From Candidatus Nitrospira nitrosa (lineage in GTDB: Bacteria; Nitrospirota; Nitrospiria; Nitrospirales; Nitrospiraceae), in NCBI RefSeq assembly GCF_001458735.1, contig NZ_CZQA01000010.1, forward strand, positions 310,001 to 374,000: a stretch of DNA of 64,000 nt, read 5' to 3'. Every line of letters starts with the position of its first letter. The stretch's first letter is position 1. Below, piece by piece: positions 1 through 64,000 of this stretch. The translations under genes were made by a program, and so were the position numbers. A model generated the notes under the pieces. It worked only from the letters and a program-made list of their open reading frames with translations. It had not been told where the DNA came from and ran no database searches.

Positions 1-582
1 CGCAATCCGTTTCCTACTCGACGCGTGGTGGAAGTTGTGCCGTCTTTTCGTTGGGAAGAGGTGGAGCAGGCCTTTGTTGACCTTCGCTATAAGGATCCCG
101 CGAACAATCTGCTGGCAGAAGATTCCTTCTCATTCCAGCAGGGCATTGCTGCAAAAACCTTTAGCGTTGATCTTCGCGACCCCACCCGCAAGACCGTCTA
201 TTACAAGATTTCCGTCAACTACAAGGATGGCCGATTCCTTGAATTACCTGAATCCATGACGAATGAGCGACGCATTCATGCTAGTGCCGATTCGAAGGGC
301 CGCCGGATCATTGGGATCATGCCGCCGGTCAACTTCGCCCAACGCCGTCTAAAACGTGTAACGGTCGATTTACGATTTGAGGACCTCATGTCCAATCTGA
401 GCTTTGCCGACACATTCGTTTTCGAGGCACCTGAAGCTCATGGTTCGTTCGAATATCAGTACGTAGACGAAACACGCAAGAAATATGAATATCGCGCCAA
501 CCTCCTGTTCGAAAACGGCCTCGAGCTCAATATCGACTGGACAGCCTCTGATACGACTGAACTGATCGTGAAGGTTCCCTGA
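1..582 (+). CDS. C-terminal part of a large beta-repeat protein (cut by window start)
   Basis: Frame 1 is open from the first base, so this is the last 193 residues of a longer protein. It holds two copies of an approximately 85-residue beta-rich repeat (about residues 20-95 and 115-193), each with the pattern VDLxYxD, a hydrophobic strand, a DxxxxxYxY strand and a DG or NG turn. The same repeat ends the 744- and 963-residue proteins encoded just downstream, so this is very likely a third paralogue. The next gene starts 10 bp after the stop, which indicates one operon. Function is unknown; a beta-sandwich or adhesin-like surface role is inference only. Confidence 0.75.
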   Translation, partial: RNPFPTRRVVEVVPSFRWEEVEQAFVDLRYKDPANNLLAEDSFSFQQGIAAKTFSVDLRDPTRKTVYYKISVNYKDGRFLELPESMTNERRIHASADSKGRRIIGIMPPVNFAQRRLKRVTVDLRFEDLMSNLSFADTFVFEAPEAHGSFEYQYVDETRKKYEYRANLLFENGLELNIDWTASDTTELIVKVP

Positions 583-592
583 GGAGATCCCC

Positions 593-2827
593 ATGCTTCA
601 ACTCGATTCTTCAGCGCTGATGATCGAAGGCGTCACCATCTTCAAAGATCATGCAGATCCACGTCAATTTTGGTATTTGCCTGGTCCTGTGGCGCTAGCA
701 CGGCGAGCAGCCGATGGTCGAGCCGCCTTCACGTTTCTAAAATTCAAACGACTACCCAGTACTGCGAGCCGAGGCGGCGGATTCCTGACATTCGAAGTGG
801 CACTTAAGCTGGATCGTGACCTCGAACGCCGAGTTCTCGAGCGTCTGTCCAGTATCTCCCGTGGTACTCCACGCCTGAGCGCTGTGCCGTTTGACGAAGG
901 AACCGTACAGTGTATCGCCCTCAACGTACAAGGTGCCGGCGGTGCCACTGCAGCATCGGATCCCAATGCTCCACCGGGTTCTTTTCGCGCCGTCCATACG
1001 ATTTTCGGTGCCGCGAAGCCATCGCTCCAAGGGGACAACGTCGCTGCCTTCAGCCTTGAGCTATCGGCCGAAGGTACAACGATCTTAGAAAAGGCATTTC
1101 AGGAACGAACCACGCCGGTCGGCGTAATCTATGACTTGAAATATACCGGACTACGTCCCGCATTCAACGTCAAGATTACAGCCGACTTCAAACAGATCTT
1201 CAGCCATTTCAGCTCGGCTGCGGATGGTCAGCGTGGATTTGTACGCGCCGGTATCGATCTCGGCTTTGAACGGTTGGTCCGCAACGGGGCCATTAAGATC
1301 GAGGTGCTTGATTTCACCAATACCACAGAGAATGAGACGCGCATCAAAGAAGCACTCGACTATTTTAAAGGGCAGGTACTCACAAACTGGTTTACCCCGG
1401 TCCTGGTGCCTGGAATCCTTGCCGCTCCCGCCGCTCAAGCCACTTCACTCGACCAGGTTCGCGCACTTGGTGCACAACTACGCCCACCACAACCGTCACC
1501 GCCGCCACGCCCAGACCCTTCACAACCCGCACCGGAGCCGGTTGATCATGGTCCAAGCCCGACCGCAGAGACCGGCCGCGGTGATACACCGCAAGGACTT
1601 CCGGGTACTGCATCTGCCGCCAATGTTGAAAGCCCAACGGAAGGGACAGGTAGTCCAGCTCCGGCAACCCCGGCTCCAGCGAGTGGCTCGGCCGATGTTT
1701 CCACAAGGAATCCGAATGGAGGTCTACCTGCAGCAACAGACAATCCAAATACTGCACAAAACGAAGGGATGGTTGCGTCCTTTAAGCTCAAGGCTATCCG
1801 CCAGGAGGAACAGCGTACGGCGATCCTGGAATACACACGTGCGGAAGCCCAGCAAAGAATGTATGCGCCACAGGGGTTTTTCGGCCTCCTTACCGCTGAT
1901 CTCGAACGCTCCAAGCACTTTATCGAGATCGACCTCGACGATCCCTTCTACAGGACCATCTCCGTTGAAACCAAAGCGCCTTTCGATTTTTCCGGGGTAG
2001 GCCTCAGCGAAATCCATGTCGCATTAGACTATGGACCTCAGAATGATCCGCAAAACTACAAACACGCCGACATGAGGTTCACGGCAGAAGATCGTGGGCC
2101 CAAACAGGTCGACTTTGCAGTCAATCTTCGGAAAGACCGTACATTCACCGTTACAACCCAGTTCCATTTCGATCCAACCAGCGGTTGGGAGGGCAAGACC
2201 TTTTCATACGAATTGCCGGCCAAAGAAACCTCTGATCGCACTCTCATTGTACATCCCATGGAGGCGCTTGGTTTTCTCGACCTTCACATCGAGCGTGGCC
2301 GCGTCGATCCAGGCATTGTCGATTTCATCGATGTCGAACTGTCATATAGCGATTCCTCGCCCTGGACCGTGAGCAAGACATTCCGCATCGCACCCGACAG
2401 CAGCCCACAGTCCTGGAAGCTGCGTCTTTCAAAGCCGGACCAGCGTGAATATTCCTACAAACTGACCCATCATCTGAAAGACGGCACGACAAAAGAGGGG
2501 ACACTCTTACGCACGAAATCGACCAGTGTGCTCGTCAACGATCTATTTCCTGCAAGCCTCGACGTAACGTTTTTCCCCATGCTCGACTGGCCGACACTCA
2601 AAGCTGCCGTGCTGGATGTCACCTACGTTGATCAAGCCAACACCTATACCCGCGAACAGCGTGTTCGGCTTGACCCCAATCTGACTGAAACAAATGTGCG
2701 ATTTTCGATCATGGATCCAAAACAGAAACGCTACCGGTATCAACTCACGCTGGTGCATGTGGACGGGGCAACCGAACGTCGAGCAGCGGTCGAGACCGAC
2801 GAGAACATGGTGATCCTTCTTACATAA
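593..2827 (+). CDS. Large modular beta-repeat protein with proline-rich linker (unknown function)
   Basis: 744 residues. Residues 1-280 form a conserved N-terminal module with DHADPxxFWYLPGP near residue 20 and an IALNVQG segment near 110. A Pro/Ala/Ser/Thr-rich linker follows (about 298-392), then a module beginning FKLKxIRQEE (about 396-560) and two beta-rich repeats (575-650, 668-744) like those of the gene upstream. There is no signal peptide and no membrane segment. A GAGGAG ribosome site precedes the ATG. The 963-residue gene two positions downstream is a paralogue. I do not recognise the family; the architecture suggests a structural or scaffold protein working with the adjacent caspase-like peptidase. 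Confidence 0.85.
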   Translation: MLQLDSSALMIEGVTIFKDHADPRQFWYLPGPVALARRAADGRAAFTFLKFKRLPSTASRGGGFLTFEVALKLDRDLERRVLERLSSISRGTPRLSAVPFDEGTVQCIALNVQGAGGATAASDPNAPPGSFRAVHTIFGAAKPSLQGDNVAAFSLELSAEGTTILEKAFQERTTPVGVIYDLKYTGLRPAFNVKITADFKQIFSHFSSAADGQRGFVRAGIDLGFERLVRNGAIKIEVLDFTNTTENETRIKEALDYFKGQVLTNWFTPVLVPGILAAPAAQATSLDQVRALGAQLRPPQPSPPPRPDPSQPAPEPVDHGPSPTAETGRGDTPQGLPGTASAANVESPTEGTGSPAPATPAPASGSADVSTRNPNGGLPAATDNPNTAQNEGMVASFKLKAIRQEEQRTAILEYTRAEAQQRMYAPQGFFGLLTADLERSKHFIEIDLDDPFYRTISVETKAPFDFSGVGLSEIHVALDYGPQNDPQNYKHADMRFTAEDRGPKQVDFAVNLRKDRTFTVTTQFHFDPTSGWEGKTFSYELPAKETSDRTLIVHPMEALGFLDLHIERGRVDPGIVDFIDVELSYSDSSPWTVSKTFRIAPDSSPQSWKLRLSKPDQREYSYKLTHHLKDGTTKEGTLLRTKSTSVLVNDLFPASLDVTFFPMLDWPTLKAAVLDVTYVDQANTYTREQRVRLDPNLTETNVRFSIMDPKQKRYRYQLTLVHVDGATERRAAVETDENMVILLT

Positions 2828-2854
2828 CGCTCCTCGATTGAAAGGAAACGACAA

Positions 2855-3763
2855 ATGACTAAGCGAGCCGTTATTGTGGGCGTCAATGACTATTCAGTAC
2901 AAAACAATGGCTGGCATTCATTGCGATTCTGCGTGTCGGATGCCTCGTCTTTTTACTACCTCCTTCAGGATGCATTTTTGTTTGACCCGCAAGATATGTT
3001 CTATCTCGTAGATGCCAATGCCACGTCAAGCCGTATCCGTCGAACACTACGCTATGTGCTTGCCATATCTCAGCCCGGCGACGTGGTGTGCTTCTATTAT
3101 TCAGGCCATGGGGGACGTACCCCTCATCCCTCCAACCCTTCGCAGATGTACGAAACCATTATCCCCTATTCAGGCCAATTCATCAGCGACCACGAAATCT
3201 TTGCAGCCGCCGATTCTTTACAACCATCATTCGTCAATTTCACCATTGTCCTCGATTCCTGTCACTCCGGCGGCATGCACAATGAAAGTGAGCACGCACG
3301 GCGCAGACGGTCGCCCATCTTTTCCCCTGAACTGATCAGTCAACTTGCGCAATGCACCACGCTCTTTCCATGCGGTATCTGTCTCCCACCACAGAGACGC
3401 CCAGTTTTGGCCAACAATATCACCCGTGTTTCCGCCAGAAATTCTGGCGTCGCCGTCGAGGAAGACACAAGTCGCCGTCTCGTTAAAGAATCGAAATCCA
3501 CACTCATCGCCGCCTCAACAGCCGCAGAGACGGCACAAGAGCATGAAGCAGTCGGCCACGGCCTACTCACGAAGGCGTTTCTCGACCTCGTCAACGCAAG
3601 CAATTTCCAGATCGATCATCGCAGTTTGGTCGACGAACTGACGACTCGCGTGCGCACGTCGATGGACAAGTACTTTCCGGGCGAGACTCAGTCTCCACAA
3701 CTGCGGGGCCAGGAAAACCGCATGGAGGAGAGTTTTCTCCAAGGATGGCGCGACAGCCGATGA
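2855..3763 (+). CDS. Caspase-family (peptidase C14 / metacaspase-like) protein
   Basis: 302 residues. The N-terminus RAVIVGVNDY is the usual first strand of bacterial caspase-like peptidases. The catalytic histidine lies in YYSGHGG (His85) and the nucleophile in LDSCHSGG (Cys136), so the dyad is intact. The remaining C-terminal part completes the p10-like region; there is no extra effector domain, signal peptide or membrane segment. Start ATG follows a GAAAGGAAA ribosome site 27 bp after the preceding gene. Being placed between two paralogous beta-repeat proteins, it may process them or a neighbouring partner; caspase-like proteases in bacteria often act in stress or defence responses, but no substrate can be named here. 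Confidence 0.9.
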   Translation: MTKRAVIVGVNDYSVQNNGWHSLRFCVSDASSFYYLLQDAFLFDPQDMFYLVDANATSSRIRRTLRYVLAISQPGDVVCFYYSGHGGRTPHPSNPSQMYETIIPYSGQFISDHEIFAAADSLQPSFVNFTIVLDSCHSGGMHNESEHARRRRSPIFSPELISQLAQCTTLFPCGICLPPQRRPVLANNITRVSARNSGVAVEEDTSRRLVKESKSTLIAASTAAETAQEHEAVGHGLLTKAFLDLVNASNFQIDHRSLVDELTTRVRTSMDKYFPGETQSPQLRGQENRMEESFLQGWRDSR

Positions 3764-3793
3764 TATTTAATCCTACTTATATGAGGCACCATC

Positions 3794-6685
3794 ATGCTCA
3801 GCCTTGAAAAACCCTTCACCATTGATGGCATCAGCGTATTTCGTGACCATGCAGATCCCAATACATTCTGGTACCTTCCTGGTCCCGTTGATCTGGCTCG
3901 ACGTGACACGGATGGTCGACTTGCGTTCAGCTGCCTGAAATACAAATCGGCTACACCAGGCGGTGGTGTGAAGGGTGGTGGATTTCTCATGTTTGAATCC
4001 ACCCTTAAACTGCCGGATCGTCTTGAACAGCGCATCCTTGCCCGAGTTCAGGCAGAACCAGGTGTCACGGGTCAGGTTCGATTGACTGCCGCCCCCTTCG
4101 AGGAAGGTTCGGTGCAATGCATCGCACTCAATGTGCAGGGTTCAGGAGGTACGACTGCCGCGGCCCCTCCGCCAGGAGCCTTTAACGCCGTAGAGCTCAT
4201 TCTCGGAGCGACCATTCCATCAATGGATTCCGCAAATAAAGCTGCCTTCAGTCTCACCCTTTCGGCAGAAGGAGCGACGATCTTGGAACAGGCTTTCCAA
4301 GACGGCCTGACACCTATCGGTGTGGCCTACAGCATGAAGTATCTGGCAATGCGGCCGTCCCTCGACGTCGAGATTACGGCAGATTTTGAGCGTATGTTTA
4401 CCCATTTCAGTGCGAGCCTTGAGGGGCAATACCAATTTTTCCGTGCTGGCATCGATGCCGCATTCGAATCGCTCGTTCAATCGGGAGCCATCAAGATTAA
4501 GGTGTTCCACTTCACTGATGAGCAGGATGAGAAAGATCAAGAAAAATGGGCGCTCGATTTCTTCAAAGAGGATCTTCTCTCGAAGTGGTTTGAACCGACT
4601 CTCACCCCTGGCCAACTCGCTGCGTCTCAAGCCACTGCCACGCCTCTGAGTGAGGTCATTAGTACGGGGCAAAACCTCTTGCAAGGGAATCGGCCGTCAA
4701 CCACCACCAGCACGAATACCGGTTCCACCGCACAACCAGGCCAATCTACCGAACAAATCCAGCCGGCATCACTCATCACGGACCGGACTGATCCTTCACC
4801 ACTCCCTTCCGGTTATGGTGTCGCGCACACACCCGCAGGCCAAGGTTTGCAGGAGAGCATCACGGTCACAGGTACCGGGGCGGTCTTGAAAGTGAACGGA
4901 TCCGTTGTCGCACTCGACGCAGGCGGTCGGGCGACTGTGACCGTCGACCCTAACTCCGACAAAAATATCGAGGTTGATTGGCCGGCTCAAACCGAGACGC
5001 GTGAAGAGGTTTTTGGCCTGTTTTTTGATTTTGATAAACCTACAGAGGCTGGATGGAAGACCAATCCACCAAGCCCTGACTTTCGCGCCTATGTTGAGAA
5101 TACGACGACCGATCCACGTTTTCGTGATGCCTCCGGCACGTTGCGAATCGAAGGCGACGGTAACTGGAGCGGACCAGAACGCGGAGCCGATCGTCTACGC
5201 GCCTGGATCCAGGCTTTACCAGTACCAAAACAGGTCCGGCTCGATGCCTATGCGAGTCATGAACATGTATCAGGAGCCAGTGAACCTGATCGTGAACGGC
5301 ATAATACGCGACTGTCACAGCGCCGGCTCGATGTGGCACAGGCCATTGTACAGCGATCCGGTGGCCAATTCATAAGCTCACCACCCCATGGTGACAGCCC
5401 GGCCTCAACACGCCCCGGCACTCACACACCCATGGGCGGAGATCCGGACAATCGCGTGGTGCATGTGACCGGTCGGGTCGCTGGTACGGGCCGACCCGTT
5501 CTTTTTCGAGGACATTTTCACCGTCCGGCCTCGATCCAGGTAGAGCAACCTCGACCACAGCCACAGCCTCAGCCCCAACCTCAACCAAACGCTGGAGGTT
5601 CAAGCAGTAGCACTCCCGTCGTGGCTTCTCTCAAACTCAAATTTATTCGCCAGGAAGAGCGAAAGACTTTGACATTCCGCTATAACCGGGCTGAAGCCGT
5701 ACGTCGCACGTATGCACCGCAAGGCTTCTTCGGTCTCCTGCTCAAGGACCAGGGCGACAAATCCAAATATTTCAAGGAAATCGATCTTGACGATCCTTTT
5801 TTTCGAGAATTCAAAGTGGAGGCCAGCATCCCAATCGATTTCGCCCGGATCGGCCTGTCCTCAGGACAGGTGGCGCTTGATTACGGTAACCCTGCGGATC
5901 CACTCAATCACAAACATGGCGATTTCGTCTTTACCTCGAATGATCCAGGGCCCAAAGAGTTTCGGGTGTTCATGAATGAAACCCGAGACATTGACTATGC
6001 AGTATCAACGCAATACCACTTTGATCCTCAGTCCGGATGGACCGGAGATCGATTCAGCTACGAGATACCTCCATCCAGAACACAAGACCGGACCCTCTTT
6101 GTCAACCCCTATGAGCATGTCGAATTCAGGGAAATTCCCATTGTCCCCGGTGACATCGACTGGCAGGTCCTCAGTTCCATTGAAGTACGATTGCAGGCCG
6201 AAGGCTATTCCACTCCTGAACCGCACACTACGTTCATTCTCCAAGAGAACAGTGCCCCTCAAAGCTGGAAACTGCGTGGTACACGACCTGCGCCGCCAAA
6301 CCGACGGGTCACCGTTGGGTTGACACATAACTTGAAGGACGGTACGTCGCAAACCACCCCCTCCGTGGAAATCGACGTACCAAGTGTGGTCGTTCACGAC
6401 CCATTTGTCGATGCACTCCGGCTCGAGTTCATACCACTTTTCAATCCCACCAACGTACAACGCGTCTTTATTGATGTCGAATACAAAGATACAACGAATG
6501 CCTATGAACGGAGTGAGCGTCTCGAGGTTCCTGGCACACAAACCAACCCGGCCAAGCTCCGCATCGCATTGCGCGATAAGGATCATCGCCGCTATCGATT
6601 CCGTTTAACTTTCGTCGGCACCAACAGCGGTTTTGATCAACGCGCTTGGGTTGAGACGGAGGAGCAACTCATTCCGGTACAATGA
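3794..6685 (+). CDS. Large modular beta-repeat protein with OmpA-like insert
   Basis: 963 residues and a paralogue of the 744-residue protein: same N-terminal module (DHADPxTFWYLPGP), same FKLK-type module start (LKLKFIRQEE) and same C-terminal repeats. The difference is an insert at about residues 405-570 with an OmpA/MotB-like signature: a VRLDAYAS strand, then LSQRRLDVAQAIV, then NRVVHV, which is the usual peptidoglycan-binding layout. A (Pro-Gln) run links it to the C-terminal part. No signal peptide is visible, so export, if any, would be unconventional. The stop overlaps the next start (ATGA), which indicates coupled translation. Confidence 0.85.
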   Translation: MLSLEKPFTIDGISVFRDHADPNTFWYLPGPVDLARRDTDGRLAFSCLKYKSATPGGGVKGGGFLMFESTLKLPDRLEQRILARVQAEPGVTGQVRLTAAPFEEGSVQCIALNVQGSGGTTAAAPPPGAFNAVELILGATIPSMDSANKAAFSLTLSAEGATILEQAFQDGLTPIGVAYSMKYLAMRPSLDVEITADFERMFTHFSASLEGQYQFFRAGIDAAFESLVQSGAIKIKVFHFTDEQDEKDQEKWALDFFKEDLLSKWFEPTLTPGQLAASQATATPLSEVISTGQNLLQGNRPSTTTSTNTGSTAQPGQSTEQIQPASLITDRTDPSPLPSGYGVAHTPAGQGLQESITVTGTGAVLKVNGSVVALDAGGRATVTVDPNSDKNIEVDWPAQTETREEVFGLFFDFDKPTEAGWKTNPPSPDFRAYVENTTTDPRFRDASGTLRIEGDGNWSGPERGADRLRAWIQALPVPKQVRLDAYASHEHVSGASEPDRERHNTRLSQRRLDVAQAIVQRSGGQFISSPPHGDSPASTRPGTHTPMGGDPDNRVVHVTGRVAGTGRPVLFRGHFHRPASIQVEQPRPQPQPQPQPQPNAGGSSSSTPVVASLKLKFIRQEERKTLTFRYNRAEAVRRTYAPQGFFGLLLKDQGDKSKYFKEIDLDDPFFREFKVEASIPIDFARIGLSSGQVALDYGNPADPLNHKHGDFVFTSNDPGPKEFRVFMNETRDIDYAVSTQYHFDPQSGWTGDRFSYEIPPSRTQDRTLFVNPYEHVEFREIPIVPGDIDWQVLSSIEVRLQAEGYSTPEPHTTFILQENSAPQSWKLRGTRPAPPNRRVTVGLTHNLKDGTSQTTPSVEIDVPSVVVHDPFVDALRLEFIPLFNPTNVQRVFIDVEYKDTTNAYERSERLEVPGTQTNPAKLRIALRDKDHRRYRFRLTFVGTNSGFDQRAWVETEEQLIPVQ
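5553..5591 (+). repeat. Short in-frame repeat encoding Pro-Gln dipeptides
   Basis: A run of CCN-CAR codons encodes alternating Pro and Gln within the 963-residue protein, between its OmpA-like insert and C-terminal module. It is a flexible linker and a possible site of length variation by slippage. Confidence 0.7.
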
Positions 6686-7608
6686 ATGACATTGAGCCAA
6701 TAGACCGAACCCTTGCCCTGATCAAGCACCTTGTGCCCCAGGCCTACGCCCGTGCTCAAGGCATTTTAGGCAATGTGCGAGATGCCCTTACCGCTTCAAT
6801 CTGGCCTGATATGGCTTTTCGATTTAGCTCATTGACCAACACCGGCTATCCGATCGAATTTGCCTGGTCATCTCGTAATCGGGACTTGCGCTTCACTTTC
6901 GAGGCAGCGCCGGCAGAGATACCAGATCATCAACGTCTCCCGCAGGCACTTGCGACCTTAGCAGCGTTGGGTGTCCATGGATTTCATGCGGTGGATGGAC
7001 TACAGCGAGCACAGATAGATACCCAATTGCAATTTGGTGCCTGGATCGGAGCACGCTGTTCTGAGAAGGATGTGGCCTATAAGCTTTATGTCGAATTGCC
7101 TTCTGCCTTGGTGAGCAGTAGTTGGGTGCAATCGGTACTAGATAAAAGCGCAATCACCATACCCAGACCACATATGCTCTGGCGCATGGCCGGTCTCAGC
7201 ACTACGGGTGGAATTGAACTCTATGCTCGCACCACAAACCTAGAGGCGATGACATTGCGTAGCCTTGTCCATCAGCTCGATGGAAACTCTGTCACGTTTC
7301 TGGAACTAGTCGAAGGGTGTGTACGACAGCGCGAACTGCCTGCCACATCGGGAATCAGTCTTGCCTTCGATACAACAGGGGCATTCGCAGGCCTCACTTT
7401 GTTTGTCATTGCCAAACATCTTTATTCTTCGGATGATCATGTACGCAATGCTCTCCTGGCACTCGCTAAGCCCAATGGTTACGATACAGCTCTCTATGAA
7501 GCACTCAGTGGAGGCACCGAAGACGGCCTCTGGCGACATGGAATGATTGGGATTGGCTTTCAGCGCGAAGTCGGTACCTGGATCCAGACCGGTTTAAGGC
7601 CGGTATGA
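6682..7608 (+). CDS. ABBA-fold (DMATS-like) prenyltransferase-like protein
   Basis: 308 residues, starting inside the stop of the preceding gene (ATGA). The sequence reads as about five repeats of paired strands followed by helices: GYPIEFAWSS...RFTFE, VAYKLYVELP, GGIELYARTT, ISLAFDT...LTLFV and GIGFQREVG. Five such units and the PIEFxW...RFxxE pattern recall the ABBA barrel of aromatic (DMATS-type) prenyltransferases, where strand-borne Lys/Tyr bind diphosphate. This is pattern recognition only; overall similarity is weak. The next gene carries a terpene cyclase-type motif, which fits prenyl chemistry. It could equally be a structural protein built on the same fold. Confidence 0.5.
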   Translation: MNDIEPIDRTLALIKHLVPQAYARAQGILGNVRDALTASIWPDMAFRFSSLTNTGYPIEFAWSSRNRDLRFTFEAAPAEIPDHQRLPQALATLAALGVHGFHAVDGLQRAQIDTQLQFGAWIGARCSEKDVAYKLYVELPSALVSSSWVQSVLDKSAITIPRPHMLWRMAGLSTTGGIELYARTTNLEAMTLRSLVHQLDGNSVTFLELVEGCVRQRELPATSGISLAFDTTGAFAGLTLFVIAKHLYSSDDHVRNALLALAKPNGYDTALYEALSGGTEDGLWRHGMIGIGFQREVGTWIQTGLRPV

Positions 7609-8384
7609 CAGCTCATTTTCTTCCAAGCGTCGTCATGATTAATGGCACCAGTTATCCAGATATAAATGGCTTCGTAACAGCACTTGGCATTCGCGCACTG
7701 CGGCTCTCAGGCCAATACGTCCCTCCACCGATGCTCGACGCGCTCGAAATCTGCCGCACAGAACAGGGAGGGTTTCGTTTTTGGTCGTCCACTCATCGCC
7801 CGCATTGGGCTCCTGATCTCCCCGACGACGCAGATGACACGGCTCTCATGACGCTTGAGCTCTATCTTCTGGGCCGTTTGAGCCGAGACGAGGCGCGGAG
7901 GATCGCCTGCCTAAGCCTCGTACGACATCGTGTCAGGCGGCTCGAGGGAGTAGGCCCCCCGTGGAGACGTGTCGGCGTATTCAAGACCTGGGCACGTGAA
8001 ACGACTGAGACTGACCTCATTGACTGCACAGCACATGCGAATATCCTCGCATTGATGGCCACGCTCGGCCTCCTTCATCTCCCTGGCGTTCGAGAGACCT
8101 ATGCGATGCTCGACGCCGCATTGGATTTTGCACAAGATGACGTGGATCGCGCCAATTCGCTGTCGCCCTTCTATCCTCATCCCGAAGAATTTGTTCTTGC
8201 ACTTGACCATGCTTGGCGATCTGGCGCCCACGATCTTGCCCCCTTAGCTCGTCGTGCTGCTCGTACATCGTGGGGCCGTGACGCGCATCGAAATACGCAT
8301 GAGCCCGATTACGCGATTTGTTCGAGCCCGTATGGGCAAGCACGGTGGTTTTCCCCCGCACTGGCGAGGCTGCGTGCAGACTGA
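7605..8384 (+). CDS. Terpene cyclase-like alpha-toroid protein with DADDTA motif
   Basis: 259 residues, coupled to the preceding gene by a 4-bp overlap. At about residues 58-90 a GGFRFW segment is followed by PDDADDTALM, which matches the DxDDTA catalytic-acid motif of class II terpene cyclases, and the rest is helical as expected of an alpha/alpha toroid. At 259 residues it is much shorter than squalene-hopene or diterpene cyclases and corresponds to about one domain. Either it is a minimal cyclase or partner for the ABBA-like protein before it, or a non-enzymatic relative. The motif is seen; the activity is inference. Confidence 0.55.
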   Translation: MTAHFLPSVVMINGTSYPDINGFVTALGIRALRLSGQYVPPPMLDALEICRTEQGGFRFWSSTHRPHWAPDLPDDADDTALMTLELYLLGRLSRDEARRIACLSLVRHRVRRLEGVGPPWRRVGVFKTWARETTETDLIDCTAHANILALMATLGLLHLPGVRETYAMLDAALDFAQDDVDRANSLSPFYPHPEEFVLALDHAWRSGAHDLAPLARRAARTSWGRDAHRNTHEPDYAICSSPYGQARWFSPALARLRAD

Positions 8385-8679
8385 AGCACCTACAATCGCA
8401 GAGAGGTAATGGATTTATTGGAGGTCCTTTTCGACAGGTTCTTCACACCTTGGTATTACGCTGTATCCAGGGTGTCTCAGACTGAGTACTCACGATCTAG
8501 CTCTTCCAAGCAGTGAGTGACAAACTTGAACACAGCGCGGTCTTGAAACACCTCATCCGCTATGCAACGCCCATTCGTCAAAACAGAACCAATTTGTGAT
8601 TTTCACTTCTATGACTTGGTGTAGGTACTTACTACGTGTTGGACAGATCCCCAGCATCATCTAAAAAGAGGTTTCTCCG
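8385..8679. other. Intergenic stretch, no gene recognised
   Basis: Nothing complete is visible between the terpene-cyclase-like gene and the tail-fibre cluster. On the minus strand 8477-8605 gives a 41-codon stop-to-stop fragment (ending LDREYSV) that reads like protein and could be a transposase remnant, but it is too short to assign. Confidence 0.4.
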
Positions 8680-8937
8680 TTGCTCCGTCGCATAGTTCTC
8701 ACCTGTGCATTCACCCTCGTGCCTACCTCAGCCTCTAGCCGGGGAATCAATGAACCATGGACGGAAGAGTCGTACTACGGCAGCCACGGAACTTTCTTCG
8801 CAGAGATAACTAATGATGGCCCGAGTCCAACTCGTCCCCATTATCGGAGACAAGTACGACGGATGGACTTTGAGATAGCTCGGTTACGTTGCTCAGCAAA
8901 GGCTGAACTACGCAATCATTCACAATCTTTTGTATAG
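8680..8937 (+). CDS. Possible small secreted protein (doubtful)
   Basis: An 85-residue frame starts with TTG eight bases after AAGAGG. Residues 1-19 (RRIVLTCAFTLVPTSAS) resemble a signal peptide with an Ala/Ser cleavage region; the remainder is polar with no known motif. It ends 14 bp before the next ATG. No homologue is recognised; it may be a spurious or decayed gene. Confidence 0.25.
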   Translation: MLRRIVLTCAFTLVPTSASSRGINEPWTEESYYGSHGTFFAEITNDGPSPTRPHYRRQVRRMDFEIARLRCSAKAELRNHSQSFV

Positions 8938-8950
8938 GAGGAGTTCGCAG

Positions 8951-10240
8951 ATGAATCCGACCGTCAATGAACAACCAACTGACAATGAGTCTGGAAAAAC
9001 ATACTATCTTGATGGAGTTCTTGGAATTGGGACCCAAGAACCGCAAGCCCAACTCCATCTCTCAGCAGAGGGACCCTTCGGAGATCTGAGGATTTTTTCC
9101 CCCAAAGACCCTGGAGCTGATCTCGCGTACAACGGGGGCAGTGATAATGTATTCTTCTTTGACCATTATGGATCTGACGCAGGAACAACGCACTTCCGCC
9201 ATAGTAATCGAGATCTCCTTGTCATCAAGAACGACGGCAATATCGGGATCGGCACGGCCAGCCCGAACCACCGCCTCCAGGTCACCGGAGGCAACGGAGT
9301 GATCAACAACGTGTTTCTCGGCGATGTCGGACATGGACCAGATTGGGCTGGGTTAAGCCACGCCAGTGCCACCAGTCCGACTATCTATGGATTTCTCCAT
9401 CACAGCAGCGGCCAATATGCACTGATCAACAAGAAGTCCGGCGCTGGCTGGATCGGTTTCCGTGTCGATAATCAGGACAAGATGGTGATTACTGACAGTG
9501 GCGATATCCAGCTCAACGGAAAACACGCCTTTCGCTCAACTGATCTATGGTTGCGCTTAAACCAAGACGGAGCATTTCCTAGCGGAGTCCATACTCCTGG
9601 ATTGTTTGCTCCGATGGGGCTCAATGTCGGAGGATCGAGGGGGTGGGAATTCAATCCGGGAAACGGCTGCGCCGTTTTTGCGGGTACCATTGGAACCAAT
9701 GGGTACCCCGCAACCCCTAAAAAATCAGGTTGGGGGGGAGGGATTCGCACATGGGACATCGAAGCAGAAGGAACAATCTGGTCGGCTCATGGCATCGATA
9801 CAAGTCCTCATGACCTGGCCGAGAACTATTTTTCTGATATGGAGATCGAAGCGGGAGATGTGGTGTGTTTAGATCCGAAGGACGATCGCATTGTCAGATC
9901 AGAACGGGCAAACGATAGCCTCGCATTGGGTGTGATTTCTACGCAGCCGGGGTTCTTGTTGAATGCTGAACATGGAGAAGCCGATGATCGGAAGGACGGG
10001 AAACGAGCGTATCCCGTTGCCTTAAGCGGACGTGTTCCCTGCCGCGTGACGGCTGAGAATGGACCGATCACCAGAGGAGATCTCCTGACTTCATCGTCGA
10101 TGAGAGGGCATGCAATGAAAGCGACGCCCCGTATCGTGGATGGGATGGAACTCCATGCTCCAGGGACCATCATCGGGAAGGCATTGGAGTCGCTGACTGA
10201 GGGAGTGGGTATCATCGAGGTTTTTGTCACCTTGAGATGA
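8951..10240 (+). CDS. Tail-fibre-like protein with GxIGIGT repeats and G2-type C-terminus
   Basis: 429 residues from the ATG preceded by AGGAGGAG. The N-terminus (YYLDGVLGIGTQEPQAQLHL, then GNIGIGTASP) has the repeated GIGT/xPxxxLxV turns common in phage tail fibres and trimeric surface proteins. The last 150 residues (DLAENYFS, GDVVCLD, LALGVIST, GDLLTSS, GKALE) resemble the autoprocessing intramolecular-chaperone end (peptidase G2-like) of phage appendage proteins. The first 110 residues are nearly the same as those of the 535-residue protein downstream, including at DNA level, so the two arose by duplication with exchange of the C-terminal part. Likely trimeric host- or surface-binding fibre. 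Confidence 0.7.
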   Translation: MNPTVNEQPTDNESGKTYYLDGVLGIGTQEPQAQLHLSAEGPFGDLRIFSPKDPGADLAYNGGSDNVFFFDHYGSDAGTTHFRHSNRDLLVIKNDGNIGIGTASPNHRLQVTGGNGVINNVFLGDVGHGPDWAGLSHASATSPTIYGFLHHSSGQYALINKKSGAGWIGFRVDNQDKMVITDSGDIQLNGKHAFRSTDLWLRLNQDGAFPSGVHTPGLFAPMGLNVGGSRGWEFNPGNGCAVFAGTIGTNGYPATPKKSGWGGGIRTWDIEAEGTIWSAHGIDTSPHDLAENYFSDMEIEAGDVVCLDPKDDRIVRSERANDSLALGVISTQPGFLLNAEHGEADDRKDGKRAYPVALSGRVPCRVTAENGPITRGDLLTSSSMRGHAMKATPRIVDGMELHAPGTIIGKALESLTEGVGIIEVFVTLR

Positions 10241-10328
10241 GCCTCACTGATGAGCGAGGTGGTCTCAGTTAGCCTCAATGGCACAACGACGTTATGAGCA
10301 TGACATCACTTAGGAAGAGGAGAATACC

Positions 10329-10577
10329 ATGCGTCAACAACTACAACGACGGCTAGGAGAACTGAAGAGGGAATTCAACGCAGGGCGCGCACGAGTGACT
10401 GAGCTGGAACAACAACAAACCACGCTGCACCAGACGTTGTTACGAATCAGCGGAGCAATCCAAGTCTTGGAGGAAGAGCTCAAATCCAGCGGCACTCCTG
10501 AGGATAAGCCAATTGGCAATACGACACGAGTGGACTCGACCCAGAGCAACGGCGCTCGAAGCCAGGTTGGAGCCTGA
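10329..10577 (+). CDS. Small coiled-coil protein
   Basis: 82 residues with a GAAGAGGAGA ribosome site before ATG. Residues 1-55 form a heptad-rich, charged helix (LQRRLGELKREF, VTELEQQQTTLHQTLLR, IQVLEEEL) and the tail is Gly/Ser/Thr/Asn-rich. It sits between two fibre-like genes and may be an assembly chaperone or trimerisation partner; this is inferred from position and helix type only. Confidence 0.6.
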   Translation: MRQQLQRRLGELKREFNAGRARVTELEQQQTTLHQTLLRISGAIQVLEEELKSSGTPEDKPIGNTTRVDSTQSNGARSQVGA

Positions 10578-10763
10578 TTAGGCCACAGATTCTATTCGCA
10601 GGTCGGCGCAAAACTAAGTTAAAGCCTTTTAGGCCCTACTGTTTTCAATGTTCCCGATCGAAGCAGATTGGCCTATAGGTTATTCACTACCTTTAGTAGT
10701 CTAACAAGCAGTCACAGCGATGTGCTCTGCGACATGGCATTTTCCACCGAAAGGAGTTTGCAG

Positions 10764-12371
10764 ATGAGTCCGGCTCTCAATGACGGACAGAATGACAATG
10801 CGGCGGACAAAACCTATTACCTGGATGGAGTTCTTGGGATTGGGACGCAGGAACCGCAAGCCCAACTTCATCTCTCAGCAGGGGACGCTTGGGGAGATCT
10901 GAGGATTTTTTCACCCAAAGACCCTGAAGCGGATTTCGCTTACAACGGCGGCAGTGATAGTGTGTTCTCGTTCAGCAACTATGGCGCTGACTCAGGAACC
11001 ACCACTTTTCGCCATGGCAGTCGAGATCTGCTTGTCATCAAAAACGACGGCAATATCGGGATCGGAACGGCCAGCCCAAATCATAAGTTCCATGTGGTTG
11101 CAGCGGACGCCGTTGGTTTGTTTGAGTCCACAGGGGAGCAAGCCTATCTTCGGCTCAGTACGAATGAAGGCTTGGACAGTCGAGTTGAGATAACCAATCG
11201 CCCAGGGGGACGATTGAGTCTATGGACAGTTGGTGGGGGTGATGCGCTCAACATTACCAAAACAGGCAACGTCGGCATCGGGACGACAATCCCTAAAGCA
11301 AAATTGCACGTGACTGCGGATATCATCGCTGGCAGTGATGTGAATGGGCAGAAATTTATCTTTCACAGCAGAACCAATGGAGGGGGCGATTTCCTTCATA
11401 TCACCGGAGATGATGCCAATGGCAACTGGCTATGGGATCGGGGGCTGGTTTTCGTACGGGGGACCGGCAACATCGGCATCGGAACGGCCAATTTGACCTC
11501 TCGGCTTCATGTTGCAGGAAACGGAGGAGTGTTGAGTCTCGAAGGGAGGGATCACGCATACATTCAGTGGTATCCGGATGGGATTAACGCCGGACGGAAA
11601 GCATGGATGGGATTTGGGGATGTAAACGAAGAGCGTTTTGTCATTGCTAACGATTTTCCAAACCGCGGGGTCTTATTCACTGGCAATATTGGCACCCGTG
11701 GACTTGACCCTCATGGTGGCGGGCATTACCCGAGTAACTGGGATGGAGGCATCCACACATGGGATGTTGTGTGTGAGGCAACCGTCGGGTATTCGGGACT
11801 GCGCCAATGGTCGTCCATTAGAGAGAAGGAAAATGTCGATTACATTGGCAAGGTACTAGACAGGATTGAAGCACTCAACCCTGCCCGTTTTGATCGTAAA
11901 CCGGGGTATCACAATCAGAGCAAGGGCAATCTCGGATTTATCGCCGAGGAAGTCAAGGAGATCTTCCCTGAGTTGGTGGATGCTGACGAGCAAAGTGATT
12001 TCTTTGCGACTTCAGTTCGAACTGATGGGATGCTGGCACTGGCAATTGCCGGTATCAAGGAGCTGTCTCAACAACTTAGATCTCTGCAATCCACCCTGTG
12101 CATCGATAAGCCGGAACACAACACCCTCTCGCGGTATACATCGTGGGAAGACCATACCACACCGGTACAGATTCTCCGTGAGAGCACCTGCCTTTCCAGG
12201 GACGGCGCCAACGAACAGTACGTCCTGGTTCGGTTCCATGGTGCAGTCGATGGAATCAGCCAGGTTCAATGTACACGCGCCTATCAGATCCCGAACGGGG
12301 TGACGAAAGATCTACTCTTGCAGGAAAAATATAACGACTGGTGCAGGGAAGTCCAATTGAAGCGAATATAG
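10764..12371 (+). CDS. Tail-fibre-like protein with S74 (endosialidase-type) chaperone domain
   Basis: 535 residues from an ATG behind GAAAGGAG; the open frame extends further upstream, but the paralogue at 8951 supports this start. Four GxVGIGT/GNIGIGT turns lie in residues 30-280. At about 350-445 is an S74 intramolecular chaperone domain: SSIREKENV (Ser/Lys self-cleavage dyad region), ALNPARFDRK, GNLGFIAEEV...FPELV, DGMLALAIAGIKEL. An extra 90 residues with four Cys follow the domain, which is unusual because S74 domains normally end the chain. Such domains fold fibre trimers and then cut themselves off. Confidence 0.8.
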   Translation: MSPALNDGQNDNAADKTYYLDGVLGIGTQEPQAQLHLSAGDAWGDLRIFSPKDPEADFAYNGGSDSVFSFSNYGADSGTTTFRHGSRDLLVIKNDGNIGIGTASPNHKFHVVAADAVGLFESTGEQAYLRLSTNEGLDSRVEITNRPGGRLSLWTVGGGDALNITKTGNVGIGTTIPKAKLHVTADIIAGSDVNGQKFIFHSRTNGGGDFLHITGDDANGNWLWDRGLVFVRGTGNIGIGTANLTSRLHVAGNGGVLSLEGRDHAYIQWYPDGINAGRKAWMGFGDVNEERFVIANDFPNRGVLFTGNIGTRGLDPHGGGHYPSNWDGGIHTWDVVCEATVGYSGLRQWSSIREKENVDYIGKVLDRIEALNPARFDRKPGYHNQSKGNLGFIAEEVKEIFPELVDADEQSDFFATSVRTDGMLALAIAGIKELSQQLRSLQSTLCIDKPEHNTLSRYTSWEDHTTPVQILRESTCLSRDGANEQYVLVRFHGAVDGISQVQCTRAYQIPNGVTKDLLLQEKYNDWCREVQLKRI

Positions 12372-12668
12372 CTGGTTGCGCTGTTCGATCCAAACATATG
12401 ACAGGGATCTAGGCTCAGGACTCATTCATTGAGAGAGAAGACTATAGCGGCAGCGAGACCAGTCGCAGAGAAGAAGGTGTGAGGACGGCACTCGTCTCAC
12501 ATAGCATGTTTCCGCCAATTCCTGACCCACCCGAACATGCTCTCGATTGTGTGGCGCGTGTTTGAGCAGGGAGCTGCAGCTATGCCGTATCGCTCGGCTC
12601 ACTGTCTACTGTGAGTGTAGCCTCTGCCAGAGGTCGACTTGTCCCGTGGCCCTCAGATCAGTTCCTTT
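12372..12668. other. Intergenic stretch, no gene recognised
   Basis: No frame with a plausible start or motif is seen here; it leads into decayed coding sequence on the minus strand. Confidence 0.4.
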
Positions 12669-12952
12669 CTATCGCTGAACACGAAGAAACGGGCCAAGTG
12701 CCAGCCTCTTGATCGGACCGAGTGCAACCTTATGCGGAAAATGCCCCACGTACCAGAAGACGATGTCTTGTTCCTGAATGCCCTCTTGGTTCTGATCGTA
12801 GGCGAACTCCCCTCGGACACCAAAAGACCAGGGTTCGTTTTCCCAACGCTTGTTACGCCGCACCGCAACATCCATGTCTGAAAATGAGTCCCGCGTCAGG
12901 GCTTCGTCCGTCAGTGGGCTATAGGCCTGACCCGGCATCACCCACACCCCGT
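12669..12952 (-). pseudogene. C-terminal remnant resembling copper amine oxidase
   Basis: About 94 codons read VWVMPGQ, then RRNKRWENEPW, GEFAYDQNQEG and DIVFWYVGHFPH before a stop. The D-I-V-x-W-Y...H pattern near the end, after an NQ...G stretch, resembles the C-terminal end of copper amine oxidases. There is no upstream portion: the frame runs directly into an IS3-type orfA remnant. It is a fragment and surely non-functional; the family assignment is tentative. Confidence 0.45.
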
Positions 12953-12954
12953 GC

Positions 12955-13087
12955 CCAGTCGGTGATCTAGGTGGGGTGGACACTGTAATTGTTCAGCCAA
13001 CTCAGCCAGCGTCATCTCGCCTTTGATAACGGCCAGGGCGACCTATGCTTTGAAGGTTGCTCCGTGATTTCGTCGTGTTCGCTGCAT
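12955..13087 (-). pseudogene. IS3-family transposase OrfA tag (broken)
   Basis: Translating the minus strand from the ATG at 13087 gives MQRTRRNHGATFKA, an in-frame stop (TAG), then VALAVIKGEMTLAELAEQL, followed after a frame change by HPT-stop-ITDW. This is the recognisable N-terminal end of IS3-group OrfA proteins (typically R-R-x-H-x-xx-FKAKVALAAIKGE, LAELAxxFxVHPxQITxWK). Two stops and a frameshift show it is dead. No orfB and no clear terminal inverted repeat is visible nearby, so only a tag remains. Confidence 0.75.
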
Positions 13088-13429
13088 TGCCTCGCGCCTT
13101 TGGGTAACCACCCCTCAGTGAGGCAGATGAAGCCAACCTACCACTTAACACACTGGTTGAATTTCCGGAGCCCCCTCTGGTTCCTTTTCCGATTGGTTCC
13201 CTATTGGAGCATGATCGTTTTGAATTCCCTCCGGGAGACTTCCTCTCATGCGCATGGCCGTACTCGTCGAAGTCCTCATTCGCAGAGGAGGTAACCGGAA
13301 AACATGCCTATGTTAGTGTTTACACTTATATTACGCCACTGTTAGCCGGAGGGACAGCCGGGAGGTACTGACGGCGAACAGAGACAAAAACAGACAGATG
13401 ACTTAGGACGCCCAATCCTCAATAGAAGC
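13088..13429. other. Intergenic stretch, no gene recognised
   Basis: Lies between the IS3-type tag and the hairpin/tRNA fragment. No convincing gene or transposon end was found. Confidence 0.4.
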
Positions 13430-13466
13430 GGGGATTGCCCAAGTCTTCAATGACTTGAGCAACCCC
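13430..13466. terminator. Hairpin adjacent to tRNA fragment
   Basis: GGGGATTGCCCAAGTC pairs with GACTTGAGCAACCCC across a 6-base loop, with one bulged A and one mismatch. It ends 4 bp before the tRNA-Thr 3' fragment. There is no following T-run, so termination is only one option; it may be a structured recombination-site arm. Confidence 0.5.
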
Positions 13467-13470
13467 TGAT

Positions 13471-13521
13471 GCCTGTTTTGTAAACCGCAGGTTGGAGGTT
13501 CGATTCCTCTCGCCAGCTCCA
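13471..13521 (+). tRNA. 3' half of tRNA-Thr (TGT); candidate attachment site
   Basis: The sequence runs from the anticodon arm (loop TTTTGTAA, anticodon TGT) through variable loop, T-arm (GGAGG TTCGATT CCTCT) and the acceptor strand CGCCAGC to TCCA. The matching 5' acceptor strand GCTGGCG and the D-arm are absent upstream, so this is not a complete gene. A 3' tRNA fragment with intact T-arm and CCA is the usual scar left at the distal end of an element integrated in a tRNA gene; the intact copy would then lie to the left, outside the window. Confidence 0.7.
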
Positions 13522-13553
13522 TCCCTCCTACTGCAATTCCTTGAAAGGTAACG

Positions 13554-14735
13554 TTACCCAAGCCCTTGTATAATTTCTTGATAATAGACGTCCAACATCC
13601 CAGCGCGAGCCTGCTCCACGATGACCAACTGGCGCTGATCGAAGGTGTTGGCACAGTACAGATAGTGCACCCCTGAGCCCCTTCCCCACTCGACATGCAC
13701 CTGTCGACCATCCGACCCCTGACGTGTGGTGTCTGCAAGCACATCACGATCAATGAGTTGTTCCCATGCGGCTTGAGCCGAAGGCCAATGATTTTCGTAG
13801 AGGGGATTCTCGGCATCGGGAAAGGTCGCAATTGCTTCAGGAGAAAATGGACGACCATCATCCGGTTCTGGTGATTCATCCCAGTCAACGGTCTGCTGAC
13901 TCCCCCGCTGCAACACATAGAACGGTCCATCCTCAACCGGTTCTTCGACTGATTGGTATCGGACTAGAATTGGAGGTTCGAGAAGCTGTAATCCTCTCGC
14001 CGCCAAGGCTCGCTGAAAGGGAACTCGTCTGGCCAGTTGCCTGGTCTTCTCACACACAATCACACGGCCATTGGAAGACAGAACGTCCAGAAGGTTGTCC
14101 AGCCGAGGGCCAAGCCCAATGCGCTGTTCAAATGACCTCTGGAGCGCGAGATCATGCTCGCGTTCAAAGGTTCGCCAACTTCGACTTGGAAGACCGGGAT
14201 CCTGCTCAGCCTGAACCAGCACATGCGTAGCCACCACGAGGTCGTAACCACCGGAAAGCGGCTGGATGTTTCCATCCATACAGTCGAAGCGAAGATTGTG
14301 CAAGCCCAGCCGGTCAGCCTGTTTCTGGGCGACTGCAATAGACGCGGATGACCGGTCGATTCCTAGAAAACTCTTCTCCGGAAATAGGCGTGCACAAAAA
14401 GAGGTCAGAATGCCAGGCCCACAACCAAAATCGAGGATACGTTTTGCGTCACTACACTGCACAGCCATCCGTGGAGCAATCGCCTCGTAATAGTCATACC
14501 GCTGGCTGTACAGCACCGGAAAAATCTTCGGCTGGGCCGCGAGATCATAGAACGCCGTCTCATCGTGATGATCGCCTTCGCGTTTTCGTTGAGCGCATAA
14601 CGCCAGCTGTTTGAGATCATCAGGAGAGAATTGTTGCTGTTGCCAGGCAAAGTAGTCCCGGTCGGACGTGAACCGTCGGAGTCCCCACCAGGCCAGATGC
14701 TCACGGAGCAATCGTTGCAGTGAATCATTGGCCAT
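13554..14735 (-). CDS. Class I SAM-dependent methyltransferase
   Basis: 393 residues. The SAM-binding motif I is ILDFGCGPG (about residue 98), with the acidic motif II residue in FLGIDRSS and motif post-II in FDCMDGN; FDLVVATHVL-like YDLVVATHVL follows. An N-terminal 90-residue segment with no known motif and a C-terminal 150-residue segment flank the Rossmann domain. The substrate is unknown. On the minus strand it lies downstream of the proA-like gene, separated by a 129-bp inverted-repeat element. It is the first intact gene right of the tRNA fragment. Confidence 0.8.
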   Translation of the reverse strand: MANDSLQRLLREHLAWWGLRRFTSDRDYFAWQQQQFSPDDLKQLALCAQRKREGDHHDETAFYDLAAQPKIFPVLYSQRYDYYEAIAPRMAVQCSDAKRILDFGCGPGILTSFCARLFPEKSFLGIDRSSASIAVAQKQADRLGLHNLRFDCMDGNIQPLSGGYDLVVATHVLVQAEQDPGLPSRSWRTFEREHDLALQRSFEQRIGLGPRLDNLLDVLSSNGRVIVCEKTRQLARRVPFQRALAARGLQLLEPPILVRYQSVEEPVEDGPFYVLQRGSQQTVDWDESPEPDDGRPFSPEAIATFPDAENPLYENHWPSAQAAWEQLIDRDVLADTTRQGSDGRQVHVEWGRGSGVHYLYCANTFDQRQLVIVEQARAGMLDVYYQEIIQGLG

Positions 14736-14741
14736 TCGTCA

Positions 14742-14870
14742 GGCGCCTGCTCAAAACGGTTCCCAGCAAGGCCGCAGGGAGCGAGAACCACGAGGCGTAC
14801 ACGGCAGGGGTACGGTGAGTGTGGTTCGAACGACTGAGAACGAAGCTGGGAAGCCTTTTCAGTAGGCGCC
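14742..14870. repeat. Intergenic inverted-repeat element, copy 1
   Basis: GGCGCCTGCTCAAAACGG...CCAGC at the left is matched by the reverse complement of the right end over 26 bp with four mismatches. The middle holds GGCCGCAGGGAGCGAGA and GGCGTAC...GTACGGTGAG, which also occur in the element at 30185. It fills the gap between the methyltransferase start and the proA-like stop and would form a long RNA hairpin. Confidence 0.65.
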
Positions 14871-16237
14871 TACGGCCGTTTCAACATGATGGCGTCGAAA
14901 TATGTCTCCGGCACCGGATGGGGTAACCGCAGCTGACCGGATCCGAATGCGACATACTTCTCACACGTCAGCTGCTCCAGACCAATCGGGCCCTTCGCAT
15001 GCAGCTTCCCAACACTCAACCCCATATCGCGTCCCATCCCAAAAGCCTCCCCGGCATGGAGCCTGGTTGACGCATTCACCAGCACGGCGCCGGCATCGAC
15101 CTCTCTGGTGAATCGCATCGCCGACTCATAGCGGTTGGTGGCGATCACCGCTGTCAGGCAGGGGCGATGGGCGGCAATGTGAGCCAGGGCCTCGTCCAAA
15201 CCTTCCACCATCTTAATGGCTAACGTCCGTCCGGCAAACTGGGTGCGCCAATCCGCCTCCGTTGCGGGAACGATCGCCGTATGGCCCGTCATGGCCATCT
15301 GCCCCATGAGGGCAACAGTCTTCGGGCAGGCATGCACTTCTACCTTAAATTCATCAAGTAATCGATTAATCACCGGCGGCAGGAACTGTCGTCCAATCAC
15401 CTGTTGCACCAGCAACGTATCCAGGGAATTGGAGGCTCCCGGCTGTTGGACCTTCGAGTTAATCACGAGGTTTTGCGCCATTGGAATGTCGCTGTCGCCA
15501 TCGATATACAGGTGCGTCACCCCACCGTCATCGCACAACACCGGCACCTTCGCCTGCTCCGCGACAGCCTTTCGTAACCCGGCGCCGCCTCTCACGATGA
15601 GAGCATCCACCGCTTTTGCCGATCGCATCAGCTCAATCGCGACATCCTTGTCCGGCCGATCAATCAGAACCCACGCCCCAGCCGGCACTCCGCTCTTCAC
15701 GGCCGCCTCACGCAATCCCGCGTCAATCGCCTGGTACGTGTACCGCCATTCTGGAGCCCCACGAAGAATACAGAAGTTCCCAGACTTGAACCCCAGGGCA
15801 ATCGACTCCATACTGACGAGCGGACTGCGCTCTGAAAGCACGGCAAGCACGCCGATCGGCACCTTAACCCGCGAGACGAGCAAGCCATCCGGACGCTCCT
15901 GCCGTGACACCATCAGCCCCACCGGATCCGGCAGCTCGGCAATCTGATGAAGTTGTTCAACCAGCTCGTGGAGCTGCTCAGCCGTCACCCGCACATGGGC
16001 CACGGCAGCCTTCATCCGCTCCTTTGCGGTCCCCTCCCCAAAAGACTTTCCCACCGCCTCGACATCCTTCGCATTCGCCGTTAGAATTGTGCCGTGGTCG
16101 GAGGCCACGCGCTCAGCCATGGCGTGAAGGGCCCTCGTCTTGACCGAGCCTGGGAGGAGCCCCATGGCGCTTGCGATACTCCGTGAGTCTTTCAGGAGCT
16201 TCTCGATGTATAATTTGGCAGGAACGTCAATCGCCAT
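14870..16237 (-). CDS. proA: Gamma-glutamyl phosphate reductase-like protein lacking the catalytic Cys
   Basis: About 455 residues, aligned with ProA along its length: KVPIGVLAVLSERSP, GNFCILRG, RGGAGL, VINSKVQQ, VNASTRL, KLHAKGPIGLEQLT. ProA reduces gamma-glutamyl phosphate to the semialdehyde in proline synthesis through a Cys thioester (E. coli context STCNTVETLL). Here the same block reads GASNSLDTLL, so the nucleophile is Ser (about residue 269, codon 15431-15433). Either this paralogue is inactive or it has another role. Start is uncertain: ATGs at 16237 and 16246 and a TTG at 16255 are in frame. Confidence 0.85.
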   Translation of the reverse strand: MAIDVPAKLYIEKLLKDSRSIASAMGLLPGSVKTRALHAMAERVASDHGTILTANAKDVEAVGKSFGEGTAKERMKAAVAHVRVTAEQLHELVEQLHQIAELPDPVGLMVSRQERPDGLLVSRVKVPIGVLAVLSERSPLVSMESIALGFKSGNFCILRGAPEWRYTYQAIDAGLREAAVKSGVPAGAWVLIDRPDKDVAIELMRSAKAVDALIVRGGAGLRKAVAEQAKVPVLCDDGGVTHLYIDGDSDIPMAQNLVINSKVQQPGASNSLDTLLVQQVIGRQFLPPVINRLLDEFKVEVHACPKTVALMGQMAMTGHTAIVPATEADWRTQFAGRTLAIKMVEGLDEALAHIAAHRPCLTAVIATNRYESAMRFTREVDAGAVLVNASTRLHAGEAFGMGRDMGLSVGKLHAKGPIGLEQLTCEKYVAFGSGQLRLPHPVPETYFDAIMLKRP

Positions 16238-16458
16238 AGGCCTCATGATCCGCAAACAGGTTGAACTGCGTCGTTGCCATCACGATCACCTCGTGAGCAC
16301 CGACCTGATGATGGAGACGGCGGACTATACCACGCGATTTTTCAATCAGTAAACCATCGTCGAGATCCAAGGCGTACCGAATACGGCACTGATCGAGAAG
16401 AATGACGAATAGCAAACCGGCGCGAACACCTCGCGGTGAGCCGGACGAAGGAGGAACA

Positions 16459-17289
16459 ATGCGGTCTGGAGTGCAAATGAACGGACGCGGGTGGTACCTG
16501 GCGTTCTGCCTAATCCTCACAGCAACGTTGGGAGCCTGCGCGCAGTTGAAATCCTCACCGACGTTGGCGGCACCGACGCAGGCCACCCCTGAACAAGTCG
16601 CCGAACGAGAGCGAGAGAGCCAACCGCCCAAAGCCGTGCAAGCGCGTTCGGCCGAGGGTTCTCGCCAATCGTGCCTGGTCACGTTCGACGACGAAGCTGC
16701 ACTGGGACAGATCTACGGGCATGCCAGATCGACCTTGGCCCTCAAAAGCAGCCGTGGACCGAATGGGCAGCTGCAAATGTGCGACAGCACCAAGCACACC
16801 AACTGCTGGACCTACCGTCAACACTGTTCTCGCAGCGACGTCAACCTTGAGACCATCGGCTCGGCCCATTACCATTTGAGTATGGAGACGGGCATCGAGT
16901 GCTACACCCTTCCGGATCCGGGAGACGGCCTGGGACGAGGATTCGGCAGACTCGTGGAATGGAAATGCACCGATGTGGATTGGGTCAGAACCCCGCGCGT
17001 CCTGACCTCTCATGACCAAAGCCAATGGGTCAAGATATGGCTCAGCACAACCGACACCCACGCGCCCATGTACTTTGACATGGAATCCATTCAGGTGCTC
17101 CCTGATACCTCGATCCAGCTCTGGTTCCGGAAGCGCGACGGCACCTGGTGGTTCTGGCCCGAGCTGCAAGCCAACAACACGTGGACGCTCCGTGAGCATG
17201 TACGCGATGTCTCCGAAGTACGAATCCGAGGAGCCAGAGCAGGCCGAACCAGCTCGTACGTCATCGGATCGGTGACGGTCCACGATTAA
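16459..17289 (+). CDS. Lipoprotein of unknown function
   Basis: 276 residues from the ATG behind GAAGGAGGAA; an earlier in-frame ATG at 16402 lacks a site. Residues 8-28 are a signal peptide ending in the lipobox LGAC, so the mature protein is lipid-anchored. A short low-complexity stretch follows, then a globular part with several Cys (CLVTF, MCDSTKHTNCW, HCSRSD, ECYTL, KCTD) and a Trp-rich C-terminal half (TWWFWPELQANNTW). No family is recognised. It is monocistronic, divergent from the proA-like gene. Confidence 0.75.
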   Translation: MRSGVQMNGRGWYLAFCLILTATLGACAQLKSSPTLAAPTQATPEQVAERERESQPPKAVQARSAEGSRQSCLVTFDDEAALGQIYGHARSTLALKSSRGPNGQLQMCDSTKHTNCWTYRQHCSRSDVNLETIGSAHYHLSMETGIECYTLPDPGDGLGRGFGRLVEWKCTDVDWVRTPRVLTSHDQSQWVKIWLSTTDTHAPMYFDMESIQVLPDTSIQLWFRKRDGTWWFWPELQANNTWTLREHVRDVSEVRIRGARAGRTSSYVIGSVTVHD

Positions 17290-17307
17290 TCGGTAGCCTC
17301 TGACGCA

Positions 17308-17368
17308 GTCTTGGGACAAGCCTCGTTCGTGGTGCGCGAGTCGAACCACGAACGAGCCAACCCAAGAC
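17308..17368. terminator. Two-part hairpin after the lipoprotein gene
   Basis: GTCTTGGG (17308) pairs with CCCAAGAC (17361), and inside it CTCGTTCGTGGT pairs perfectly over 12 bp with ACCACGAACGAG. It starts 18 bp after the stop codon. No T-run follows, so a Rho-independent role is plausible but not certain. The remaining bases to 17629 show no gene. Confidence 0.5.
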
Positions 17369-17629
17369 ACCCTCCATATTCACAGGGCTGTTCTGATCTC
17401 GCCGACAGGCTCCGGCAAATGAGCGGACGCCGCTACACTCGACACGCGCGTGCGAAACTTCTCGAACCGTAACGTCAGCGACAGCAACGTATGACAGGCT
17501 TACACGGCCTGCGAGGCTGTCGGGAGCCGTTGTATGCCATCTCTTGATGAGACGACTGCTCAGACGCGCCAAGAGCTGAAGCACCTCATTCGTTTTTCAG
17601 AACGAGACAAAACAGCTTCACACAGTCTT

Positions 17630-18916
17630 CTACGAAGGTGATGACGACCGCTGGCTCTCTTGCCGAGCCAGCACCGTCGCCAACCAAGCCCAGAGGAACA
17701 TCAACGGCACCATGGCCCATGCGATCTGAGCCGTCGTGGCACCAAGGGCTTTTACACCCGTGACCAGCCATCCGGTTGAGGCATCGCCACCACGCGAGAT
17801 GGCCGTGTCGATGAAATTCTTGGCCTTATATTTCTCTTCACGACTGACGACAGTAAAGAGCACTTCACGTGCCGGCTTCGAGAGCGCATACTCCCCCACC
17901 CGCCGTAACACGGAAAAGACCACGTAGAGTGCAAGAGTCGGCCATAAGGCGATGCCCAAAAATCCCATCACACTGATCACGGGCAAAAACAATAATGGAG
18001 CGACCAGACCGAATCGCCGAATGACTCGTTGCGTGAGAAACACCTGGGTCAACCACGTCAACAGACCAGTCGTAAAGTCCAGACTGGAAAAGAGTCGCGT
18101 GCGGGCTTCGGGCTGATCGAGATATTCCGATACCAGGCGAGTCTGCTCAAGATAGAGAAATGTGGCGGTCATGGTCAGACAAGCCAGGTATCCGCAGATC
18201 TTCATCAAGTAGGGCGAGGAGAGAGTTAGACGAATGCCGGCGAGGAAGCTGCCGTGAAGCGGATCACCTGGTCGTGGCTGGTGATGTTCGGACCGTTCAC
18301 GTCCCCATCGTTCGAGTCGATAGATACATCCCAGACAGAGGGACAGAAATCCCGCCGAGGCCAGCATGAGCACCGGCACCGGAAAAACAAACGTCAGTCC
18401 GGTTGTGATCAACGGGCCGACCAACGCTCCGCTACTCCCCCCTGCCGCAATTACTCCGAACAGTCTTGTCCCCTGCTCGGTTGTGAAGAGATCGGCCATG
18501 AAGCTCCAGAACACCGACACGATCAATAGATTGATTACTGAGAGCCACACAAAAAAGCTGCGGGCCACCCACTCGGGATACACATGACTTGTCATCAACA
18601 GATAGTAGGCCAGCAGATTCGCAATAATGAACCCGTACACCGTCAGCAACAGTCGATAGCGTGAGCATCGCGCAGAGAGCCACCCGAAGAGCGGCGTAGC
18701 CGCGAGCATCGTGAGAAACGTCGCCGTCATCATCCACGGGAGATGCTTGAGTCCCCCTTCGATGGCCATTTCGTCACGTACGGGACGGAGGATGGAATAC
18801 CCGCACAGGAGGCAGAAGAAATAGGCGAACGCCCAGGCCAAGGGCACCAACTCTTCCTGTTTTGCTCCTAGGAAGTCGGCCCATCGCTGAAGTCGAGCAT
18901 GACGTGGATCATCCAT
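17630..18916 (-). CDS. Membrane transporter of the NTP/NDP-translocase / MFS type
   Basis: 428 residues with about 12 predicted hydrophobic helices. The N-terminus has LCGYSILRPVRDEMAI, typical of the bacterial branch related to ATP:ADP translocases (YxxLRPxRDxxA), and a conserved loop FTTEQGTRLFGVIAAGGSxG after the fifth helix. Family members often are annotated as NTP/NDP exchange or MFS transporters; in free-living bacteria the substrate is unknown. It is transcribed alone on the minus strand. Confidence 0.75.
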   Translation of the reverse strand: MDDPRHARLQRWADFLGAKQEELVPLAWAFAYFFCLLCGYSILRPVRDEMAIEGGLKHLPWMMTATFLTMLAATPLFGWLSARCSRYRLLLTVYGFIIANLLAYYLLMTSHVYPEWVARSFFVWLSVINLLIVSVFWSFMADLFTTEQGTRLFGVIAAGGSSGALVGPLITTGLTFVFPVPVLMLASAGFLSLCLGCIYRLERWGRERSEHHQPRPGDPLHGSFLAGIRLTLSSPYLMKICGYLACLTMTATFLYLEQTRLVSEYLDQPEARTRLFSSLDFTTGLLTWLTQVFLTQRVIRRFGLVAPLLFLPVISVMGFLGIALWPTLALYVVFSVLRRVGEYALSKPAREVLFTVVSREEKYKAKNFIDTAISRGGDASTGWLVTGVKALGATTAQIAWAMVPLMFLWAWLATVLARQESQRSSSPS

Positions 18917-19190
18917 GGCGCCCGCAGTGTATCAGGTGTATCGTCGCCTGCAAGTAGAAGATCTGTTACAATGCCCTGCCACATGCTAGCCCGCATTATT
19001 CATGACAGTTCGTGACGAAACCGACGACACGCCAGACGAGACGGGCACGCGGAGCCCTGAGAAACCAAGGCATACTTAAAACAGTATGTCGAAGTCACGA
19101 AGGGCGAGCCTGCTCGCCTGGCCGCTGACAGACCGCGGCCAGGCTTGTCACAGCGGCGTATCGGCGGGTGCAGTAGAAGTGTTCATGAAC
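18917..19190. other. Intergenic stretch between divergent genes
   Basis: No gene is seen. AAGGCATACT TAAAAC AGTATGTCGA (about 19069-19093) is a small hairpin whose context weakly resembles the centre of the 130-bp repeats at 14742 and 30185, so this may be a decayed copy. TTACAAT near 18966 could be a -10 element. Confidence 0.35.
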
Positions 19191-19215
19191 AATGCAGGCG
19201 AGGGAGGCCGTGGGA

Positions 19216-20247
19216 ATGATTGATCTTCGTAGTGATACCGTCACCAAACCGACCGATGAGATGCGCAAGGCGATGGCCCGCGCGGACGTGGGCGATGACG
19301 TCTATGGCGAAGACCCGACCGTCAATCGACTGCAAGACATGGCCGGAGCGATGCTGGGCAAGCGGTTCTGTCTCTTCGTTCCTTCCGGCACGATGGCCAA
19401 TCAACTGGCGATTCGCGTTCAGACCCAACCAGGACAAGAAGTCATCGTCGAAAGCACAAGCCATATCGTCCGATACGAGCAGGGTGCAGCCGGTGCCCTG
19501 GCCGGCGTGCAGCTGCACTGGGTGCCGGGAGAACGCGGCATCATCACGGCTGAGCAGGTGGAAGCCGCGATCCGACCGACTGATCCGCACAGCATCACAA
19601 CCGCGCTGATCTGTCTGGAGAATACACACAATGCCGGCGGCGGCACCATCTACCCCCTTTCAACGATCGAAAAAATTCGCACGATTGCGGTGCGGCACGG
19701 CATCCCGATGCACCTGGACGGCGCCAGACTCTTCAATGCCGTGGCCGCCACGACGCTTCCGCCGACCGCGTATGCTCAGCACTTTGAAACCGTCTCGCTC
19801 TGCCTCTCGAAGGGACTCGGCGCGCCCGTCGGATCGCTGCTCCTCTCCAACGATCCCAAGCTCATCGAGCGAGCCCGTCGCTTTCGTCGCATGTACGGAG
19901 GCGCCATGCGTCAGGCCGGTGTGTTGGCCGCCGCCGGCATCTATGCGTTGGAACGACATGTGGCTCGTCTCAAGACCGACCACGAACATGCGAAAAAGCT
20001 GGCCCGCTTGCTTCAACAAATTCCAGCGATCCAGATTGCCCCACAGCATGTGGAAACGAATATCGTGATCTTCGACATCCTCGACGAGGGACGCTCACCG
20101 AACGAACTGGTTACCGCACTCAAAGAGCAGGGGGTGCTCATCAACTCGGTCGGCGGCAAGAGCTATCGCGCCGTCACACACCTGGATATTGCAGAGCCTC
20201 AGATTGAAGAAGCCGTCGTAGCCTTCACGCGGGTGCTCCCTCGATGA
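19216..20247 (+). CDS. ltaE: Low-specificity L-threonine aldolase
   Basis: 343 residues. The first residues [12 protein letters not shown] and then [14 protein letters not shown] are the family signature of PLP-dependent threonine aldolases, which split threonine or allo-threonine into glycine and acetaldehyde. The PLP lysine lies in [24 protein letters not shown] carries the Asp that contacts the pyridine ring. Length is normal (E. coli 333). I chose the ATG at 19216, which begins at the conserved MIDLRSDT and follows AGGGAGG; the frame itself opens at 19192. Confidence 0.93.
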
Positions 20248-20371
20248 GCATTCGACATTGACAGGCTATCCCTTGATCCATAGAATGCCGAAGTGATGTC
20301 GCGGGATGGGGGACCTCGCGTCATAAATGTGCAAGACAGCCATCATCCATAACCACCCGCAACAAGTATAG

Positions 20372-21163
20372 ATGTCTATGGAATCCATCACGGCGTCCAC
20401 CACTCCTACTCGTGAAGAACTGAATGCCGAGTTGCTCGACGTGCCGGAGCCGCCGGAACAACCGGAGAGTCCTCCGCCTCCAGGATTTGAAGACGGCATT
20501 GAAGTAGCCGTCCGGCACGTGAAGGGCCGTAGAGGAGGTGACTTAGTCGGCATCCTCCTGGTCGGATCCGGGGCACGACGTACACTCACCGCCCATAGCG
20601 ATATCGATCTGCTTGCTCTCGTCAAGGGTGAAGCGGAGGGTCATGAAATTCTCCGAGTCGGCGAGCGACTCGCTGATATCCGCTATCATGGCCACCGCTC
20701 GGTTGAAGAAGACCTTGCCTACTCCCTGCGACTCCCTTCCCTCTTGCGAAAAAGTCGGATCCTCTACGATCACGACGGTGTCTGCGCCAAGCTCCTCGAC
20801 AAAGTCCATCAGCGCTTCCGACAGGGCCCGCCGTCTGCGTCCATCAATGAGCAGATTCGTCTCAAAGCGGAATGCTATCATCTCTTAGGCAAGGCGCAGG
20901 ACCTCGTAGACAAACCGGGCACCGCCTACTACCTATTGACACTGTTTTACGAAGATTGCATTTCCGCCTTCTTTCGGCTGAGAGGGTTTTGGCTGGTCGC
21001 ACCGGTGGATGTCCATCGGTTCATGTTTTCCCGCGAGCCCACCCTCGCCGACCTAGCCGGACAGTTCCTGACCTCCGCGACTCTCGCCGACCGGCTCAAC
21101 TTCGGCCGGCAATTTGCCGATCTCCTCTTTAAGGATGTCCCGAATCCGGCTCGTATCGATTGA
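20372..21163 (+). CDS. Nucleotidyltransferase-superfamily protein
   Basis: 263 residues. LLVGSGARRTLTAHSDIDLLALVKG (about residues 65-90) carries the GSxxxG...SDIDL signature of pol-beta-like nucleotidyltransferases, with the two metal-binding Asp. The C-terminal half is helical and resembles the HEPN-like helical partner often attached to minimal nucleotidyltransferases (YYLLTLFYEDCISAFF). The first 50 residues are Pro/Glu-rich and probably disordered. Substrate unknown. It stands alone between threonine aldolase and gnd. Confidence 0.75.
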   Translation: MSMESITASTTPTREELNAELLDVPEPPEQPESPPPPGFEDGIEVAVRHVKGRRGGDLVGILLVGSGARRTLTAHSDIDLLALVKGEAEGHEILRVGERLADIRYHGHRSVEEDLAYSLRLPSLLRKSRILYDHDGVCAKLLDKVHQRFRQGPPSASINEQIRLKAECYHLLGKAQDLVDKPGTAYYLLTLFYEDCISAFFRLRGFWLVAPVDVHRFMFSREPTLADLAGQFLTSATLADRLNFGRQFADLLFKDVPNPARID

Positions 21164-21301
21164 CCACGGAGGGTACAGGACCAGTACCTCTGCATGACGA
21201 CATGACTTGCCGGCGATGGAAGTAGCCTGCGCCTCTGGCTATGCCACTCCATCGGCCGGCACAGTTCTTCATCACCGACCTTCATACCAAGGAGCCTTTT
21301 T

Positions 21302-22198
21302 ATGGAACTGGGATTTATCGGATTAGGCAAGATGGGCATGAACATGGTCACGCGGCTTCGACGCGACCAACATCGGATAGTAGTTTATGATCGCTCAAAC
21401 GACCTGATCAAGCAGGCCGAAGGCCTGGGCTGCATCGGATCCTCATCCCTTGCCGATCTCGTCGGTAAGCTGAGCGCGCCCAAAGCCGTCTGGGTTATGG
21501 TTCCCTCCGGAGCCCCGACCGAAGAAACCATCAAAGCCGTTGCCGCATTGTTACAGCCTGGCGACACCATCGTGGATGGGGGAAACACGCGATTCCACGA
21601 CGACGTGCGGCGCGCCGCAGAGCTGAAGACCAAAGGGATTCACTACGTGGACGCTGGAACCAGCGGAGGCATTTGGGGACTTACGGTGGGGTACTGCCTC
21701 ATGGTGGGCGGCGAAGAAGCCGTTGTCCAACAACTCGCCCCGGTGTTCAAAACCTTGGCCCCTGAGAATGGATGGGCGCATGTCGGCGCAGTCGGCGCCG
21801 GACATTACGTGAAGATGGTCCACAATGGGATCGAATACAGCATGATGCAGGGCTATGCCGAAGGATTCGAGTTGATGTCGAAGAGTGAGTACAAGCTGAA
21901 CCTAGCCCGTATCGCGGATCTGTGGATGCAGGGCAGCGTTGTCCGATCATGGCTCTTGGAGTTGGCAGCCGGCGCGCTCAAACAGGATCCGAAACTAGAT
22001 CAGCTGAAGGGATACGTCCAGGATTCCGGAGAAGGCCGCTGGATGATCGCCGACGCCATCGAAAAAGACGTTCCGGTCCCTACCCTCACCACAGCGCTTT
22101 TCACACGATTTCGATCACGGCAGGAGCAGTCGTTTGCCGAAAAAATGCTGGCGGCCTTGCGCAATGCCTTCGGCGGTCACGCCGTCCGCAAATCATAA
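21302..22198 (+). CDS. gnd: 6-phosphogluconate dehydrogenase (decarboxylating), short form
   Basis: 298 residues. Rossmann start GFIGLGKMGMNMVTRL, then VDGGNTRFHDD, DAGTSGGIWGL and the catalytic Lys in GAGHYVKMVHNGIEY. It oxidises 6-phosphogluconate to ribulose 5-phosphate and CO2. The length fits the short GntZ/YqeC class, often NAD-dependent, rather than the 470-residue E. coli type. zwf starts within 25 bp, so the two consecutive oxidative pentose phosphate enzymes (without the lactonase) are co-transcribed. Confidence 0.93.
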   Translation: MELGFIGLGKMGMNMVTRLRRDQHRIVVYDRSNDLIKQAEGLGCIGSSSLADLVGKLSAPKAVWVMVPSGAPTEETIKAVAALLQPGDTIVDGGNTRFHDDVRRAAELKTKGIHYVDAGTSGGIWGLTVGYCLMVGGEEAVVQQLAPVFKTLAPENGWAHVGAVGAGHYVKMVHNGIEYSMMQGYAEGFELMSKSEYKLNLARIADLWMQGSVVRSWLLELAAGALKQDPKLDQLKGYVQDSGEGRWMIADAIEKDVPVPTLTTALFTRFRSRQEQSFAEKMLAALRNAFGGHAVRKS

Positions 22199-22222
22199 GC
22201 CGCTTTGTCTGAGGAATCATCC

Positions 22223-23770
22223 ATGACACCCACGAATACGCAACGCATCGATGTCAACCCTGTCCGGGAGCCACTCCCTCCCGTTGAACCCTGCGCACTG
22301 GTCATTTTTGGAGGTTCTGGTGATTTGGCCCGCCGTCGCCTGATTCCGGCCGTCTACAATCTCCTTCTTGATACCCTGATGCCGTCGAATTATGTCGTCA
22401 TCGGTCTTGGGCGCACCCCAATGACCGATGAAGAGTTTCGAGCCACCGTTCGTGAAGGGGTCATCAAACATTCTCGCCAGGAATTACTCGAGGAAAAATG
22501 GAAGGCCTTTTCCGAACACCTGTTTTACATGGCGGGAGGGAACGACGACGCGCAGACGTATGCGCAACTCAAGGCTCGCATCGAGGAACTGGAGCAGAAG
22601 TTCCAACTACCGGGAAACCGCATTTTCTATCTCAGCATTCCGCCTAGCTCGTTCACCTCCGTCTGCGAAGGCTTGTCGCATGCCGGCCTGTCAGGCTCTC
22701 CCGGTGCTCACTCCCCCTATACCCGCATCATCGTCGAAAAACCGGTCGGGCGTGACCTGGCCTCCGCGAAAACCATCAACGAAGTCACCGGCCGGGTCTT
22801 TGACGAATCGCAGATTTTCCGGATCGATCATTATCTGGGCAAAGAGACCGTTCAGAATCTCATGGTCGTCCGTTTTGCCAACAGCATCTTTGAGCCGATC
22901 TGGAACCACAAGTACGTCGACCACGTCCAGATCACCGTCAGCGAAGCCGAAGGGGTTGGGACGAGAGCCACCTACTACGAAGAGGCGGGCGCACTGCGAG
23001 ACATGATTCAGAATCATCTCCTCCAGCTTCTGTGCCTGGTAGCGATGGAGCCGCCCTACTCGCTGGACCCGAACGTCGTGCGAAACGCCAAAATGGAAGT
23101 TCTCCGCTGCCTGCGACCCATCACGGCCAAAGATGTCGATACGTGTACCGTGCGAGCGCAATACACCGAGGGAAAAGTCCATGGCACACAGGTGCCGGGC
23201 TATCGCCGTGAGAAAGGCGTGAAACCAGACTCCACCACCGAAACCTATGTGGCCGTAAAATGTTTCGTCGAGAACTGGCGCTGGTCGGGAGTCCCCTTCT
23301 ATCTGCGTACGGGGAAAGCGTTACCCTTACGGGCCAGCGAGGTTGCGGTCCAATTCAAAGAGATCCCGCAGATCCTCTTCAATGCCAACCAACAAAACCC
23401 TCAAGCCCCAAACGTCCTGGCCTTGAAGATTCAACCGGAGGAAGGCTTGTCGCTTCGTATCGTCTCTCGCGTGCCCGGCACGCGCGCGCAAACCCATCCG
23501 GTAGAGATGAACTTTAAGTATGGAGAGGTCTTCGGCCGGCCATCCCCAGAGGCCTACGAACGCCTTCTACTCGACGTGATGGCAGGCGATGCATCCCGCT
23601 TCATGCGCCGTGACGCAGTCGAAGCGTCCTGGGCCTGGATCACCCAGATCCTCGAAGCCTGGGAAAAGTCCGGCCAGCGCTGGCTCCCTGAATACCAAGC
23701 CGGCAGCTGGGGGCCTGTTGAAGCCGATCGCCTGATCCAAAACGACGGCCGCACCTGGCGGGTGCTGTAA
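22223..23770 (+). CDS. zwf: Glucose-6-phosphate 1-dehydrogenase
   Basis: 515 residues. VIFGGSGDLARRRLIPA is the NADP-binding motif, RIDHYLGKETVQNL holds the catalytic His and substrate-binding residues, and EKPVGRDL is the conserved Lys/Pro block. It commits glucose 6-phosphate to the oxidative pentose phosphate pathway. I prefer the ATG at 22223, nine bases after GAGGA, over the upstream TTG at 22205. It forms an operon with gnd. Confidence 0.95.
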   Translation: MTPTNTQRIDVNPVREPLPPVEPCALVIFGGSGDLARRRLIPAVYNLLLDTLMPSNYVVIGLGRTPMTDEEFRATVREGVIKHSRQELLEEKWKAFSEHLFYMAGGNDDAQTYAQLKARIEELEQKFQLPGNRIFYLSIPPSSFTSVCEGLSHAGLSGSPGAHSPYTRIIVEKPVGRDLASAKTINEVTGRVFDESQIFRIDHYLGKETVQNLMVVRFANSIFEPIWNHKYVDHVQITVSEAEGVGTRATYYEEAGALRDMIQNHLLQLLCLVAMEPPYSLDPNVVRNAKMEVLRCLRPITAKDVDTCTVRAQYTEGKVHGTQVPGYRREKGVKPDSTTETYVAVKCFVENWRWSGVPFYLRTGKALPLRASEVAVQFKEIPQILFNANQQNPQAPNVLALKIQPEEGLSLRIVSRVPGTRAQTHPVEMNFKYGEVFGRPSPEAYERLLLDVMAGDASRFMRRDAVEASWAWITQILEAWEKSGQRWLPEYQAGSWGPVEADRLIQNDGRTWRVL

Positions 23771-23791
23771 GAAGCCCGATAAACAGCGGAA

Positions 23792-24127
23792 TCAGCCGGA
23801 CAAAGCGGTTTCAATCTTCGTCCGTATGGCCTCCTTTTTCCCAAGCCCTCCGATGAAGGTCACCAACTCACCGTTCTTGTAGAGCGCCAGCGCTGGGAGC
23901 GACGCAATTTCTAACTCGGCGGCAATCTGAAACTGTTCCTCAACGTTCATCGTCAGGATAGCTACCTGCTCCTCCAATTCTTCCTGTAATTGCTCCAATT
24001 CTTTCATCAACGCTCGGCAATGACCACACGCAGGTTTCCAGAACTCGACCAGCACCGGTACGGAGCTGGCTTCAACCACTCGGGCAAAGTCTCGATCAGT
24101 GACGGCCTGGAGCGTAGATCTCGTCAT
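23792..24127 (-). CDS. Thioredoxin-like protein with CGHC active site
   Basis: 111 residues, a single thioredoxin domain. The active site is FWKPACGHCRAL (Cys34, Cys37), CGHC instead of the thioredoxin CGPC, a difference that usually raises the redox potential as in protein disulphide isomerases. The cis-proline is in IASLPALALYKNG. There is no signal peptide, so it is cytoplasmic. Its start overlaps the stop of the SGNH hydrolase gene by 4 bp, so the two are coupled. Confidence 0.88.
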   Translation of the reverse strand: MTRSTLQAVTDRDFARVVEASSVPVLVEFWKPACGHCRALMKELEQLQEELEEQVAILTMNVEEQFQIAAELEIASLPALALYKNGELVTFIGGLGKKEAIRTKIETALSG

Positions 24128-24795
24128 CGGCGGCCCTGTTCCAAGAGCGGTTGTAAAACCAGGGCGACTCGCTCAGCAAAGAGCCGATAGCCTGCGGTGG
24201 TCAGGTGAATGCCGTCGTTTGAATAGTTTACTGCCAGTTGGCCACTCTCTAGCTCAGCCGTCGCAGCGAATAAATCAACGTAGGCAAGTCGTTTCAAATC
24301 GGCATACTCCCGGATCAGTCGATTCAACTGGCTTCGACGAGCCAGGTGCTCGGCGACCCACGCCTGTCCTTCCCGGCTCTCCGCCGCACCTTCCACGCGA
24401 ATGGAGGGAACCGTCACGGGAATCGGCAAGCTCCCCATTCCCAAAACTTGCTCATACATCGTGATGAGATTATGGATGATGTCTTGCGGTGACGCTTGCC
24501 AACCGAGATCATTTGTTCCGCCGAGGATAGTCACATACTTCGGCTTGTGATCGAGGACGTCTCGCCCAAATCGGGCAACCATCTCTCCTGTCAGCTCACC
24601 ACAAACCCCGCTGACGCGAATCTCTACCGCATCATCCAGATACAACTGGAGGAACTGTCCGTACGGAGTCTCTCGTCCGGTCGGATTCTCCCTTGTCGGT
24701 GACTGGAATCCCGCCGTTAGACTATCCCCAAAACAGATCATGAGAGGTGATCGGCTCATCGCGTACGTCGATTCTACCGATGCCTCTGATGTCAT
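24124..24795 (-). CDS. SGNH/GDSL-family hydrolase (esterase/lipase)
   Basis: 223 residues. The four SGNH blocks are visible: ICFGDSLTAGF (nucleophile Ser), the Gly of block II, GGTNDLG (block III Asn) and DGIHLTTAGY (Asp-x-x-His dyad). This resembles TesA-like arylesterases or lysophospholipases, but there is no signal peptide. A second ATG at 24759 is possible. It is first in a two-gene unit with the thioredoxin-like gene. Confidence 0.85.
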   Translation of the reverse strand: MTSEASVESTYAMSRSPLMICFGDSLTAGFQSPTRENPTGRETPYGQFLQLYLDDAVEIRVSGVCGELTGEMVARFGRDVLDHKPKYVTILGGTNDLGWQASPQDIIHNLITMYEQVLGMGSLPIPVTVPSIRVEGAAESREGQAWVAEHLARRSQLNRLIREYADLKRLAYVDLFAATAELESGQLAVNYSNDGIHLTTAGYRLFAERVALVLQPLLEQGRR

Positions 24796-24890
24796 ACAAG
24801 CCGCTCATGCTGCAGCCCTTCCGCACCCTCAACAGCGAAGAATGGTGATTTCCTTGACGAATATTGGATCTCTCGGTAGGTCTTACTCTT

Positions 24891-26687
24891 ATGTCCATAA
24901 ACGTCACGTCGGCGCAGGAGATGCTCGCGGCTGCCGTTGCAGCACGAGGCGCGGAAGATCCGGAGATCGTCTCAATCAAGCGTGTCCTGAAGCTATTGGA
25001 CAAAACTGCAAAGTCGAATCGAACCTACGGTTCCGCCAACCCAGTCGCTCAGAAGTTCTCGCATCAGCTGTTTGAAGAACTCACTGCGCACCTGTCAACC
25101 TACGCAAAGCTGGCCATTTTGGTTCAGCGGTCTGAATTGTCTTGCAAAGACTATGTCGTCTACGAATCGGCATCGGAGGGCGGAGGCGAGAGTCTTGCGT
25201 TCAAACTGTATGCCGACGGTATTCGAGAACTGGTCCTCTATCAAGGTCTCACTGAAGAGGACCTCTCCTTTTTCTTATCCGCTCTCTGGAAAGAGATCGA
25301 GACGACCGACGAGGACGATGACGACATCGTCACTCGCCTGTGGTCAAAAAATCTGTCAACCATCACCGTCGCAACGGCTGAAGAACTCTCGAAGGCCAAT
25401 GACGGCTTTTTCCGGCTGGATGGGAAGATCAGCTCCTCGGATACGACACTCCGAGCGTTGTTGGACCAGGAAGTCAACCGCAAAAAGCGAGCGGGAAGCG
25501 ATGGCACGAGCGGCGGCAATGCTACGAATCGGTTTCAGTCCGGTCTGACCGGCTTTGAGGTTACCGAAGAAGAACTCGCCACTCTGGCAAAAGAAATTGA
25601 GAGCGAGCGAAAACAAGATGCGCTCATGTACATTTTGGACATGCTGACGGCCATCCTGGCGTCGGAACAATCCTCGAAGCTATTGACGAAGCTCTTTAGC
25701 CTCTGGAGCACTATCGTCGACTCACTGCTACAGGAGGGAAAGTGGACGGTCCTCGAAAGTGTCTTGAGCCTGCTACATGAAACCGACACCGTTCGACCGG
25801 ATCTCGGTGATGAACACAAACAACAGCTGGCGTCTGTCCTTAGTGGGCTGAGTCGTGCAGAACGGGTCAAGACAATTGAGAATTACCTGAATCGCACTCC
25901 CAATGCGAATGTCGAAGGGCTGTCTACGGTTCTGCTGTTGATGACACCAGATGCCGTCCCGGCGCTCTGCTCGATGCTTGGGAAGCTCACGGTGCCGGCT
26001 CACCAGGCCATCGTAGCCGATGCCTTAGCGGTGTTGGCCAAGGATCACCCCGACTCCGTGGTCAGGGGCCTCTTCGATCGTCGACCAGCCTATGTCCGCC
26101 ATCTGCTGGCAATCCTGATCAAATGGAACAACCCCAAATTCATCGAATCGATCGAAAAGGTGATTCGGTACCCCGATGCCCATGTCCGACGGGACGTCAT
26201 CCGCGCCATCAGCCTGTTCCGTCCAAACGGAAACGGCACCAAACTCGTCTCACTCATGGATGATACGGATGAAAGCGTCCGGTTTGCAGCACTGAAACCA
26301 TTGATGTCTGGCCAATACACGGTTCCGTTTGCCCTGTGGTCTCCTCTCCTCTCAGAGGATCAGTTCGTGGACCGTCCTCTCAGTGAGCGTCGTGCGGTGT
26401 TTCAGGCCATCCGTGCCACTTGCGGGGATGAGGCGATCCCTTATTGGCAAAAACTCATGACCGGATGGGCGTGGAGAAACCGTAAAAAGAAAGAAGAATT
26501 GGCGGTCCTGGGTGCTGAAATGCTTGGCAAACTCGCCACTCCCGCGGCAATGGACGCACTGTCCATCGGTGCTCAAAAAGGCTCCACGGTAGTTCGTCAA
26601 GCCTGTGCCGCTGCACTGACACAAGCACAACGTCTCCAGCGTGGAGCTCCTTCTACTGACACCTTCTCCCAAGAGGCTCGCCCGTGA
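24891..26687 (+). CDS. HEAT-repeat protein paired with HD-GYP gene
   Basis: 598 residues, soluble, no signal peptide. The N-terminal 130 residues (LLDKTAKSNRTYG...FEELTAHLSTYAKLAILV) resemble the N-terminal part of the downstream HD-GYP protein. Residues about 390-590 are HEAT-like helical pairs (AIVADALAVLAKDHPDSVVRGL, HVRRDVIRAISLF, SVRFAALKPLM, VVRQACAAALTQ). The next gene begins in its stop codon (GTGA). The likely role is a protein-binding scaffold in the same signalling unit. An alternative TTG start lies at 24864. Confidence 0.75.
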   Translation: MSINVTSAQEMLAAAVAARGAEDPEIVSIKRVLKLLDKTAKSNRTYGSANPVAQKFSHQLFEELTAHLSTYAKLAILVQRSELSCKDYVVYESASEGGGESLAFKLYADGIRELVLYQGLTEEDLSFFLSALWKEIETTDEDDDDIVTRLWSKNLSTITVATAEELSKANDGFFRLDGKISSSDTTLRALLDQEVNRKKRAGSDGTSGGNATNRFQSGLTGFEVTEEELATLAKEIESERKQDALMYILDMLTAILASEQSSKLLTKLFSLWSTIVDSLLQEGKWTVLESVLSLLHETDTVRPDLGDEHKQQLASVLSGLSRAERVKTIENYLNRTPNANVEGLSTVLLLMTPDAVPALCSMLGKLTVPAHQAIVADALAVLAKDHPDSVVRGLFDRRPAYVRHLLAILIKWNNPKFIESIEKVIRYPDAHVRRDVIRAISLFRPNGNGTKLVSLMDDTDESVRFAALKPLMSGQYTVPFALWSPLLSEDQFVDRPLSERRAVFQAIRATCGDEAIPYWQKLMTGWAWRNRKKKEELAVLGAEMLGKLATPAAMDALSIGAQKGSTVVRQACAAALTQAQRLQRGAPSTDTFSQEARP

Positions 26688-28234
26688 ACGAACGTCCGTT
26701 CAAACTTCTGCAAAAGCCCTCGCGCATAGAAGGCCTTCAGCCGATCCTGACACACGAAACATCGCTTTCACGGAAAATTGGCCACGGGTCGGAGGCCGAC
26801 GATATTCTCGACCAGCAACTGGTGATGTTGGGATTCCAACTCATCACTCAGCTGAATACCCTGATCAAGACCTCCAAGATCCATGGCCGCGAGAATGCTG
26901 CACTCGACAAACCGGTCGAGACCATGTTGACACTCATTCAAACCTTGGCCCACGATCAACCAGTCACTGTGTGGTTGCAAGATGATTTTCTCTTTCTGGG
27001 CGAGCACTATCTCAAAGTGACCGCACAGCAGATGCTGGTTGTCTCAAGTATCATCGATGCATGGAAGAAGTGGGGTATCGGAGGGATCACCTTCGAGTCA
27101 TCAGTCACATCGAAAGAAATTCGAGAGTTCGCCCATCTGTTTGTCACACTCGACCCCGCAACCAAATCAATCGAAGACTTCAGGCAGACGTTGAGCAAAC
27201 TGGCAGTCACAGCTGTCACCCTCAAAGATCCTCGGTCTCTCACTCTCAGCGAGGATCTCCTCGGAGGCGGAAATGCCAAAGCTCGACATAAGGCCCAATC
27301 AAAATCGGCCTATGGGAAAGCCGCTGAAGCCGTCGGAAACCTGACGCAAGCCTCCAGCGACGGTAAGGCCTTGAGTTTTAAACATGCCAAGCGTGCCATT
27401 CAAAATATCGTTGATCTCATGATGCAAGACGAGCCGATCTTGCTGGGTCTCACGACCTTGCGTTGCCACGATCAATATACCCATAACCATTCCGTCAACG
27501 TCGCGCTCCTCTCCATCGCGCTCGCCAATCGAGCCGGCTACCCAAAGGTCGAGCTAGCCGACCTCGGATTGGCCGCACTCTTCCATGACATGGGCAAGGC
27601 CTCCATTCCGCTTGAGGTACTGAATAAGCCTGGAGAGTTTACGGAAGACGACTGGACCATGATGCGAAACCATCCGACGGAGGGAGTCTTGACACTCACA
27701 CAGTTGCGCGGCATCACCAACCTGCCGGCGCGCATGGTCGCCGCATCGTTTGAACACCATATGAATCTGGACTACTCCGGCTATCCAAAGTTGAAACTAC
27801 CGTGGAAGCTGTCACTCACCGGCCGCATTCTGACGATCGCGGATTGCTACGATGCCATGACATCGTCTCGTGTCTACCGCCGTGAGCCCATGTCTCCCGC
27901 GAAGGTCCTCACCATGATGCTTGCCAAATCCGGCAAGAGCTTCGACTCCAGTCTTCTCAAGCTATTTGTGACCTGCGTGGGCATCATTCCAATCGGCAGC
28001 CTGGTCGTCTTGGACTCGGACGAATTCGCCGTCGTGCTCAAGCCAGCCGTCGATAAAACCGAGAGCGAGCGGCCGATTGTCAAAATTATCACTGATGCAC
28101 AGGGCAATCCCATCGACAACGGCCCCGAGCTGGACCTGACCGAGAAAGACGAGACCGGCAACTACCGATACAGCATTATCCGGTTGGTCGACAACACCGA
28201 GCACAAATTCGATACCAGCCGTTATTTTGTCTAA
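26684..28234 (+). CDS. HD-GYP domain protein (cyclic-di-GMP phosphodiesterase type)
   Basis: 516 residues from a GTG overlapping the HEAT gene. The first 220 residues are a helical region with no named domain. The HD-GYP domain spans about 245-430: HNHSVNVALLSIALA, LFHDMGKASIPLEVLNKPG, RNHPTEGVLTL and EHHMNLDYSGYP. The typical last block is HHExxDGxGYP; here Glu is Met and the Gly after Asp is Tyr, while His-His, Asp and GYP remain. Active members hydrolyse c-di-GMP; the altered residues may change metal content or activity. Confidence 0.85.
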   Translation: MNERPFKLLQKPSRIEGLQPILTHETSLSRKIGHGSEADDILDQQLVMLGFQLITQLNTLIKTSKIHGRENAALDKPVETMLTLIQTLAHDQPVTVWLQDDFLFLGEHYLKVTAQQMLVVSSIIDAWKKWGIGGITFESSVTSKEIREFAHLFVTLDPATKSIEDFRQTLSKLAVTAVTLKDPRSLTLSEDLLGGGNAKARHKAQSKSAYGKAAEAVGNLTQASSDGKALSFKHAKRAIQNIVDLMMQDEPILLGLTTLRCHDQYTHNHSVNVALLSIALANRAGYPKVELADLGLAALFHDMGKASIPLEVLNKPGEFTEDDWTMMRNHPTEGVLTLTQLRGITNLPARMVAASFEHHMNLDYSGYPKLKLPWKLSLTGRILTIADCYDAMTSSRVYRREPMSPAKVLTMMLAKSGKSFDSSLLKLFVTCVGIIPIGSLVVLDSDEFAVVLKPAVDKTESERPIVKIITDAQGNPIDNGPELDLTEKDETGNYRYSIIRLVDNTEHKFDTSRYFV

Positions 28235-28330
28235 CCCGACCGACAGCCTCTATCCTCGCCATTGCCCCTCCCTCTCACTTTCCCTCCCACTGACTTGACA
28301 GGTCAAAAGAGGATCTTCGACAATGCCCTC

Positions 28331-29266
28331 ATGACCAACCAGATCTGCATCGAACGATTGGAATTTCGTGGTCGTTGCGGCATGACACCTGAAGAACGCG
28401 CGCGCCCGCAAGCCCTCGCCGTCGATCTGGAGTTGGATTGCCGGATGGATCATGCGGGGATTTCTGACGATCTACGCCACACCATCGACTACGCGGCCGT
28501 GGTCAGCCGTATCGTCGAAATCGGAACCGGCCGAGAGGCGCAACTTCTAGAGTCATTCGCCGAACAGTTCATGGCTGTTATCTTTGCCGAATTCCCTGTT
28601 GATCGGATCAAGCTCTGGTTGCGCAAATTGCATCCGCCACTCGTCCATATCACCTCATCAGTCGGCATTACCATTGAGCGAACCAGGTTTGCCCAACTGT
28701 TGCTCCGCGCAGATCCATACCCATCGAGGTTTCTCGTACAGCAGTTGGATCGCCTCCCCAAGGGGTTGGTCCTCGACGTCGCCTCGGGAAGAGGACGACA
28801 CACGTTGTTTCTCTCATCTCTCGGGTACCAGGTCGAGGCCATCGACCGAGATGAGCAAGCGCTCGCACAACTGTTGACCGACGCGCGATCGAGACAGCTC
28901 GCCGGCGTCACGACGCAAGCACTGGACTTGGAATCCCCGCATCCGCCGGATCTTGGGGAGGAACGACATGACGCTATCCTCGTCTTCTTGTATCTGCATC
29001 GACCGCTCTTTCCACATCTCATTCGCGCACTGAAACCTGGTGGACTGTTGGTCTATGAGACCTTTCTCATCGATCAGCACCTCCATTACCAGCATCCACG
29101 GCGTCGGGAGTTCTGCCTGAGCCATGGGGAGCTATTGGGCCTTACCGCCGGACTTCGTGTCCTTCACTATGATGAAGGATTACATGAAGGGGCTCGAGAC
29201 GGAGATTTGGCCTACACGGCGCAACTCGTGGCACAAAAACCTTTCACCCCTGGAACTTTAGTATGA
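28331..29266 (+). CDS. folB: Dihydroneopterin aldolase fused to SAM methyltransferase
   Basis: 311 residues. Residues 1-120 are FolB (ICIERLEFRGRCGMTPEERARPQ at the start, HTIDYAAVV, RIKLWLRK, SVGITIER), the enzyme that cleaves dihydroneopterin in folate synthesis. Residues about 130-305 are a class I methyltransferase: GLVLDVASGRGRHTLFL is motif I, VEAIDRDE motif II, and LKPGGLLVYE the post-motif. FolB is normally a free protein of about 120 residues, so this is a fusion. The next gene overlaps by 4 bp. Start ATG at 28331 matches the usual FolB N-terminus. Confidence 0.88.
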   Translation: MTNQICIERLEFRGRCGMTPEERARPQALAVDLELDCRMDHAGISDDLRHTIDYAAVVSRIVEIGTGREAQLLESFAEQFMAVIFAEFPVDRIKLWLRKLHPPLVHITSSVGITIERTRFAQLLLRADPYPSRFLVQQLDRLPKGLVLDVASGRGRHTLFLSSLGYQVEAIDRDEQALAQLLTDARSRQLAGVTTQALDLESPHPPDLGEERHDAILVFLYLHRPLFPHLIRALKPGGLLVYETFLIDQHLHYQHPRRREFCLSHGELLGLTAGLRVLHYDEGLHEGARDGDLAYTAQLVAQKPFTPGTLV

Positions 29267-30111
29267 GCCGCTTGGACCTTCATCTTCATACAACCCACTC
29301 TGACGGAAGCTGTACGCCCGCAGAGGTCGTCCGCCTCGCGCATCAAGCCGGTGTGACGGCCCTCGCTATCACAGATCACGACATCATGACCGGTGTGGCC
29401 GAGGCAGTCACGGCGGGGGAACACTGTGGAATTGAAGTCATCCCAGGTGTCGAAGTGAGCTCCATCAGTGACCGATCAGAGTTGCATATTCTTGGCTACT
29501 TTCTTGACTGGCAAGATACTGCCCTCAATGAACGATTCAAAACCTTGCGTGACAGTCGACACCGGCGCAATCCACAAATCGTTGAACGGCTCCAAGCACT
29601 CGGGATTGACATCACCTACGACGAAGTTCGAGCTCTTGCGGGTAGTGACTCAGTGGGTAGACCACACATCGCTCGTGCCTTGATGGACAAACAGGTGGTC
29701 TCGTCGGCCAAGGAGGCCTTTGATCGTTTTCTTGCCGATGGAAAACCCGCCTACGTGCCTCGCGATCTCCCAAGTCCCGCTGAAGCCATTCAATGGATTA
29801 AAGCAGCTGGAGGATTGGCCGTCTTGGCCCATCCGACCTGGGTCAAACTCGCTGATCGCTCGTTAATCGAACTGGTTCGAGATCTCAAATCTGCTGGACT
29901 CGATGGTGTGGAGGTCTACTACAGCACCCATGCAACCCGTCAAACGCGCGAGTATCTGAGCCTTGCCCAGCAGCTCGGCCTGTTGGTCACCGGAGGAAGC
30001 GACTTCCATGGTCTCACGAAACCCGACATTGACGTTGGAATCGGCAAGGGCACTTTGCATGTCCCCACCTCTCTGCTCACGAAAATGAAGGCCGCTGTCG
30101 GACGGGTCTAG
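29263..30111 (+). CDS. PHP-domain phosphoesterase (TrpH/YciV type)
   Basis: 282 residues. LDLHLHTTHSDGSCTPAEVV is the first PHP motif (HxH...D), ITDHDIMTG the second, and SDFHG near residue 248 the last metal-binding block. This matches the YciV group (nucleoside 3',5'-bisphosphate phosphatase / RNase AM), which degrades pAp and short 5'-phosphorylated RNA ends. The length is typical. It is translationally coupled to the folB fusion gene. Confidence 0.88.
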   Translation: MSRLDLHLHTTHSDGSCTPAEVVRLAHQAGVTALAITDHDIMTGVAEAVTAGEHCGIEVIPGVEVSSISDRSELHILGYFLDWQDTALNERFKTLRDSRHRRNPQIVERLQALGIDITYDEVRALAGSDSVGRPHIARALMDKQVVSSAKEAFDRFLADGKPAYVPRDLPSPAEAIQWIKAAGGLAVLAHPTWVKLADRSLIELVRDLKSAGLDGVEVYYSTHATRQTREYLSLAQQLGLLVTGGSDFHGLTKPDIDVGIGKGTLHVPTSLLTKMKAAVGRV

Positions 30112-30184
30112 CAGGTTGCGGGCAAACTCATCTTGACCTCTGTAGCCGTCACAGATATCGAGACGTGAGACGACGCTGAACAGC

Positions 30185-30316
30185 CTGGCAGGATGCGCAA
30201 AAAGTCCGTCCAGCAAGGCCGCAGCGAGCGGAGAAGCGAATCGTACTCTGTGCCGTACGGTGAGCCTCTGCGCGAAGCGAGAACGCCGCTGGCGGGGTTT
30301 TTCCACATCCTGCCAG
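30185..30316. repeat. Intergenic inverted-repeat element, copy 2
   Basis: The left arm CTGGCAGGATGCGCAAAAAG is matched by the reverse complement of the right arm (ending TTTTTCCACATCCTGCCAG) over about 28 bp with few mismatches. The core GGCCGCAGCGAGCGGAGA...CGTAC...GTACGGTGAGCCTCTG is shared with the element at 14742. It lies between the PHP gene and the kinase gene; the rest of the 305-bp gap shows no gene. Confidence 0.7.
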
Positions 30317-30416
30317 ATGGGCTTCGATCGGTTCGTGTCCATCGCATGATTTCTTCAATCCGTTGACTCCCTTCTCAGATCGGCTAGACTCTGCCTGTCC
30401 TCTCAACACGTCGGTT

Positions 30417-31808
30417 ATGATCACTACGTCACGCTGGGCTCTACCGTATTTTCTGATGACCTGCGCGGCTCTCTTCGCTGGTCCCATATTGAGCAAACTA
30501 TCTGCGGCTCAATCGTTTCCACTCACCCTCTTCGGTCTGAACGGCGCCCAAACTGTTCACCTGATCATCGAAGCGATCGGAGTTGTGACCCTCTTCCTGA
30601 TATCAGCCCGCCTGGTTCACACGATGCCGGATGACGGACAAGGCCAGTCGTTCCTTAAACGGATGACCCTTCCCGTCACGACCCTCTTCATCGTCATGGC
30701 AGTGGACAAAACCCTTCGAGTTCTGGGCCCCTCGCTCATCGACAGCCTTGGGATAGCACGCTATGCCATCGCTCAAACGGCAATCCTCACTCTCACCGGT
30801 CTCTGGATTACCACGACCTGGTTGCTCAATGTTGATGCGCTCCACCGATTCTTTGCAACACCATCGAAGACAACTCACCATACAGCCTCCCTCACAACAC
30901 CCGATGCGCTCGGACAGGAAGAGGATGACGCCTGCGAAGTGGGCACCGCACCTCGTCACCCCACCACACAGGGCGGCTCACCTTCGACACTTGGTCGCTA
31001 TAAAGTTTTAAAGGAGTTGGGACGTGGAGCAATGGGCGTGGTGTACCTCGGAAAGGATCCGACTATTCAGCGATTCGTGGCGATCAAAACCATGCGGCTC
31101 GACGAGACCGACGATCCCGATAAACTCCAGGAACTAAAGGCACGATTCTTTCGGGAGGCGGAATCCACAGGTCGGTTGTCACACCCAAACATCGTCACGA
31201 TTTTCGATGCAGGGGAAGAGGGGGCTCTTGGATACATCGCCATGGAACTGCTCGAAGGGACGACGCTCAAGGAGTGGTCACGGAAACCAAAGTTGCTGCC
31301 GTTCGATCATGTGACTTCGATCGTGGCCACCGTCGCCGAGGCAATGGACTATGCTCACCAACAAGGCGTGGTCCATCGTGATATCAAACCGGCCAATATC
31401 ATGCTGACCAAGGAACAAGTCGTGAAGATCATGGATTTCGGTATCGCCAAGATGGCGATGTCCGCCAAGACTCAGACGAATATCGTGATGGGTACGCCCA
31501 CCTACATGTCTCCGGAACAGATCGCAGGGAAAAAGGTAGACGGACGTTCTGATATCTTCTCGCTTGGCGTCGTCATGTTCGAACTGCTGACCGGTCGGCC
31601 TCCGTTCCTGGCCGACAACGTATCCGCGCTCTTATTCGCCATCGCCCAGACACCCCATCCGAGTCTGAAGGCGCTCAGACCTGATCTACCTCCCACCGTC
31701 AAGGACGTCATGGATCGCGCGTTGCAGAAAGACCCGGCCCAACGCTACCGCAGCGCCGGCGAGTTTGCCACAGCGCTTCGCTCTTGCACCCAAGGGTTGG
31801 CGGCATAA
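30417..31808 (+). CDS. Membrane-anchored Ser/Thr protein kinase (PknB-like)
   Basis: 463 residues from the ATG at 30417. Four hydrophobic helices occupy residues 8-160, followed by a linker and a complete kinase domain (about 190-460): GRGAMGVVYLG (P-loop), AIKTM (Lys), HRDIKPANIM (catalytic loop), DFGIAK (metal site) and GTPTYMSPEQ. All catalytic residues are present. The order is unusual, since PknB-type kinases usually have the kinase first and the membrane helix after it; here the membrane module is N-terminal and may sense the signal. Confidence 0.9.
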   Translation: MITTSRWALPYFLMTCAALFAGPILSKLSAAQSFPLTLFGLNGAQTVHLIIEAIGVVTLFLISARLVHTMPDDGQGQSFLKRMTLPVTTLFIVMAVDKTLRVLGPSLIDSLGIARYAIAQTAILTLTGLWITTTWLLNVDALHRFFATPSKTTHHTASLTTPDALGQEEDDACEVGTAPRHPTTQGGSPSTLGRYKVLKELGRGAMGVVYLGKDPTIQRFVAIKTMRLDETDDPDKLQELKARFFREAESTGRLSHPNIVTIFDAGEEGALGYIAMELLEGTTLKEWSRKPKLLPFDHVTSIVATVAEAMDYAHQQGVVHRDIKPANIMLTKEQVVKIMDFGIAKMAMSAKTQTNIVMGTPTYMSPEQIAGKKVDGRSDIFSLGVVMFELLTGRPPFLADNVSALLFAIAQTPHPSLKALRPDLPPTVKDVMDRALQKDPAQRYRSAGEFATALRSCTQGLAA

Positions 31809-31880
31809 AGATGAAAGCCGTGAACCCTCGGCATCGTATACGCCAGGGCTCACATCAGAATACCACGCAGGGTGGAGTGT

Positions 31881-32492
31881 TCAGTTTGTGAAATGAGGTC
31901 GACCCTTCAGCAGGCTTTGGTAGCAGGCTTCCGAGAGATCCTGTTCGTGTTCTTGTAAGCACGCGAGAATGCGGCCCTCCCCCGACTCTACGGTCTGGCA
32001 CATGCGCTTGACATCTGCCGCACAAGCCAACCGATATCCATCGGCAGCTTTCCACCGCATCATGCGCTGTCGGACGATTTGCTGACAGGACTGATCGAAC
32101 TGTCGCATGCGCTGCGTCACACAACGTCGTCTCTCGTCCCCGGTGAGTGAGTCGGGGCAAAATTCCTGCACGTGTGCATCGCACCGTACCTCCGCAATTT
32201 GTCTCGCACGACTGTCCTGCAGAGCAACGTTCCCACTACCTGCTGTGCCACGTGATGACTCTTCAGTTCCTGTCGAGCCCTGCAGAGACCGGCGTGGTAC
32301 GCCGGGGATTGTCAGGTCGAGCTCAACTTGGCGTGGCCGGTCTGCGGATACTGTTGTTGATTGAGCGGACAAGAGCTCGTCCTTCGACGGGAAATTCGTC
32401 CAGATGATCGCCCAGACGAGGATCAACCCACCTCCCGTGACGAGACTCGCTGTGGCCTTTGCAGATTGGTTCGTCTGTTTTGGTTGCACCAT
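31881..32492 (-). CDS. Single-pass protein with GLG1-type cysteine-rich repeats
   Basis: 203 residues from the ATG at 32492; GTG at 32579 and ATG at 32555 are alternative starts without better ribosome sites. One hydrophobic segment near residues 17-33 (LVTGGGLILVWAIIW) acts as anchor. The C-terminal 100 residues carry two Cys-rich repeats, with spacing like the eukaryotic GLG1 (Cys-rich FGF receptor) domain: CDAHVQEFC...CVTQRM...SC and CAADVKRMC...ILACLQEH...ACYQSLL. These bacterial versions are found in periplasmic proteins of unknown function. Confidence 0.65.
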   Translation of the reverse strand: MVQPKQTNQSAKATASLVTGGGLILVWAIIWTNFPSKDELLSAQSTTVSADRPRQVELDLTIPGVPRRSLQGSTGTEESSRGTAGSGNVALQDSRARQIAEVRCDAHVQEFCPDSLTGDERRRCVTQRMRQFDQSCQQIVRQRMMRWKAADGYRLACAADVKRMCQTVESGEGRILACLQEHEQDLSEACYQSLLKGRPHFTN

Positions 32493-32616
32493 CGAGGTGA
32501 GAATAAAATAAAGCCGCTCGAAAATCACCGAAACAGGCGTTTTGCGCAGACCCATTACATGGAGTGATGTTACACACACTGAAGAAATCTCGAGAAGTTA
32601 AACCGGAAGGGGACAG

Positions 32617-33630
32617 CTAGTTCTCTGGAGCTTCTACGATATGATTTTCAAACCTGGTACAGCCCTCGGCTAAAAGACGGTTGGTCAGCATTTCTCCCGG
32701 CCATTCGATCGGAAGATCCGCCGTGAACACCCAGACATCCGGCGAGGTCCAGACCGGACCATGCTCTTCTGGAAGTTCCGGATCGAACAAGTCGGTCCAC
32801 ACCGGCATGTAGACCCCATTCCCACATTGCGTGTGAAGGTGCACGATGGTGCGAGACCTGACGAGCGGGTCCAACTCCCGCCACACCGCAGCAGTCTCAT
32901 CCGCCAGATGGTGAAGCCGTACGGCATTTTGGGCATCAAACATCGCATAGGCGGCATACACCGGTGCTTCGATCATGTCTGGTGCGCAGGCGAGCTCCGG
33001 ACATTGCTTGACGAGTCCCTCAAGAATCTCACGGCGTTGGTGATCTTCCCATGAGTCCGGCAACCCCGGATCCGGGGCCCCCATCATCTCAAACAAGAGA
33101 AAGGCGGTGTTCTCAACCGGTGGAAGCAACCGAGCGACGATGGACTGGACTCGTCGTGAATCAGCGACCGTCACCAGATGATCATGGAACAATTGGAGAT
33201 TCAACATCTCCAGCGTGGCATCGGTCAGCAGCCGCGATTCAACTCGAACGACCGTGCCTGGAGGAAGCTGCAGATGTTTGTGCAGCAAATCAGCGGTTGC
33301 GATCGGATCGATCTTCAGCTTAAGCGGCGAGGTCAAATTTGCCTGGAGCGGAAGCGCCAGTGCGGCCATCGTGGCATAGGTCGGCTTTTCATCATGCGGC
33401 CCGTCCAAGAGCAACGTACAACTCGCCTCGGCAACCAGATCGAACAGCCACTCGGCCATTTCTTCATCGAGCGCGGCCAGAACGGTCAGCAGATCATGCT
33501 CACGCCCCTGCTCCAGAAATGCCTGCAGGGTATCGATGGCATCATCGGCATCCCCGTGCTCATGACGGCGGGCGTTGATGAGATGGATGAGATCACGTGT
33601 GAGTGGGTCCGGACGAGACCAGGCTAGCAT
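32617..33630 (-). CDS. Conserved-looking protein of unknown function
   Basis: 337 residues, soluble and acidic, with no signal peptide, membrane segment or motif I recognise. It is helical in the first 100 residues (DAIDTLQAFLEQ, LLTVLAALDEEMAEWLFDLV) and mixed after that, ending LPIEWPGEMLTNRLLAEG. Coding quality is good and no competing frame is convincing. It is separate from the preceding Cys-rich gene by 124 bp and upstream of yjbQ on the same strand by 130 bp. Confidence 0.7.
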   Translation of the reverse strand: MLAWSRPDPLTRDLIHLINARRHEHGDADDAIDTLQAFLEQGREHDLLTVLAALDEEMAEWLFDLVAEASCTLLLDGPHDEKPTYATMAALALPLQANLTSPLKLKIDPIATADLLHKHLQLPPGTVVRVESRLLTDATLEMLNLQLFHDHLVTVADSRRVQSIVARLLPPVENTAFLLFEMMGAPDPGLPDSWEDHQRREILEGLVKQCPELACAPDMIEAPVYAAYAMFDAQNAVRLHHLADETAAVWRELDPLVRSRTIVHLHTQCGNGVYMPVWTDLFDPELPEEHGPVWTSPDVWVFTADLPIEWPGEMLTNRLLAEGCTRFENHIVEAPEN

Positions 33631-33760
33631 TGTTGTTCCTTACGACACGAGCCACGACCGATGGCCCTATAACTCAGACTGCATGTTGCCAAACTTTTGT
33701 ACCCCGTGCAAGCGCGAACAACATTGTCGGCATGACGAAAGGGCCATGCACAAAGGCCCC

Positions 33761-34174
33761 TTACTCACCGATGATTTTGACGAGTACGCGCTTGCGCCGG
33801 CGACCATCGAACTCCCCGTAAAAGATTTGCTCCCATGGGCCGAAGTCGAGCCGGCCCTCTGTAATGGCGACAAGCACTTCTCGCCCCATCACCTGCCGTT
33901 TGAGGTGCGCATCCCCATTATCCTCACCGGTTTCATTGTGTCGATAGCGTGCCTCATGAGGAGCGAGTCGTTCGAGAAAGTCATCATAGTCCCGCAGAAG
34001 ACCCGGTTCATCGTCATTGATATACACGCTCGCCGTAATGTGCATGGCATTCACCAACACCAGCCCTTCCCGCACCTCGCTCTTGCGGATCAAGGCTTCA
34101 ATCTGCGGTGTGATGTTGATGTAGGCTCGCCTGGTCTTCGTCTCAAACCAGAGTTCTTCGCGATAGGATTTCAT
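33761..34174 (-). CDS. yjbQ: YjbQ family protein (UPF0047)
   Basis: 137 residues, the standard size. The family blocks are [41 protein letters not shown] and [18 protein letters not shown]. Family members have thiamine-phosphate synthase-like activity in vitro in some bacteria, but the physiological role is unsettled. It is divergent from nrdJ with a 128-bp gap. Confidence 0.9.
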
Positions 34175-34280
34175 GATGATTCACCGTCGCATTCTGCCTT
34201 CCGGCGCAAGGGACATGCAAGAGGCTCATCCCATTTAACTTCTAACTTCTCGCCCAATGTTCCAGCTTCTAGGAAGGGGC

Positions 34281-34286
34281 TATAAT
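34281..34286 (+). promoter_or_regulatory. Possible -10 element for nrdJ
   Basis: GGGGCTATAAT gives a perfect TATAAT 16 bp before the nrdJ ATG. A -35 at the right distance (TGTTCC, 34258) is weak. The leader would be very short, so this is tentative. Confidence 0.35.
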
Positions 34287-34302
34287 AGAGGCAGTCTCCC
34301 CA

Positions 34303-36033
34303 ATGGGCATCAGAAACCACACCCCACCACTGTCTCCCAATGCACTGACGGTCTTGCGCCAACGGTACTTGGCCAGGAACAAACGGGGCGTCGTTATCGA
34401 GTCTCCCTCTGCATTGTTTCACCGTGTCGCCGACGATGTCGCCTCGCTCGAACCACCCGCACGCAGACGCCGGCTGGCCAACCAATTCTACGAGGCCATG
34501 GCATCCCTGACATTTCTCCCGAATTCACCGACCTTGATGAACGCCGGACGTCCTCTTCAACAACTCTCGGCTTGCTTCGTGCTGCCGATAGACGATTCCC
34601 TGGAATCGATCTTCGACACTGTGAAGTATCAAGCCCTTATTCATCAATCGGGCGGAGGAACCGGGTTTTCGTTCAGCCATATTCGCCCTCATGCCGACCG
34701 AGTCGCCACCACCAATGGACTCGCATCAGGCCCCATTTCGTTCATGCGTCTGTTCAATCTATCCACCGATGTCATCAAGCAGGGCGGCACCAGGCGGGGC
34801 GCCAATATGGGTATCCTGAGAGTCGACCATCCCGACATTCTGGATTTTATCGCGCTGAAACTGCAGCCGCATGAAATGGCAAACTTCAATCTTTCGGTGG
34901 GACTCACAGACCGATTTATGAAGGCGGTCAACCAAAACCGATCGTATGCACTCATCAACCCACGGAGCGCCACACCAGTCCGACGCCTCCCCGCCAAAAT
35001 GGTCTTTGATCGGCTGGTCGAAGCCGCCTGGCGATCAGGTGAACCTGGTGTCCTCTTTCTTGATACCATCAATAAGGCGAATCCCACGCCTCATCTCGGG
35101 GCGATCGAAGCCACGAACCCTTGTGGCGAACAACCCCTCTTGGCCTATGAATCATGTACCCTCGGATCGATCAATGTCGCCCGATGCCTCACCACGCATC
35201 GAGGTACGAGCAGCATCGACTACGAACGACTCGGCAACCTCATTCCGGTGGCGGTTCGCTTTCTCGACAATGTACTCGATCGAACCCGTTTCCCGTTGGC
35301 ATCGATCGAAGCCCGGACGAAACGCACCAGAAAGATCGGGTTGGGCATCATGGGGTTTGCTGATCTTCTCATTCAGCTGGACATTCCTTACGATTCCGAT
35401 GACGCCTTGCACATCGCGGATCAGTTGATGGGATTTGTTCGCCGACAGGCCTACGAAGCCTCGCATCGTCTGGCACAGGAACGAGGACCGTTCCCTGCCT
35501 ACAAGGGCAGTCCGCTGGAAGCCGAGGGTCCGCCCCGGCGGAATGCAACGGTTACGACCATCGCCCCAACCGGGACCATCAGTATTCTGGCTGATTGTTC
35601 CGCTGGAATTGAACCGCTCTACGGGGTCAGTGTCGCCCATACGATCATGGAAGACATCCGGCTCCAACGTCTTCATCCGGAGTTCCTTCGCCGAGCTCGG
35701 GCCAGAGCCCTCCCCCTCTGTGAGTTACGTGAAGAGATCGGTCGGCACGAATCGATTCAACATCTGTCTCAGATTCCAGATGATCTTCGCCGGCTGTTTG
35801 TGACTGCACACGATATCGCTCCGGCACAGCATGTCCGGATGCAGGCCGTCTTTCAACGACACAGCGACAGCGGGGTATCCAAAACGATCAATCTCCCTCC
35901 GTCCGCGACAACCGTGGATGTTGCCGCTGCCTTCACACTGGCCTATGAACTTGGCTGCAAAGGCGTGACAGTGTATCGGGCCGGGAGCCGAGAACATCAG
36001 GTGCTCTCCTGTTCCCATGTGCAATCCTGTTAA
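34303..36033 (+). CDS. nrdJ: Adenosylcobalamin-dependent ribonucleotide reductase (class II)
   Basis: 576 residues. Class II reductases make deoxyribonucleotides using B12 to generate the radical. Visible marks are LPNSPTLMNAG, the active-site Cys in SACFVLPIDDS, GGGTGFSFS, NLSVGLTD, NPCGEQPLL (N-x-C-x-E), the second redox Cys in ESCTLGSIN, and a C-terminal pair CSHVQSC that usually relays electrons from thioredoxin. The protein is at the short end for NrdJ and lacks the ATP-cone. It fits a B12-using organism; a BtuF-like protein is encoded nearby. Confidence 0.92.
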   Translation: MGIRNHTPPLSPNALTVLRQRYLARNKRGVVIESPSALFHRVADDVASLEPPARRRRLANQFYEAMASLTFLPNSPTLMNAGRPLQQLSACFVLPIDDSLESIFDTVKYQALIHQSGGGTGFSFSHIRPHADRVATTNGLASGPISFMRLFNLSTDVIKQGGTRRGANMGILRVDHPDILDFIALKLQPHEMANFNLSVGLTDRFMKAVNQNRSYALINPRSATPVRRLPAKMVFDRLVEAAWRSGEPGVLFLDTINKANPTPHLGAIEATNPCGEQPLLAYESCTLGSINVARCLTTHRGTSSIDYERLGNLIPVAVRFLDNVLDRTRFPLASIEARTKRTRKIGLGIMGFADLLIQLDIPYDSDDALHIADQLMGFVRRQAYEASHRLAQERGPFPAYKGSPLEAEGPPRRNATVTTIAPTGTISILADCSAGIEPLYGVSVAHTIMEDIRLQRLHPEFLRRARARALPLCELREEIGRHESIQHLSQIPDDLRRLFVTAHDIAPAQHVRMQAVFQRHSDSGVSKTINLPPSATTVDVAAAFTLAYELGCKGVTVYRAGSREHQVLSCSHVQSC

Positions 36034-36134
36034 CGAGATCCTGCTGAATCTTCACACAAAATTGACAGTCTACGCGCTTGATGATAAGTACTTTTCAAGA
36101 GATGACGATGCCGTCTGCTAGAGGGAGGTGCTCG

Positions 36135-36893
36135 ATGTTTGCTACTGCTGGAGGTCCGTCGTTTGCCGACAATCCTCTCACGTGGAGCCTGTTCTTCGCA
36201 CGTCAACCTGAACCGGATCTCGAATTCACCGAAGAGGAATTGGAGCAGACGACCACCGTTCGATCACCGTCACCCGTGAAGCCACCCAAGCAATCGAACA
36301 AGCGTCCGCTCTTGCTGGTGCTATTGGTTCTCCTCCTCGGTGGCGGCGCCTATCTTGCGATGGAGCCGGACCTGATCATGGAGTATCTTGGCCCGCTCCT
36401 CGGCGATGCACCAGCCCAACAACCTCAACCACCGATCGCTCGAAAGCCGGTCCCCCCGACTCCGGTCCCTGTTCCCCCAGCGGCACCGCCGAAAGCCGTG
36501 ACACCGCCACCAGACCCAGCTATTGCACCGGTTGAGGCACCGCAAGCCGCAATGCCGGCTCCGGCACCGGTTCCCACACCGCCGGCTGCACCACCGATGC
36601 CGACGGCTTCAACGCCAGCACCGACTCCGGCCGCACCGGTTGTCGCAACCCCGGCCCCACTCTTTAGTGAGGGGCAACGAGTCAGCGTCATGCCGAATCC
36701 GGCCATGCCCGGTCAGAAGGTGCAGCTTCATCAAGACGCCGAAGGGACAAAGCCAGGGCCGAGCATTCCCCCAGGAACCGCCTTCACGATTCTTGACGGC
36801 GAACTCCAAGGAAATGGCTGGGTCTACTCCATCCGCTCCGACTTCGGCACCAAGGGATGGCTGGCTGAACAGCAGCTCAAACTGAAACCCTGA
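36135..36893 (+). CDS. Anchored protein with proline-rich stalk and SH3-like C-terminus
   Basis: 252 residues from the ATG at 36135 with AGAGGGAGG upstream. A cytoplasmic N-terminal 55 residues precede one membrane helix (RPLLLVLLVLLLGGGAY, about 57-75). Residues 95-185 are Pro/Ala-rich, a stalk. The final 65 residues (RVSVMPNPAMPGQKVQLHQDAEG, PPGTAFTILDGEL, WVYSIRSDFGTKGWLAEQQL) resemble bacterial SH3 (SH3b) domains that bind cell wall or protein. Likely periplasmic wall-associated protein. Confidence 0.72.
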   Translation: MFATAGGPSFADNPLTWSLFFARQPEPDLEFTEEELEQTTTVRSPSPVKPPKQSNKRPLLLVLLVLLLGGGAYLAMEPDLIMEYLGPLLGDAPAQQPQPPIARKPVPPTPVPVPPAAPPKAVTPPPDPAIAPVEAPQAAMPAPAPVPTPPAAPPMPTASTPAPTPAAPVVATPAPLFSEGQRVSVMPNPAMPGQKVQLHQDAEGTKPGPSIPPGTAFTILDGELQGNGWVYSIRSDFGTKGWLAEQQLKLKP

Positions 36894-36913
36894 TCGTCCA
36901 CCGCTCATCTCCC

Positions 36914-36949
36914 GCGGGAGGGTAGGTAATCCTACCACTACCCTCCCGC
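36914..36949. terminator. 12-bp hairpin after the SH3-like gene
   Basis: GCGGGAGGGTAG pairs perfectly with CTACCCTCCCGC across a 12-base loop. It begins 21 bp after the stop and directly precedes a TATAAT box. No T-run follows on the plus strand, so its role as terminator is probable but not certain. Confidence 0.55.
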
Positions 36950-36954
36950 TGTGC

Positions 36955-36960
36955 TATAAT
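36955..36960 (+). promoter_or_regulatory. Extended -10 promoter for the HAD-BtuF-hpnDE operon
   Basis: TGCTATAAT is an extended -10 (TG one base before a perfect TATAAT) located 49 bp upstream of the HAD gene start and directly after a hairpin. The -35 region is weak (it falls in the hairpin loop), which is common with extended -10 promoters. Confidence 0.5.
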
Positions 36961-37008
36961 GCCGCCCGTCCACTTTCGTAAAGACGACATCACAACTGGT
37001 AGGACTCC

Positions 37009-37692
37009 ATGCGCGCTGTGATCTTTGACTTTGACGGTGTGATCGCCGACACCGAACCCCTCCACTTTGAAGGCCTCCGCCGGACACTGGCCGAAATCCA
37101 GATCACCTTGACCGAGAAAGACTATTACACCGACTATCTTGGGTTTGATGATCGGGGATGCATCCTGGAAGCACTTCGAATCAATCACCGTCCCGTTTCA
37201 AGCTCGCTGGTCCAAGACCTGATGGCCAAGAAAGCCATCGCTTATATGGCCTCGATCAAAGAACATCTCGTTATCTTTCCCGGTGTGAGAGCGTTCATTG
37301 AAGACGCGGCGGCCATCTATCCACTCGCCATTGCCTCCGGTGCGCTACGACCAGAAATCGAACTCGTGCTCGAGCAGATCGGCCTTCGTAAGGCGTTTGG
37401 TCACATCACAAGCGCCGAGGACGTGGCGAATGGCAAGCCCCATCCGGAACCGTTTCTTCAGGCCCTGGCCGGGTTGAACCGCCAGCAGTCGACGTCCGCG
37501 ATACCAACCAGCTCGTGCCTAGTCATTGAAGATTCTCGGCCGGGTATTCGCGCCGCAAAAGCTGCGGGCATGCGAGTGTTAGCCGTTGCCAACACCCACA
37601 CCGCGCAAGAGCTCCACGAAGCTGATGCCATCACGATGAGCTTGAGCGAAACGCGCCTGGACGAGATACGCGCACGATTGTGGCCGACCTAG
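37009..37692 (+). CDS. HAD-superfamily phosphatase / phosphoglucomutase-like
   Basis: 227 residues. VIFDFDGVIADTEPLH has the nucleophile Asp and acid/base Asp of the HAD fold, IASGA is motif II, the Lys of motif III lies in NGKPHPEPF, and VIEDSRPGIRAAKAAGM is motif IV. The cap is of the small helical C1 type. Specific substrate cannot be read; Gph- or beta-PGM-like members fit. It heads a run with the BtuF-like and hpnDE genes (14 bp to the next start). Confidence 0.85.
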   Translation: MRAVIFDFDGVIADTEPLHFEGLRRTLAEIQITLTEKDYYTDYLGFDDRGCILEALRINHRPVSSSLVQDLMAKKAIAYMASIKEHLVIFPGVRAFIEDAAAIYPLAIASGALRPEIELVLEQIGLRKAFGHITSAEDVANGKPHPEPFLQALAGLNRQQSTSAIPTSSCLVIEDSRPGIRAAKAAGMRVLAVANTHTAQELHEADAITMSLSETRLDEIRARLWPT

Positions 37693-37705
37693 GCTCAGCA
37701 TCATT

Positions 37706-38647
37706 ATGCGAATTTGCTCACTCATCCCAGGTGCAACAGAGGTGATCGTCGCGCTCGGCTTGGAGGACCAGCTCGTCGGCATCAGCCATGAATGTGACTT
37801 TCCCCCTTCGATTCACCGGGTCCCAGTCATGATTCAATCACTGGTCGACGCAGAGCACAGCACCAGCAGTGGAGTCGACCAACGAGTCAAAGATTTGGTT
37901 CGAACAGGACACCAACTCTACCAGCTACGAGAAGAGGCCTTTCTGCAGGCTCGGCCCGATCTCATCCTGACGCAGGACCTCTGTCACGTCTGCTCAGTGA
38001 CCCCAGACCAACTCACCAGGGCCATGCAATTGCTTCAACGCCACCCAGAGCTGCTGATTCTTAGTCCAACGACCCTAGAAGATATGATTCATGACATCGA
38101 GCGGATTGCCGACGCCGTTGGTGCCGTTCCAAAAGGAGAAGCCCTTGTAGCCACGCTCCGAGATCGATTGGAGAGGGTCCGCCTCCGGACGGAGAAAGTG
38201 GCCGTCCGTCCGCGGGTGGTATGTCTTGAATGGCTCGATCCTCTGTATGTCGCCGGCCATTGGGTCCCGGAAATGGTAGACTTAGCCGGGGGCTACAACG
38301 TGCTGGGCTCCAAGAACAGCCCCTCGTACCAGACGACATGGGATGAGGTAGCGACCGCACAGCCTGATGTGGTCATCGTGATGCCCTGTGGGTACTCGGT
38401 TGATCGAACGCTCAACGAATTGCGACAGGCCGGATCTATTCAAGCGGCATGGCAACGGGCACAGGCATCCTGGTCAGACATGTATCTTGTGGATGCCGGC
38501 TCCTATTTCAGCCGTCCCGGCCCTCGACTCATTGATGGGGTGGAGCTCTTGGCCGACATTCTCCACCCGAATCAGGATTACCCGCTCGATTGCTCTCGGG
38601 CGATCAAATGTGAACCATCCGTACTAGCTGGAGACTGTGCTTCATGA
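37706..38647 (+). CDS. Cobalamin-binding (BtuF-like) periplasmic-binding-fold protein without signal peptide
   Basis: 313 residues. RICSLIPGATEVIVALGLEDQLVGIS and DLILTQDLCHVCSV match the class III substrate-binding protein family (BtuF/FhuD). These usually have an export signal, but here the conserved domain begins at residue 1, so the protein should be cytoplasmic unless a start lies further upstream, and no frame allows it. Its stop overlaps hpnD (ATGA). It may bind a corrinoid or another cofactor in the cytoplasm; no ABC transporter genes are adjacent. Confidence 0.75.
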   Translation: MRICSLIPGATEVIVALGLEDQLVGISHECDFPPSIHRVPVMIQSLVDAEHSTSSGVDQRVKDLVRTGHQLYQLREEAFLQARPDLILTQDLCHVCSVTPDQLTRAMQLLQRHPELLILSPTTLEDMIHDIERIADAVGAVPKGEALVATLRDRLERVRLRTEKVAVRPRVVCLEWLDPLYVAGHWVPEMVDLAGGYNVLGSKNSPSYQTTWDEVATAQPDVVIVMPCGYSVDRTLNELRQAGSIQAAWQRAQASWSDMYLVDAGSYFSRPGPRLIDGVELLADILHPNQDYPLDCSRAIKCEPSVLAGDCAS

Positions 38648-39504
38648 AGGCTTCGGACGCTCAAGCCTATTGCACCGCCTACACCAAGAAAAGCGGCAGC
38701 AATTTCTACTATTCGTTCCTGTTTCTTCCAAAAGCCAAACGCGATGCCATGTACACAGTCTATGCCTTCTGCAAGGCGGTCGACAGCGCCGTCGATGAAC
38801 CCGCTGCCGGCAGCAATCCCAAGGACGATCTGAAGCACTGGCGTGAAGAACTGGATGCCGTGTATTCCGGAACACCGACGACTCCCATCATGGTGAGCCT
38901 CGCGCACCATGTAAAAGCGTTGAGTATTCCGAAGGCCTACTTTGAGGAGCTGATCAAGGGCGTCGAGATGGATCTCTTCAATAACCGATATGTCACGTTC
39001 GATGAGTTGTCGCTCTATTGCTACCGTGTGGCATCTGTCGTCGGACTCATCTGCCTCCATATCTTTGGCGTCACATCCGCACGCGCACAAGACTATGCGG
39101 TCGCTCTGGGCATGGCGTTCCAGCTGACGAACATCCTACGTGATGTGGGAGCCGATGCCAAGGAGGGACGGATCTATCTCCCGTTGGACGACTTGCGAAA
39201 GTGGAACTATCCGGAGAAGGCGCTGCTCAACCAGAGTTATTCTCCTGAGTTCCGCGTCTTGATGGAATATGAAGCATCCCAAGCCCATCACTACTATAAG
39301 CGAGCCGAAGCGGCCCTGGCGGGCCTCTCCTCAGGTGAACGACGTGCGCTCACGGTGGCAGAAATCATGCACGGGATCTATAGCCGGATCCTGGAACGGA
39401 TTGAACGGTCGAACTATCAGGTGTTCGGGCCCCGGATCAGCCTCACCACCACGCAACGGGTGATGATCGCCCTAGGGGTGTGGCTCCGCTCACGATTCTC
39501 GTGA
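38644..39504 (+). CDS. hpnD: Presqualene diphosphate synthase (HpnD)
   Basis: 286 residues, trans-prenyltransferase fold. FYYSFLFLPKAKRDAMYTVYAFCKAVD is the first substrate block with DSAVDE as the first Asp-rich region; AFQLTNILRDVGADAKEGRIYLP is the second. HpnD joins two farnesyl diphosphates to presqualene diphosphate on the way to squalene and hopanoids. It is coupled to hpnE. HpnC, the usual third partner, is not found in this window. Confidence 0.9.
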   Translation: MKASDAQAYCTAYTKKSGSNFYYSFLFLPKAKRDAMYTVYAFCKAVDSAVDEPAAGSNPKDDLKHWREELDAVYSGTPTTPIMVSLAHHVKALSIPKAYFEELIKGVEMDLFNNRYVTFDELSLYCYRVASVVGLICLHIFGVTSARAQDYAVALGMAFQLTNILRDVGADAKEGRIYLPLDDLRKWNYPEKALLNQSYSPEFRVLMEYEASQAHHYYKRAEAALAGLSSGERRALTVAEIMHGIYSRILERIERSNYQVFGPRISLTTTQRVMIALGVWLRSRFS

Positions 39505-40817
39505 CTGCACCGTCCCCACAAACCGTTTTGATTGTGGGTGCCGGCCTGGCCGGCTTGGCAACAGCCTATCAGCTCCACCAACAAGGCTACCAGGTCACCC
39601 TCCTCGAGTACTCAGACTGGCTTGATGGATTCCGGACCAACCCGTCCGATCCCACATCAATCACCCTTGGATGCCATCATGAGACAAAGCGGGCACTCGA
39701 GAAACTCGCCCACGCGCAACACCCAAGCTCTGACCAGACCATTCCTCTCGAATTTCGACTCCCCACTGGACAGACCATGCCCTATCAGTCTGCCAGACTG
39801 CCGGGCACCTTGCACTGGATGATGAGTGTCTTCAATTTCCATGGCCTATCCTGGCAGGACCGTTGGAGACTGTTCTCCCATGTTGAGCAGATTTGGGAAC
39901 AGGCCGAAACCCTTCCGGCAGATTTAGAGAATCGCACAGCAGATGAGTGGCTCAATGCCACCGGCCAAAGCACAGAAGCCAGGGAACGGATTTGGGCCCC
40001 ACTCGCTCAGTGGTTGACAGGCAACGCACTGCCCCGTCTGTCCGCAGCAACCTTTGTGCACATCCTGTCAACCGTGTTCCTGCGTGAGGCGTCCGACGCC
40101 AGGCTCACATACCGGCCGGGAACCATTGATCAGCGATTGCTCACCCCGTTCAAAGAAGTACTTCACGGAGACACCGTTCGGTTCATCCCCCTTGCAGAAC
40201 CGCCGCACATCCGATTTGGACAAGAGGGGATACAAGACATTCGACTCCCCAACGGCACAGCCTTGCAAGCCGGCTGGTACATCAGCGCCCTCTCATATCA
40301 GGCCCTCCTCCGCCTGCTTCCCGAACGGTTTCTTACTCGCTATGCCTACTTTGCCCATCTGACGGAACTCCAAAGCCTCAGTGAGATCGTGGTGCAGCTA
40401 ACCATTCAATCCACTAACCAGCAGCCGCGACTGCTCCTGCTCGACAGCAAGCCGTTCCATCACCTCACGAGATCTCCTATTGGTACACGTGAAGTCGTCG
40501 TGCGTCTGGCAGAAACCGAGAGCTCGCTGATGGAATTAGGCGAGGATCAGGTGGTCAACGTCGCGCAAGCCAAGATCACCACCGTGTTTCCTGACCTGTC
40601 TCTGAGCGACATCACATCCCGCCAGGTCTTTCGAGATGACCACGCCGCGCTGCTGCTTGCACCGGGAGCCGCCCGACTCCGTCCGCTTCAACAAAGCCCC
40701 GTCCCAAATCTATTGGTCGCCGGAGCCTGGACCGACACGAACTGGCCCCCGAACATTGAGAGCGCCCTTGTCAGCGCCCGCCGCTGCGCCGACATCGTTA
40801 CCGGACACCAATCTTGA
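39501..40817 (+). CDS. hpnE: Hydroxysqualene dehydroxylase (HpnE)
   Basis: 438 residues. VLIVGAGLAGLATAYQL is the FAD-binding GxGxxG, followed by VTLLEYSD and LPGTLHW; NLLVAGAWTDTNWPPNIESAL at the C-terminus is the second FAD contact. HpnE reduces hydroxysqualene to squalene. I chose the GTG at 39501, whose GTGA overlaps the hpnD stop, instead of the upstream GTG at 39480, which would overlap by 25 bp. Confidence 0.88.
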   Translation: MTAPSPQTVLIVGAGLAGLATAYQLHQQGYQVTLLEYSDWLDGFRTNPSDPTSITLGCHHETKRALEKLAHAQHPSSDQTIPLEFRLPTGQTMPYQSARLPGTLHWMMSVFNFHGLSWQDRWRLFSHVEQIWEQAETLPADLENRTADEWLNATGQSTEARERIWAPLAQWLTGNALPRLSAATFVHILSTVFLREASDARLTYRPGTIDQRLLTPFKEVLHGDTVRFIPLAEPPHIRFGQEGIQDIRLPNGTALQAGWYISALSYQALLRLLPERFLTRYAYFAHLTELQSLSEIVVQLTIQSTNQQPRLLLLDSKPFHHLTRSPIGTREVVVRLAETESSLMELGEDQVVNVAQAKITTVFPDLSLSDITSRQVFRDDHAALLLAPGAARLRPLQQSPVPNLLVAGAWTDTNWPPNIESALVSARRCADIVTGHQS

Positions 40818-40848
40818 CCTATGACTGCCTGAATGGTACGAGTACCCA

Positions 40849-41157
40849 ATGACTGGATGGATCACACTTCTCGCACTCCTGCTCATAGCGACAGTCGAAG
40901 GCTGCACACCCAATCCGTTTGAGCGTGGGGGCCACCCAGCCGGATACAGCCGTTACGATGTGGAGCGGGATTATATGGAGTGCGAGTATAAGGCGAGATT
41001 AGCAAACGAACAGCATTTCTATAGCCAGAGCTCGCCTTTCCCGTTCAGCGGCGGTGCCCAGAGTCCGGCCGATCATGCCCGGGCGTTGCATGGTCTTTCA
41101 ACCATCAACGCCATGCGGGACACCTGCCTTGCGGCAAAGGGCTACCAGTTGAATTAG
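40849..41157 (+). CDS. Small lipoprotein of unknown function
   Basis: 102 residues. WITLLALLLIATVEGC is a signal peptide with a lipobox-like end (VEGC), so lipid anchoring is probable. The mature part is rich in Tyr, Asp and Glu and has two more Cys (MECEY, RDTCLAAKGYQLN), a layout common in small outer-membrane lipoproteins of the glycine-zipper-free type. It lies 31 bp after hpnE and may be co-transcribed. Confidence 0.65.
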   Translation: MTGWITLLALLLIATVEGCTPNPFERGGHPAGYSRYDVERDYMECEYKARLANEQHFYSQSSPFPFSGGAQSPADHARALHGLSTINAMRDTCLAAKGYQLN

Positions 41158-41268
41158 TTCACCTCGGCCAGCATGCAGATTTCCCAAAAAAACTCTCATG
41201 ATCTTCATTGACATACCGGCTCGTCCATTTCTAAGATACCGCCACGATTTCTTTGGCTTGCTTCATTC

Positions 41269-41925
41269 ATGACATTCACTCCACTCCAAGAACTCGCGCA
41301 ATCGCTCGTGAACTGCGAGCGGTGTAAACTCGCCACGCTAGGGCGCAGCCAAGTTGTCTTCGGCGTGGGAAATCCCCAGGCCAGCATTATGTTCGTGGGA
41401 GAAGCGCCAGGATTCAACGAAGATCAGAAAGGCGAGCCGTTCGTCGGTGCTGCGGGGAAACTGTTGAATGATCTCCTGGCCTCGGCTGGTCTGTCGCGTG
41501 ATCAGATCTACATTGCAAACGTCATCAAGTGCCGGCCACCAAACAATCGTGACCCAGAGCCAGACGAAGTGGAGACCTGCAAACCGTTCTTGCTACAGCA
41601 GATCAAGTTGATCCAGCCGAAACTGGTCTGTACGCTTGGCAACTGGGCCACGCAGACGCTGTTGGAACGCAAGGTTGGCATCACGAAAGTGAAGGCACAA
41701 GCCTTCCACCTGAAAGACTTCGTACTCTTCCCGCTACTGCATCCTGCTGCGGCCCTGCACCAGGGGAACTTGCTCCCAACGTTGAAGGAAGATTTTAAGA
41801 AACTTAAAGAATTCCTCGACAAGAACACGAAACCAGCCGAACCAACCAGCACAGCCCAAACCCCAGCCGCCCCAGTCCTGAATATCGAATCGCCTCAGCC
41901 GGCACAGATGGATTTGTTCGGATAG
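41269..41925 (+). CDS. Uracil-DNA glycosylase, family 4 (Fe-S)
   Basis: 218 residues. The 4Fe-4S ligands are NCERCKLA plus C in VIKCRPP and C in VETCKPF; GEAPGFNEDQKGEPFVGAAG is the active site motif I, and LLHPAAALHQ is the C-terminal active-site loop. It removes uracil from DNA and is common in thermophiles and many other bacteria. The last 30 residues are Pro/Ala/Thr-rich, ending QMDLFG, which resembles a sliding-clamp-binding tail (QxxLF). Confidence 0.92.
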   Translation: MTFTPLQELAQSLVNCERCKLATLGRSQVVFGVGNPQASIMFVGEAPGFNEDQKGEPFVGAAGKLLNDLLASAGLSRDQIYIANVIKCRPPNNRDPEPDEVETCKPFLLQQIKLIQPKLVCTLGNWATQTLLERKVGITKVKAQAFHLKDFVLFPLLHPAAALHQGNLLPTLKEDFKKLKEFLDKNTKPAEPTSTAQTPAAPVLNIESPQPAQMDLFG

Positions 41926-41944
41926 CATTTCTGTTTCAACTCGC

Positions 41945-42127
41945 TCAACCAAACACCGAGCGGTGGCTGACCCACTGCCCTCTCTCAGTCCACTTCAAAG
42001 ATCGACGCAGCGAATACATTGACTTCTGATCGCTCAGAATTTCGACCGTATCCACAAACCCCTCAGACTGCTCCATTCTCAACAACACAACAGAAGGGAC
42101 GCCGTTGCGCGTAATAGTGACACTCAT
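41945..42127 (-). pseudogene. N-terminally truncated Phd/YefM-type antitoxin
   Basis: 60 codons: VTITRNGVPSVVLL then VDTVEILSDQKSMYSLRRSLKW and GQWVSHRSVFG match residues from about 30 to the end of Phd/YefM antitoxins. The N-terminal DNA-binding part (usual pattern SxxEARxxLxxLxxxV) is missing; upstream the ankyrin gene stop lies 17 bp away. No toxin gene follows. It is a leftover of a toxin-antitoxin pair, or at most a small stand-alone protein. Confidence 0.7.
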
Positions 42128-42144
42128 AGTGGATACTCAGCTCC

Positions 42145-43173
42145 CTACGGCTCCAATAATGGGATAAGATCAGCGTGTTTTTTGGAACGGGCGAGGTCCA
42201 CAGGGCGGCTTCCGTTGTTCGTGCTCATGGTCTTGCTTGCGCCGTGCTTGAGCAAGTCTTCAACAATGTCTCGCTGGCCGGCCAATGCTGCAATATGGAG
42301 CGGTGACTCACCCTCTTTAGTGGTGAAGTCCACTTCCGCCCCCCTCTTTAACAGAGTTGCCACCACCTCGTGATGACCCTTCTCTGTTGCCACGTGGAGT
42401 GGGGTCCACCCCCATCCATCGGCCTGATTCACCGCCGCACCACGCTCCAGCAGGAGTGCCACGATATCCTGATGGCCCTGCTGCGCCGCAATGTAGAGCG
42501 GAGGCCAGCCCAGACGGGCTGCCTGGTTCACCGCTGCGCCGTGCTTCAGCAGCAGCGCCACCATCTCAGGGTGGCTCTTCCGGATTGCCAGAAACAGCGG
42601 GGGATCACCCTCCATGGGTCCTTGATTAACGGCTGCTCCGTGTTCCAAGAGAAGGGCCGCCATCTCTGAATCGTTCTGCATCATGGCAAGATACAGTGGG
42701 GTCCAACCAGTCTTGATGTCTGCCTGGTTCACCGCTGCCCATTGCTCCAGAAGCAGTGTCACGACATCCCGATGACCCTTCATGGTTGCCCCGAAGAGTG
42801 GCGTCCAGCCATTCACATCAGCCCGGTTCACGACGGCACCATGAGCCCATAGAAGTGCGACGATCTCACGATGACCGTTCCTGGCTGCGTCAAAGAGCGG
42901 AGTCCATCCATTCAGATCGGTTTGATCTACGACCGCTCCATGCTCAAGCAGAAGTGCAACGATCTCATGATGGCCCTTCCTGGCTGCGCGGTGGAGCGGG
43001 GTGTCGCCGTTCTCATCCGCGACCCGCACATCTGCCCCCTCATGAAGCAGCGCCTGCACCTGTGCGCGATTACCGAGCCACGTGGCCTCTAGCAAGGCCT
43101 CATCCATAGGCCGCATGGCCACAAGCGCGGGCAGCAGCACAACGATAGCCAGAATTATTCCCCACTGTCGCAT
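42145..43173 (-). CDS. Secreted ankyrin-repeat protein
   Basis: 342 residues from the ATG at 43173 behind AAAGGAGA. Residues 1-19 (QWGIILAIVVLLPALVA) form a signal peptide or anchor. The rest is about nine ankyrin repeats of 33 residues with the GxTPLHxAxxxGHxEIVxLLLxHGAxV consensus; one carries an extra residue (ADIKTGWTP). Ankyrin arrays bind proteins; export implies a periplasmic or surface partner. It sits upstream of the antitoxin remnant. Confidence 0.88.
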   Translation of the reverse strand: MRQWGIILAIVVLLPALVAMRPMDEALLEATWLGNRAQVQALLHEGADVRVADENGDTPLHRAARKGHHEIVALLLEHGAVVDQTDLNGWTPLFDAARNGHREIVALLWAHGAVVNRADVNGWTPLFGATMKGHRDVVTLLLEQWAAVNQADIKTGWTPLYLAMMQNDSEMAALLLEHGAAVNQGPMEGDPPLFLAIRKSHPEMVALLLKHGAAVNQAARLGWPPLYIAAQQGHQDIVALLLERGAAVNQADGWGWTPLHVATEKGHHEVVATLLKRGAEVDFTTKEGESPLHIAALAGQRDIVEDLLKHGASKTMSTNNGSRPVDLARSKKHADLIPLLEP

Positions 43174-43700
43174 CACGACAATCTCCTTTGAACGTTTCTG
43201 AGTCAATACGGTTGATTGATATTGGGATGACACTATACTCCTGAACAAGTCTTCCCTGAAGAGCCGAGCGGTTGACAGCCAAAAGCCAATATGCTCTTCG
43301 CGAACGCTCTTTCCTATCCACTGACATCATCACGACACACGTCCGGACAATCCTCACAATGCCACGCTCTCATACCCACCAGGCTGGCCTCCATACCCAA
43401 GCCCATTCTGAGGCGTGGATCCACTGCACTTGTTTCCCAGATGGGACCGGCACTCTTTCACCGCCGTTTTCTTTCTCGACACCATCGCTCACACTGTGGC
43501 AGCATCCTCCAGCAATTACCCAAAAGATCGCTCGTATAACAAACCTCAGACGGGGAGTATCTTGATGACTGCTTCCCAAGACAGCTCCAATCCTGAAACA
43601 CATTCTGTAGTCGAATGAGCTTGATCTCCTACGTCAACCACAAGGCCTGCTCACCGACCAGAAGTGGTACTGGCCCGAGCGAGCTGAGCGAGGCCATCGG
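43174..43700. other. Intergenic stretch, no complete gene recognised
   Basis: 527 bp between divergent genes. No frame with a credible start and motif is visible, except that the reading frame of the next gene stays open upstream from about 43609 (LDLLRQPQGLLTDQKWYWPE) without an ATG, GTG or TTG in it. Confidence 0.35.
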
Positions 43701-44219
43701 ATGAGTCAAACGCTCCATCCAAACAGCAGCGATTTTGTCGGCGCAACTGAGCAAGAGGGGCCGAGGGATCTCATGAGGACGGTGTATGCCGAAGAGTGGT
43801 TCGGATGGGCTCAACGGTTTTACGACTTAGCCGTCACGGATGAAGAACGGCGATGGATGTATAGTATCCTCTGTCAGTTTTGCTGGGAGATTGCCCACAC
43901 CTCTTATGCCGAGGAGTTTCAACCCAGAGAACATCGTCTTGCGAAGGTCTTACGACCACAATGGTGTGTGCTCCTGTCGAAACGCGATGGGAGTGCTCCG
44001 ATGAAATGGGTGCAGGTGTCCACAGGTGATAATGGCGAACGTCCGTGGCTCGCCTATTCCGAGTTTGATCCCACGATTCTGGGCGCCCGCGAGTTCATGC
44101 TGGTTGATCCCGTCAATATGATCCCACAGTTTACAAAATTTACTTCGCTGGTTGATTGGTCCGGTGTTGGCGTAGAAGAGTGCCCCCCTGAATTGCATGA
44201 ACCATGTCAGCCACACTGA
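43701..44219 (+). CDS. Hypothetical protein
   Basis: 172 residues, Trp- and Glu-rich, soluble. Protein-like segments include EEWFGWAQRFYDLAVTDEERRWMYSILCQFCWEIAHTSYAEEF. No motif is recognised. The frame continues 90 bases upstream with protein-like sequence but no start codon, so the annotated start may hide a lost N-terminus. Confidence 0.55.
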   Translation: MSQTLHPNSSDFVGATEQEGPRDLMRTVYAEEWFGWAQRFYDLAVTDEERRWMYSILCQFCWEIAHTSYAEEFQPREHRLAKVLRPQWCVLLSKRDGSAPMKWVQVSTGDNGERPWLAYSEFDPTILGAREFMLVDPVNMIPQFTKFTSLVDWSGVGVEECPPELHEPCQPH

Positions 44220-44417
44220 TCCCGTCCTTGAAACCTTCAGTAATCGTGTGATCCGTGACAAAAAAGTTACCTTTTCGAATGGATTTACTACGAATGGCAT
44301 CGATGTCCATGACAGCGCAGAATAGCGAAAGGCTATGAAGGGGGCAAACCTCAGATAAAATCGCCGCTTACTATGGGCGCAGCACTACATCATCGTCCGG
44401 ACATTCGAGATATAAAT

Positions 44418-44876
44418 CTACGCTTTGGATTGGATTGTGGATGAGGATTCTGAATCGGCAGGCTGACTGTCTTCGTTATCTTCTGCAGGCTTCTCTTCTT
44501 CCGGCACATCGAACCACTGCACTAACATCTCATCCCACCAGGCTTCTGTCACGTCCTCTCCTGGATCCGTTCCCAGAAACGCGACATCCTCTTGCTTGAG
44601 GGAAGCGCCGACAAGCTGCGGTTGGAACTTGGCTCGATTGATGACTTCCTTCGTCGCATATCCACCGATGATCCAGGAGTCCGGATCGGCCCTTCTGGAT
44701 TTATACGCTTTGAGGTCATGCTTTAGATACATGAAGATCTGCTGCTGGACGGGATCTGTCACACCGGACTGCGGTAAGCTTAAGGTCTTTTCAATGCGCT
44801 TTCTCCAATGCCGATCGTCGTAGCGCGACGTAATCAGCTGCAGCATCTGTTTTCCGAGAACGGCATCAAGTGGCAT
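44418..44876 (-). CDS. Hypothetical protein
   Basis: 152 residues, acidic C-terminal tail (EEEKPAEDNEDSQPADSESSS). The centre reads DDRHWRKRIEKTLSLPQ and WIIGGYATKEVINRAKF. No family recognised. On the minus strand, 21 bp after the PEBP gene, so probably co-transcribed. Confidence 0.6.
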   Translation of the reverse strand: MPLDAVLGKQMLQLITSRYDDRHWRKRIEKTLSLPQSGVTDPVQQQIFMYLKHDLKAYKSRRADPDSWIIGGYATKEVINRAKFQPQLVGASLKQEDVAFLGTDPGEDVTEAWWDEMLVQWFDVPEEEKPAEDNEDSQPADSESSSTIQSKA

Positions 44877-44897
44877 GGCGTGTATTCCAACTCCGGG

Positions 44898-45455
44898 TTA
44901 CTTGCGGCTATACAAGCCGGTGAGCGAGGCCTTGGCCAAAGTATTCTGGTTAAGATAGAACCCGACCATGGCGGCGGGAGTTGCAGGCTTCAACGAAAAC
45001 TGTTCCACCTTCAACGCGTAGATCGTGAAGATATAGCGATGTGGTTTGTGGCCTACAGGCGGACAGGGCCCCCCGTACCCCGGTTCGCCGAAATCCGTCA
45101 TGCTTTGGACACTGCCTTGTGGCGCACCAGGCCCACCAGGTCTTCCCGCATCCGCAGCCAATGCCGAAATGTCCTCAGGAATATTGAACATGACCCAATG
45201 CCACCATCCGCTACCAGTCGGTGCATCGGGGTCATACATGGTCACCGCAAAACTCTTGGTTCCCTTCGGAGCGTTCGCCCAGCGCAGCTCAGGAGACACA
45301 TTGTTTCCGGTACAGCCAAATCCGTCGAAGACATGGTTCTGACTGATCGTGCTGGCGGGCTTAATGGTCGGACTCGTGAGGCGAAATTCCGCAGCCGTAC
45401 TGATTCCGGGAATCAGCGCGAGTGCCAACAGTGCGCTAGTCCAGAGTGATCTCAT
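44898..45455 (-). CDS. PEBP-family (YbhB/YbcL, Raf kinase inhibitor-like) protein, secreted
   Basis: 185 residues from the ATG at 45455 behind GAAGAGGGG. Residues 1-20 (RSLWTSALLALALIPGIS) form a signal peptide. The PEBP blocks are NVSPELRWANAPKGTKSFAV, YDPDAPTGSGWWHWVMFNIP and GGPCPPVGHKPHRYIFTIYAL. Bacterial members bind small anionic ligands; function is unsettled. Earlier ATG at 45509 would only add 18 residues without a better site. Confidence 0.88.
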   Translation of the reverse strand: MRSLWTSALLALALIPGISTAAEFRLTSPTIKPASTISQNHVFDGFGCTGNNVSPELRWANAPKGTKSFAVTMYDPDAPTGSGWWHWVMFNIPEDISALAADAGRPGGPGAPQGSVQSMTDFGEPGYGGPCPPVGHKPHRYIFTIYALKVEQFSLKPATPAAMVGFYLNQNTLAKASLTGLYSRK

Positions 45456-45526
45456 CACGTGTCCCCTCTTCATCTGAAATAATTCCCCCTCGGTGCGACG
45501 TTCCGGCATCCATACTCAACAAGGAT

Positions 45527-46231
45527 TTAGCCGAGGTGTTGTTTAAAGAAGGCCTTGGTTCTCGCCCATGCGTCTTGAGCCGCTTCCGGCCGATACACGG
45601 TTGGGTCCGTATCTCGGAAGAATGCATGGGGAGCCCCGGGATAAGTCTTGATCTCACCGGTCTTGTTGTATTTTTTCAAGGCCGCTACTAACCGCTGGAC
45701 GTCCACTTTCGTAATCCAACCGTCGTCCTCACCATAGAGATACAGTACGGGGCAGGCCAGCTTCTGAATGGGTGTATCGGGATTCGGCACCTGACCATAG
45801 AACGGAACCGCTGCTTTAATCTCTGAACTCACACAAGGCAACATGAGGGCATAAGAACCACCCATGCAAAACCCTGTAACACCAATCCTCGTTGCGTCGA
45901 CCTCTGGAACTGACTTCAGATAGGCCACCGTGGCATTCAGATCAGTAAGACCGTCTTCCTGTTTCAGGGCGTTCATGAGTTTCCCGGCTTCACCGGCATC
46001 CGTGGGCAACGCATGCCCAAGACGTGAATAGAGGTCCGGAGCAATCGCCACATAGCCTTCCGCGGCATAACGTCTTGCGATATCTTTGATGTACTCCGTG
46101 AGTCCCCACCATTCTTGGACAATGAGAATAGCCGGACGCTGGTCCTTCGTCTGCGGAGCTGCCACAAAGGCCTTCATGCCCACATTTCCACTTTGATACT
46201 GAGCGGTTGTCTCTCGAATCGATGCCACCAT
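45527..46231 (-). CDS. Dienelactone hydrolase family protein
   Basis: 234 residues, alpha/beta-hydrolase. The catalytic triad is readable: Cys in GVTGFCMGGSYAL, Asp in YGEDDGWI and His in PGAPHAFF. WGLTEYIKDIARRYAAEGYVAIAPDLY is the oxyanion-side block. The family cleaves dienelactones, and many members have other ester substrates. It lies in a minus-strand run between pmbA and the PEBP gene. Confidence 0.9.
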   Translation of the reverse strand: MVASIRETTAQYQSGNVGMKAFVAAPQTKDQRPAILIVQEWWGLTEYIKDIARRYAAEGYVAIAPDLYSRLGHALPTDAGEAGKLMNALKQEDGLTDLNATVAYLKSVPEVDATRIGVTGFCMGGSYALMLPCVSSEIKAAVPFYGQVPNPDTPIQKLACPVLYLYGEDDGWITKVDVQRLVAALKKYNKTGEIKTYPGAPHAFFRDTDPTVYRPEAAQDAWARTKAFFKQHLG

Positions 46232-46318
46232 GAGCTACCTCTGCGCTTCCGCAAGTGCTGAGTTCTGTGTTAGTGGCGAGTCATCGAGGAAAGAGAGAAA
46301 TGAATACTCAGCACTTCA

Positions 46319-47695
46319 TCAATTACCAGCCACCATCATTTCGGCAATCTTGACGGTCGGGCTGGCGATTCGACCTCGGAACACCAGATCGCTTCCAACC
46401 ACGTCGATGTCCTTCAACATGTGTTTCAAATTTCCCGCGATAGTAATTTCTTCAACCGGGTAGGCCAGCTCTCCGTTCTCAATCCAGAAACCGCAGGCTC
46501 CTCGCGAGTAATCCCCCGTCACCATATTAATGCCGAACCCAATCAACTCCGTCACAAAGAGGCCTTCTTGAATGGAGCCAATAATCTCTTGCTGACTCTT
46601 CACTCCAGGGACCAGATAAAAATTGGTGGGGCCAACGGAGGGACTCTCCCCCACACTCCGTGAGGCGTTGCCCGTCGACGGCAAACCCAACTTTTTCCCC
46701 GAATAGGTATCGAGCAAATAGCTCTTTAATACCCCTCGCTCGACGATGGTATTCTTGCGTGTCGCCAACCCTTCACCATCGAACGGACGTGACCCCAGGC
46801 CGCCGACCATACGGCCGTCGTCGTAGATGGTCATCAGGTCCGAAGCGATCGTCTGGCCTAGTTGATCCAGCAGAAATGAGGCGCGCTTGTAGAGTCCATA
46901 GCCGGAGACCGCGCTGCAGAGGTTTGCCAGAAGGCTCCCGGCTGTCTCTTGATCGAACACCACCGGCACACGTTTCGTCGCCACCTTGCGTGCGCCCAAT
47001 CGGCGAATCGCACGACGCGCCGCTTCCTGTCCGATCGATTCCGCAGACGCTAGTCGAGCAAACTTTCGTTGTACCTGATACCAGGCATCCCGCTGCATGC
47101 CGCCTGTCGCAGACTCGGTCGCAATCGGAGACACAGACAGGGAAAAGTTCGAGCTTTTATACGACCCCACAAATCCATGACTATTGGCCAGCACGACTCG
47201 GCCCGATGAAGAATCGAACTCCGCACCTTCGGAATTCGTCACCCGTGAGTCTGTCGCGAACGCAGCAGCCTCTCCACGCTTGGCCCAATCGATCTGGGTA
47301 TCCGTATCGAGCACCGTGTCATCATAGAGATCAAGATCAGGCTGCTCAGTGGCCATCTGACCAGCATCCGGCAATCCCGAGACATCATCCTCGACCACCG
47401 CGCCGGCCAAGGTACAGGTGTCGGCCACCAGCCGATCAAGAGAGGCCCGTGAAAAGTCAGACGTGGATGTGGTGGCAGACCGCCTCCCGATGAAGACGCG
47501 TAAGCCCAAACGCTTCTCTCTCGCCTTGGTCAGTCGGTCAACCGTCCCGACTCGTACCTGAACCGAGAAGGTCTCTCCGTCGGCAACGACAATATCTGCT
47601 TCGGTCGCCCCACAAGCCTTCGCCTGAGCCAACACATCGGCTGCCAGCTGAGCATAGCCATTGGCACTAGTTGAGGCAGTCATTTTTTCGAGCAT
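46319..47695 (-). CDS. pmbA: PmbA/TldE, TldD partner metalloprotease subunit
   Basis: 458 residues. TldE-type features: VQVRVGTVDRLTKAREKRLGLRVFIG at the start, GSRPFDGEGLATRK and GGLG near 335, and NMVTGDYSRGACGFWIENGE at the end. It lacks the HExxxH zinc site, which the TldD partner supplies; the two form a heterodimeric peptidase that matures microcin-like peptides and PQQ-type products in several bacteria. tldD is directly upstream. An in-frame GTG at 47698 gives one more residue. Confidence 0.9.
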   Translation of the reverse strand: MLEKMTASTSANGYAQLAADVLAQAKACGATEADIVVADGETFSVQVRVGTVDRLTKAREKRLGLRVFIGRRSATTSTSDFSRASLDRLVADTCTLAGAVVEDDVSGLPDAGQMATEQPDLDLYDDTVLDTDTQIDWAKRGEAAAFATDSRVTNSEGAEFDSSSGRVVLANSHGFVGSYKSSNFSLSVSPIATESATGGMQRDAWYQVQRKFARLASAESIGQEAARRAIRRLGARKVATKRVPVVFDQETAGSLLANLCSAVSGYGLYKRASFLLDQLGQTIASDLMTIYDDGRMVGGLGSRPFDGEGLATRKNTIVERGVLKSYLLDTYSGKKLGLPSTGNASRSVGESPSVGPTNFYLVPGVKSQQEIIGSIQEGLFVTELIGFGINMVTGDYSRGACGFWIENGELAYPVEEITIAGNLKHMLKDIDVVGSDLVFRGRIASPTVKIAEMMVAGN

Positions 47696-47775
47696 CACAC
47701 ACTTCTTCCCAAAAGTGATCCGTCAACCACATCCTGACCGATTGTGAGGAAGCGCAGTTGGCGCGGGCAAACCGG

Positions 47776-49206
47776 TTATCGCTGTGTACCACCGACTGTA
47801 ATTTCGTCCACCTTGATGGTCGGTAATCCGACCCCGACCGGCACCGATTGGCCATCCTTCCCGCACGTCCCAATCCCGTTATCGAGCGTGAGATCGTGCC
47901 CCACCATCGATACTTTCGTCAGAATTTCCGGGCCATTGCCGATCAGCGTCGCCCCCTTCACCGGCTTGGTGATCCGGCCATCCTCGATGAGATAGGCTTC
48001 GCTGGCGGAAAACACAAATTTCCCGTTCGTGATATCGACCTGTCCCCCACCAAACGAGACGGCATAGAGACCCTTCTTGACGGATCGAATGATGTCCTGC
48101 GGATCAGACTCCCCGGCCAGCATGAACGTATTCGTCATGCGCGGGAGCACCACGCTTTGATAATTCTCGCGTCGTCCGTTACCGGTGAGGGGAATCCCCA
48201 TAAGGCGTGCATTGAGCTTGTCTGTGATATAGCCACGGAGGATGCCCTTCTCGATGAGCGTCGTACAGCCGGTCGGTGTCCCTTCATCATCCATGTTCAG
48301 GGAGCCACGCCGAAAGGGAAGGGTGCCGTCATCCACGATCGTACAGACGTCGGATGCGACCCGTTTGCCGATCAGGCTGGAAAACGCGGAGGTCTTCTTT
48401 CGATTGAAGTCGGCTTCGAGCCCATGTCCGATCGCTTCGTGTAACAAGATCCCGGGCCACCCACCGGCCAACACAACCGGCATCACTCCGGCCGGCGCAT
48501 CAACCGCGGATAAATTGAGAATCGCTTCCCGCGCGGCTTCCCTGGCATAACTTAAATGACGATTCTCTTCGCGATAATAGGCAAAGGCAACCCGGCCACC
48601 GCCGCCGAAACTGCCGATCTGGCGATTGTCCCGATCTTCAGCGATACACGTAATCTGCAGGCGTGACAACGGCTGGATATCACTGACGAGTGTCCCATCC
48701 GAAGTCGCCACCAGCACAACCTTATATTCTGTGTTGAATGAAGCCATCACGTTCTTGATCCGAGGATCATAACGCCTGGCTTCAGCATCGATTTCATTCA
48801 GGAGCGCCACGCGCTCGGCTGTCGCCACCTCGGCCTTTGCCCTCTCGATCGGATAGAGATCACGGGTCGGTCGTCGCTGTGTGGGCACCGGAACCGTGGA
48901 ATGGCCTTTGGGGGAATTGGCGATATACCGAGCCGTGTCGGCGGCAATCTCAAGGTCCCGCTTCGTCAATTCATCCGAATAGGCAAACCCCGTCTTCTCC
49001 CCTGCAGTCGCTCGAACCCCCACCCCCTGCGACACACTCTTGGCCGCCCGTTTGACGATGCCTTCCTCCATCGAGACTGATTCGGACGTGCGAGATTCGA
49101 AATAGAGATCCGCGTAGTCAACGTCTCGGACCTTCACCCGATCGAGTGCTTGCTGCGCCTCGATCTCCGTGACACCGAACGTCGTCAGTTGAACCGGCTC
49201 CGGCAT
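47776..49206 (-). CDS. tldD: TldD metalloprotease
   Basis: 476 residues from the ATG at 49206. The zinc motif HEAIGHGLEADF (HExxxH) is intact, followed by GTLPFRRGSLNMDDEGTPT. Together with PmbA encoded next, this is the two-subunit TldDE protease. The upstream frame extends 27 residues further, but the ATG at 49206 follows GAAGGAG. No RiPP precursor was found in the surrounding 2 kb. Confidence 0.93.
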   Translation of the reverse strand: MPEPVQLTTFGVTEIEAQQALDRVKVRDVDYADLYFESRTSESVSMEEGIVKRAAKSVSQGVGVRATAGEKTGFAYSDELTKRDLEIAADTARYIANSPKGHSTVPVPTQRRPTRDLYPIERAKAEVATAERVALLNEIDAEARRYDPRIKNVMASFNTEYKVVLVATSDGTLVSDIQPLSRLQITCIAEDRDNRQIGSFGGGGRVAFAYYREENRHLSYAREAAREAILNLSAVDAPAGVMPVVLAGGWPGILLHEAIGHGLEADFNRKKTSAFSSLIGKRVASDVCTIVDDGTLPFRRGSLNMDDEGTPTGCTTLIEKGILRGYITDKLNARLMGIPLTGNGRRENYQSVVLPRMTNTFMLAGESDPQDIIRSVKKGLYAVSFGGGQVDITNGKFVFSASEAYLIEDGRITKPVKGATLIGNGPEILTKVSMVGHDLTLDNGIGTCGKDGQSVPVGVGLPTIKVDEITVGGTQR

Positions 49207-49412
49207 ACAGGCCTCTTGCTCCTTCGTCAGAGTCGACTGGTACGGGGGGAGTATAGCCCATTCGTTTCTGACCACGCAACGCAACAATCGGTGAAACCTC
49301 GTATTTCTTAGTATTTCCCAGGAGATCGTTTGACATTCCCGGTTCCCGTCAGTAGACTCTGCACACGATTCTACCTGCTGATGACGATCATCACACGCTT
49401 GCTCAGGACATT

Positions 49413-50198
49413 ATGACTCGCAGTCCTACCGGAGACCTCGACCACCCGTCCGAAAGCGAATTGAGCGCCAAGTTGGAGGCTGACCTGCTCCCCAAGCACG
49501 TGGCCGTCATCATGGATGGTAATGGGCGCTGGGCGGAACTACGCGGCCTCCCTCGCATTGCCGGCCATCGTGAAGGCATCAACTCCGTCCGAGAGATGAT
49601 CACGCTCTGCCTGGAGCTCGGCATTCATGCCCTGACCATCTACGCCTTTTCCCAGGAGAACTGGAATCGTCCGACTCAAGAAATCAGCGCCTTGATGGGA
49701 CTCTTGGAACATTACCTCTCCACGGAACGGGCAAGTCTCATTGAGCAAGGCGTCCGCTTTCGCGCCGTCGGGCGCCACGAGCTGCTTCCACCCTCCGCGC
49801 AGCACTGGGTTCGCACAACCGAGAAAGAAACGGCCCATCTCGAGAAGTTAGTCCTGACCGTCGCGCTCAGCTATGGAGGGCGCGCAGAAATCGTCGATGC
49901 AGTGAAGGCCTTGGTGAGGGACGTGCAAGCTGGGACCATTCAGGCCGAGCAGATCGATGAACCCACGGTCCAGCGGCACCTCTCAACCCATCCACTCCCC
50001 GACCCGGATCTCCTGATCCGGACAAGCGGAGAAGCCAGGATCAGTAATTTTCTCTTATGGCAGCTGGCATACACCGAGCTCTGCTTTACCCCGACTCTGT
50101 GGCCGGATTTTCGGCGACGAGAGTTCCTCCTCGCGCTGATCGAATATCAACGCCGGGAACGTCGATTCGGCAGAGTACTCAGTACCGTACCATCATAA
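49413..50198 (+). CDS. uppS: Isoprenyl transferase (undecaprenyl diphosphate synthase)
   Basis: 261 residues. HVAVIMDGNGRWAE (catalytic Asp), GHREGINSVREMI and TIYAFSQENWNRP are cis-prenyltransferase motifs, and DLLIRTSGEARISNFLLWQLAYTEL is the terminal block. It makes the C55 lipid carrier of the cell wall. It is the first gene of the uppS-cdsA-dxr-rseP-proS cluster, common across bacteria. 'uppS' is assigned by this context; other chain lengths are possible. Confidence 0.95.
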   Translation: MTRSPTGDLDHPSESELSAKLEADLLPKHVAVIMDGNGRWAELRGLPRIAGHREGINSVREMITLCLELGIHALTIYAFSQENWNRPTQEISALMGLLEHYLSTERASLIEQGVRFRAVGRHELLPPSAQHWVRTTEKETAHLEKLVLTVALSYGGRAEIVDAVKALVRDVQAGTIQAEQIDEPTVQRHLSTHPLPDPDLLIRTSGEARISNFLLWQLAYTELCFTPTLWPDFRRREFLLALIEYQRRERRFGRVLSTVPS

Positions 50199-50207
50199 TA
50201 AATCCTT

Positions 50208-51098
50208 GTGGGATATCCGCTCGCTCCAGACGCTATCCTCCATCATTCGAGATCTGTGACCACTTCACCTGCACCTACGCGACACTTTGATCTCCGTCGG
50301 CTCTATACCGCCGTAGCGCTGATTCCTACCGTCTACCTCATCATCGTCCACCTTGCGCCATGGGCCCTCACGCTCCTCCTGATCGCCGTCGGGTCGATTG
50401 CTCTGCTTGAACTGTATCGCCTCAGCTTCCAATCACGGTTGAATTACCTTCTCGTCGGCATCGGATTGGCTGTCTTTGTTCTGACCGTCGCCCACTCACA
50501 CCTGTCGGTTCCCCTTCCTGAACTGCTGCTCGGTGGTGCATTCGCATTGGTTCTCACCGTGCTGGTTGTCGGCACCTCATCGTCGTACCGATGGAAAGAC
50601 CCGCTCCTCGCCCTGTTTGGTGTGCTCTACGTGGGCATCCCCTTGAGTACGGTCGTATCAGTTCGCAGCCTACCCTCAGGAGCATTCCTCGCCTTGTTCC
50701 TAGCGGTCGTCACCTGGGCATCAGACTCCGGCGCCTACTATGCCGGCACCTTGTGGGGCAAGCATCCGCTCATGCCTTCCATCAGTCCGAAGAAATCCTA
50801 TGAGGGACTACTTGGTGGCCTAATTGGAGCCATTGCAGCTGCACTCTTGGCACAACTGTGGTTCGCCTCAGCGCTTTCATGGACCGACGCCGTCGCACTC
50901 GGCATCCTCCTGACCCTTACAGGCCTGGTCGGAGATCTTTTTGAATCGGCGATTAAACGCCGAGCAGGCGTCAAGGACTCCGGAGGAATTCTCCCGGGGC
51001 ACGGCGGAATGCTCGATCGGATCGATAGTCTCTTGTTCACAGCTCCCACTTTTTACTACTATGTCGTGTATGTTCGAGGCCTGTTGCCGCTTCCATAG
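50208..51098 (+). CDS. cdsA: Phosphatidate cytidylyltransferase
   Basis: 296 residues with about eight membrane helices. The signature near the C-terminus is KDSGGILPGHGGMLDRIDSLLF (Asp/Gly/His/Asp of CdsA). It activates phosphatidic acid to CDP-diacylglycerol. A GTG at 50256 is also possible as start and would remove 16 residues; both have weak ribosome sites. Confidence 0.93.
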   Translation: MGYPLAPDAILHHSRSVTTSPAPTRHFDLRRLYTAVALIPTVYLIIVHLAPWALTLLLIAVGSIALLELYRLSFQSRLNYLLVGIGLAVFVLTVAHSHLSVPLPELLLGGAFALVLTVLVVGTSSSYRWKDPLLALFGVLYVGIPLSTVVSVRSLPSGAFLALFLAVVTWASDSGAYYAGTLWGKHPLMPSISPKKSYEGLLGGLIGAIAAALLAQLWFASALSWTDAVALGILLTLTGLVGDLFESAIKRRAGVKDSGGILPGHGGMLDRIDSLLFTAPTFYYYVVYVRGLLPLP

Positions 51099-51128
51099 CC
51101 CTCTACTCAGAGATGGAGAGGAGATGAC

Positions 51129-52292
51129 ATGAAGTCAATTATCATCCTGGGATCGACCGGATCGATCGGCACCAGTACCTTGGACATTGTGCAACGGTTT
51201 CCCGATGAGTTCCGGGTAGTCGGATTAACCGCCGGCAAGAACATAGAAAAGTTAGAAGAACAGATTCACCAGTTCAAACCCAAGGCAGTCGCCGTCGCGA
51301 ACGAATCCTCCGCCGCGATCCTCCGAGCCCGGTGCGCCTCTCTTCCCGTGGAGATTCACTCTGGTGAAGAAGGGATCGCCTCCGTCGCCTCTGGACTCGA
51401 TGCTGAATTGGTGATTTCCGCCATTGTCGGCGCCGCCGGCCTCCTCCCGACTCTCTCCGCCATCCGCAGTGGAAAGCACATTGCCCTGGCGAATAAAGAA
51501 CCAATGGTCATGGCCGGGAAGTTGATGCAGGAGGAGGCCAGAAAATACGGGGTCAGGATTTTCCCCGTCGACAGTGAACATAGCGCCATTTTCCAGTCGT
51601 TGGAAGGCCACCGGATTGAAGACGTCCGGCGATTGATTCTGACAGCTTCAGGAGGCGCGCTCTGGACTCTCTCCCAAGAGGACCTCCAGCATGTCACGCC
51701 GGAACGAGCCCTGCAGCATCCGAACTGGAAGATGGGTGCCAAGATCACGATTGATTCCGCGACACTGATGAATAAGGGCTTGGAAGTCGTCGAGGCCCGC
51801 TGGCTATTTGATATTCCTGAATCCCGCATCGATGTCATGGTGCACCGCGAAAGCATTATTCACTCTCTGGTTGAGTATCACGACCGTTCGATGATCGCGC
51901 AGTTGGGGCTCCCGGATATGCGGACTCCCATTTCGTATGCCATGCGATATCCCGGCCGGATGGCTCTCGACCTGCCTTCCTTGGACCTGACGGAGATCGG
52001 ACGGCTCTCCTTCTGTAAGCCCGATCATGACCGTTTTCCTTGTCTTAATCTTGGATATGAGTCACTTCGAGTCGGAGGGAGCATGCCAGCCGTGATGAAT
52101 GCAGCCAACGAAATCGCCGTTGACGCCTTCTTACACCACGGCCTTCGGTTTATTGAAATTGCATCGGTGATCCGCAGTACTATGGACGCGCATACCCAAC
52201 AGGCCATTACGTCCCTCGATGATGCCTTGGAAGCAGATCGCTGGGCCCGGGAAAAGGCAGAATCGTTGGTGCACGCGTTGCCTCGCTCATGA
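51129..52292 (+). CDS. dxr: 1-deoxy-D-xylulose 5-phosphate reductoisomerase
   Basis: 387 residues. IILGSTGSIGTSTLDIV is the NADPH site, ALANKEPMV and FPVDSEHSAIFQ the substrate and metal sites, and HPNWKMGAKITIDSATLMNKGLE the conserved block. This is the committed step of the MEP isoprenoid pathway, which supplies farnesyl diphosphate to UppS and HpnD. RBS GGAGAGGAG is strong. Confidence 0.96.
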   Translation: MKSIIILGSTGSIGTSTLDIVQRFPDEFRVVGLTAGKNIEKLEEQIHQFKPKAVAVANESSAAILRARCASLPVEIHSGEEGIASVASGLDAELVISAIVGAAGLLPTLSAIRSGKHIALANKEPMVMAGKLMQEEARKYGVRIFPVDSEHSAIFQSLEGHRIEDVRRLILTASGGALWTLSQEDLQHVTPERALQHPNWKMGAKITIDSATLMNKGLEVVEARWLFDIPESRIDVMVHRESIIHSLVEYHDRSMIAQLGLPDMRTPISYAMRYPGRMALDLPSLDLTEIGRLSFCKPDHDRFPCLNLGYESLRVGGSMPAVMNAANEIAVDAFLHHGLRFIEIASVIRSTMDAHTQQAITSLDDALEADRWAREKAESLVHALPRS

Positions 52293-52353
52293 TCGTTTGC
52301 ATTTCACGCCGCGAATGTTAGAGTAGAAGACTGAACCCAGACAGGGAGTTTCC

Positions 52354-53745
52354 ATGACGTCTGTACTTTCTTGGTCGCCCGATACCTTGTGGTTGCTGCT
52401 CCAGAAGGCCTGGTGGTTTCTTGTGGTCTTGGGTGTCCTCGTCGCCTTCCATGAACTCGGTCACTTTCTGGCCGCACGCTGGGTAGGAGTCAAAGTCCTT
52501 AAGTTTTCCATCGGCTTCGGTCCGAAACTTTTCGGCAGACAGGTGGGCGAAACCGAGTACCTCGTTTCAGCCGTCCCGCTCGGCGGCTATGTCAAATTAT
52601 TCGGGGAGGACGAAACAGAGGCCACAACCCCTGACGATCGTCGCCGATCATTCGCTCATCAGGGTCTCTGGGGGAAGGTGCTGATCGTTGCAGCCGGTCC
52701 TGGATTTAACTTCATTCTCGCGTACCTGATCTTTGCCGGGTGGCTGTCCACCGGTACGCCTCTGTTTGTCCCAACCTTCCGTGACCTCAGCGCCGACATT
52801 GAAGCGTTGGTTCCCGATTCACCCGCATCCAAAGCCGGGATGGAAGTGGGCGACCGAGTCGTCAAGGTCAACGGGAAAGATATTTCGACGAAGACCGAGC
52901 TCTTGGATCTCGTCGTAAAGAGCAAGGGACAACCCATTGCACTCGAAATTCGCAGAGAGGGACAACTCAAAACCATCACCGCCACCCCCATCACAATCGC
53001 CGGGGACGGCACGCACAATGACGAACCGCTCTACACCATCGGGGTGGAAGAAACACCGCCGCTGGTTACCTCGGTGATGCATGGATCACCTGCCGCAGCG
53101 GCCGGAATCCAGCCTGGGGATCGCGTCGTCGCGATCGAGGGGCACACCATCTACACGTGGGCACAAATGACGACGCAGGTGAGAGAACACCCGCTCAAGC
53201 CACTCACCTTTGAAGTACTTCGGGAAGCAACCAGGACGACGTTGACCGTCACGCCGACCAGTGAAAAGGTGACCGTCAACGGGCAAGCACTCGAAGTTGG
53301 AAAGATCGGCATTTCAGGTCCTGGCCGTTCGCTGATGCACTCGAATAATCCCGCAGAGGCCGTCTACCACGGATTGGAAGCCACCTGGGGATGGACCGAA
53401 CTGACCGCAGTTGGTCTCTACAAAATGATCGTCGGCGACATCTCGAGTAAGAATATCGGCGGACCGTTGACGATCGCCAATATTTCTGGGGAAGCCGCAT
53501 CTCAAGGTGCCTCCAGCGTCGTCTTCCTGATCGCCATCCTCAGCATCAACCTCGGGGTGCTCAACCTGCTCCCCATTCCCATCCTCGACGGCGGGCACTT
53601 GCTCTTTTTCTTGATTGAGGGCATCCTGCGCAAGCCGCTCGGCGAACGGCAACGAGAGGTCGCCCAGCAGGTCGGATTGGTACTCCTGGTCGGAGTCATG
53701 ATCTTCGCCTTCTGGAATGACTTAGAACGGATCTTCGCCCGCTAG
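52354..53745 (+). CDS. rseP: RIP metalloprotease RseP (site-2 protease)
   Basis: 463 residues. HELGHFLAARW (HExxH) in the first membrane helix and NLLPIPILDGGHLLF (LDG) in the last are the zinc-binding residues of site-2 proteases. Two PDZ domains sit between (about 145-230 and 235-320: AGMEVGDRVVKVNGKDI, AGIQPGDRVVAIEGHTI). It cuts anti-sigma factors in the membrane. It follows dxr in the usual order. Confidence 0.95.
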   Translation: MTSVLSWSPDTLWLLLQKAWWFLVVLGVLVAFHELGHFLAARWVGVKVLKFSIGFGPKLFGRQVGETEYLVSAVPLGGYVKLFGEDETEATTPDDRRRSFAHQGLWGKVLIVAAGPGFNFILAYLIFAGWLSTGTPLFVPTFRDLSADIEALVPDSPASKAGMEVGDRVVKVNGKDISTKTELLDLVVKSKGQPIALEIRREGQLKTITATPITIAGDGTHNDEPLYTIGVEETPPLVTSVMHGSPAAAAGIQPGDRVVAIEGHTIYTWAQMTTQVREHPLKPLTFEVLREATRTTLTVTPTSEKVTVNGQALEVGKIGISGPGRSLMHSNNPAEAVYHGLEATWGWTELTAVGLYKMIVGDISSKNIGGPLTIANISGEAASQGASSVVFLIAILSINLGVLNLLPIPILDGGHLLFFLIEGILRKPLGERQREVAQQVGLVLLVGVMIFAFWNDLERIFAR

Positions 53746-53799
53746 GCGGAATGCTGAAATCTTCCACTGGTCAACTCATACCCAAATAGTTACAACGCC

Positions 53800-55518
53800 A
53801 TGAAGACGTCTCAATTACTGATCCCCACCTTGCGGGACGACCCCGGTGAAGCGGAAACCGTCAGCCATCGGCTGATGTTGCGCGCGGGCTTGATTCGAAA
53901 GGTGGCGGCAGGCATCTATACCTATCTTCCACTCGGTCTGCGCGTGATCCGAAAAATTGAACAGATCATCCGAGAGGAAATGAACCGCGCGGGCGCACAA
54001 GAACTCCTGATGCCGATCGCATCTCCAGCTGAGCTCTGGAAAGAGACGGCTCGTTGGGACTACTACGGCAAGGAACTCCTCCGTTTCAAAGACCGTCATG
54101 AACGAGATTTTTGCCTGGGCCCCACGCATGAAGAGGTCATTACCGATCTCTTCAGACGGGAAGTCCGCTCCTATCGCCAACTTCCGCTGAACTTGTATCA
54201 AATTCAAACAAAGTTTCGAGATGAGATCCGTCCCCGTTTTGGGCTCATGCGAGGCCGTGAATTCATCATGAAGGACGCCTATAGCTTTGACATCGATGAA
54301 CAGGGCGCCAAGGCCAGTTACCAAAAAATGTACGACGCCTATACCCGGATCTTCACGCGATGCGGACTGAGCTTCCGGGCGGTCGAAGCCGATACAGGTC
54401 TGATCGGCGGGGATGTCTCACACGAGTTCATGGTGTTGGCGGAAACCGGCGAAGCCACGGTAGCGTACAGCGACCAAGGCTTGTACGCCGCCAATCTTGA
54501 GCGAGCCGAAGTGCTCCCTCCTTCTGAGGTTGATACGTCTCCCCTGCGCCCCATGACGCCCATCGCGACACCGCAGCGTCGAACGGTTGACGAAGTCACG
54601 ACCTTTCTCAAGATTACCCCGCGCCAACTAGTCAAAACTCTTTTCTATCGGGCTGGAACCGACACCATTGCCGTGTTGATCCGGGGAGATCACGAGGTGA
54701 ACGAGGTCAAATTGGCTCGGCTCCTCCAAGTCACCGATGTGATGCTGGCTGATCCGGAATCGGTCCAACGTGTGACGGGAGCACCTCTAGGATTTGCGGG
54801 GCCGGTCGGGCTGCAGCAGGTTCGAGTCTTGGCCGATCACGCCATCAAGGGAATGAGAAACGTCGTCATTGGAGCCAACAAAGCTGATACCCATTATCAA
54901 GACGCCAACCTCGATCGCGACTTTACCGTCGAACAATTTGCCGACCTTCGTAACGCGCAACCCGGCGATCCTTCTCCTCGGGGAGCCGGTGTGTTGACGC
55001 TGGCAAAGGGGATCGAGGTTGGGCAGGTCTTTTTGCTCGGTACAAAGTATAGCCGTAAGATGACTGCCACGATCCTTGATGACCAGGGGAAGGAACGTCT
55101 GGCCATCATGGGTTGCTACGGCATCGGTGTCGGGCGTACCGCCGCAGCGGCGATTGAGCAAAACCATGATGAGAAGGGCATCATCTGGCCCTATCCCATC
55201 GCGCCATTCCATGTGCATCTCTTGACCGTCAGCCAATCGGAGCGGACGACGGATGTCGCCTCTCGTCTCTATACCGACCTGATGGTAGCCGGATTCGAAG
55301 TCTTATGGGACGATCGAGCCGATCGAGCTGGTGTTAAATTCAACGATGCCGACCTGATTGGGGCACCCTTTCAACTCATCATCGGCGACAAGGGCCTGGC
55401 AGATGGTATCGTTGAAACGAAGATACGAAGAAGCGGAGTCAAGTCCAGAATCGCACCGGATGAGCTCATCGCCTATCTGAAAGCGCGTTCCCTCGAAGCT
55501 GATCCATCCGCACTGTAA
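53800..55518 (+). CDS. proS: Prolyl-tRNA synthetase
   Basis: 572 residues, bacterial type. Class II motifs include RKVAAGIYTYLPLGLRVIRKIE, CLGPTHEEV, IQTKFRDEIRPRFGLMRGREFIMKDAYSFD and the C-terminal GCYGIGVGRTAAAAIEQNHD; the YbaK-like editing insert lies at about 225-380 (TFLKITPRQLVKTLFYRAG). It charges tRNA-Pro and edits Ala-tRNA-Pro. Length is normal. Confidence 0.97.
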   Translation: MKTSQLLIPTLRDDPGEAETVSHRLMLRAGLIRKVAAGIYTYLPLGLRVIRKIEQIIREEMNRAGAQELLMPIASPAELWKETARWDYYGKELLRFKDRHERDFCLGPTHEEVITDLFRREVRSYRQLPLNLYQIQTKFRDEIRPRFGLMRGREFIMKDAYSFDIDEQGAKASYQKMYDAYTRIFTRCGLSFRAVEADTGLIGGDVSHEFMVLAETGEATVAYSDQGLYAANLERAEVLPPSEVDTSPLRPMTPIATPQRRTVDEVTTFLKITPRQLVKTLFYRAGTDTIAVLIRGDHEVNEVKLARLLQVTDVMLADPESVQRVTGAPLGFAGPVGLQQVRVLADHAIKGMRNVVIGANKADTHYQDANLDRDFTVEQFADLRNAQPGDPSPRGAGVLTLAKGIEVGQVFLLGTKYSRKMTATILDDQGKERLAIMGCYGIGVGRTAAAAIEQNHDEKGIIWPYPIAPFHVHLLTVSQSERTTDVASRLYTDLMVAGFEVLWDDRADRAGVKFNDADLIGAPFQLIIGDKGLADGIVETKIRRSGVKSRIAPDELIAYLKARSLEADPSAL

Positions 55519-55818
55519 GCGGTCCGCTCACACTGCGTGCACAGACCGAACCTCGGCGACAGAAATCGCCTTTCCCTTGCCTTCTCGTCTTATTCGTCTA
55601 GACTGAGCCTATACGGACAACAGCAGGAAAAGAAACGAAGAGGCACCTTGCCTTCGACTTTCCGTGCGTTGAGTCTCCAAATGAACATGAGGGCGGAGTG
55701 GTTGACTTTGGGGGTGCCATGCGACTGCCGAACGCTGTGACCACGTCATGACCAAGCACCAGTTCATCCAGCGCGGAACCAGACTCCTTCACATCCAGTT
55801 CTCGACCACCTCGGCCGG
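55519..55818. other. Intergenic stretch, no gene recognised
   Basis: 300 bp between proS and the GAF-PilB gene. Small frames occur but without ribosome sites or motifs. No promoter could be assigned confidently. Confidence 0.4.
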
Positions 55819-58134
55819 ATGCACACGACATCGATGATGCCGAATGTCCAGGACCTCCAACACAAGGTCGATCATGCGGAGCATCTGAAGCGCATTACTG
55901 CACAGATTCACGCGGCCAGTCACCTCGACCACATCCTCCTTGACCTTCATAAAGACATCCTCAGCGTCTTCGACGCTCAAGATCTGACGCTCTTTGCATT
56001 CGATTCAGAGAAGAAGGAAATCTTTTCAAAGGTTCCTCACATCGACGGAGCAGAAGAAGTCCGTATTCCCATTACCGAGCAAAGCTTAGCCGGTTTCTGT
56101 GCGAAGTACCTTCGCCCCGTCAATATCACCGATGCGTACAACCTTGCGGAACTGCGAGCGATCCACCCCGCATTGCTCCACGACACGTCCTACGACAAAC
56201 GTACCGGCTTCAAGACCAAGCAAGTCCTGACCTACCCGGTCGTGGCCGACAATAAGTATCTCATGGGCGTCCTCCAGTTACTCAATAAGAAGAGTGGGAG
56301 TCGGTTTACACGAAAGGACGAAGAAGCGGTCGACGAAATCGCCAAGGCCCTGGGCATCGCCTTTTTCAACCTCAAGAAAACATCAAAGAAGAATCCCACC
56401 AAGTTCGATCTTTTAATCGGCAGCAACCGAATCACTCAGAATGAGTTGGAGCAGGCGCTCGCCGAGTCCCGGAAGGGCACAAATGATCTGGAAACCATTC
56501 TGCTCGAAAAGCATAAAGTCCAAAAACTTGACCTCGGCAAATCCCTTGCCCAGTTCTATAAGTGTCCCTACATTGAGTACAGCGAGCGAACGATCGTTGA
56601 CGTTGAACTGTTGAAAAACCTCAATGTCGACTATCTCAAGAAGAACCACTGGATGCCGTTGAAGCGGGACCGCACCGCCATCGAGATCTTGACTGATGAT
56701 CCGGGTGATCTGGACCGTGTCCAAGATATCAAACGCACCTTCCCAGGCCTCAATATTCGATTCGCCGTCAGCCTCCGCCGGGACATCGCTCAGTTTCTGA
56801 CATCCGCAACCGGGCAGAGTGACACCGGAGGGCGGAAACTTGATGAGAATGTGGTCGACATTCTCGGCGAACTGGTCACCGAGGCCCAGTCCGAGGCCAT
56901 GGAGGAATCCTCCGCCACCGGGCTCGATGAAAATGACAGCGCCATCGTCCGGCTGGCCAACCAGATCATTGCCGATGCGTACCGTCAAAATGCTTCGGAT
57001 ATTCACATTGAACCATATGGAGAAAAGCGAGAGACCCTGGTCAGATTCCGAGTCGACGGGGATTGTTTCGAATACATGAAGATTCCACAGAGTTACCGCC
57101 GTGCCATCGTCTCCCGACTCAAAATCATGGCCAGCCTGGATATCGCTGAGCGCCGCAAACCTCAAGACGGGAAGATTAAATTCAAGCTTTCCGAATCAAA
57201 AGAAATTGAACTTCGCGTCGCCACACTGCCCACCGCCGGCTATAACGAAGATGTGGTGATGCGTATCCTTGCGGCGAGCGAGCCTCTACCGCTCGACAAA
57301 ATGGGGTTCTCGGATCGGAACCTGAAGGTCCTCAAGGAGATTTCAGAAAAACCATACGGTATCATTTTGTGCGTGGGGCCCACCGGCTCCGGAAAGACTA
57401 CCACCCTCCACTCCGTGCTTGGGAATATCAACACCCCGGACATCAAGATTTGGACGGCGGAGGACCCGGTCGAAATCACTCAATACGGTCTACGCCAAGT
57501 CCAAGTACAGCCGAAGATCGGCTTCACCTTCGCGACTGCCATGCGAGCATTTCTCCGTGCCGACCCCGATGTCATCATGGTGGGAGAAATGCGGGATAAA
57601 GAAACGGCCGATACCGGCATCGAAGCGTCTCTCACCGGCCATCTCGTCTTGAGTACCTTGCATACTAACAGTGCGGTGGAAACCATCACCCGCTTGCTGG
57701 ATATGGGCTGTGACCCTTTCAGCTTCGCCGATGCAATGTTAGGCGTCTTGGCACAGCGGTTGGCTCGTCGGATCTGTAAGGACTGCAAGGAACAGTATGT
57801 TGGAACAAAAGAAGAGTACGAAGAGCTCCGACAGGGGTACGGGGCAGACTATTGGGATCAGCTCGGCATCAAGCAAGACAATACCTTCAGGCTGGCTCGC
57901 GGGAAGGGCTGTGAAATCTGTAATCGATCCGGCTTCAAAGGACGCGTGGCATTACACGAACTGCTCCTCGGTACGGACCGCATGAAACGTATGGTGCAAC
58001 AAAAGTCGCGCACCGAAGACATGTTGAAGGCCGCGATCGAGGATGGCATGACCACGCTCGTCCAAGACGGGATCCAAAAAGTCTTGCAGGGCCACACCAC
58101 ATACAAGGAAGTGAAAGCCGTCGCCATCAAGTAG
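55819..58134 (+). CDS. GAF-domain PilB/GspE-type ATPase
   Basis: 771 residues. Residues about 25-180 form a GAF domain (HLDHILLDLHKDILSVFDAQDLTLFAF, VVADNKYLMGVLQLLNKK), followed by a GspE N-terminal module (about 195-300) and the secretion ATPase: ASDIHIEPYG, Walker A GPTGSGKTTTLH, Asp box, Walker B DPDVIMVGEMRD, the His box LSTLHTNSAVETITRLLDMG and the zinc tetracysteine CKDCKE...CEICNRSG. It powers pilus or type II secretion assembly. The N-terminal GAF is not in standard PilB and may sense a nucleotide. Confidence 0.93.
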   Translation: MHTTSMMPNVQDLQHKVDHAEHLKRITAQIHAASHLDHILLDLHKDILSVFDAQDLTLFAFDSEKKEIFSKVPHIDGAEEVRIPITEQSLAGFCAKYLRPVNITDAYNLAELRAIHPALLHDTSYDKRTGFKTKQVLTYPVVADNKYLMGVLQLLNKKSGSRFTRKDEEAVDEIAKALGIAFFNLKKTSKKNPTKFDLLIGSNRITQNELEQALAESRKGTNDLETILLEKHKVQKLDLGKSLAQFYKCPYIEYSERTIVDVELLKNLNVDYLKKNHWMPLKRDRTAIEILTDDPGDLDRVQDIKRTFPGLNIRFAVSLRRDIAQFLTSATGQSDTGGRKLDENVVDILGELVTEAQSEAMEESSATGLDENDSAIVRLANQIIADAYRQNASDIHIEPYGEKRETLVRFRVDGDCFEYMKIPQSYRRAIVSRLKIMASLDIAERRKPQDGKIKFKLSESKEIELRVATLPTAGYNEDVVMRILAASEPLPLDKMGFSDRNLKVLKEISEKPYGIILCVGPTGSGKTTTLHSVLGNINTPDIKIWTAEDPVEITQYGLRQVQVQPKIGFTFATAMRAFLRADPDVIMVGEMRDKETADTGIEASLTGHLVLSTLHTNSAVETITRLLDMGCDPFSFADAMLGVLAQRLARRICKDCKEQYVGTKEEYEELRQGYGADYWDQLGIKQDNTFRLARGKGCEICNRSGFKGRVALHELLLGTDRMKRMVQQKSRTEDMLKAAIEDGMTTLVQDGIQKVLQGHTTYKEVKAVAIK

Positions 58135-58197
58135 AATTCCATCGGCCGGTTGGTCCGGCACAGATATCAACTCTTTCCGTTTTCACTCACAACCCGA

Positions 58198-58203
58198 TAC
58201 AAT
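58198..58203 (+). promoter_or_regulatory. Possible -10 element for the transglycosylase gene
   Basis: TACAAT 30 bp before the ATG; no clear -35 was found. Tentative. Confidence 0.3.
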
Positions 58204-58232
58204 AGGTCCATTCTTACGGAGGTGCCCCTACC

Positions 58233-59465
58233 ATGCGAGCATCCATATTCCTTCTTGCCGGACTCCTGTTCCTCGGCGGGTGCGAATCTGCGGATCGAGT
58301 GCTCACCAATACTGAACGAGTACTCGGCAGTCGTACCGGACGGACCGTCCTCGACGTGGCCACTGGTAAGGACCCAAAGCAGATCCTGAAAGAGCGTGTC
58401 GATGCCTACCAGCGTGACCCCGAGGCCGTCATCAGAGATTTGCGGACGGTTCAGCGTGATTTCAACACGATCATGACCGCCCTGACAGGCAAGGTCCGAC
58501 AGACCTGGGGTGAGAAAGAAGTCAAGGTTCCGGAACAGAAGAAATACGTCAAATATACCCAGAACTATATGAGCCGGACGATCGTGGATTTCGACAACGG
58601 AACAATCCTGGTAGAAACACTGGACGACAAGGCCCCGAAGGAGAGTTTGAAGAACGCGATCGTCACAACCTTGCTCACACCAGACGATCCGCGCTCCGTC
58701 GATCTATTTTCCGACAAGCCAGTCACCCTGACCAGTGACCATGCGCCTTATTTACTTGGACTGGTGCTGGATCAGGAGGGACAGCCGATCCGCACCCCAG
58801 CTCAAGCGGAAGCCTTTGCGACATCCAGTCTCGAGAGCGCCAAGGGAAGGTCGGTGGACCAGAACGGTGTCACAAAACAAGCGCTGATTGCCGAAATCAA
58901 AATGGTGGCGAACTTCACGAATAAACAAGCGGACAAATATCGAGCAACCGTGACCAGATTTGCGGAGCAATTCAAGATCAGCCCAAGCCTCATTTTTGCC
59001 GTCATACGAACGGAAAGCAATTTCAACCCGTTTGCCGTGAGTTCCGCCCCTGCCTTCGGTCTGATGCAGCTGGTTCCAACCAGTGGAGGCCGAGATGCGT
59101 ACCGAAAAGCAAAGGGGAAAGATACGATTCCCTCGCGCGAGTACCTGTTCGACCCAGAGAACAACATCGAGCTCGGCAGCGCCTATCTCAACGTGCTGTC
59201 GTACAATCTGCTCGAGCAGGTCGATAATGAAGTCTCACGAGAATATTGTGTCATCTCGGCGTATAACACCGGAACGGGAAATGTCTTCAAGGCGTTTGCT
59301 GGCAACTCCACATCTGCCATCAATCAAATCAACGGGCTCGAGCCTCCGGCCGTCTACGACCGGTTGCGCGCCAATCTCCCATATCAAGAGACCAGAGATT
59401 ATCTGGTGAAAGTTGTGGGATTTCGCAAGCAATTTGTCTCGCTGGCAGATGGCCCTAGGCGGTGA
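58233..59465 (+). CDS. mltC: Membrane-bound lytic murein transglycosylase (MltC-like)
   Basis: 410 residues. Residues 1-18 end in the lipobox FLGGC. The N-terminal half (DUF3393-like: ILKERVDAYQRDPEAVIRDL, WGEKEVKVPEQKKYVKYTQNY) and C-terminal SLT domain (AVIRTESNFNPFAVSSAPAFGLMQL with the catalytic Glu, then SAYNTGTGN) give the MltC layout. It cleaves peptidoglycan glycan strands from the outer membrane. TACAAT at 58198 with a TACGGAGG ribosome site precedes it. Confidence 0.9.
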   Translation: MRASIFLLAGLLFLGGCESADRVLTNTERVLGSRTGRTVLDVATGKDPKQILKERVDAYQRDPEAVIRDLRTVQRDFNTIMTALTGKVRQTWGEKEVKVPEQKKYVKYTQNYMSRTIVDFDNGTILVETLDDKAPKESLKNAIVTTLLTPDDPRSVDLFSDKPVTLTSDHAPYLLGLVLDQEGQPIRTPAQAEAFATSSLESAKGRSVDQNGVTKQALIAEIKMVANFTNKQADKYRATVTRFAEQFKISPSLIFAVIRTESNFNPFAVSSAPAFGLMQLVPTSGGRDAYRKAKGKDTIPSREYLFDPENNIELGSAYLNVLSYNLLEQVDNEVSREYCVISAYNTGTGNVFKAFAGNSTSAINQINGLEPPAVYDRLRANLPYQETRDYLVKVVGFRKQFVSLADGPRR

Positions 59466-59516
59466 CTCCTCAGCAGCGGTCAACGCGTTCAGTCATCACA
59501 CTCGACCGCCGGAGAC

Positions 59517-59921
59517 TCAGGCGGTCAATCCGGCCCCAGGCTTCGACTGATGGGTCATGAAGGCCTGAAGGTGTTGGTTGTCATGAGCAGACAACCCCTC
59601 AAACTCTACTCCATAAATCTGTTCCTTGCCCCATCGCACGGTCGCGGTTTCGATGACCATCGACGCTGACTGATTCGGCAATCGCAACTGCATGGCAATA
59701 CGGTCGCCTGGCGTAATGACCGCCTCTGTCATGACCCGCACCCCTTTTTCCGACACATCATAGATGATGCCTAGCCCTTGTTCGACCACTCCCTTTTTCA
59801 GGCGCCCCACACGCGCAAACGAACAAGGAAACGGAGCCGACACGCGGACACGAGGATATCGTCGCAACTGAGGCACACTTCGACCACTGCTTGAAGTGAA
59901 GTCTGAATCATCCATGATCAT
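59517..59921 (-). CDS. PilZ-domain protein
   Basis: 134 residues, single PilZ domain. The c-di-GMP-binding motifs are RRYPRVRV (RxxxR) near residue 20 and DVSEKGV (D/NxSxxG) near 64. It probably relays cyclic di-GMP to an unknown target. It starts immediately after the stop of a second PilZ gene, so the two form a bicistronic unit. Confidence 0.9.
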   Translation of the reverse strand: MIMDDSDFTSSSGRSVPQLRRYPRVRVSAPFPCSFARVGRLKKGVVEQGLGIIYDVSEKGVRVMTEAVITPGDRIAMQLRLPNQSASMVIETATVRWGKEQIYGVEFEGLSAHDNQHLQAFMTHQSKPGAGLTA

Positions 59922-60299
59922 TTACTCCTCCTCCCCTGTCGCATTCATGTACTCAGCCAACCGCCGTGACACCGCCTCGGACACTCTCGTGAATGCAAGC
60001 CCATGAAATTGCTGATACCTCCAGCACACGATGGCCACGGCCACTTCTGCCGGGGGAGCGCTCTTGGTTAATCGAAGCGTGAGGGATACCTGGTCACCTG
60101 GCTCAATCCGAGCATCCGTGCTTAAGCACAACCCGCCGGTCGACAGATCATGAACCAGGCCGACATCATGCACGGACTTTCGAAACCACCAACCAGTGCC
60201 GATGGAGGAAAGAGAACAGGTGAAGGGTGTAAGAATCCGAACCCGAGGATATTGCCGAGGTGTACTTCGTGTCACACCAGCCGGTTGAATCGTCTGCAT
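59922..60299 (-). CDS. PilZ-domain protein with hairpin-masked ribosome site
   Basis: About 125 residues from the second of two adjacent ATGs (60302 and 60299). RQYPRVRI (RxxxR) and DLSTGGL (DxSxxG) are both present. It is a paralogue of the following gene, 40% or so similar by eye. The ribosome site GAGG (six bases before ATG) lies in the 3' arm of a perfect 15-bp hairpin, which would block translation unless opened. Confidence 0.88.
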   Translation of the reverse strand: MQTIQPAGVTRSTPRQYPRVRILTPFTCSLSSIGTGWWFRKSVHDVGLVHDLSTGGLCLSTDARIEPGDQVSLTLRLTKSAPPAEVAVAIVCWRYQQFHGLAFTRVSEAVSRRLAEYMNATGEEE

Positions 60300-60300
60300 C

Positions 60301-60339
60301 ATCCACCTCGTGAGAAATACTCTATCTCACGAGGTGGAT
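60301..60339 (-). promoter_or_regulatory. 15-bp perfect hairpin covering the PilZ ribosome site
   Basis: On the plus strand ATCCACCTCGTGAGA is followed by nine bases and TCTCACGAGGTGGAT. In the minus-strand mRNA the second arm contains GAGGTGG and ends at the PilZ start codon. There is no T-run on the minus strand after it, so it is not a standard terminator. It could act as a translational switch or RNA thermometer. The helicase gene ends 21 bp upstream. Confidence 0.75.
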
Positions 60340-60360
60340 TCTGCGAACTATTTTTCAACT

Positions 60361-61647
60361 TTACGGACGTGGTGCTGTCGTCGTCCCATGCGCCGAAGGT
60401 CTGGAGTGAGGCCTTCTCCGTCTGCGGAAAGACCGTGGTTGATCCTGTCGTTCTTCGCTCACAGCGGGACGTCCATTCCGGTGAATGTCCTGATGCTCGC
60501 GCGGACTCGCATGTGCGGGAGCCCCGCCTCCTGGCGCGACTGGAACGGTGAGTCCCAACAGACGCTCGATCGCACGAAGTTGTTGCGCATCCTCGCTGGT
60601 CACAAAACTCGTGGCACGACCGGTCGTTTTCATCCGAGCCGTACGGCCGATCCGGTGCACGTAGTCTTCGGGAACGTTCGGTAAGTCGAAATTGATCACA
60701 TGACCGATATTGGCAACATCAATCCCACGAGCCGCAATATCCGTTGCCACCAACACCCGGAAGGCCCCCCGTCGAAAACCTTCCAGTGCAGCGCGTCGTT
60801 GTGACAAACTGCGGTCGCCGTGCAACACCGCTACTCGATGACCCGCACGATCCAGCATCCGCCCCACTCGATCGGCACGGTGCTTCGTTCGTGTAAAGAC
60901 TAGCGCGGTATCTTTGTCGGCCCCCAAAAGCGACAAGAGAAGATCAGGTTTGTCGGCATGCGAGGTATGATGCACCTCCTGAGTCACTCCGTCGGCGGTC
61001 GTGGCTGATGGTGCCACCATGACGCGGACGGGGTTGTGGACGCTGGCTTGAACTAACCGGGCAAGATCCGCCGGGAGCGTGGCCGAAAAGAGCAAGGTCT
61101 GCCGCTCTTCCGGCAAGGCATCAAGGATCTGATTGATTTGAGGCGCAAAGCCCATATCCAACATCCGATCTGCCTCATCCAAGACCAACATCGTAATGGA
61201 TGACAACAAGATCGTGCCGTTCCACATATGATCAAGAAGTCGCCCAGGTGTCGCCACCAGAATGTCTGGTCGCTGCCGCAAGCCTCGTACTTGGGCTTGC
61301 ATATCTGCGCCTCCCACGATGACGGTCGCAGAAATACGCCGACTCCGACCAAGCTTCTCAATCGTGGTCAGGGTCTGCAAGGCCAGCTCACGCGTCGGCG
61401 CGAGGATCAAAGCCTTCGGCTGCCCTTTCGGTAAGGTGGACAGCCGTTCAATCATCGGAATCACAAACGCTGCCGTTTTGCCCGTACCGGTCTGGGCACA
61501 TCCGATCACATCCCGTCCTGCCAGAGCGGGAGGGATGGCTTGTTCTTGAATGGGAGTTGGCGAAATAAACTTGGCATCGGCCAAGTCGTGTAAAAGAGCC
61601 TCAGATAAACCGAGGGCGTGAAAATTGCGTGAAGCAGACGTATCCAC
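60361..61647 (-). CDS. rhlE: DEAD-box RNA helicase (RhlE-like)
   Basis: 428 residues. Q motif FISPTPIQEQAIP, motif I AQTGTGKT, Ia PTRELALQ, Ib TPGRLLDH, II LDEADRML, III SATL, IV VFTRTK, V DIAARGIDV, VI HRIGRTAR are all readable. The Arg/His/Pro-rich tail (after about residue 390) fits RhlE, which binds RNA. It unwinds RNA during ribosome assembly or decay. It may be co-transcribed with the two PilZ genes downstream. Confidence 0.94.
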   Translation of the reverse strand: MDTSASRNFHALGLSEALLHDLADAKFISPTPIQEQAIPPALAGRDVIGCAQTGTGKTAAFVIPMIERLSTLPKGQPKALILAPTRELALQTLTTIEKLGRSRRISATVIVGGADMQAQVRGLRQRPDILVATPGRLLDHMWNGTILLSSITMLVLDEADRMLDMGFAPQINQILDALPEERQTLLFSATLPADLARLVQASVHNPVRVMVAPSATTADGVTQEVHHTSHADKPDLLLSLLGADKDTALVFTRTKHRADRVGRMLDRAGHRVAVLHGDRSLSQRRAALEGFRRGAFRVLVATDIAARGIDVANIGHVINFDLPNVPEDYVHRIGRTARMKTTGRATSFVTSEDAQQLRAIERLLGLTVPVAPGGGAPAHASPREHQDIHRNGRPAVSEERQDQPRSFRRRRRPHSRPSAHGTTTAPRP

Positions 61648-61967
61648 TAAACTATCCTTTCAGTTTGATCGCATTATGACGGGATCAGAGAACCGAGGGG
61701 AGAAACAACCGGGCGGGTGCCGCTCCAAACTGGACCTGGTCGCGATGCGATCGCGAAGTCCGTTATGGTTGAAGCATTTCTCTCGCCGGACTAGCACAAG
61801 TGAAATGTAGCATTACCATACCCTATTGGTCTTTGTGCGTCAACTCGTACGGAATTTGCTATCGGGCTCGCGTGCCAGAACGGGAGTCGACGACTCTGGG
61901 TCCTTCGCCCTATACCAAGACCATCTTAACATTCACCCGAGTTCGAGGTTTATGAGATAATCCTTCT
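61648..61967. other. Intergenic stretch between divergent genes
   Basis: No gene is recognised. I looked for a ydaO-type (c-di-AMP) riboswitch before the KimA-like gene and saw none. Confidence 0.4.
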
Positions 61968-63782
61968 ATGTTTCTGAAACGCTGGCTCGTCGGAGACCCC
62001 CTTAAGACCGCTCAAGCAAGGCACGAACGGCTCTCCAAAACAGTCGCGCTTGCCATCTTCTCGTCAAACGCGATTTCATCCGTCGCCTATGGAACGGAAG
62101 AGATTCTACTGGTGTTGATTCTCGCTGGTCCGGCAGCCGTCGCCTGGTCGATTCCCGTCAGCTTCGCCATCCTGTTTCTCGTCGTGATGTTGACGATTTC
62201 CTACCGGCAAATCATCCACGAATATCCTGAAGGAGGTGGGGCCTATGTCGTCGCACGGACGAACCTGGGCGACCGTCCGGCTCTCGTGGCGGCTGCGGCA
62301 CTCATGATCGACTATGTCTTAACCGTAGCGGTCAGCGTGGCCGCCGGTATTGCGGCCCTGACATCCGCCATCCCAAGTCTATTCGTTCACCGCGAGGCTC
62401 TTGGTTTGGTCGCTATTCTGTTCATCATCATGATGAACCTCCGTGGAGTTCGTGAATCCGGCAAGTTTTTTGCCGTTCCAACCTATTTTGCCATAGGCGC
62501 CCTTGGCCTTCTGGTGCTCGTCGGGACCATTCGATCTCTTGCAAGTACCAGCACAGTTCTCCCTCCCCCAACCCCTGTCGAGACAGAAGCGCTGACCCTG
62601 TTTCTCATCCTCCGCGCCTTTGCGGCAGGGTGCTCTGCCGTGACCGGGATGGAAGTCATTTCAAACGGAGTCAAGGCCTTTCGTCCACCGGAGCCACGGA
62701 ATGCCGCGATCACCATGGTCTGGATGTCCGTGATCCTAGCCTCGCTCTTTATGGGTATCAGTTGGATGGCTTACCATAACGGCATTTTGGCCAAGATTGA
62801 TGAAACCGTGATTTCCCAACTCGCTCGATTGACATTCGGTACAGGCCCCATCTACTACTCCATACAGATCGGCACCATGGCCTTGTTGGTATTGGCCGCG
62901 AACAGTGCCTTTGCCGGTTTTCCACACCTGGCGTCGATCCTGGCGCGCGATGGATTCATGCCCCATCAGATGGCGACCTTCGGGGATCGATTGGTTTTTT
63001 CGAACGGCATCATCATTCTTGGGTTCTTTGCCTGTCTCCTGCTTGTGATCTTTGAGGGCGACACACACGGGTTGATTCCCTTATACGCCATCGGCGTGTT
63101 TGCCTCGTTTACACTGTCTCAGGCCGGCATGGTGAAACAATGGCTTGTGAAGAAAGGGCCACATTGGCAGACGAAACTGATCGTCAATGGAGCCGGTGCC
63201 CTGACGACCGGTATTGCGACGATCATCATCGCCACCACCAAGTTCATGCAGGGTGCGTGGATCGTCTTTGTACTCGTCGCCATTCTCCTACTCATCTTTC
63301 AGGGCATCCGCTCCCACTATAAAGCGGTCAGCGAACAGATCGCACTGGACCGACGAGGGGAACGACCGCCGTTACCTCGGCGCAATATCGTCATTATTCC
63401 CGTCAGTGGAATGAATCGTGCCGTGGTGCGTGCACTGGACTATGCACGGAGTCGACCGGGCGAAGTCCGTGCTGTGTACATCGACGTGGATCCTCAAGAA
63501 AGCGCCAAGGTCAAAATCCAGTGGGCTCAATGGGGAGGCGGCGTGAATTTGATCGCGCTGTCGTCGCCCTATCGTTCGGTCCTGGGATCATTGCTGGACT
63601 ACGTCGAGGAAGTCCTCGAGAAAGATCAGAACAGCTGGGTGACCGTCGTGATCCCGGAGATCCTACCGGCACGATGGTGGCAGAATATCCTCCATAACCA
63701 ACGAGCGCTCATGCTCAAAGCCTCACTGCTGTTCAAAGAGCGGGTGATTCTCATCGATGTCCCCTACCATTTGACGCGATGA
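61968..63782 (+). CDS. kimA: KimA-like APC-superfamily potassium/amino acid permease
   Basis: 604 residues with 12 hydrophobic helices and a soluble C-terminal domain. LIGKPLK-like VGDPLKTAQ, LAIFSSNAISSVAYGTEEILL, SYRQIIHEYPEGGGAYVVA, GCSAVTGMEVISNGVKAF and the tail HNQRALMLKASLLFKER closely parallel the B. subtilis K+ importer KimA. That protein is a high-affinity K+/H+ symporter regulated by c-di-AMP. It is coupled to the next gene (ATGA). Ion specificity here is inferred. Confidence 0.8.
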   Translation: MFLKRWLVGDPLKTAQARHERLSKTVALAIFSSNAISSVAYGTEEILLVLILAGPAAVAWSIPVSFAILFLVVMLTISYRQIIHEYPEGGGAYVVARTNLGDRPALVAAAALMIDYVLTVAVSVAAGIAALTSAIPSLFVHREALGLVAILFIIMMNLRGVRESGKFFAVPTYFAIGALGLLVLVGTIRSLASTSTVLPPPTPVETEALTLFLILRAFAAGCSAVTGMEVISNGVKAFRPPEPRNAAITMVWMSVILASLFMGISWMAYHNGILAKIDETVISQLARLTFGTGPIYYSIQIGTMALLVLAANSAFAGFPHLASILARDGFMPHQMATFGDRLVFSNGIIILGFFACLLLVIFEGDTHGLIPLYAIGVFASFTLSQAGMVKQWLVKKGPHWQTKLIVNGAGALTTGIATIIIATTKFMQGAWIVFVLVAILLLIFQGIRSHYKAVSEQIALDRRGERPPLPRRNIVIIPVSGMNRAVVRALDYARSRPGEVRAVYIDVDPQESAKVKIQWAQWGGGVNLIALSSPYRSVLGSLLDYVEEVLEKDQNSWVTVVIPEILPARWWQNILHNQRALMLKASLLFKERVILIDVPYHLTR

Positions 63783-64000
63783 CAATGCGTCGTGACGCCC
63801 GGCGTCGGATCTCTCACCTCGTTCTCGTCACCGCGTGCCTTGCACTGGCACCTCCGGTTCATGCCTTCCAAATCACCGAGCCACCAGAAGGCGCCACGCT
63901 CGCTGCTGGAACGACCGTTACAGCGCGTGTGAATTTGGGCAAAGACGCCGGTATCATCAAGGTCCGCTACTATTGGTACGGTGAGCGAGATGAGGTCTTG
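63779..64000 (+). CDS. Start of a secreted protein (cut by window end)
   Basis: 74 codons, open at the window end. Start ATG overlaps the permease stop; ATG at 63785 is also possible. Residues 3-27 are a signal peptide (RRRISHLVLVTACLALAPPVHA). The first mature part (FQITEPPEGATLAAGTTVTARV...VRYYWYG) resembles an Ig-like or bacterial surface domain. Full identity cannot be given. Confidence 0.75.
   Translation, partial: MTMRRDARRRISHLVLVTACLALAPPVHAFQITEPPEGATLAAGTTVTARVNLGKDAGIIKVRYYWYGERDEVL

Follow-up and report, generated by a model that had tools for sequence, protein, structure and literature searches.

Tycheposons are cargo islands at tRNA genes of free-living environmental bacteria and use tyrosine recombinases. 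Islander islands are recognized by an intact tRNA gene together with a displaced fragment of it, and an integrase is required (Hudson, Lau & Williams, PMC4383910). In the part of PMC8371274 that draws on Williams 2002, the anticodon loop and the T-loop are given as known sublocations of tRNA-targeting integrases, bacterial tRNA genes are stated to keep their original promoter after integration with very few exceptions, and use of the 5' half is described as seldom encountered in bacteria. Archaeal integrases of the pTN3 type, which use the 5' half, are treated in the same article, and tycheposons are named in PMC10872708. In a limited literature search, neither the palindrome reported here nor tRNA islands of this type in Nitrospira were found described. 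The island boundary analyzed below is itself textbook and of an ordinary kind; the palindrome-marked, two-sided family is the new part.

The 64,000-nucleotide stretch that was analyzed (the window) corresponds to C10:310001-374000 of a 15-contig, 4.42-Mb assembly from the genus Nitrospira (G000). Positions 13475-13521 on the plus strand contained the 3' part (nt 30-76) of tRNA-Thr(TGT), and 47 of 47 bp were identical to the intact tRNA-Thr(TGT) gene at C10:299099-299174. No other sequence in the genome matched the fragment equally over 47 bp, and an exact match of this length cannot be attributed to chance. An earlier note on this DNA had correctly named the tRNA-Thr(TGT) 3' half, but its length of 51 bp was wrong. 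ARAGORN called no tRNA in the window, showing that the 5' half is missing there, as had been claimed. The intact gene, which the note had predicted to lie leftward with the element in between, was indeed present in the genome, in the same orientation, 24,347 bp from the displaced copy. Identity between the two copies started 2 bp ahead of the seven-base anticodon loop (TTTGTAA, 13477-13483, plus strand). This 7-mer is the likely crossover (overlap) region because tyrosine integrases have a known 7-bp overlap, and the anticodon loop was also the break point in other elements at other tRNAs. The exact 3' half is common to most tRNA-Thr(TGT) genes in the genus, and the identity of the repeats therefore gives no date for the insertion.

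Most of C10:267-288.1 kb in G000, and the stretch that begins at the tRNA core and runs rightward, had collinear counterparts with 95-97% identity in the close relative G032. Its flank (96% identical) held a single intact tRNA-Thr gene and, immediately after it, the methyltransferase gene seen in G000 (93% identical at the protein level), with neither fragment nor island; this is the empty site that the earlier note had proposed to seek among relatives. Collinearity resumed exactly at the tRNA part, and the backbone methyltransferase gene (13554-14735, minus strand; SAM methyltransferase Pfam hits; found in 44 of 59 relatives) had its boundary at 13554, 33 bp past the fragment, so the fragment marks the right boundary as that note proposed. 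Farther into the right flank, an interspersed repeat of about 217 bp lay between two backbone genes (18986-19202); more than 20 full or partial copies of it were present in G032 alone. The DNA 3' of the G000 fragment aligned with the DNA 3' of the G032 tRNA, indicating that the fragment represents the original 3' end of the tRNA and, in turn, that the intact tRNA-Thr on the left has a 3' end supplied by the element. Together, the intact tRNA and the empty site in G032 identify 13475-13521 as the right direct repeat (attR) of an integrated element.

Directly before the fragment lay a conserved 37-bp palindrome (13430-13466, plus strand), followed by a 10-bp spacer (13467-13476) of mostly element-side DNA, the last 2 bp of which (13475-13476) match the tRNA. 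We consider it very probable that the fragment is the attR of an element integrated by a tyrosine integrase, that the palindrome is the attachment arm of the element and that the integrase has been lost here. A tyrosine integrase would have joined the attP of the element to the anticodon loop of tRNA-Thr(TGT). With a new 3' half contributed by the element, the tRNA on the left would have stayed intact, and the former 3' half would have been displaced 24.3 kb rightward with its original downstream flank still attached. The palindrome before the fragment would be the element's own attachment arm, most likely a binding or structural site needed by the recombinase or an accessory factor beside the crossover.

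The hairpin comprised 15 pairs and a 6-nt loop by DNA folding and structure analysis; a 112-nt stretch folded better than 200 of 200 shuffles (z = -2.7), and no chance occurrence of the pattern was expected in the window. In a pattern scan the palindrome was found with 0-3 mismatches in 19 of the 197 genomes of the order, with up to 13 copies in one, and a reversed control pattern had no match in the same 197 genomes. A degenerate-pattern scan of 84,980 species returned 17 records, all from Nitrospira/Nitrospirae except one labelled Nitrosospira. The palindrome was not found in IMG/VR and had no match in Rfam. The sequence shared between the G000 island and the other palindrome elements was limited to approximately 13427-13467 plus the tRNA piece. 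In one group, the palindrome was followed by tRNA sequence that starts at the anticodon loop and comes from tRNA-Thr(TGT), Thr(CGT) or Lys(CTT). Behind other copies stood the 5' half of a tRNA-Gly, Arg, Pro or Leu gene in reverse complement, indicating insertion from the 5' side, and a few were followed by a T-loop-onward tRNA piece or by unassignable DNA. For anticodon-type elements, the palindrome-to-loop distance, measured by eye, was 10-12 bp across unrelated tRNA genes, whatever the polarity. Covariation was assessed in 20 diverse copies: the 15-pair stem was formed in 83% of cells, compared with 76% in shuffles and 31-48% in slid controls, and both sides had changed in 8 of 15 stem pairs (mean of 4.0 in shuffles, 1-3 in slid controls). 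The outer pairs showed GC-AU and UA-CG swaps, an inner pair changed from CG to GC in five sequences, and the stem GGAATCG/CGATTCC replaced GGATTG/CAATCC in the Phe and some Leu elements. One frame of the palindrome reads (I/V)AQV(F/N)DLSNP, with changes often at third positions; a role as a coding C-terminus was rejected, as the frame upstream was closed within about 10 codons in the copies checked by eye. A 177-aa ORF on the minus strand (13403-13936), which contains LARGIEPPTCGLQ, arises from reading the palindrome and the tRNA 3' end backwards, and ORFs of this origin may get annotated as hypothetical proteins.

The right-hand part of the 24.3-kb island, missing between tRNA and methyltransferase in G032, occupied 1-13429 of the window, and the remaining island DNA lay to the left of it (C10:299175-310000). 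Island proteins ranged from 245 to 963 aa. All cargo genes in the window were on the plus strand. They encoded a 744-aa protein of an in-island paralogue group with no Pfam, PADLOC or PHROGs match (593-2827), a caspase-like peptidase C14 (2855-3763; PF00656, E = 7e-21), a 963-aa protein (3794-6685), and two proteins of 308 and 259 aa with no family assigned (6682-8384). Two related genes with a small ORF between them followed (8930-12371), with a 300-bp repeat between the two; the second had a Peptidase_S74 domain (tail-fibre-type chaperone; PF13884, E = 4e-10) and matched phage tail-fibre PHROGs. The 744-aa and 963-aa proteins are paralogues of a 761-aa protein (L016 3298-5583), and the three lie beside the caspase-like peptidase. 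No Pfam family was found for these paralogues, and homologues occurred in just four other genomes of the 197, the distant ones in a different family (G081). With the caspase-like peptidase they possibly form an unstudied multi-gene system. No relaxase or T4SS genes were hit by Pfam among the island proteins scanned, and the Peptidase_S74/tail-fibre-type domain, present in one of ten island proteins scanned, was the only match among phage structural, packaging and satellite genes. A repeat of about 225 bp near the right end (12955-13178) recurred at C9:17354-17582 of G000, and copies approximately 70-80% identical were dispersed in most Nitrospira genomes searched. In G121, the island block was present at 89-92% identity over most of its length, and the backbones of the two genomes were 87-93% identical. 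That block also started at a decayed tRNA-Thr 3' fragment, and its left end was broken by insertion of an IS-like transposase (IS30-like by eye). The DNA at its right flank was unrelated and had no fragment, and the contig ended soon after the shared block. From these comparisons, the island block may date to the split from G121 and have been lost in G032, or it may have been exchanged.

No integrase or integrase remnant was detected in the island or in the block upstream of the tRNA with a profile of the integrase family and all HMMER filters off; the Phage_integrase hits of the genome all lay outside the island. Thus, where the earlier note pointed to an intact tRNA-Thr ending in the shared repeat and an integrase to the left of the window, the tRNA was there and the integrase was absent from the island. 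The left end was also unlike that of intact family elements, in which about 8 bp separate the integrase stop from the tRNA. The island had the distal end typical of palindrome-ended elements and no proximal family integrase facing the tRNA, and its tie to the family would accordingly be through the distal end only. The integrase was presumably lost from this copy, and the island is probably immobile and fixed, unless its 47-bp repeats undergo homologous recombination or an integrase is supplied in trans.

Intact elements ending in the same palindrome had a common plan: an intact tRNA, an integrase with its 3' end toward the tRNA, cargo, the palindrome and the displaced tRNA piece. A 9-kb element in G007 carried the same hairpin and the same tRNA-Thr piece, and its intact 371-aa tyrosine integrase (PF00589) ended at a distance of 6-8 bp from the tRNA piece at the opposite border. 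In both G007 and G149, the palindrome adjoined a tRNA-Thr 3' piece and intact integrases lay at the opposite end, 6-12 bp from tRNA sequence. Family elements with this plan included those at Thr-TGT in G149 (14.4 kb), Thr-CGT in G161 (15.9-16.1 kb), Lys-CTT in G059 (6.1 kb), Gly-CCC in G161 (13.6 kb, 5' side) and Leu-GAG in G161 (12.3 kb, T-loop). A profile built from ten integrases of palindrome-ended elements found the family in 62 of 197 Nitrospirales-order genomes. Among matches listed, these integrases were approximately 26-31% identical to phage and plasmid relatives, and all best matches were below 60%. Insertion points were anticodon loops or T-loops. Of 85 oriented copies, polarity was counted for the ones that had a tRNA next to them and an E value below 1e-100: 50 lay on the 5' side (about 70%) and 19 on the 3' side, at about 12 tRNA genes. 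Most of these assignments were deduced from the layout of integrase and tRNA, and members of both classes were confirmed by displaced fragments. On a tree of 70 integrases, computed by maximum likelihood in a quick search with SH-aLRT as the only support measure, polarity must have changed at least three times and the target tRNA at least 14 times. The palindrome was at the far end in 20 of 24 family elements with both ends delimited, as counted by eye (17, the one in G007 and two in G149), and the four elements without it all belonged to a 5'-side Thr/Arg clade. In the 5'-side Gly (L138, L247) and Pro (L249) elements, the integrase frame overlapped the tRNA gene by 26 or 7 bases, and the tRNA 5' end thereby encodes the last residues of the integrase. 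The tRNAs with 5'-side elements are probably transcribed from element DNA.

The tRNA-Thr of G000 had been hit from the other side as well. Just upstream of it, C10:299026-299070 reads ENTTGTLDLKAESL-stop in a DNA alignment, which is the C-terminus of 5'-side Thr integrases found intact in G031 and G003 (ENTPGTLDPKAESL-stop). This trace, the last 14 codons of an integrase, was the sole remnant seen, and it indicates an insertion from the 5' side. The native upstream flank of G032 was gone in G000 and a 10.9-kb block (C10:288144-299090) stood in its place; no 5' tRNA fragment was found to the left of that block. Within it, C10:290085-296908 (L013) held a three-gene helicase/PLD-like operon that matched the PADLOC candidate PDC-M27 A-C, with some Zac-like matches as well, beside a truncated PDC-S11 gene and a HipB-like regulator. 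Elsewhere, integrases flanked a single tRNA on both sides at Thr in G201 and at Arg-CCT in G134, G102, G171 and G055, and in G000 itself tRNA-Arg(TCT) was preceded, at a distance of 18 bp, by an intact integrase of the family (C9:346.4 kb). A second class of tRNA-Thr islands occupied the same hotspot in G004, G007, G012, G016, G019 and G023; its conserved right end differs, with GGGTTAGGTTGTCTGAGG before the core, and several members had an integrase of about 427 aa. Taken as a whole, we think it somewhat probable that these elements belong to a Nitrospirota-restricted family of tyrosine integrases in which a covarying palindrome is a fixed-distance part of the attachment site, either tRNA half can be used with the 5' half replaced in most cases, host tRNAs are transcribed from element DNA, and tRNA genes become flanked from two sides.

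The earlier note had suggested that the hairpin may be part of the recombination site. It is indeed part of the attachment region, since independent elements whose integrases are intact carry it at a constant spacing from the crossover in the tRNA. The hairpin could instead end transcription and thereby insulate the element or the tRNA, its nearness to the crossover being incidental. A GC-rich stem-loop at the element edge, a terminator-like score for the minus strand in this single copy and T-runs after some palindrome copies suit such a role, but most copies have no T-run on either side and the primary sequence is kept well beyond what a terminator needs. The crossover distance, constant at 10-12 bp at unrelated tRNA genes in both polarities, argues for a role in recombination over one in ending transcription, and we regard a terminator as unlikely. 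It is improbable, too, that the palindrome serves single-strand processing, as a replication or transfer origin or an attC-like folded site, in place of arm binding on a double-stranded att site. Such a role would fit a long imperfect hairpin with covarying stems and an AAA_25 protein in one intact family element, a domain type that we take to be associated with plasmid-like replication helicases; however, Pfam found no relaxase among the proteins tested, and so exact a phasing relative to the crossover in the tRNA speaks for recombination. Covariation of the stem would be expected equally from a palindromic binding site or a folded strand. Judged from sequence comparison, the palindrome probably takes part in recombination.

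The missing integrase and the atypical left end mean that the 24.3 kb may be a composite and not a single element, for which the chances are appreciable, if somewhat below even: a small palindrome-ended element would have come first and lost most of its body, and the cargo would have arrived separately by tandem insertion at the intact tRNA. With the same qualified plausibility, the palindrome family would then own the right-most stretch only. Tandem tRNA-Thr 3' fragments in G004, G007 and G149 show newcomers inserting at the intact tRNA and shifting older elements to the right, the left end has no family integrase, and the sequence in common with G121 ends at 320483, 3 kb short of the palindrome. 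Against this, no third internal copy of the tRNA-Thr 3' end was found within the island, and the G121 contig stops soon past the shared block, leaving the right ends not comparable. We infer that the island moved as one unit. A partial duplication of the tRNA by ordinary recombination, with no mobile element involved, would suit an island without an integrase, but the break coincides exactly with the anticodon loop, the native downstream flank is still attached to the displaced piece, a conserved element end adjoins the fragment and an empty site exists; this explanation is already largely refuted and deserves hardly any credence. Integration by a tyrosine integrase at the anticodon loop remains our preferred reading, and the boundary yields a sequence tag for finding a mobile-element family in Nitrospira, a genus central to nitrification whose mobile gene pool is little studied. 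At least three polarity switches and many tRNA genes make the family a natural series on how integrases change target and direction, and it bears on the consequences of mobile DNA replacing the upstream region of an essential tRNA.

Compared with Islander islands, the locus shares the restored intact tRNA, the displaced fragment at the far end, the island between them and an empty site in a relative; it differs in having no integrase, which is required there. Tycheposons, compared by description only, likewise form cargo islands at tRNA genes by means of tyrosine recombinases, but they belong to a different lineage, and the palindrome and two-sided use are absent from their description. The crossover in the 7-nt loop matches the anticodon-loop sublocation as set out in the relevant part of PMC8371274, and other family members use the T-loop; relative to the scheme as given there, a single family here uses either loop, occurs at about 12 tRNA genes in the two polarities and has a conserved, phased palindrome at its distal end. 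The closest likeness for the 5'-side elements is to the archaeal pTN3-type 5'-half integrases (PMC8371274), in which the element also supplies the tRNA 5' half and upstream DNA. Here, however, the hosts are bacterial and the 5' side is used by the majority of the family, whereas related family integrases also use the 3' side, even at the same tRNA-Thr.
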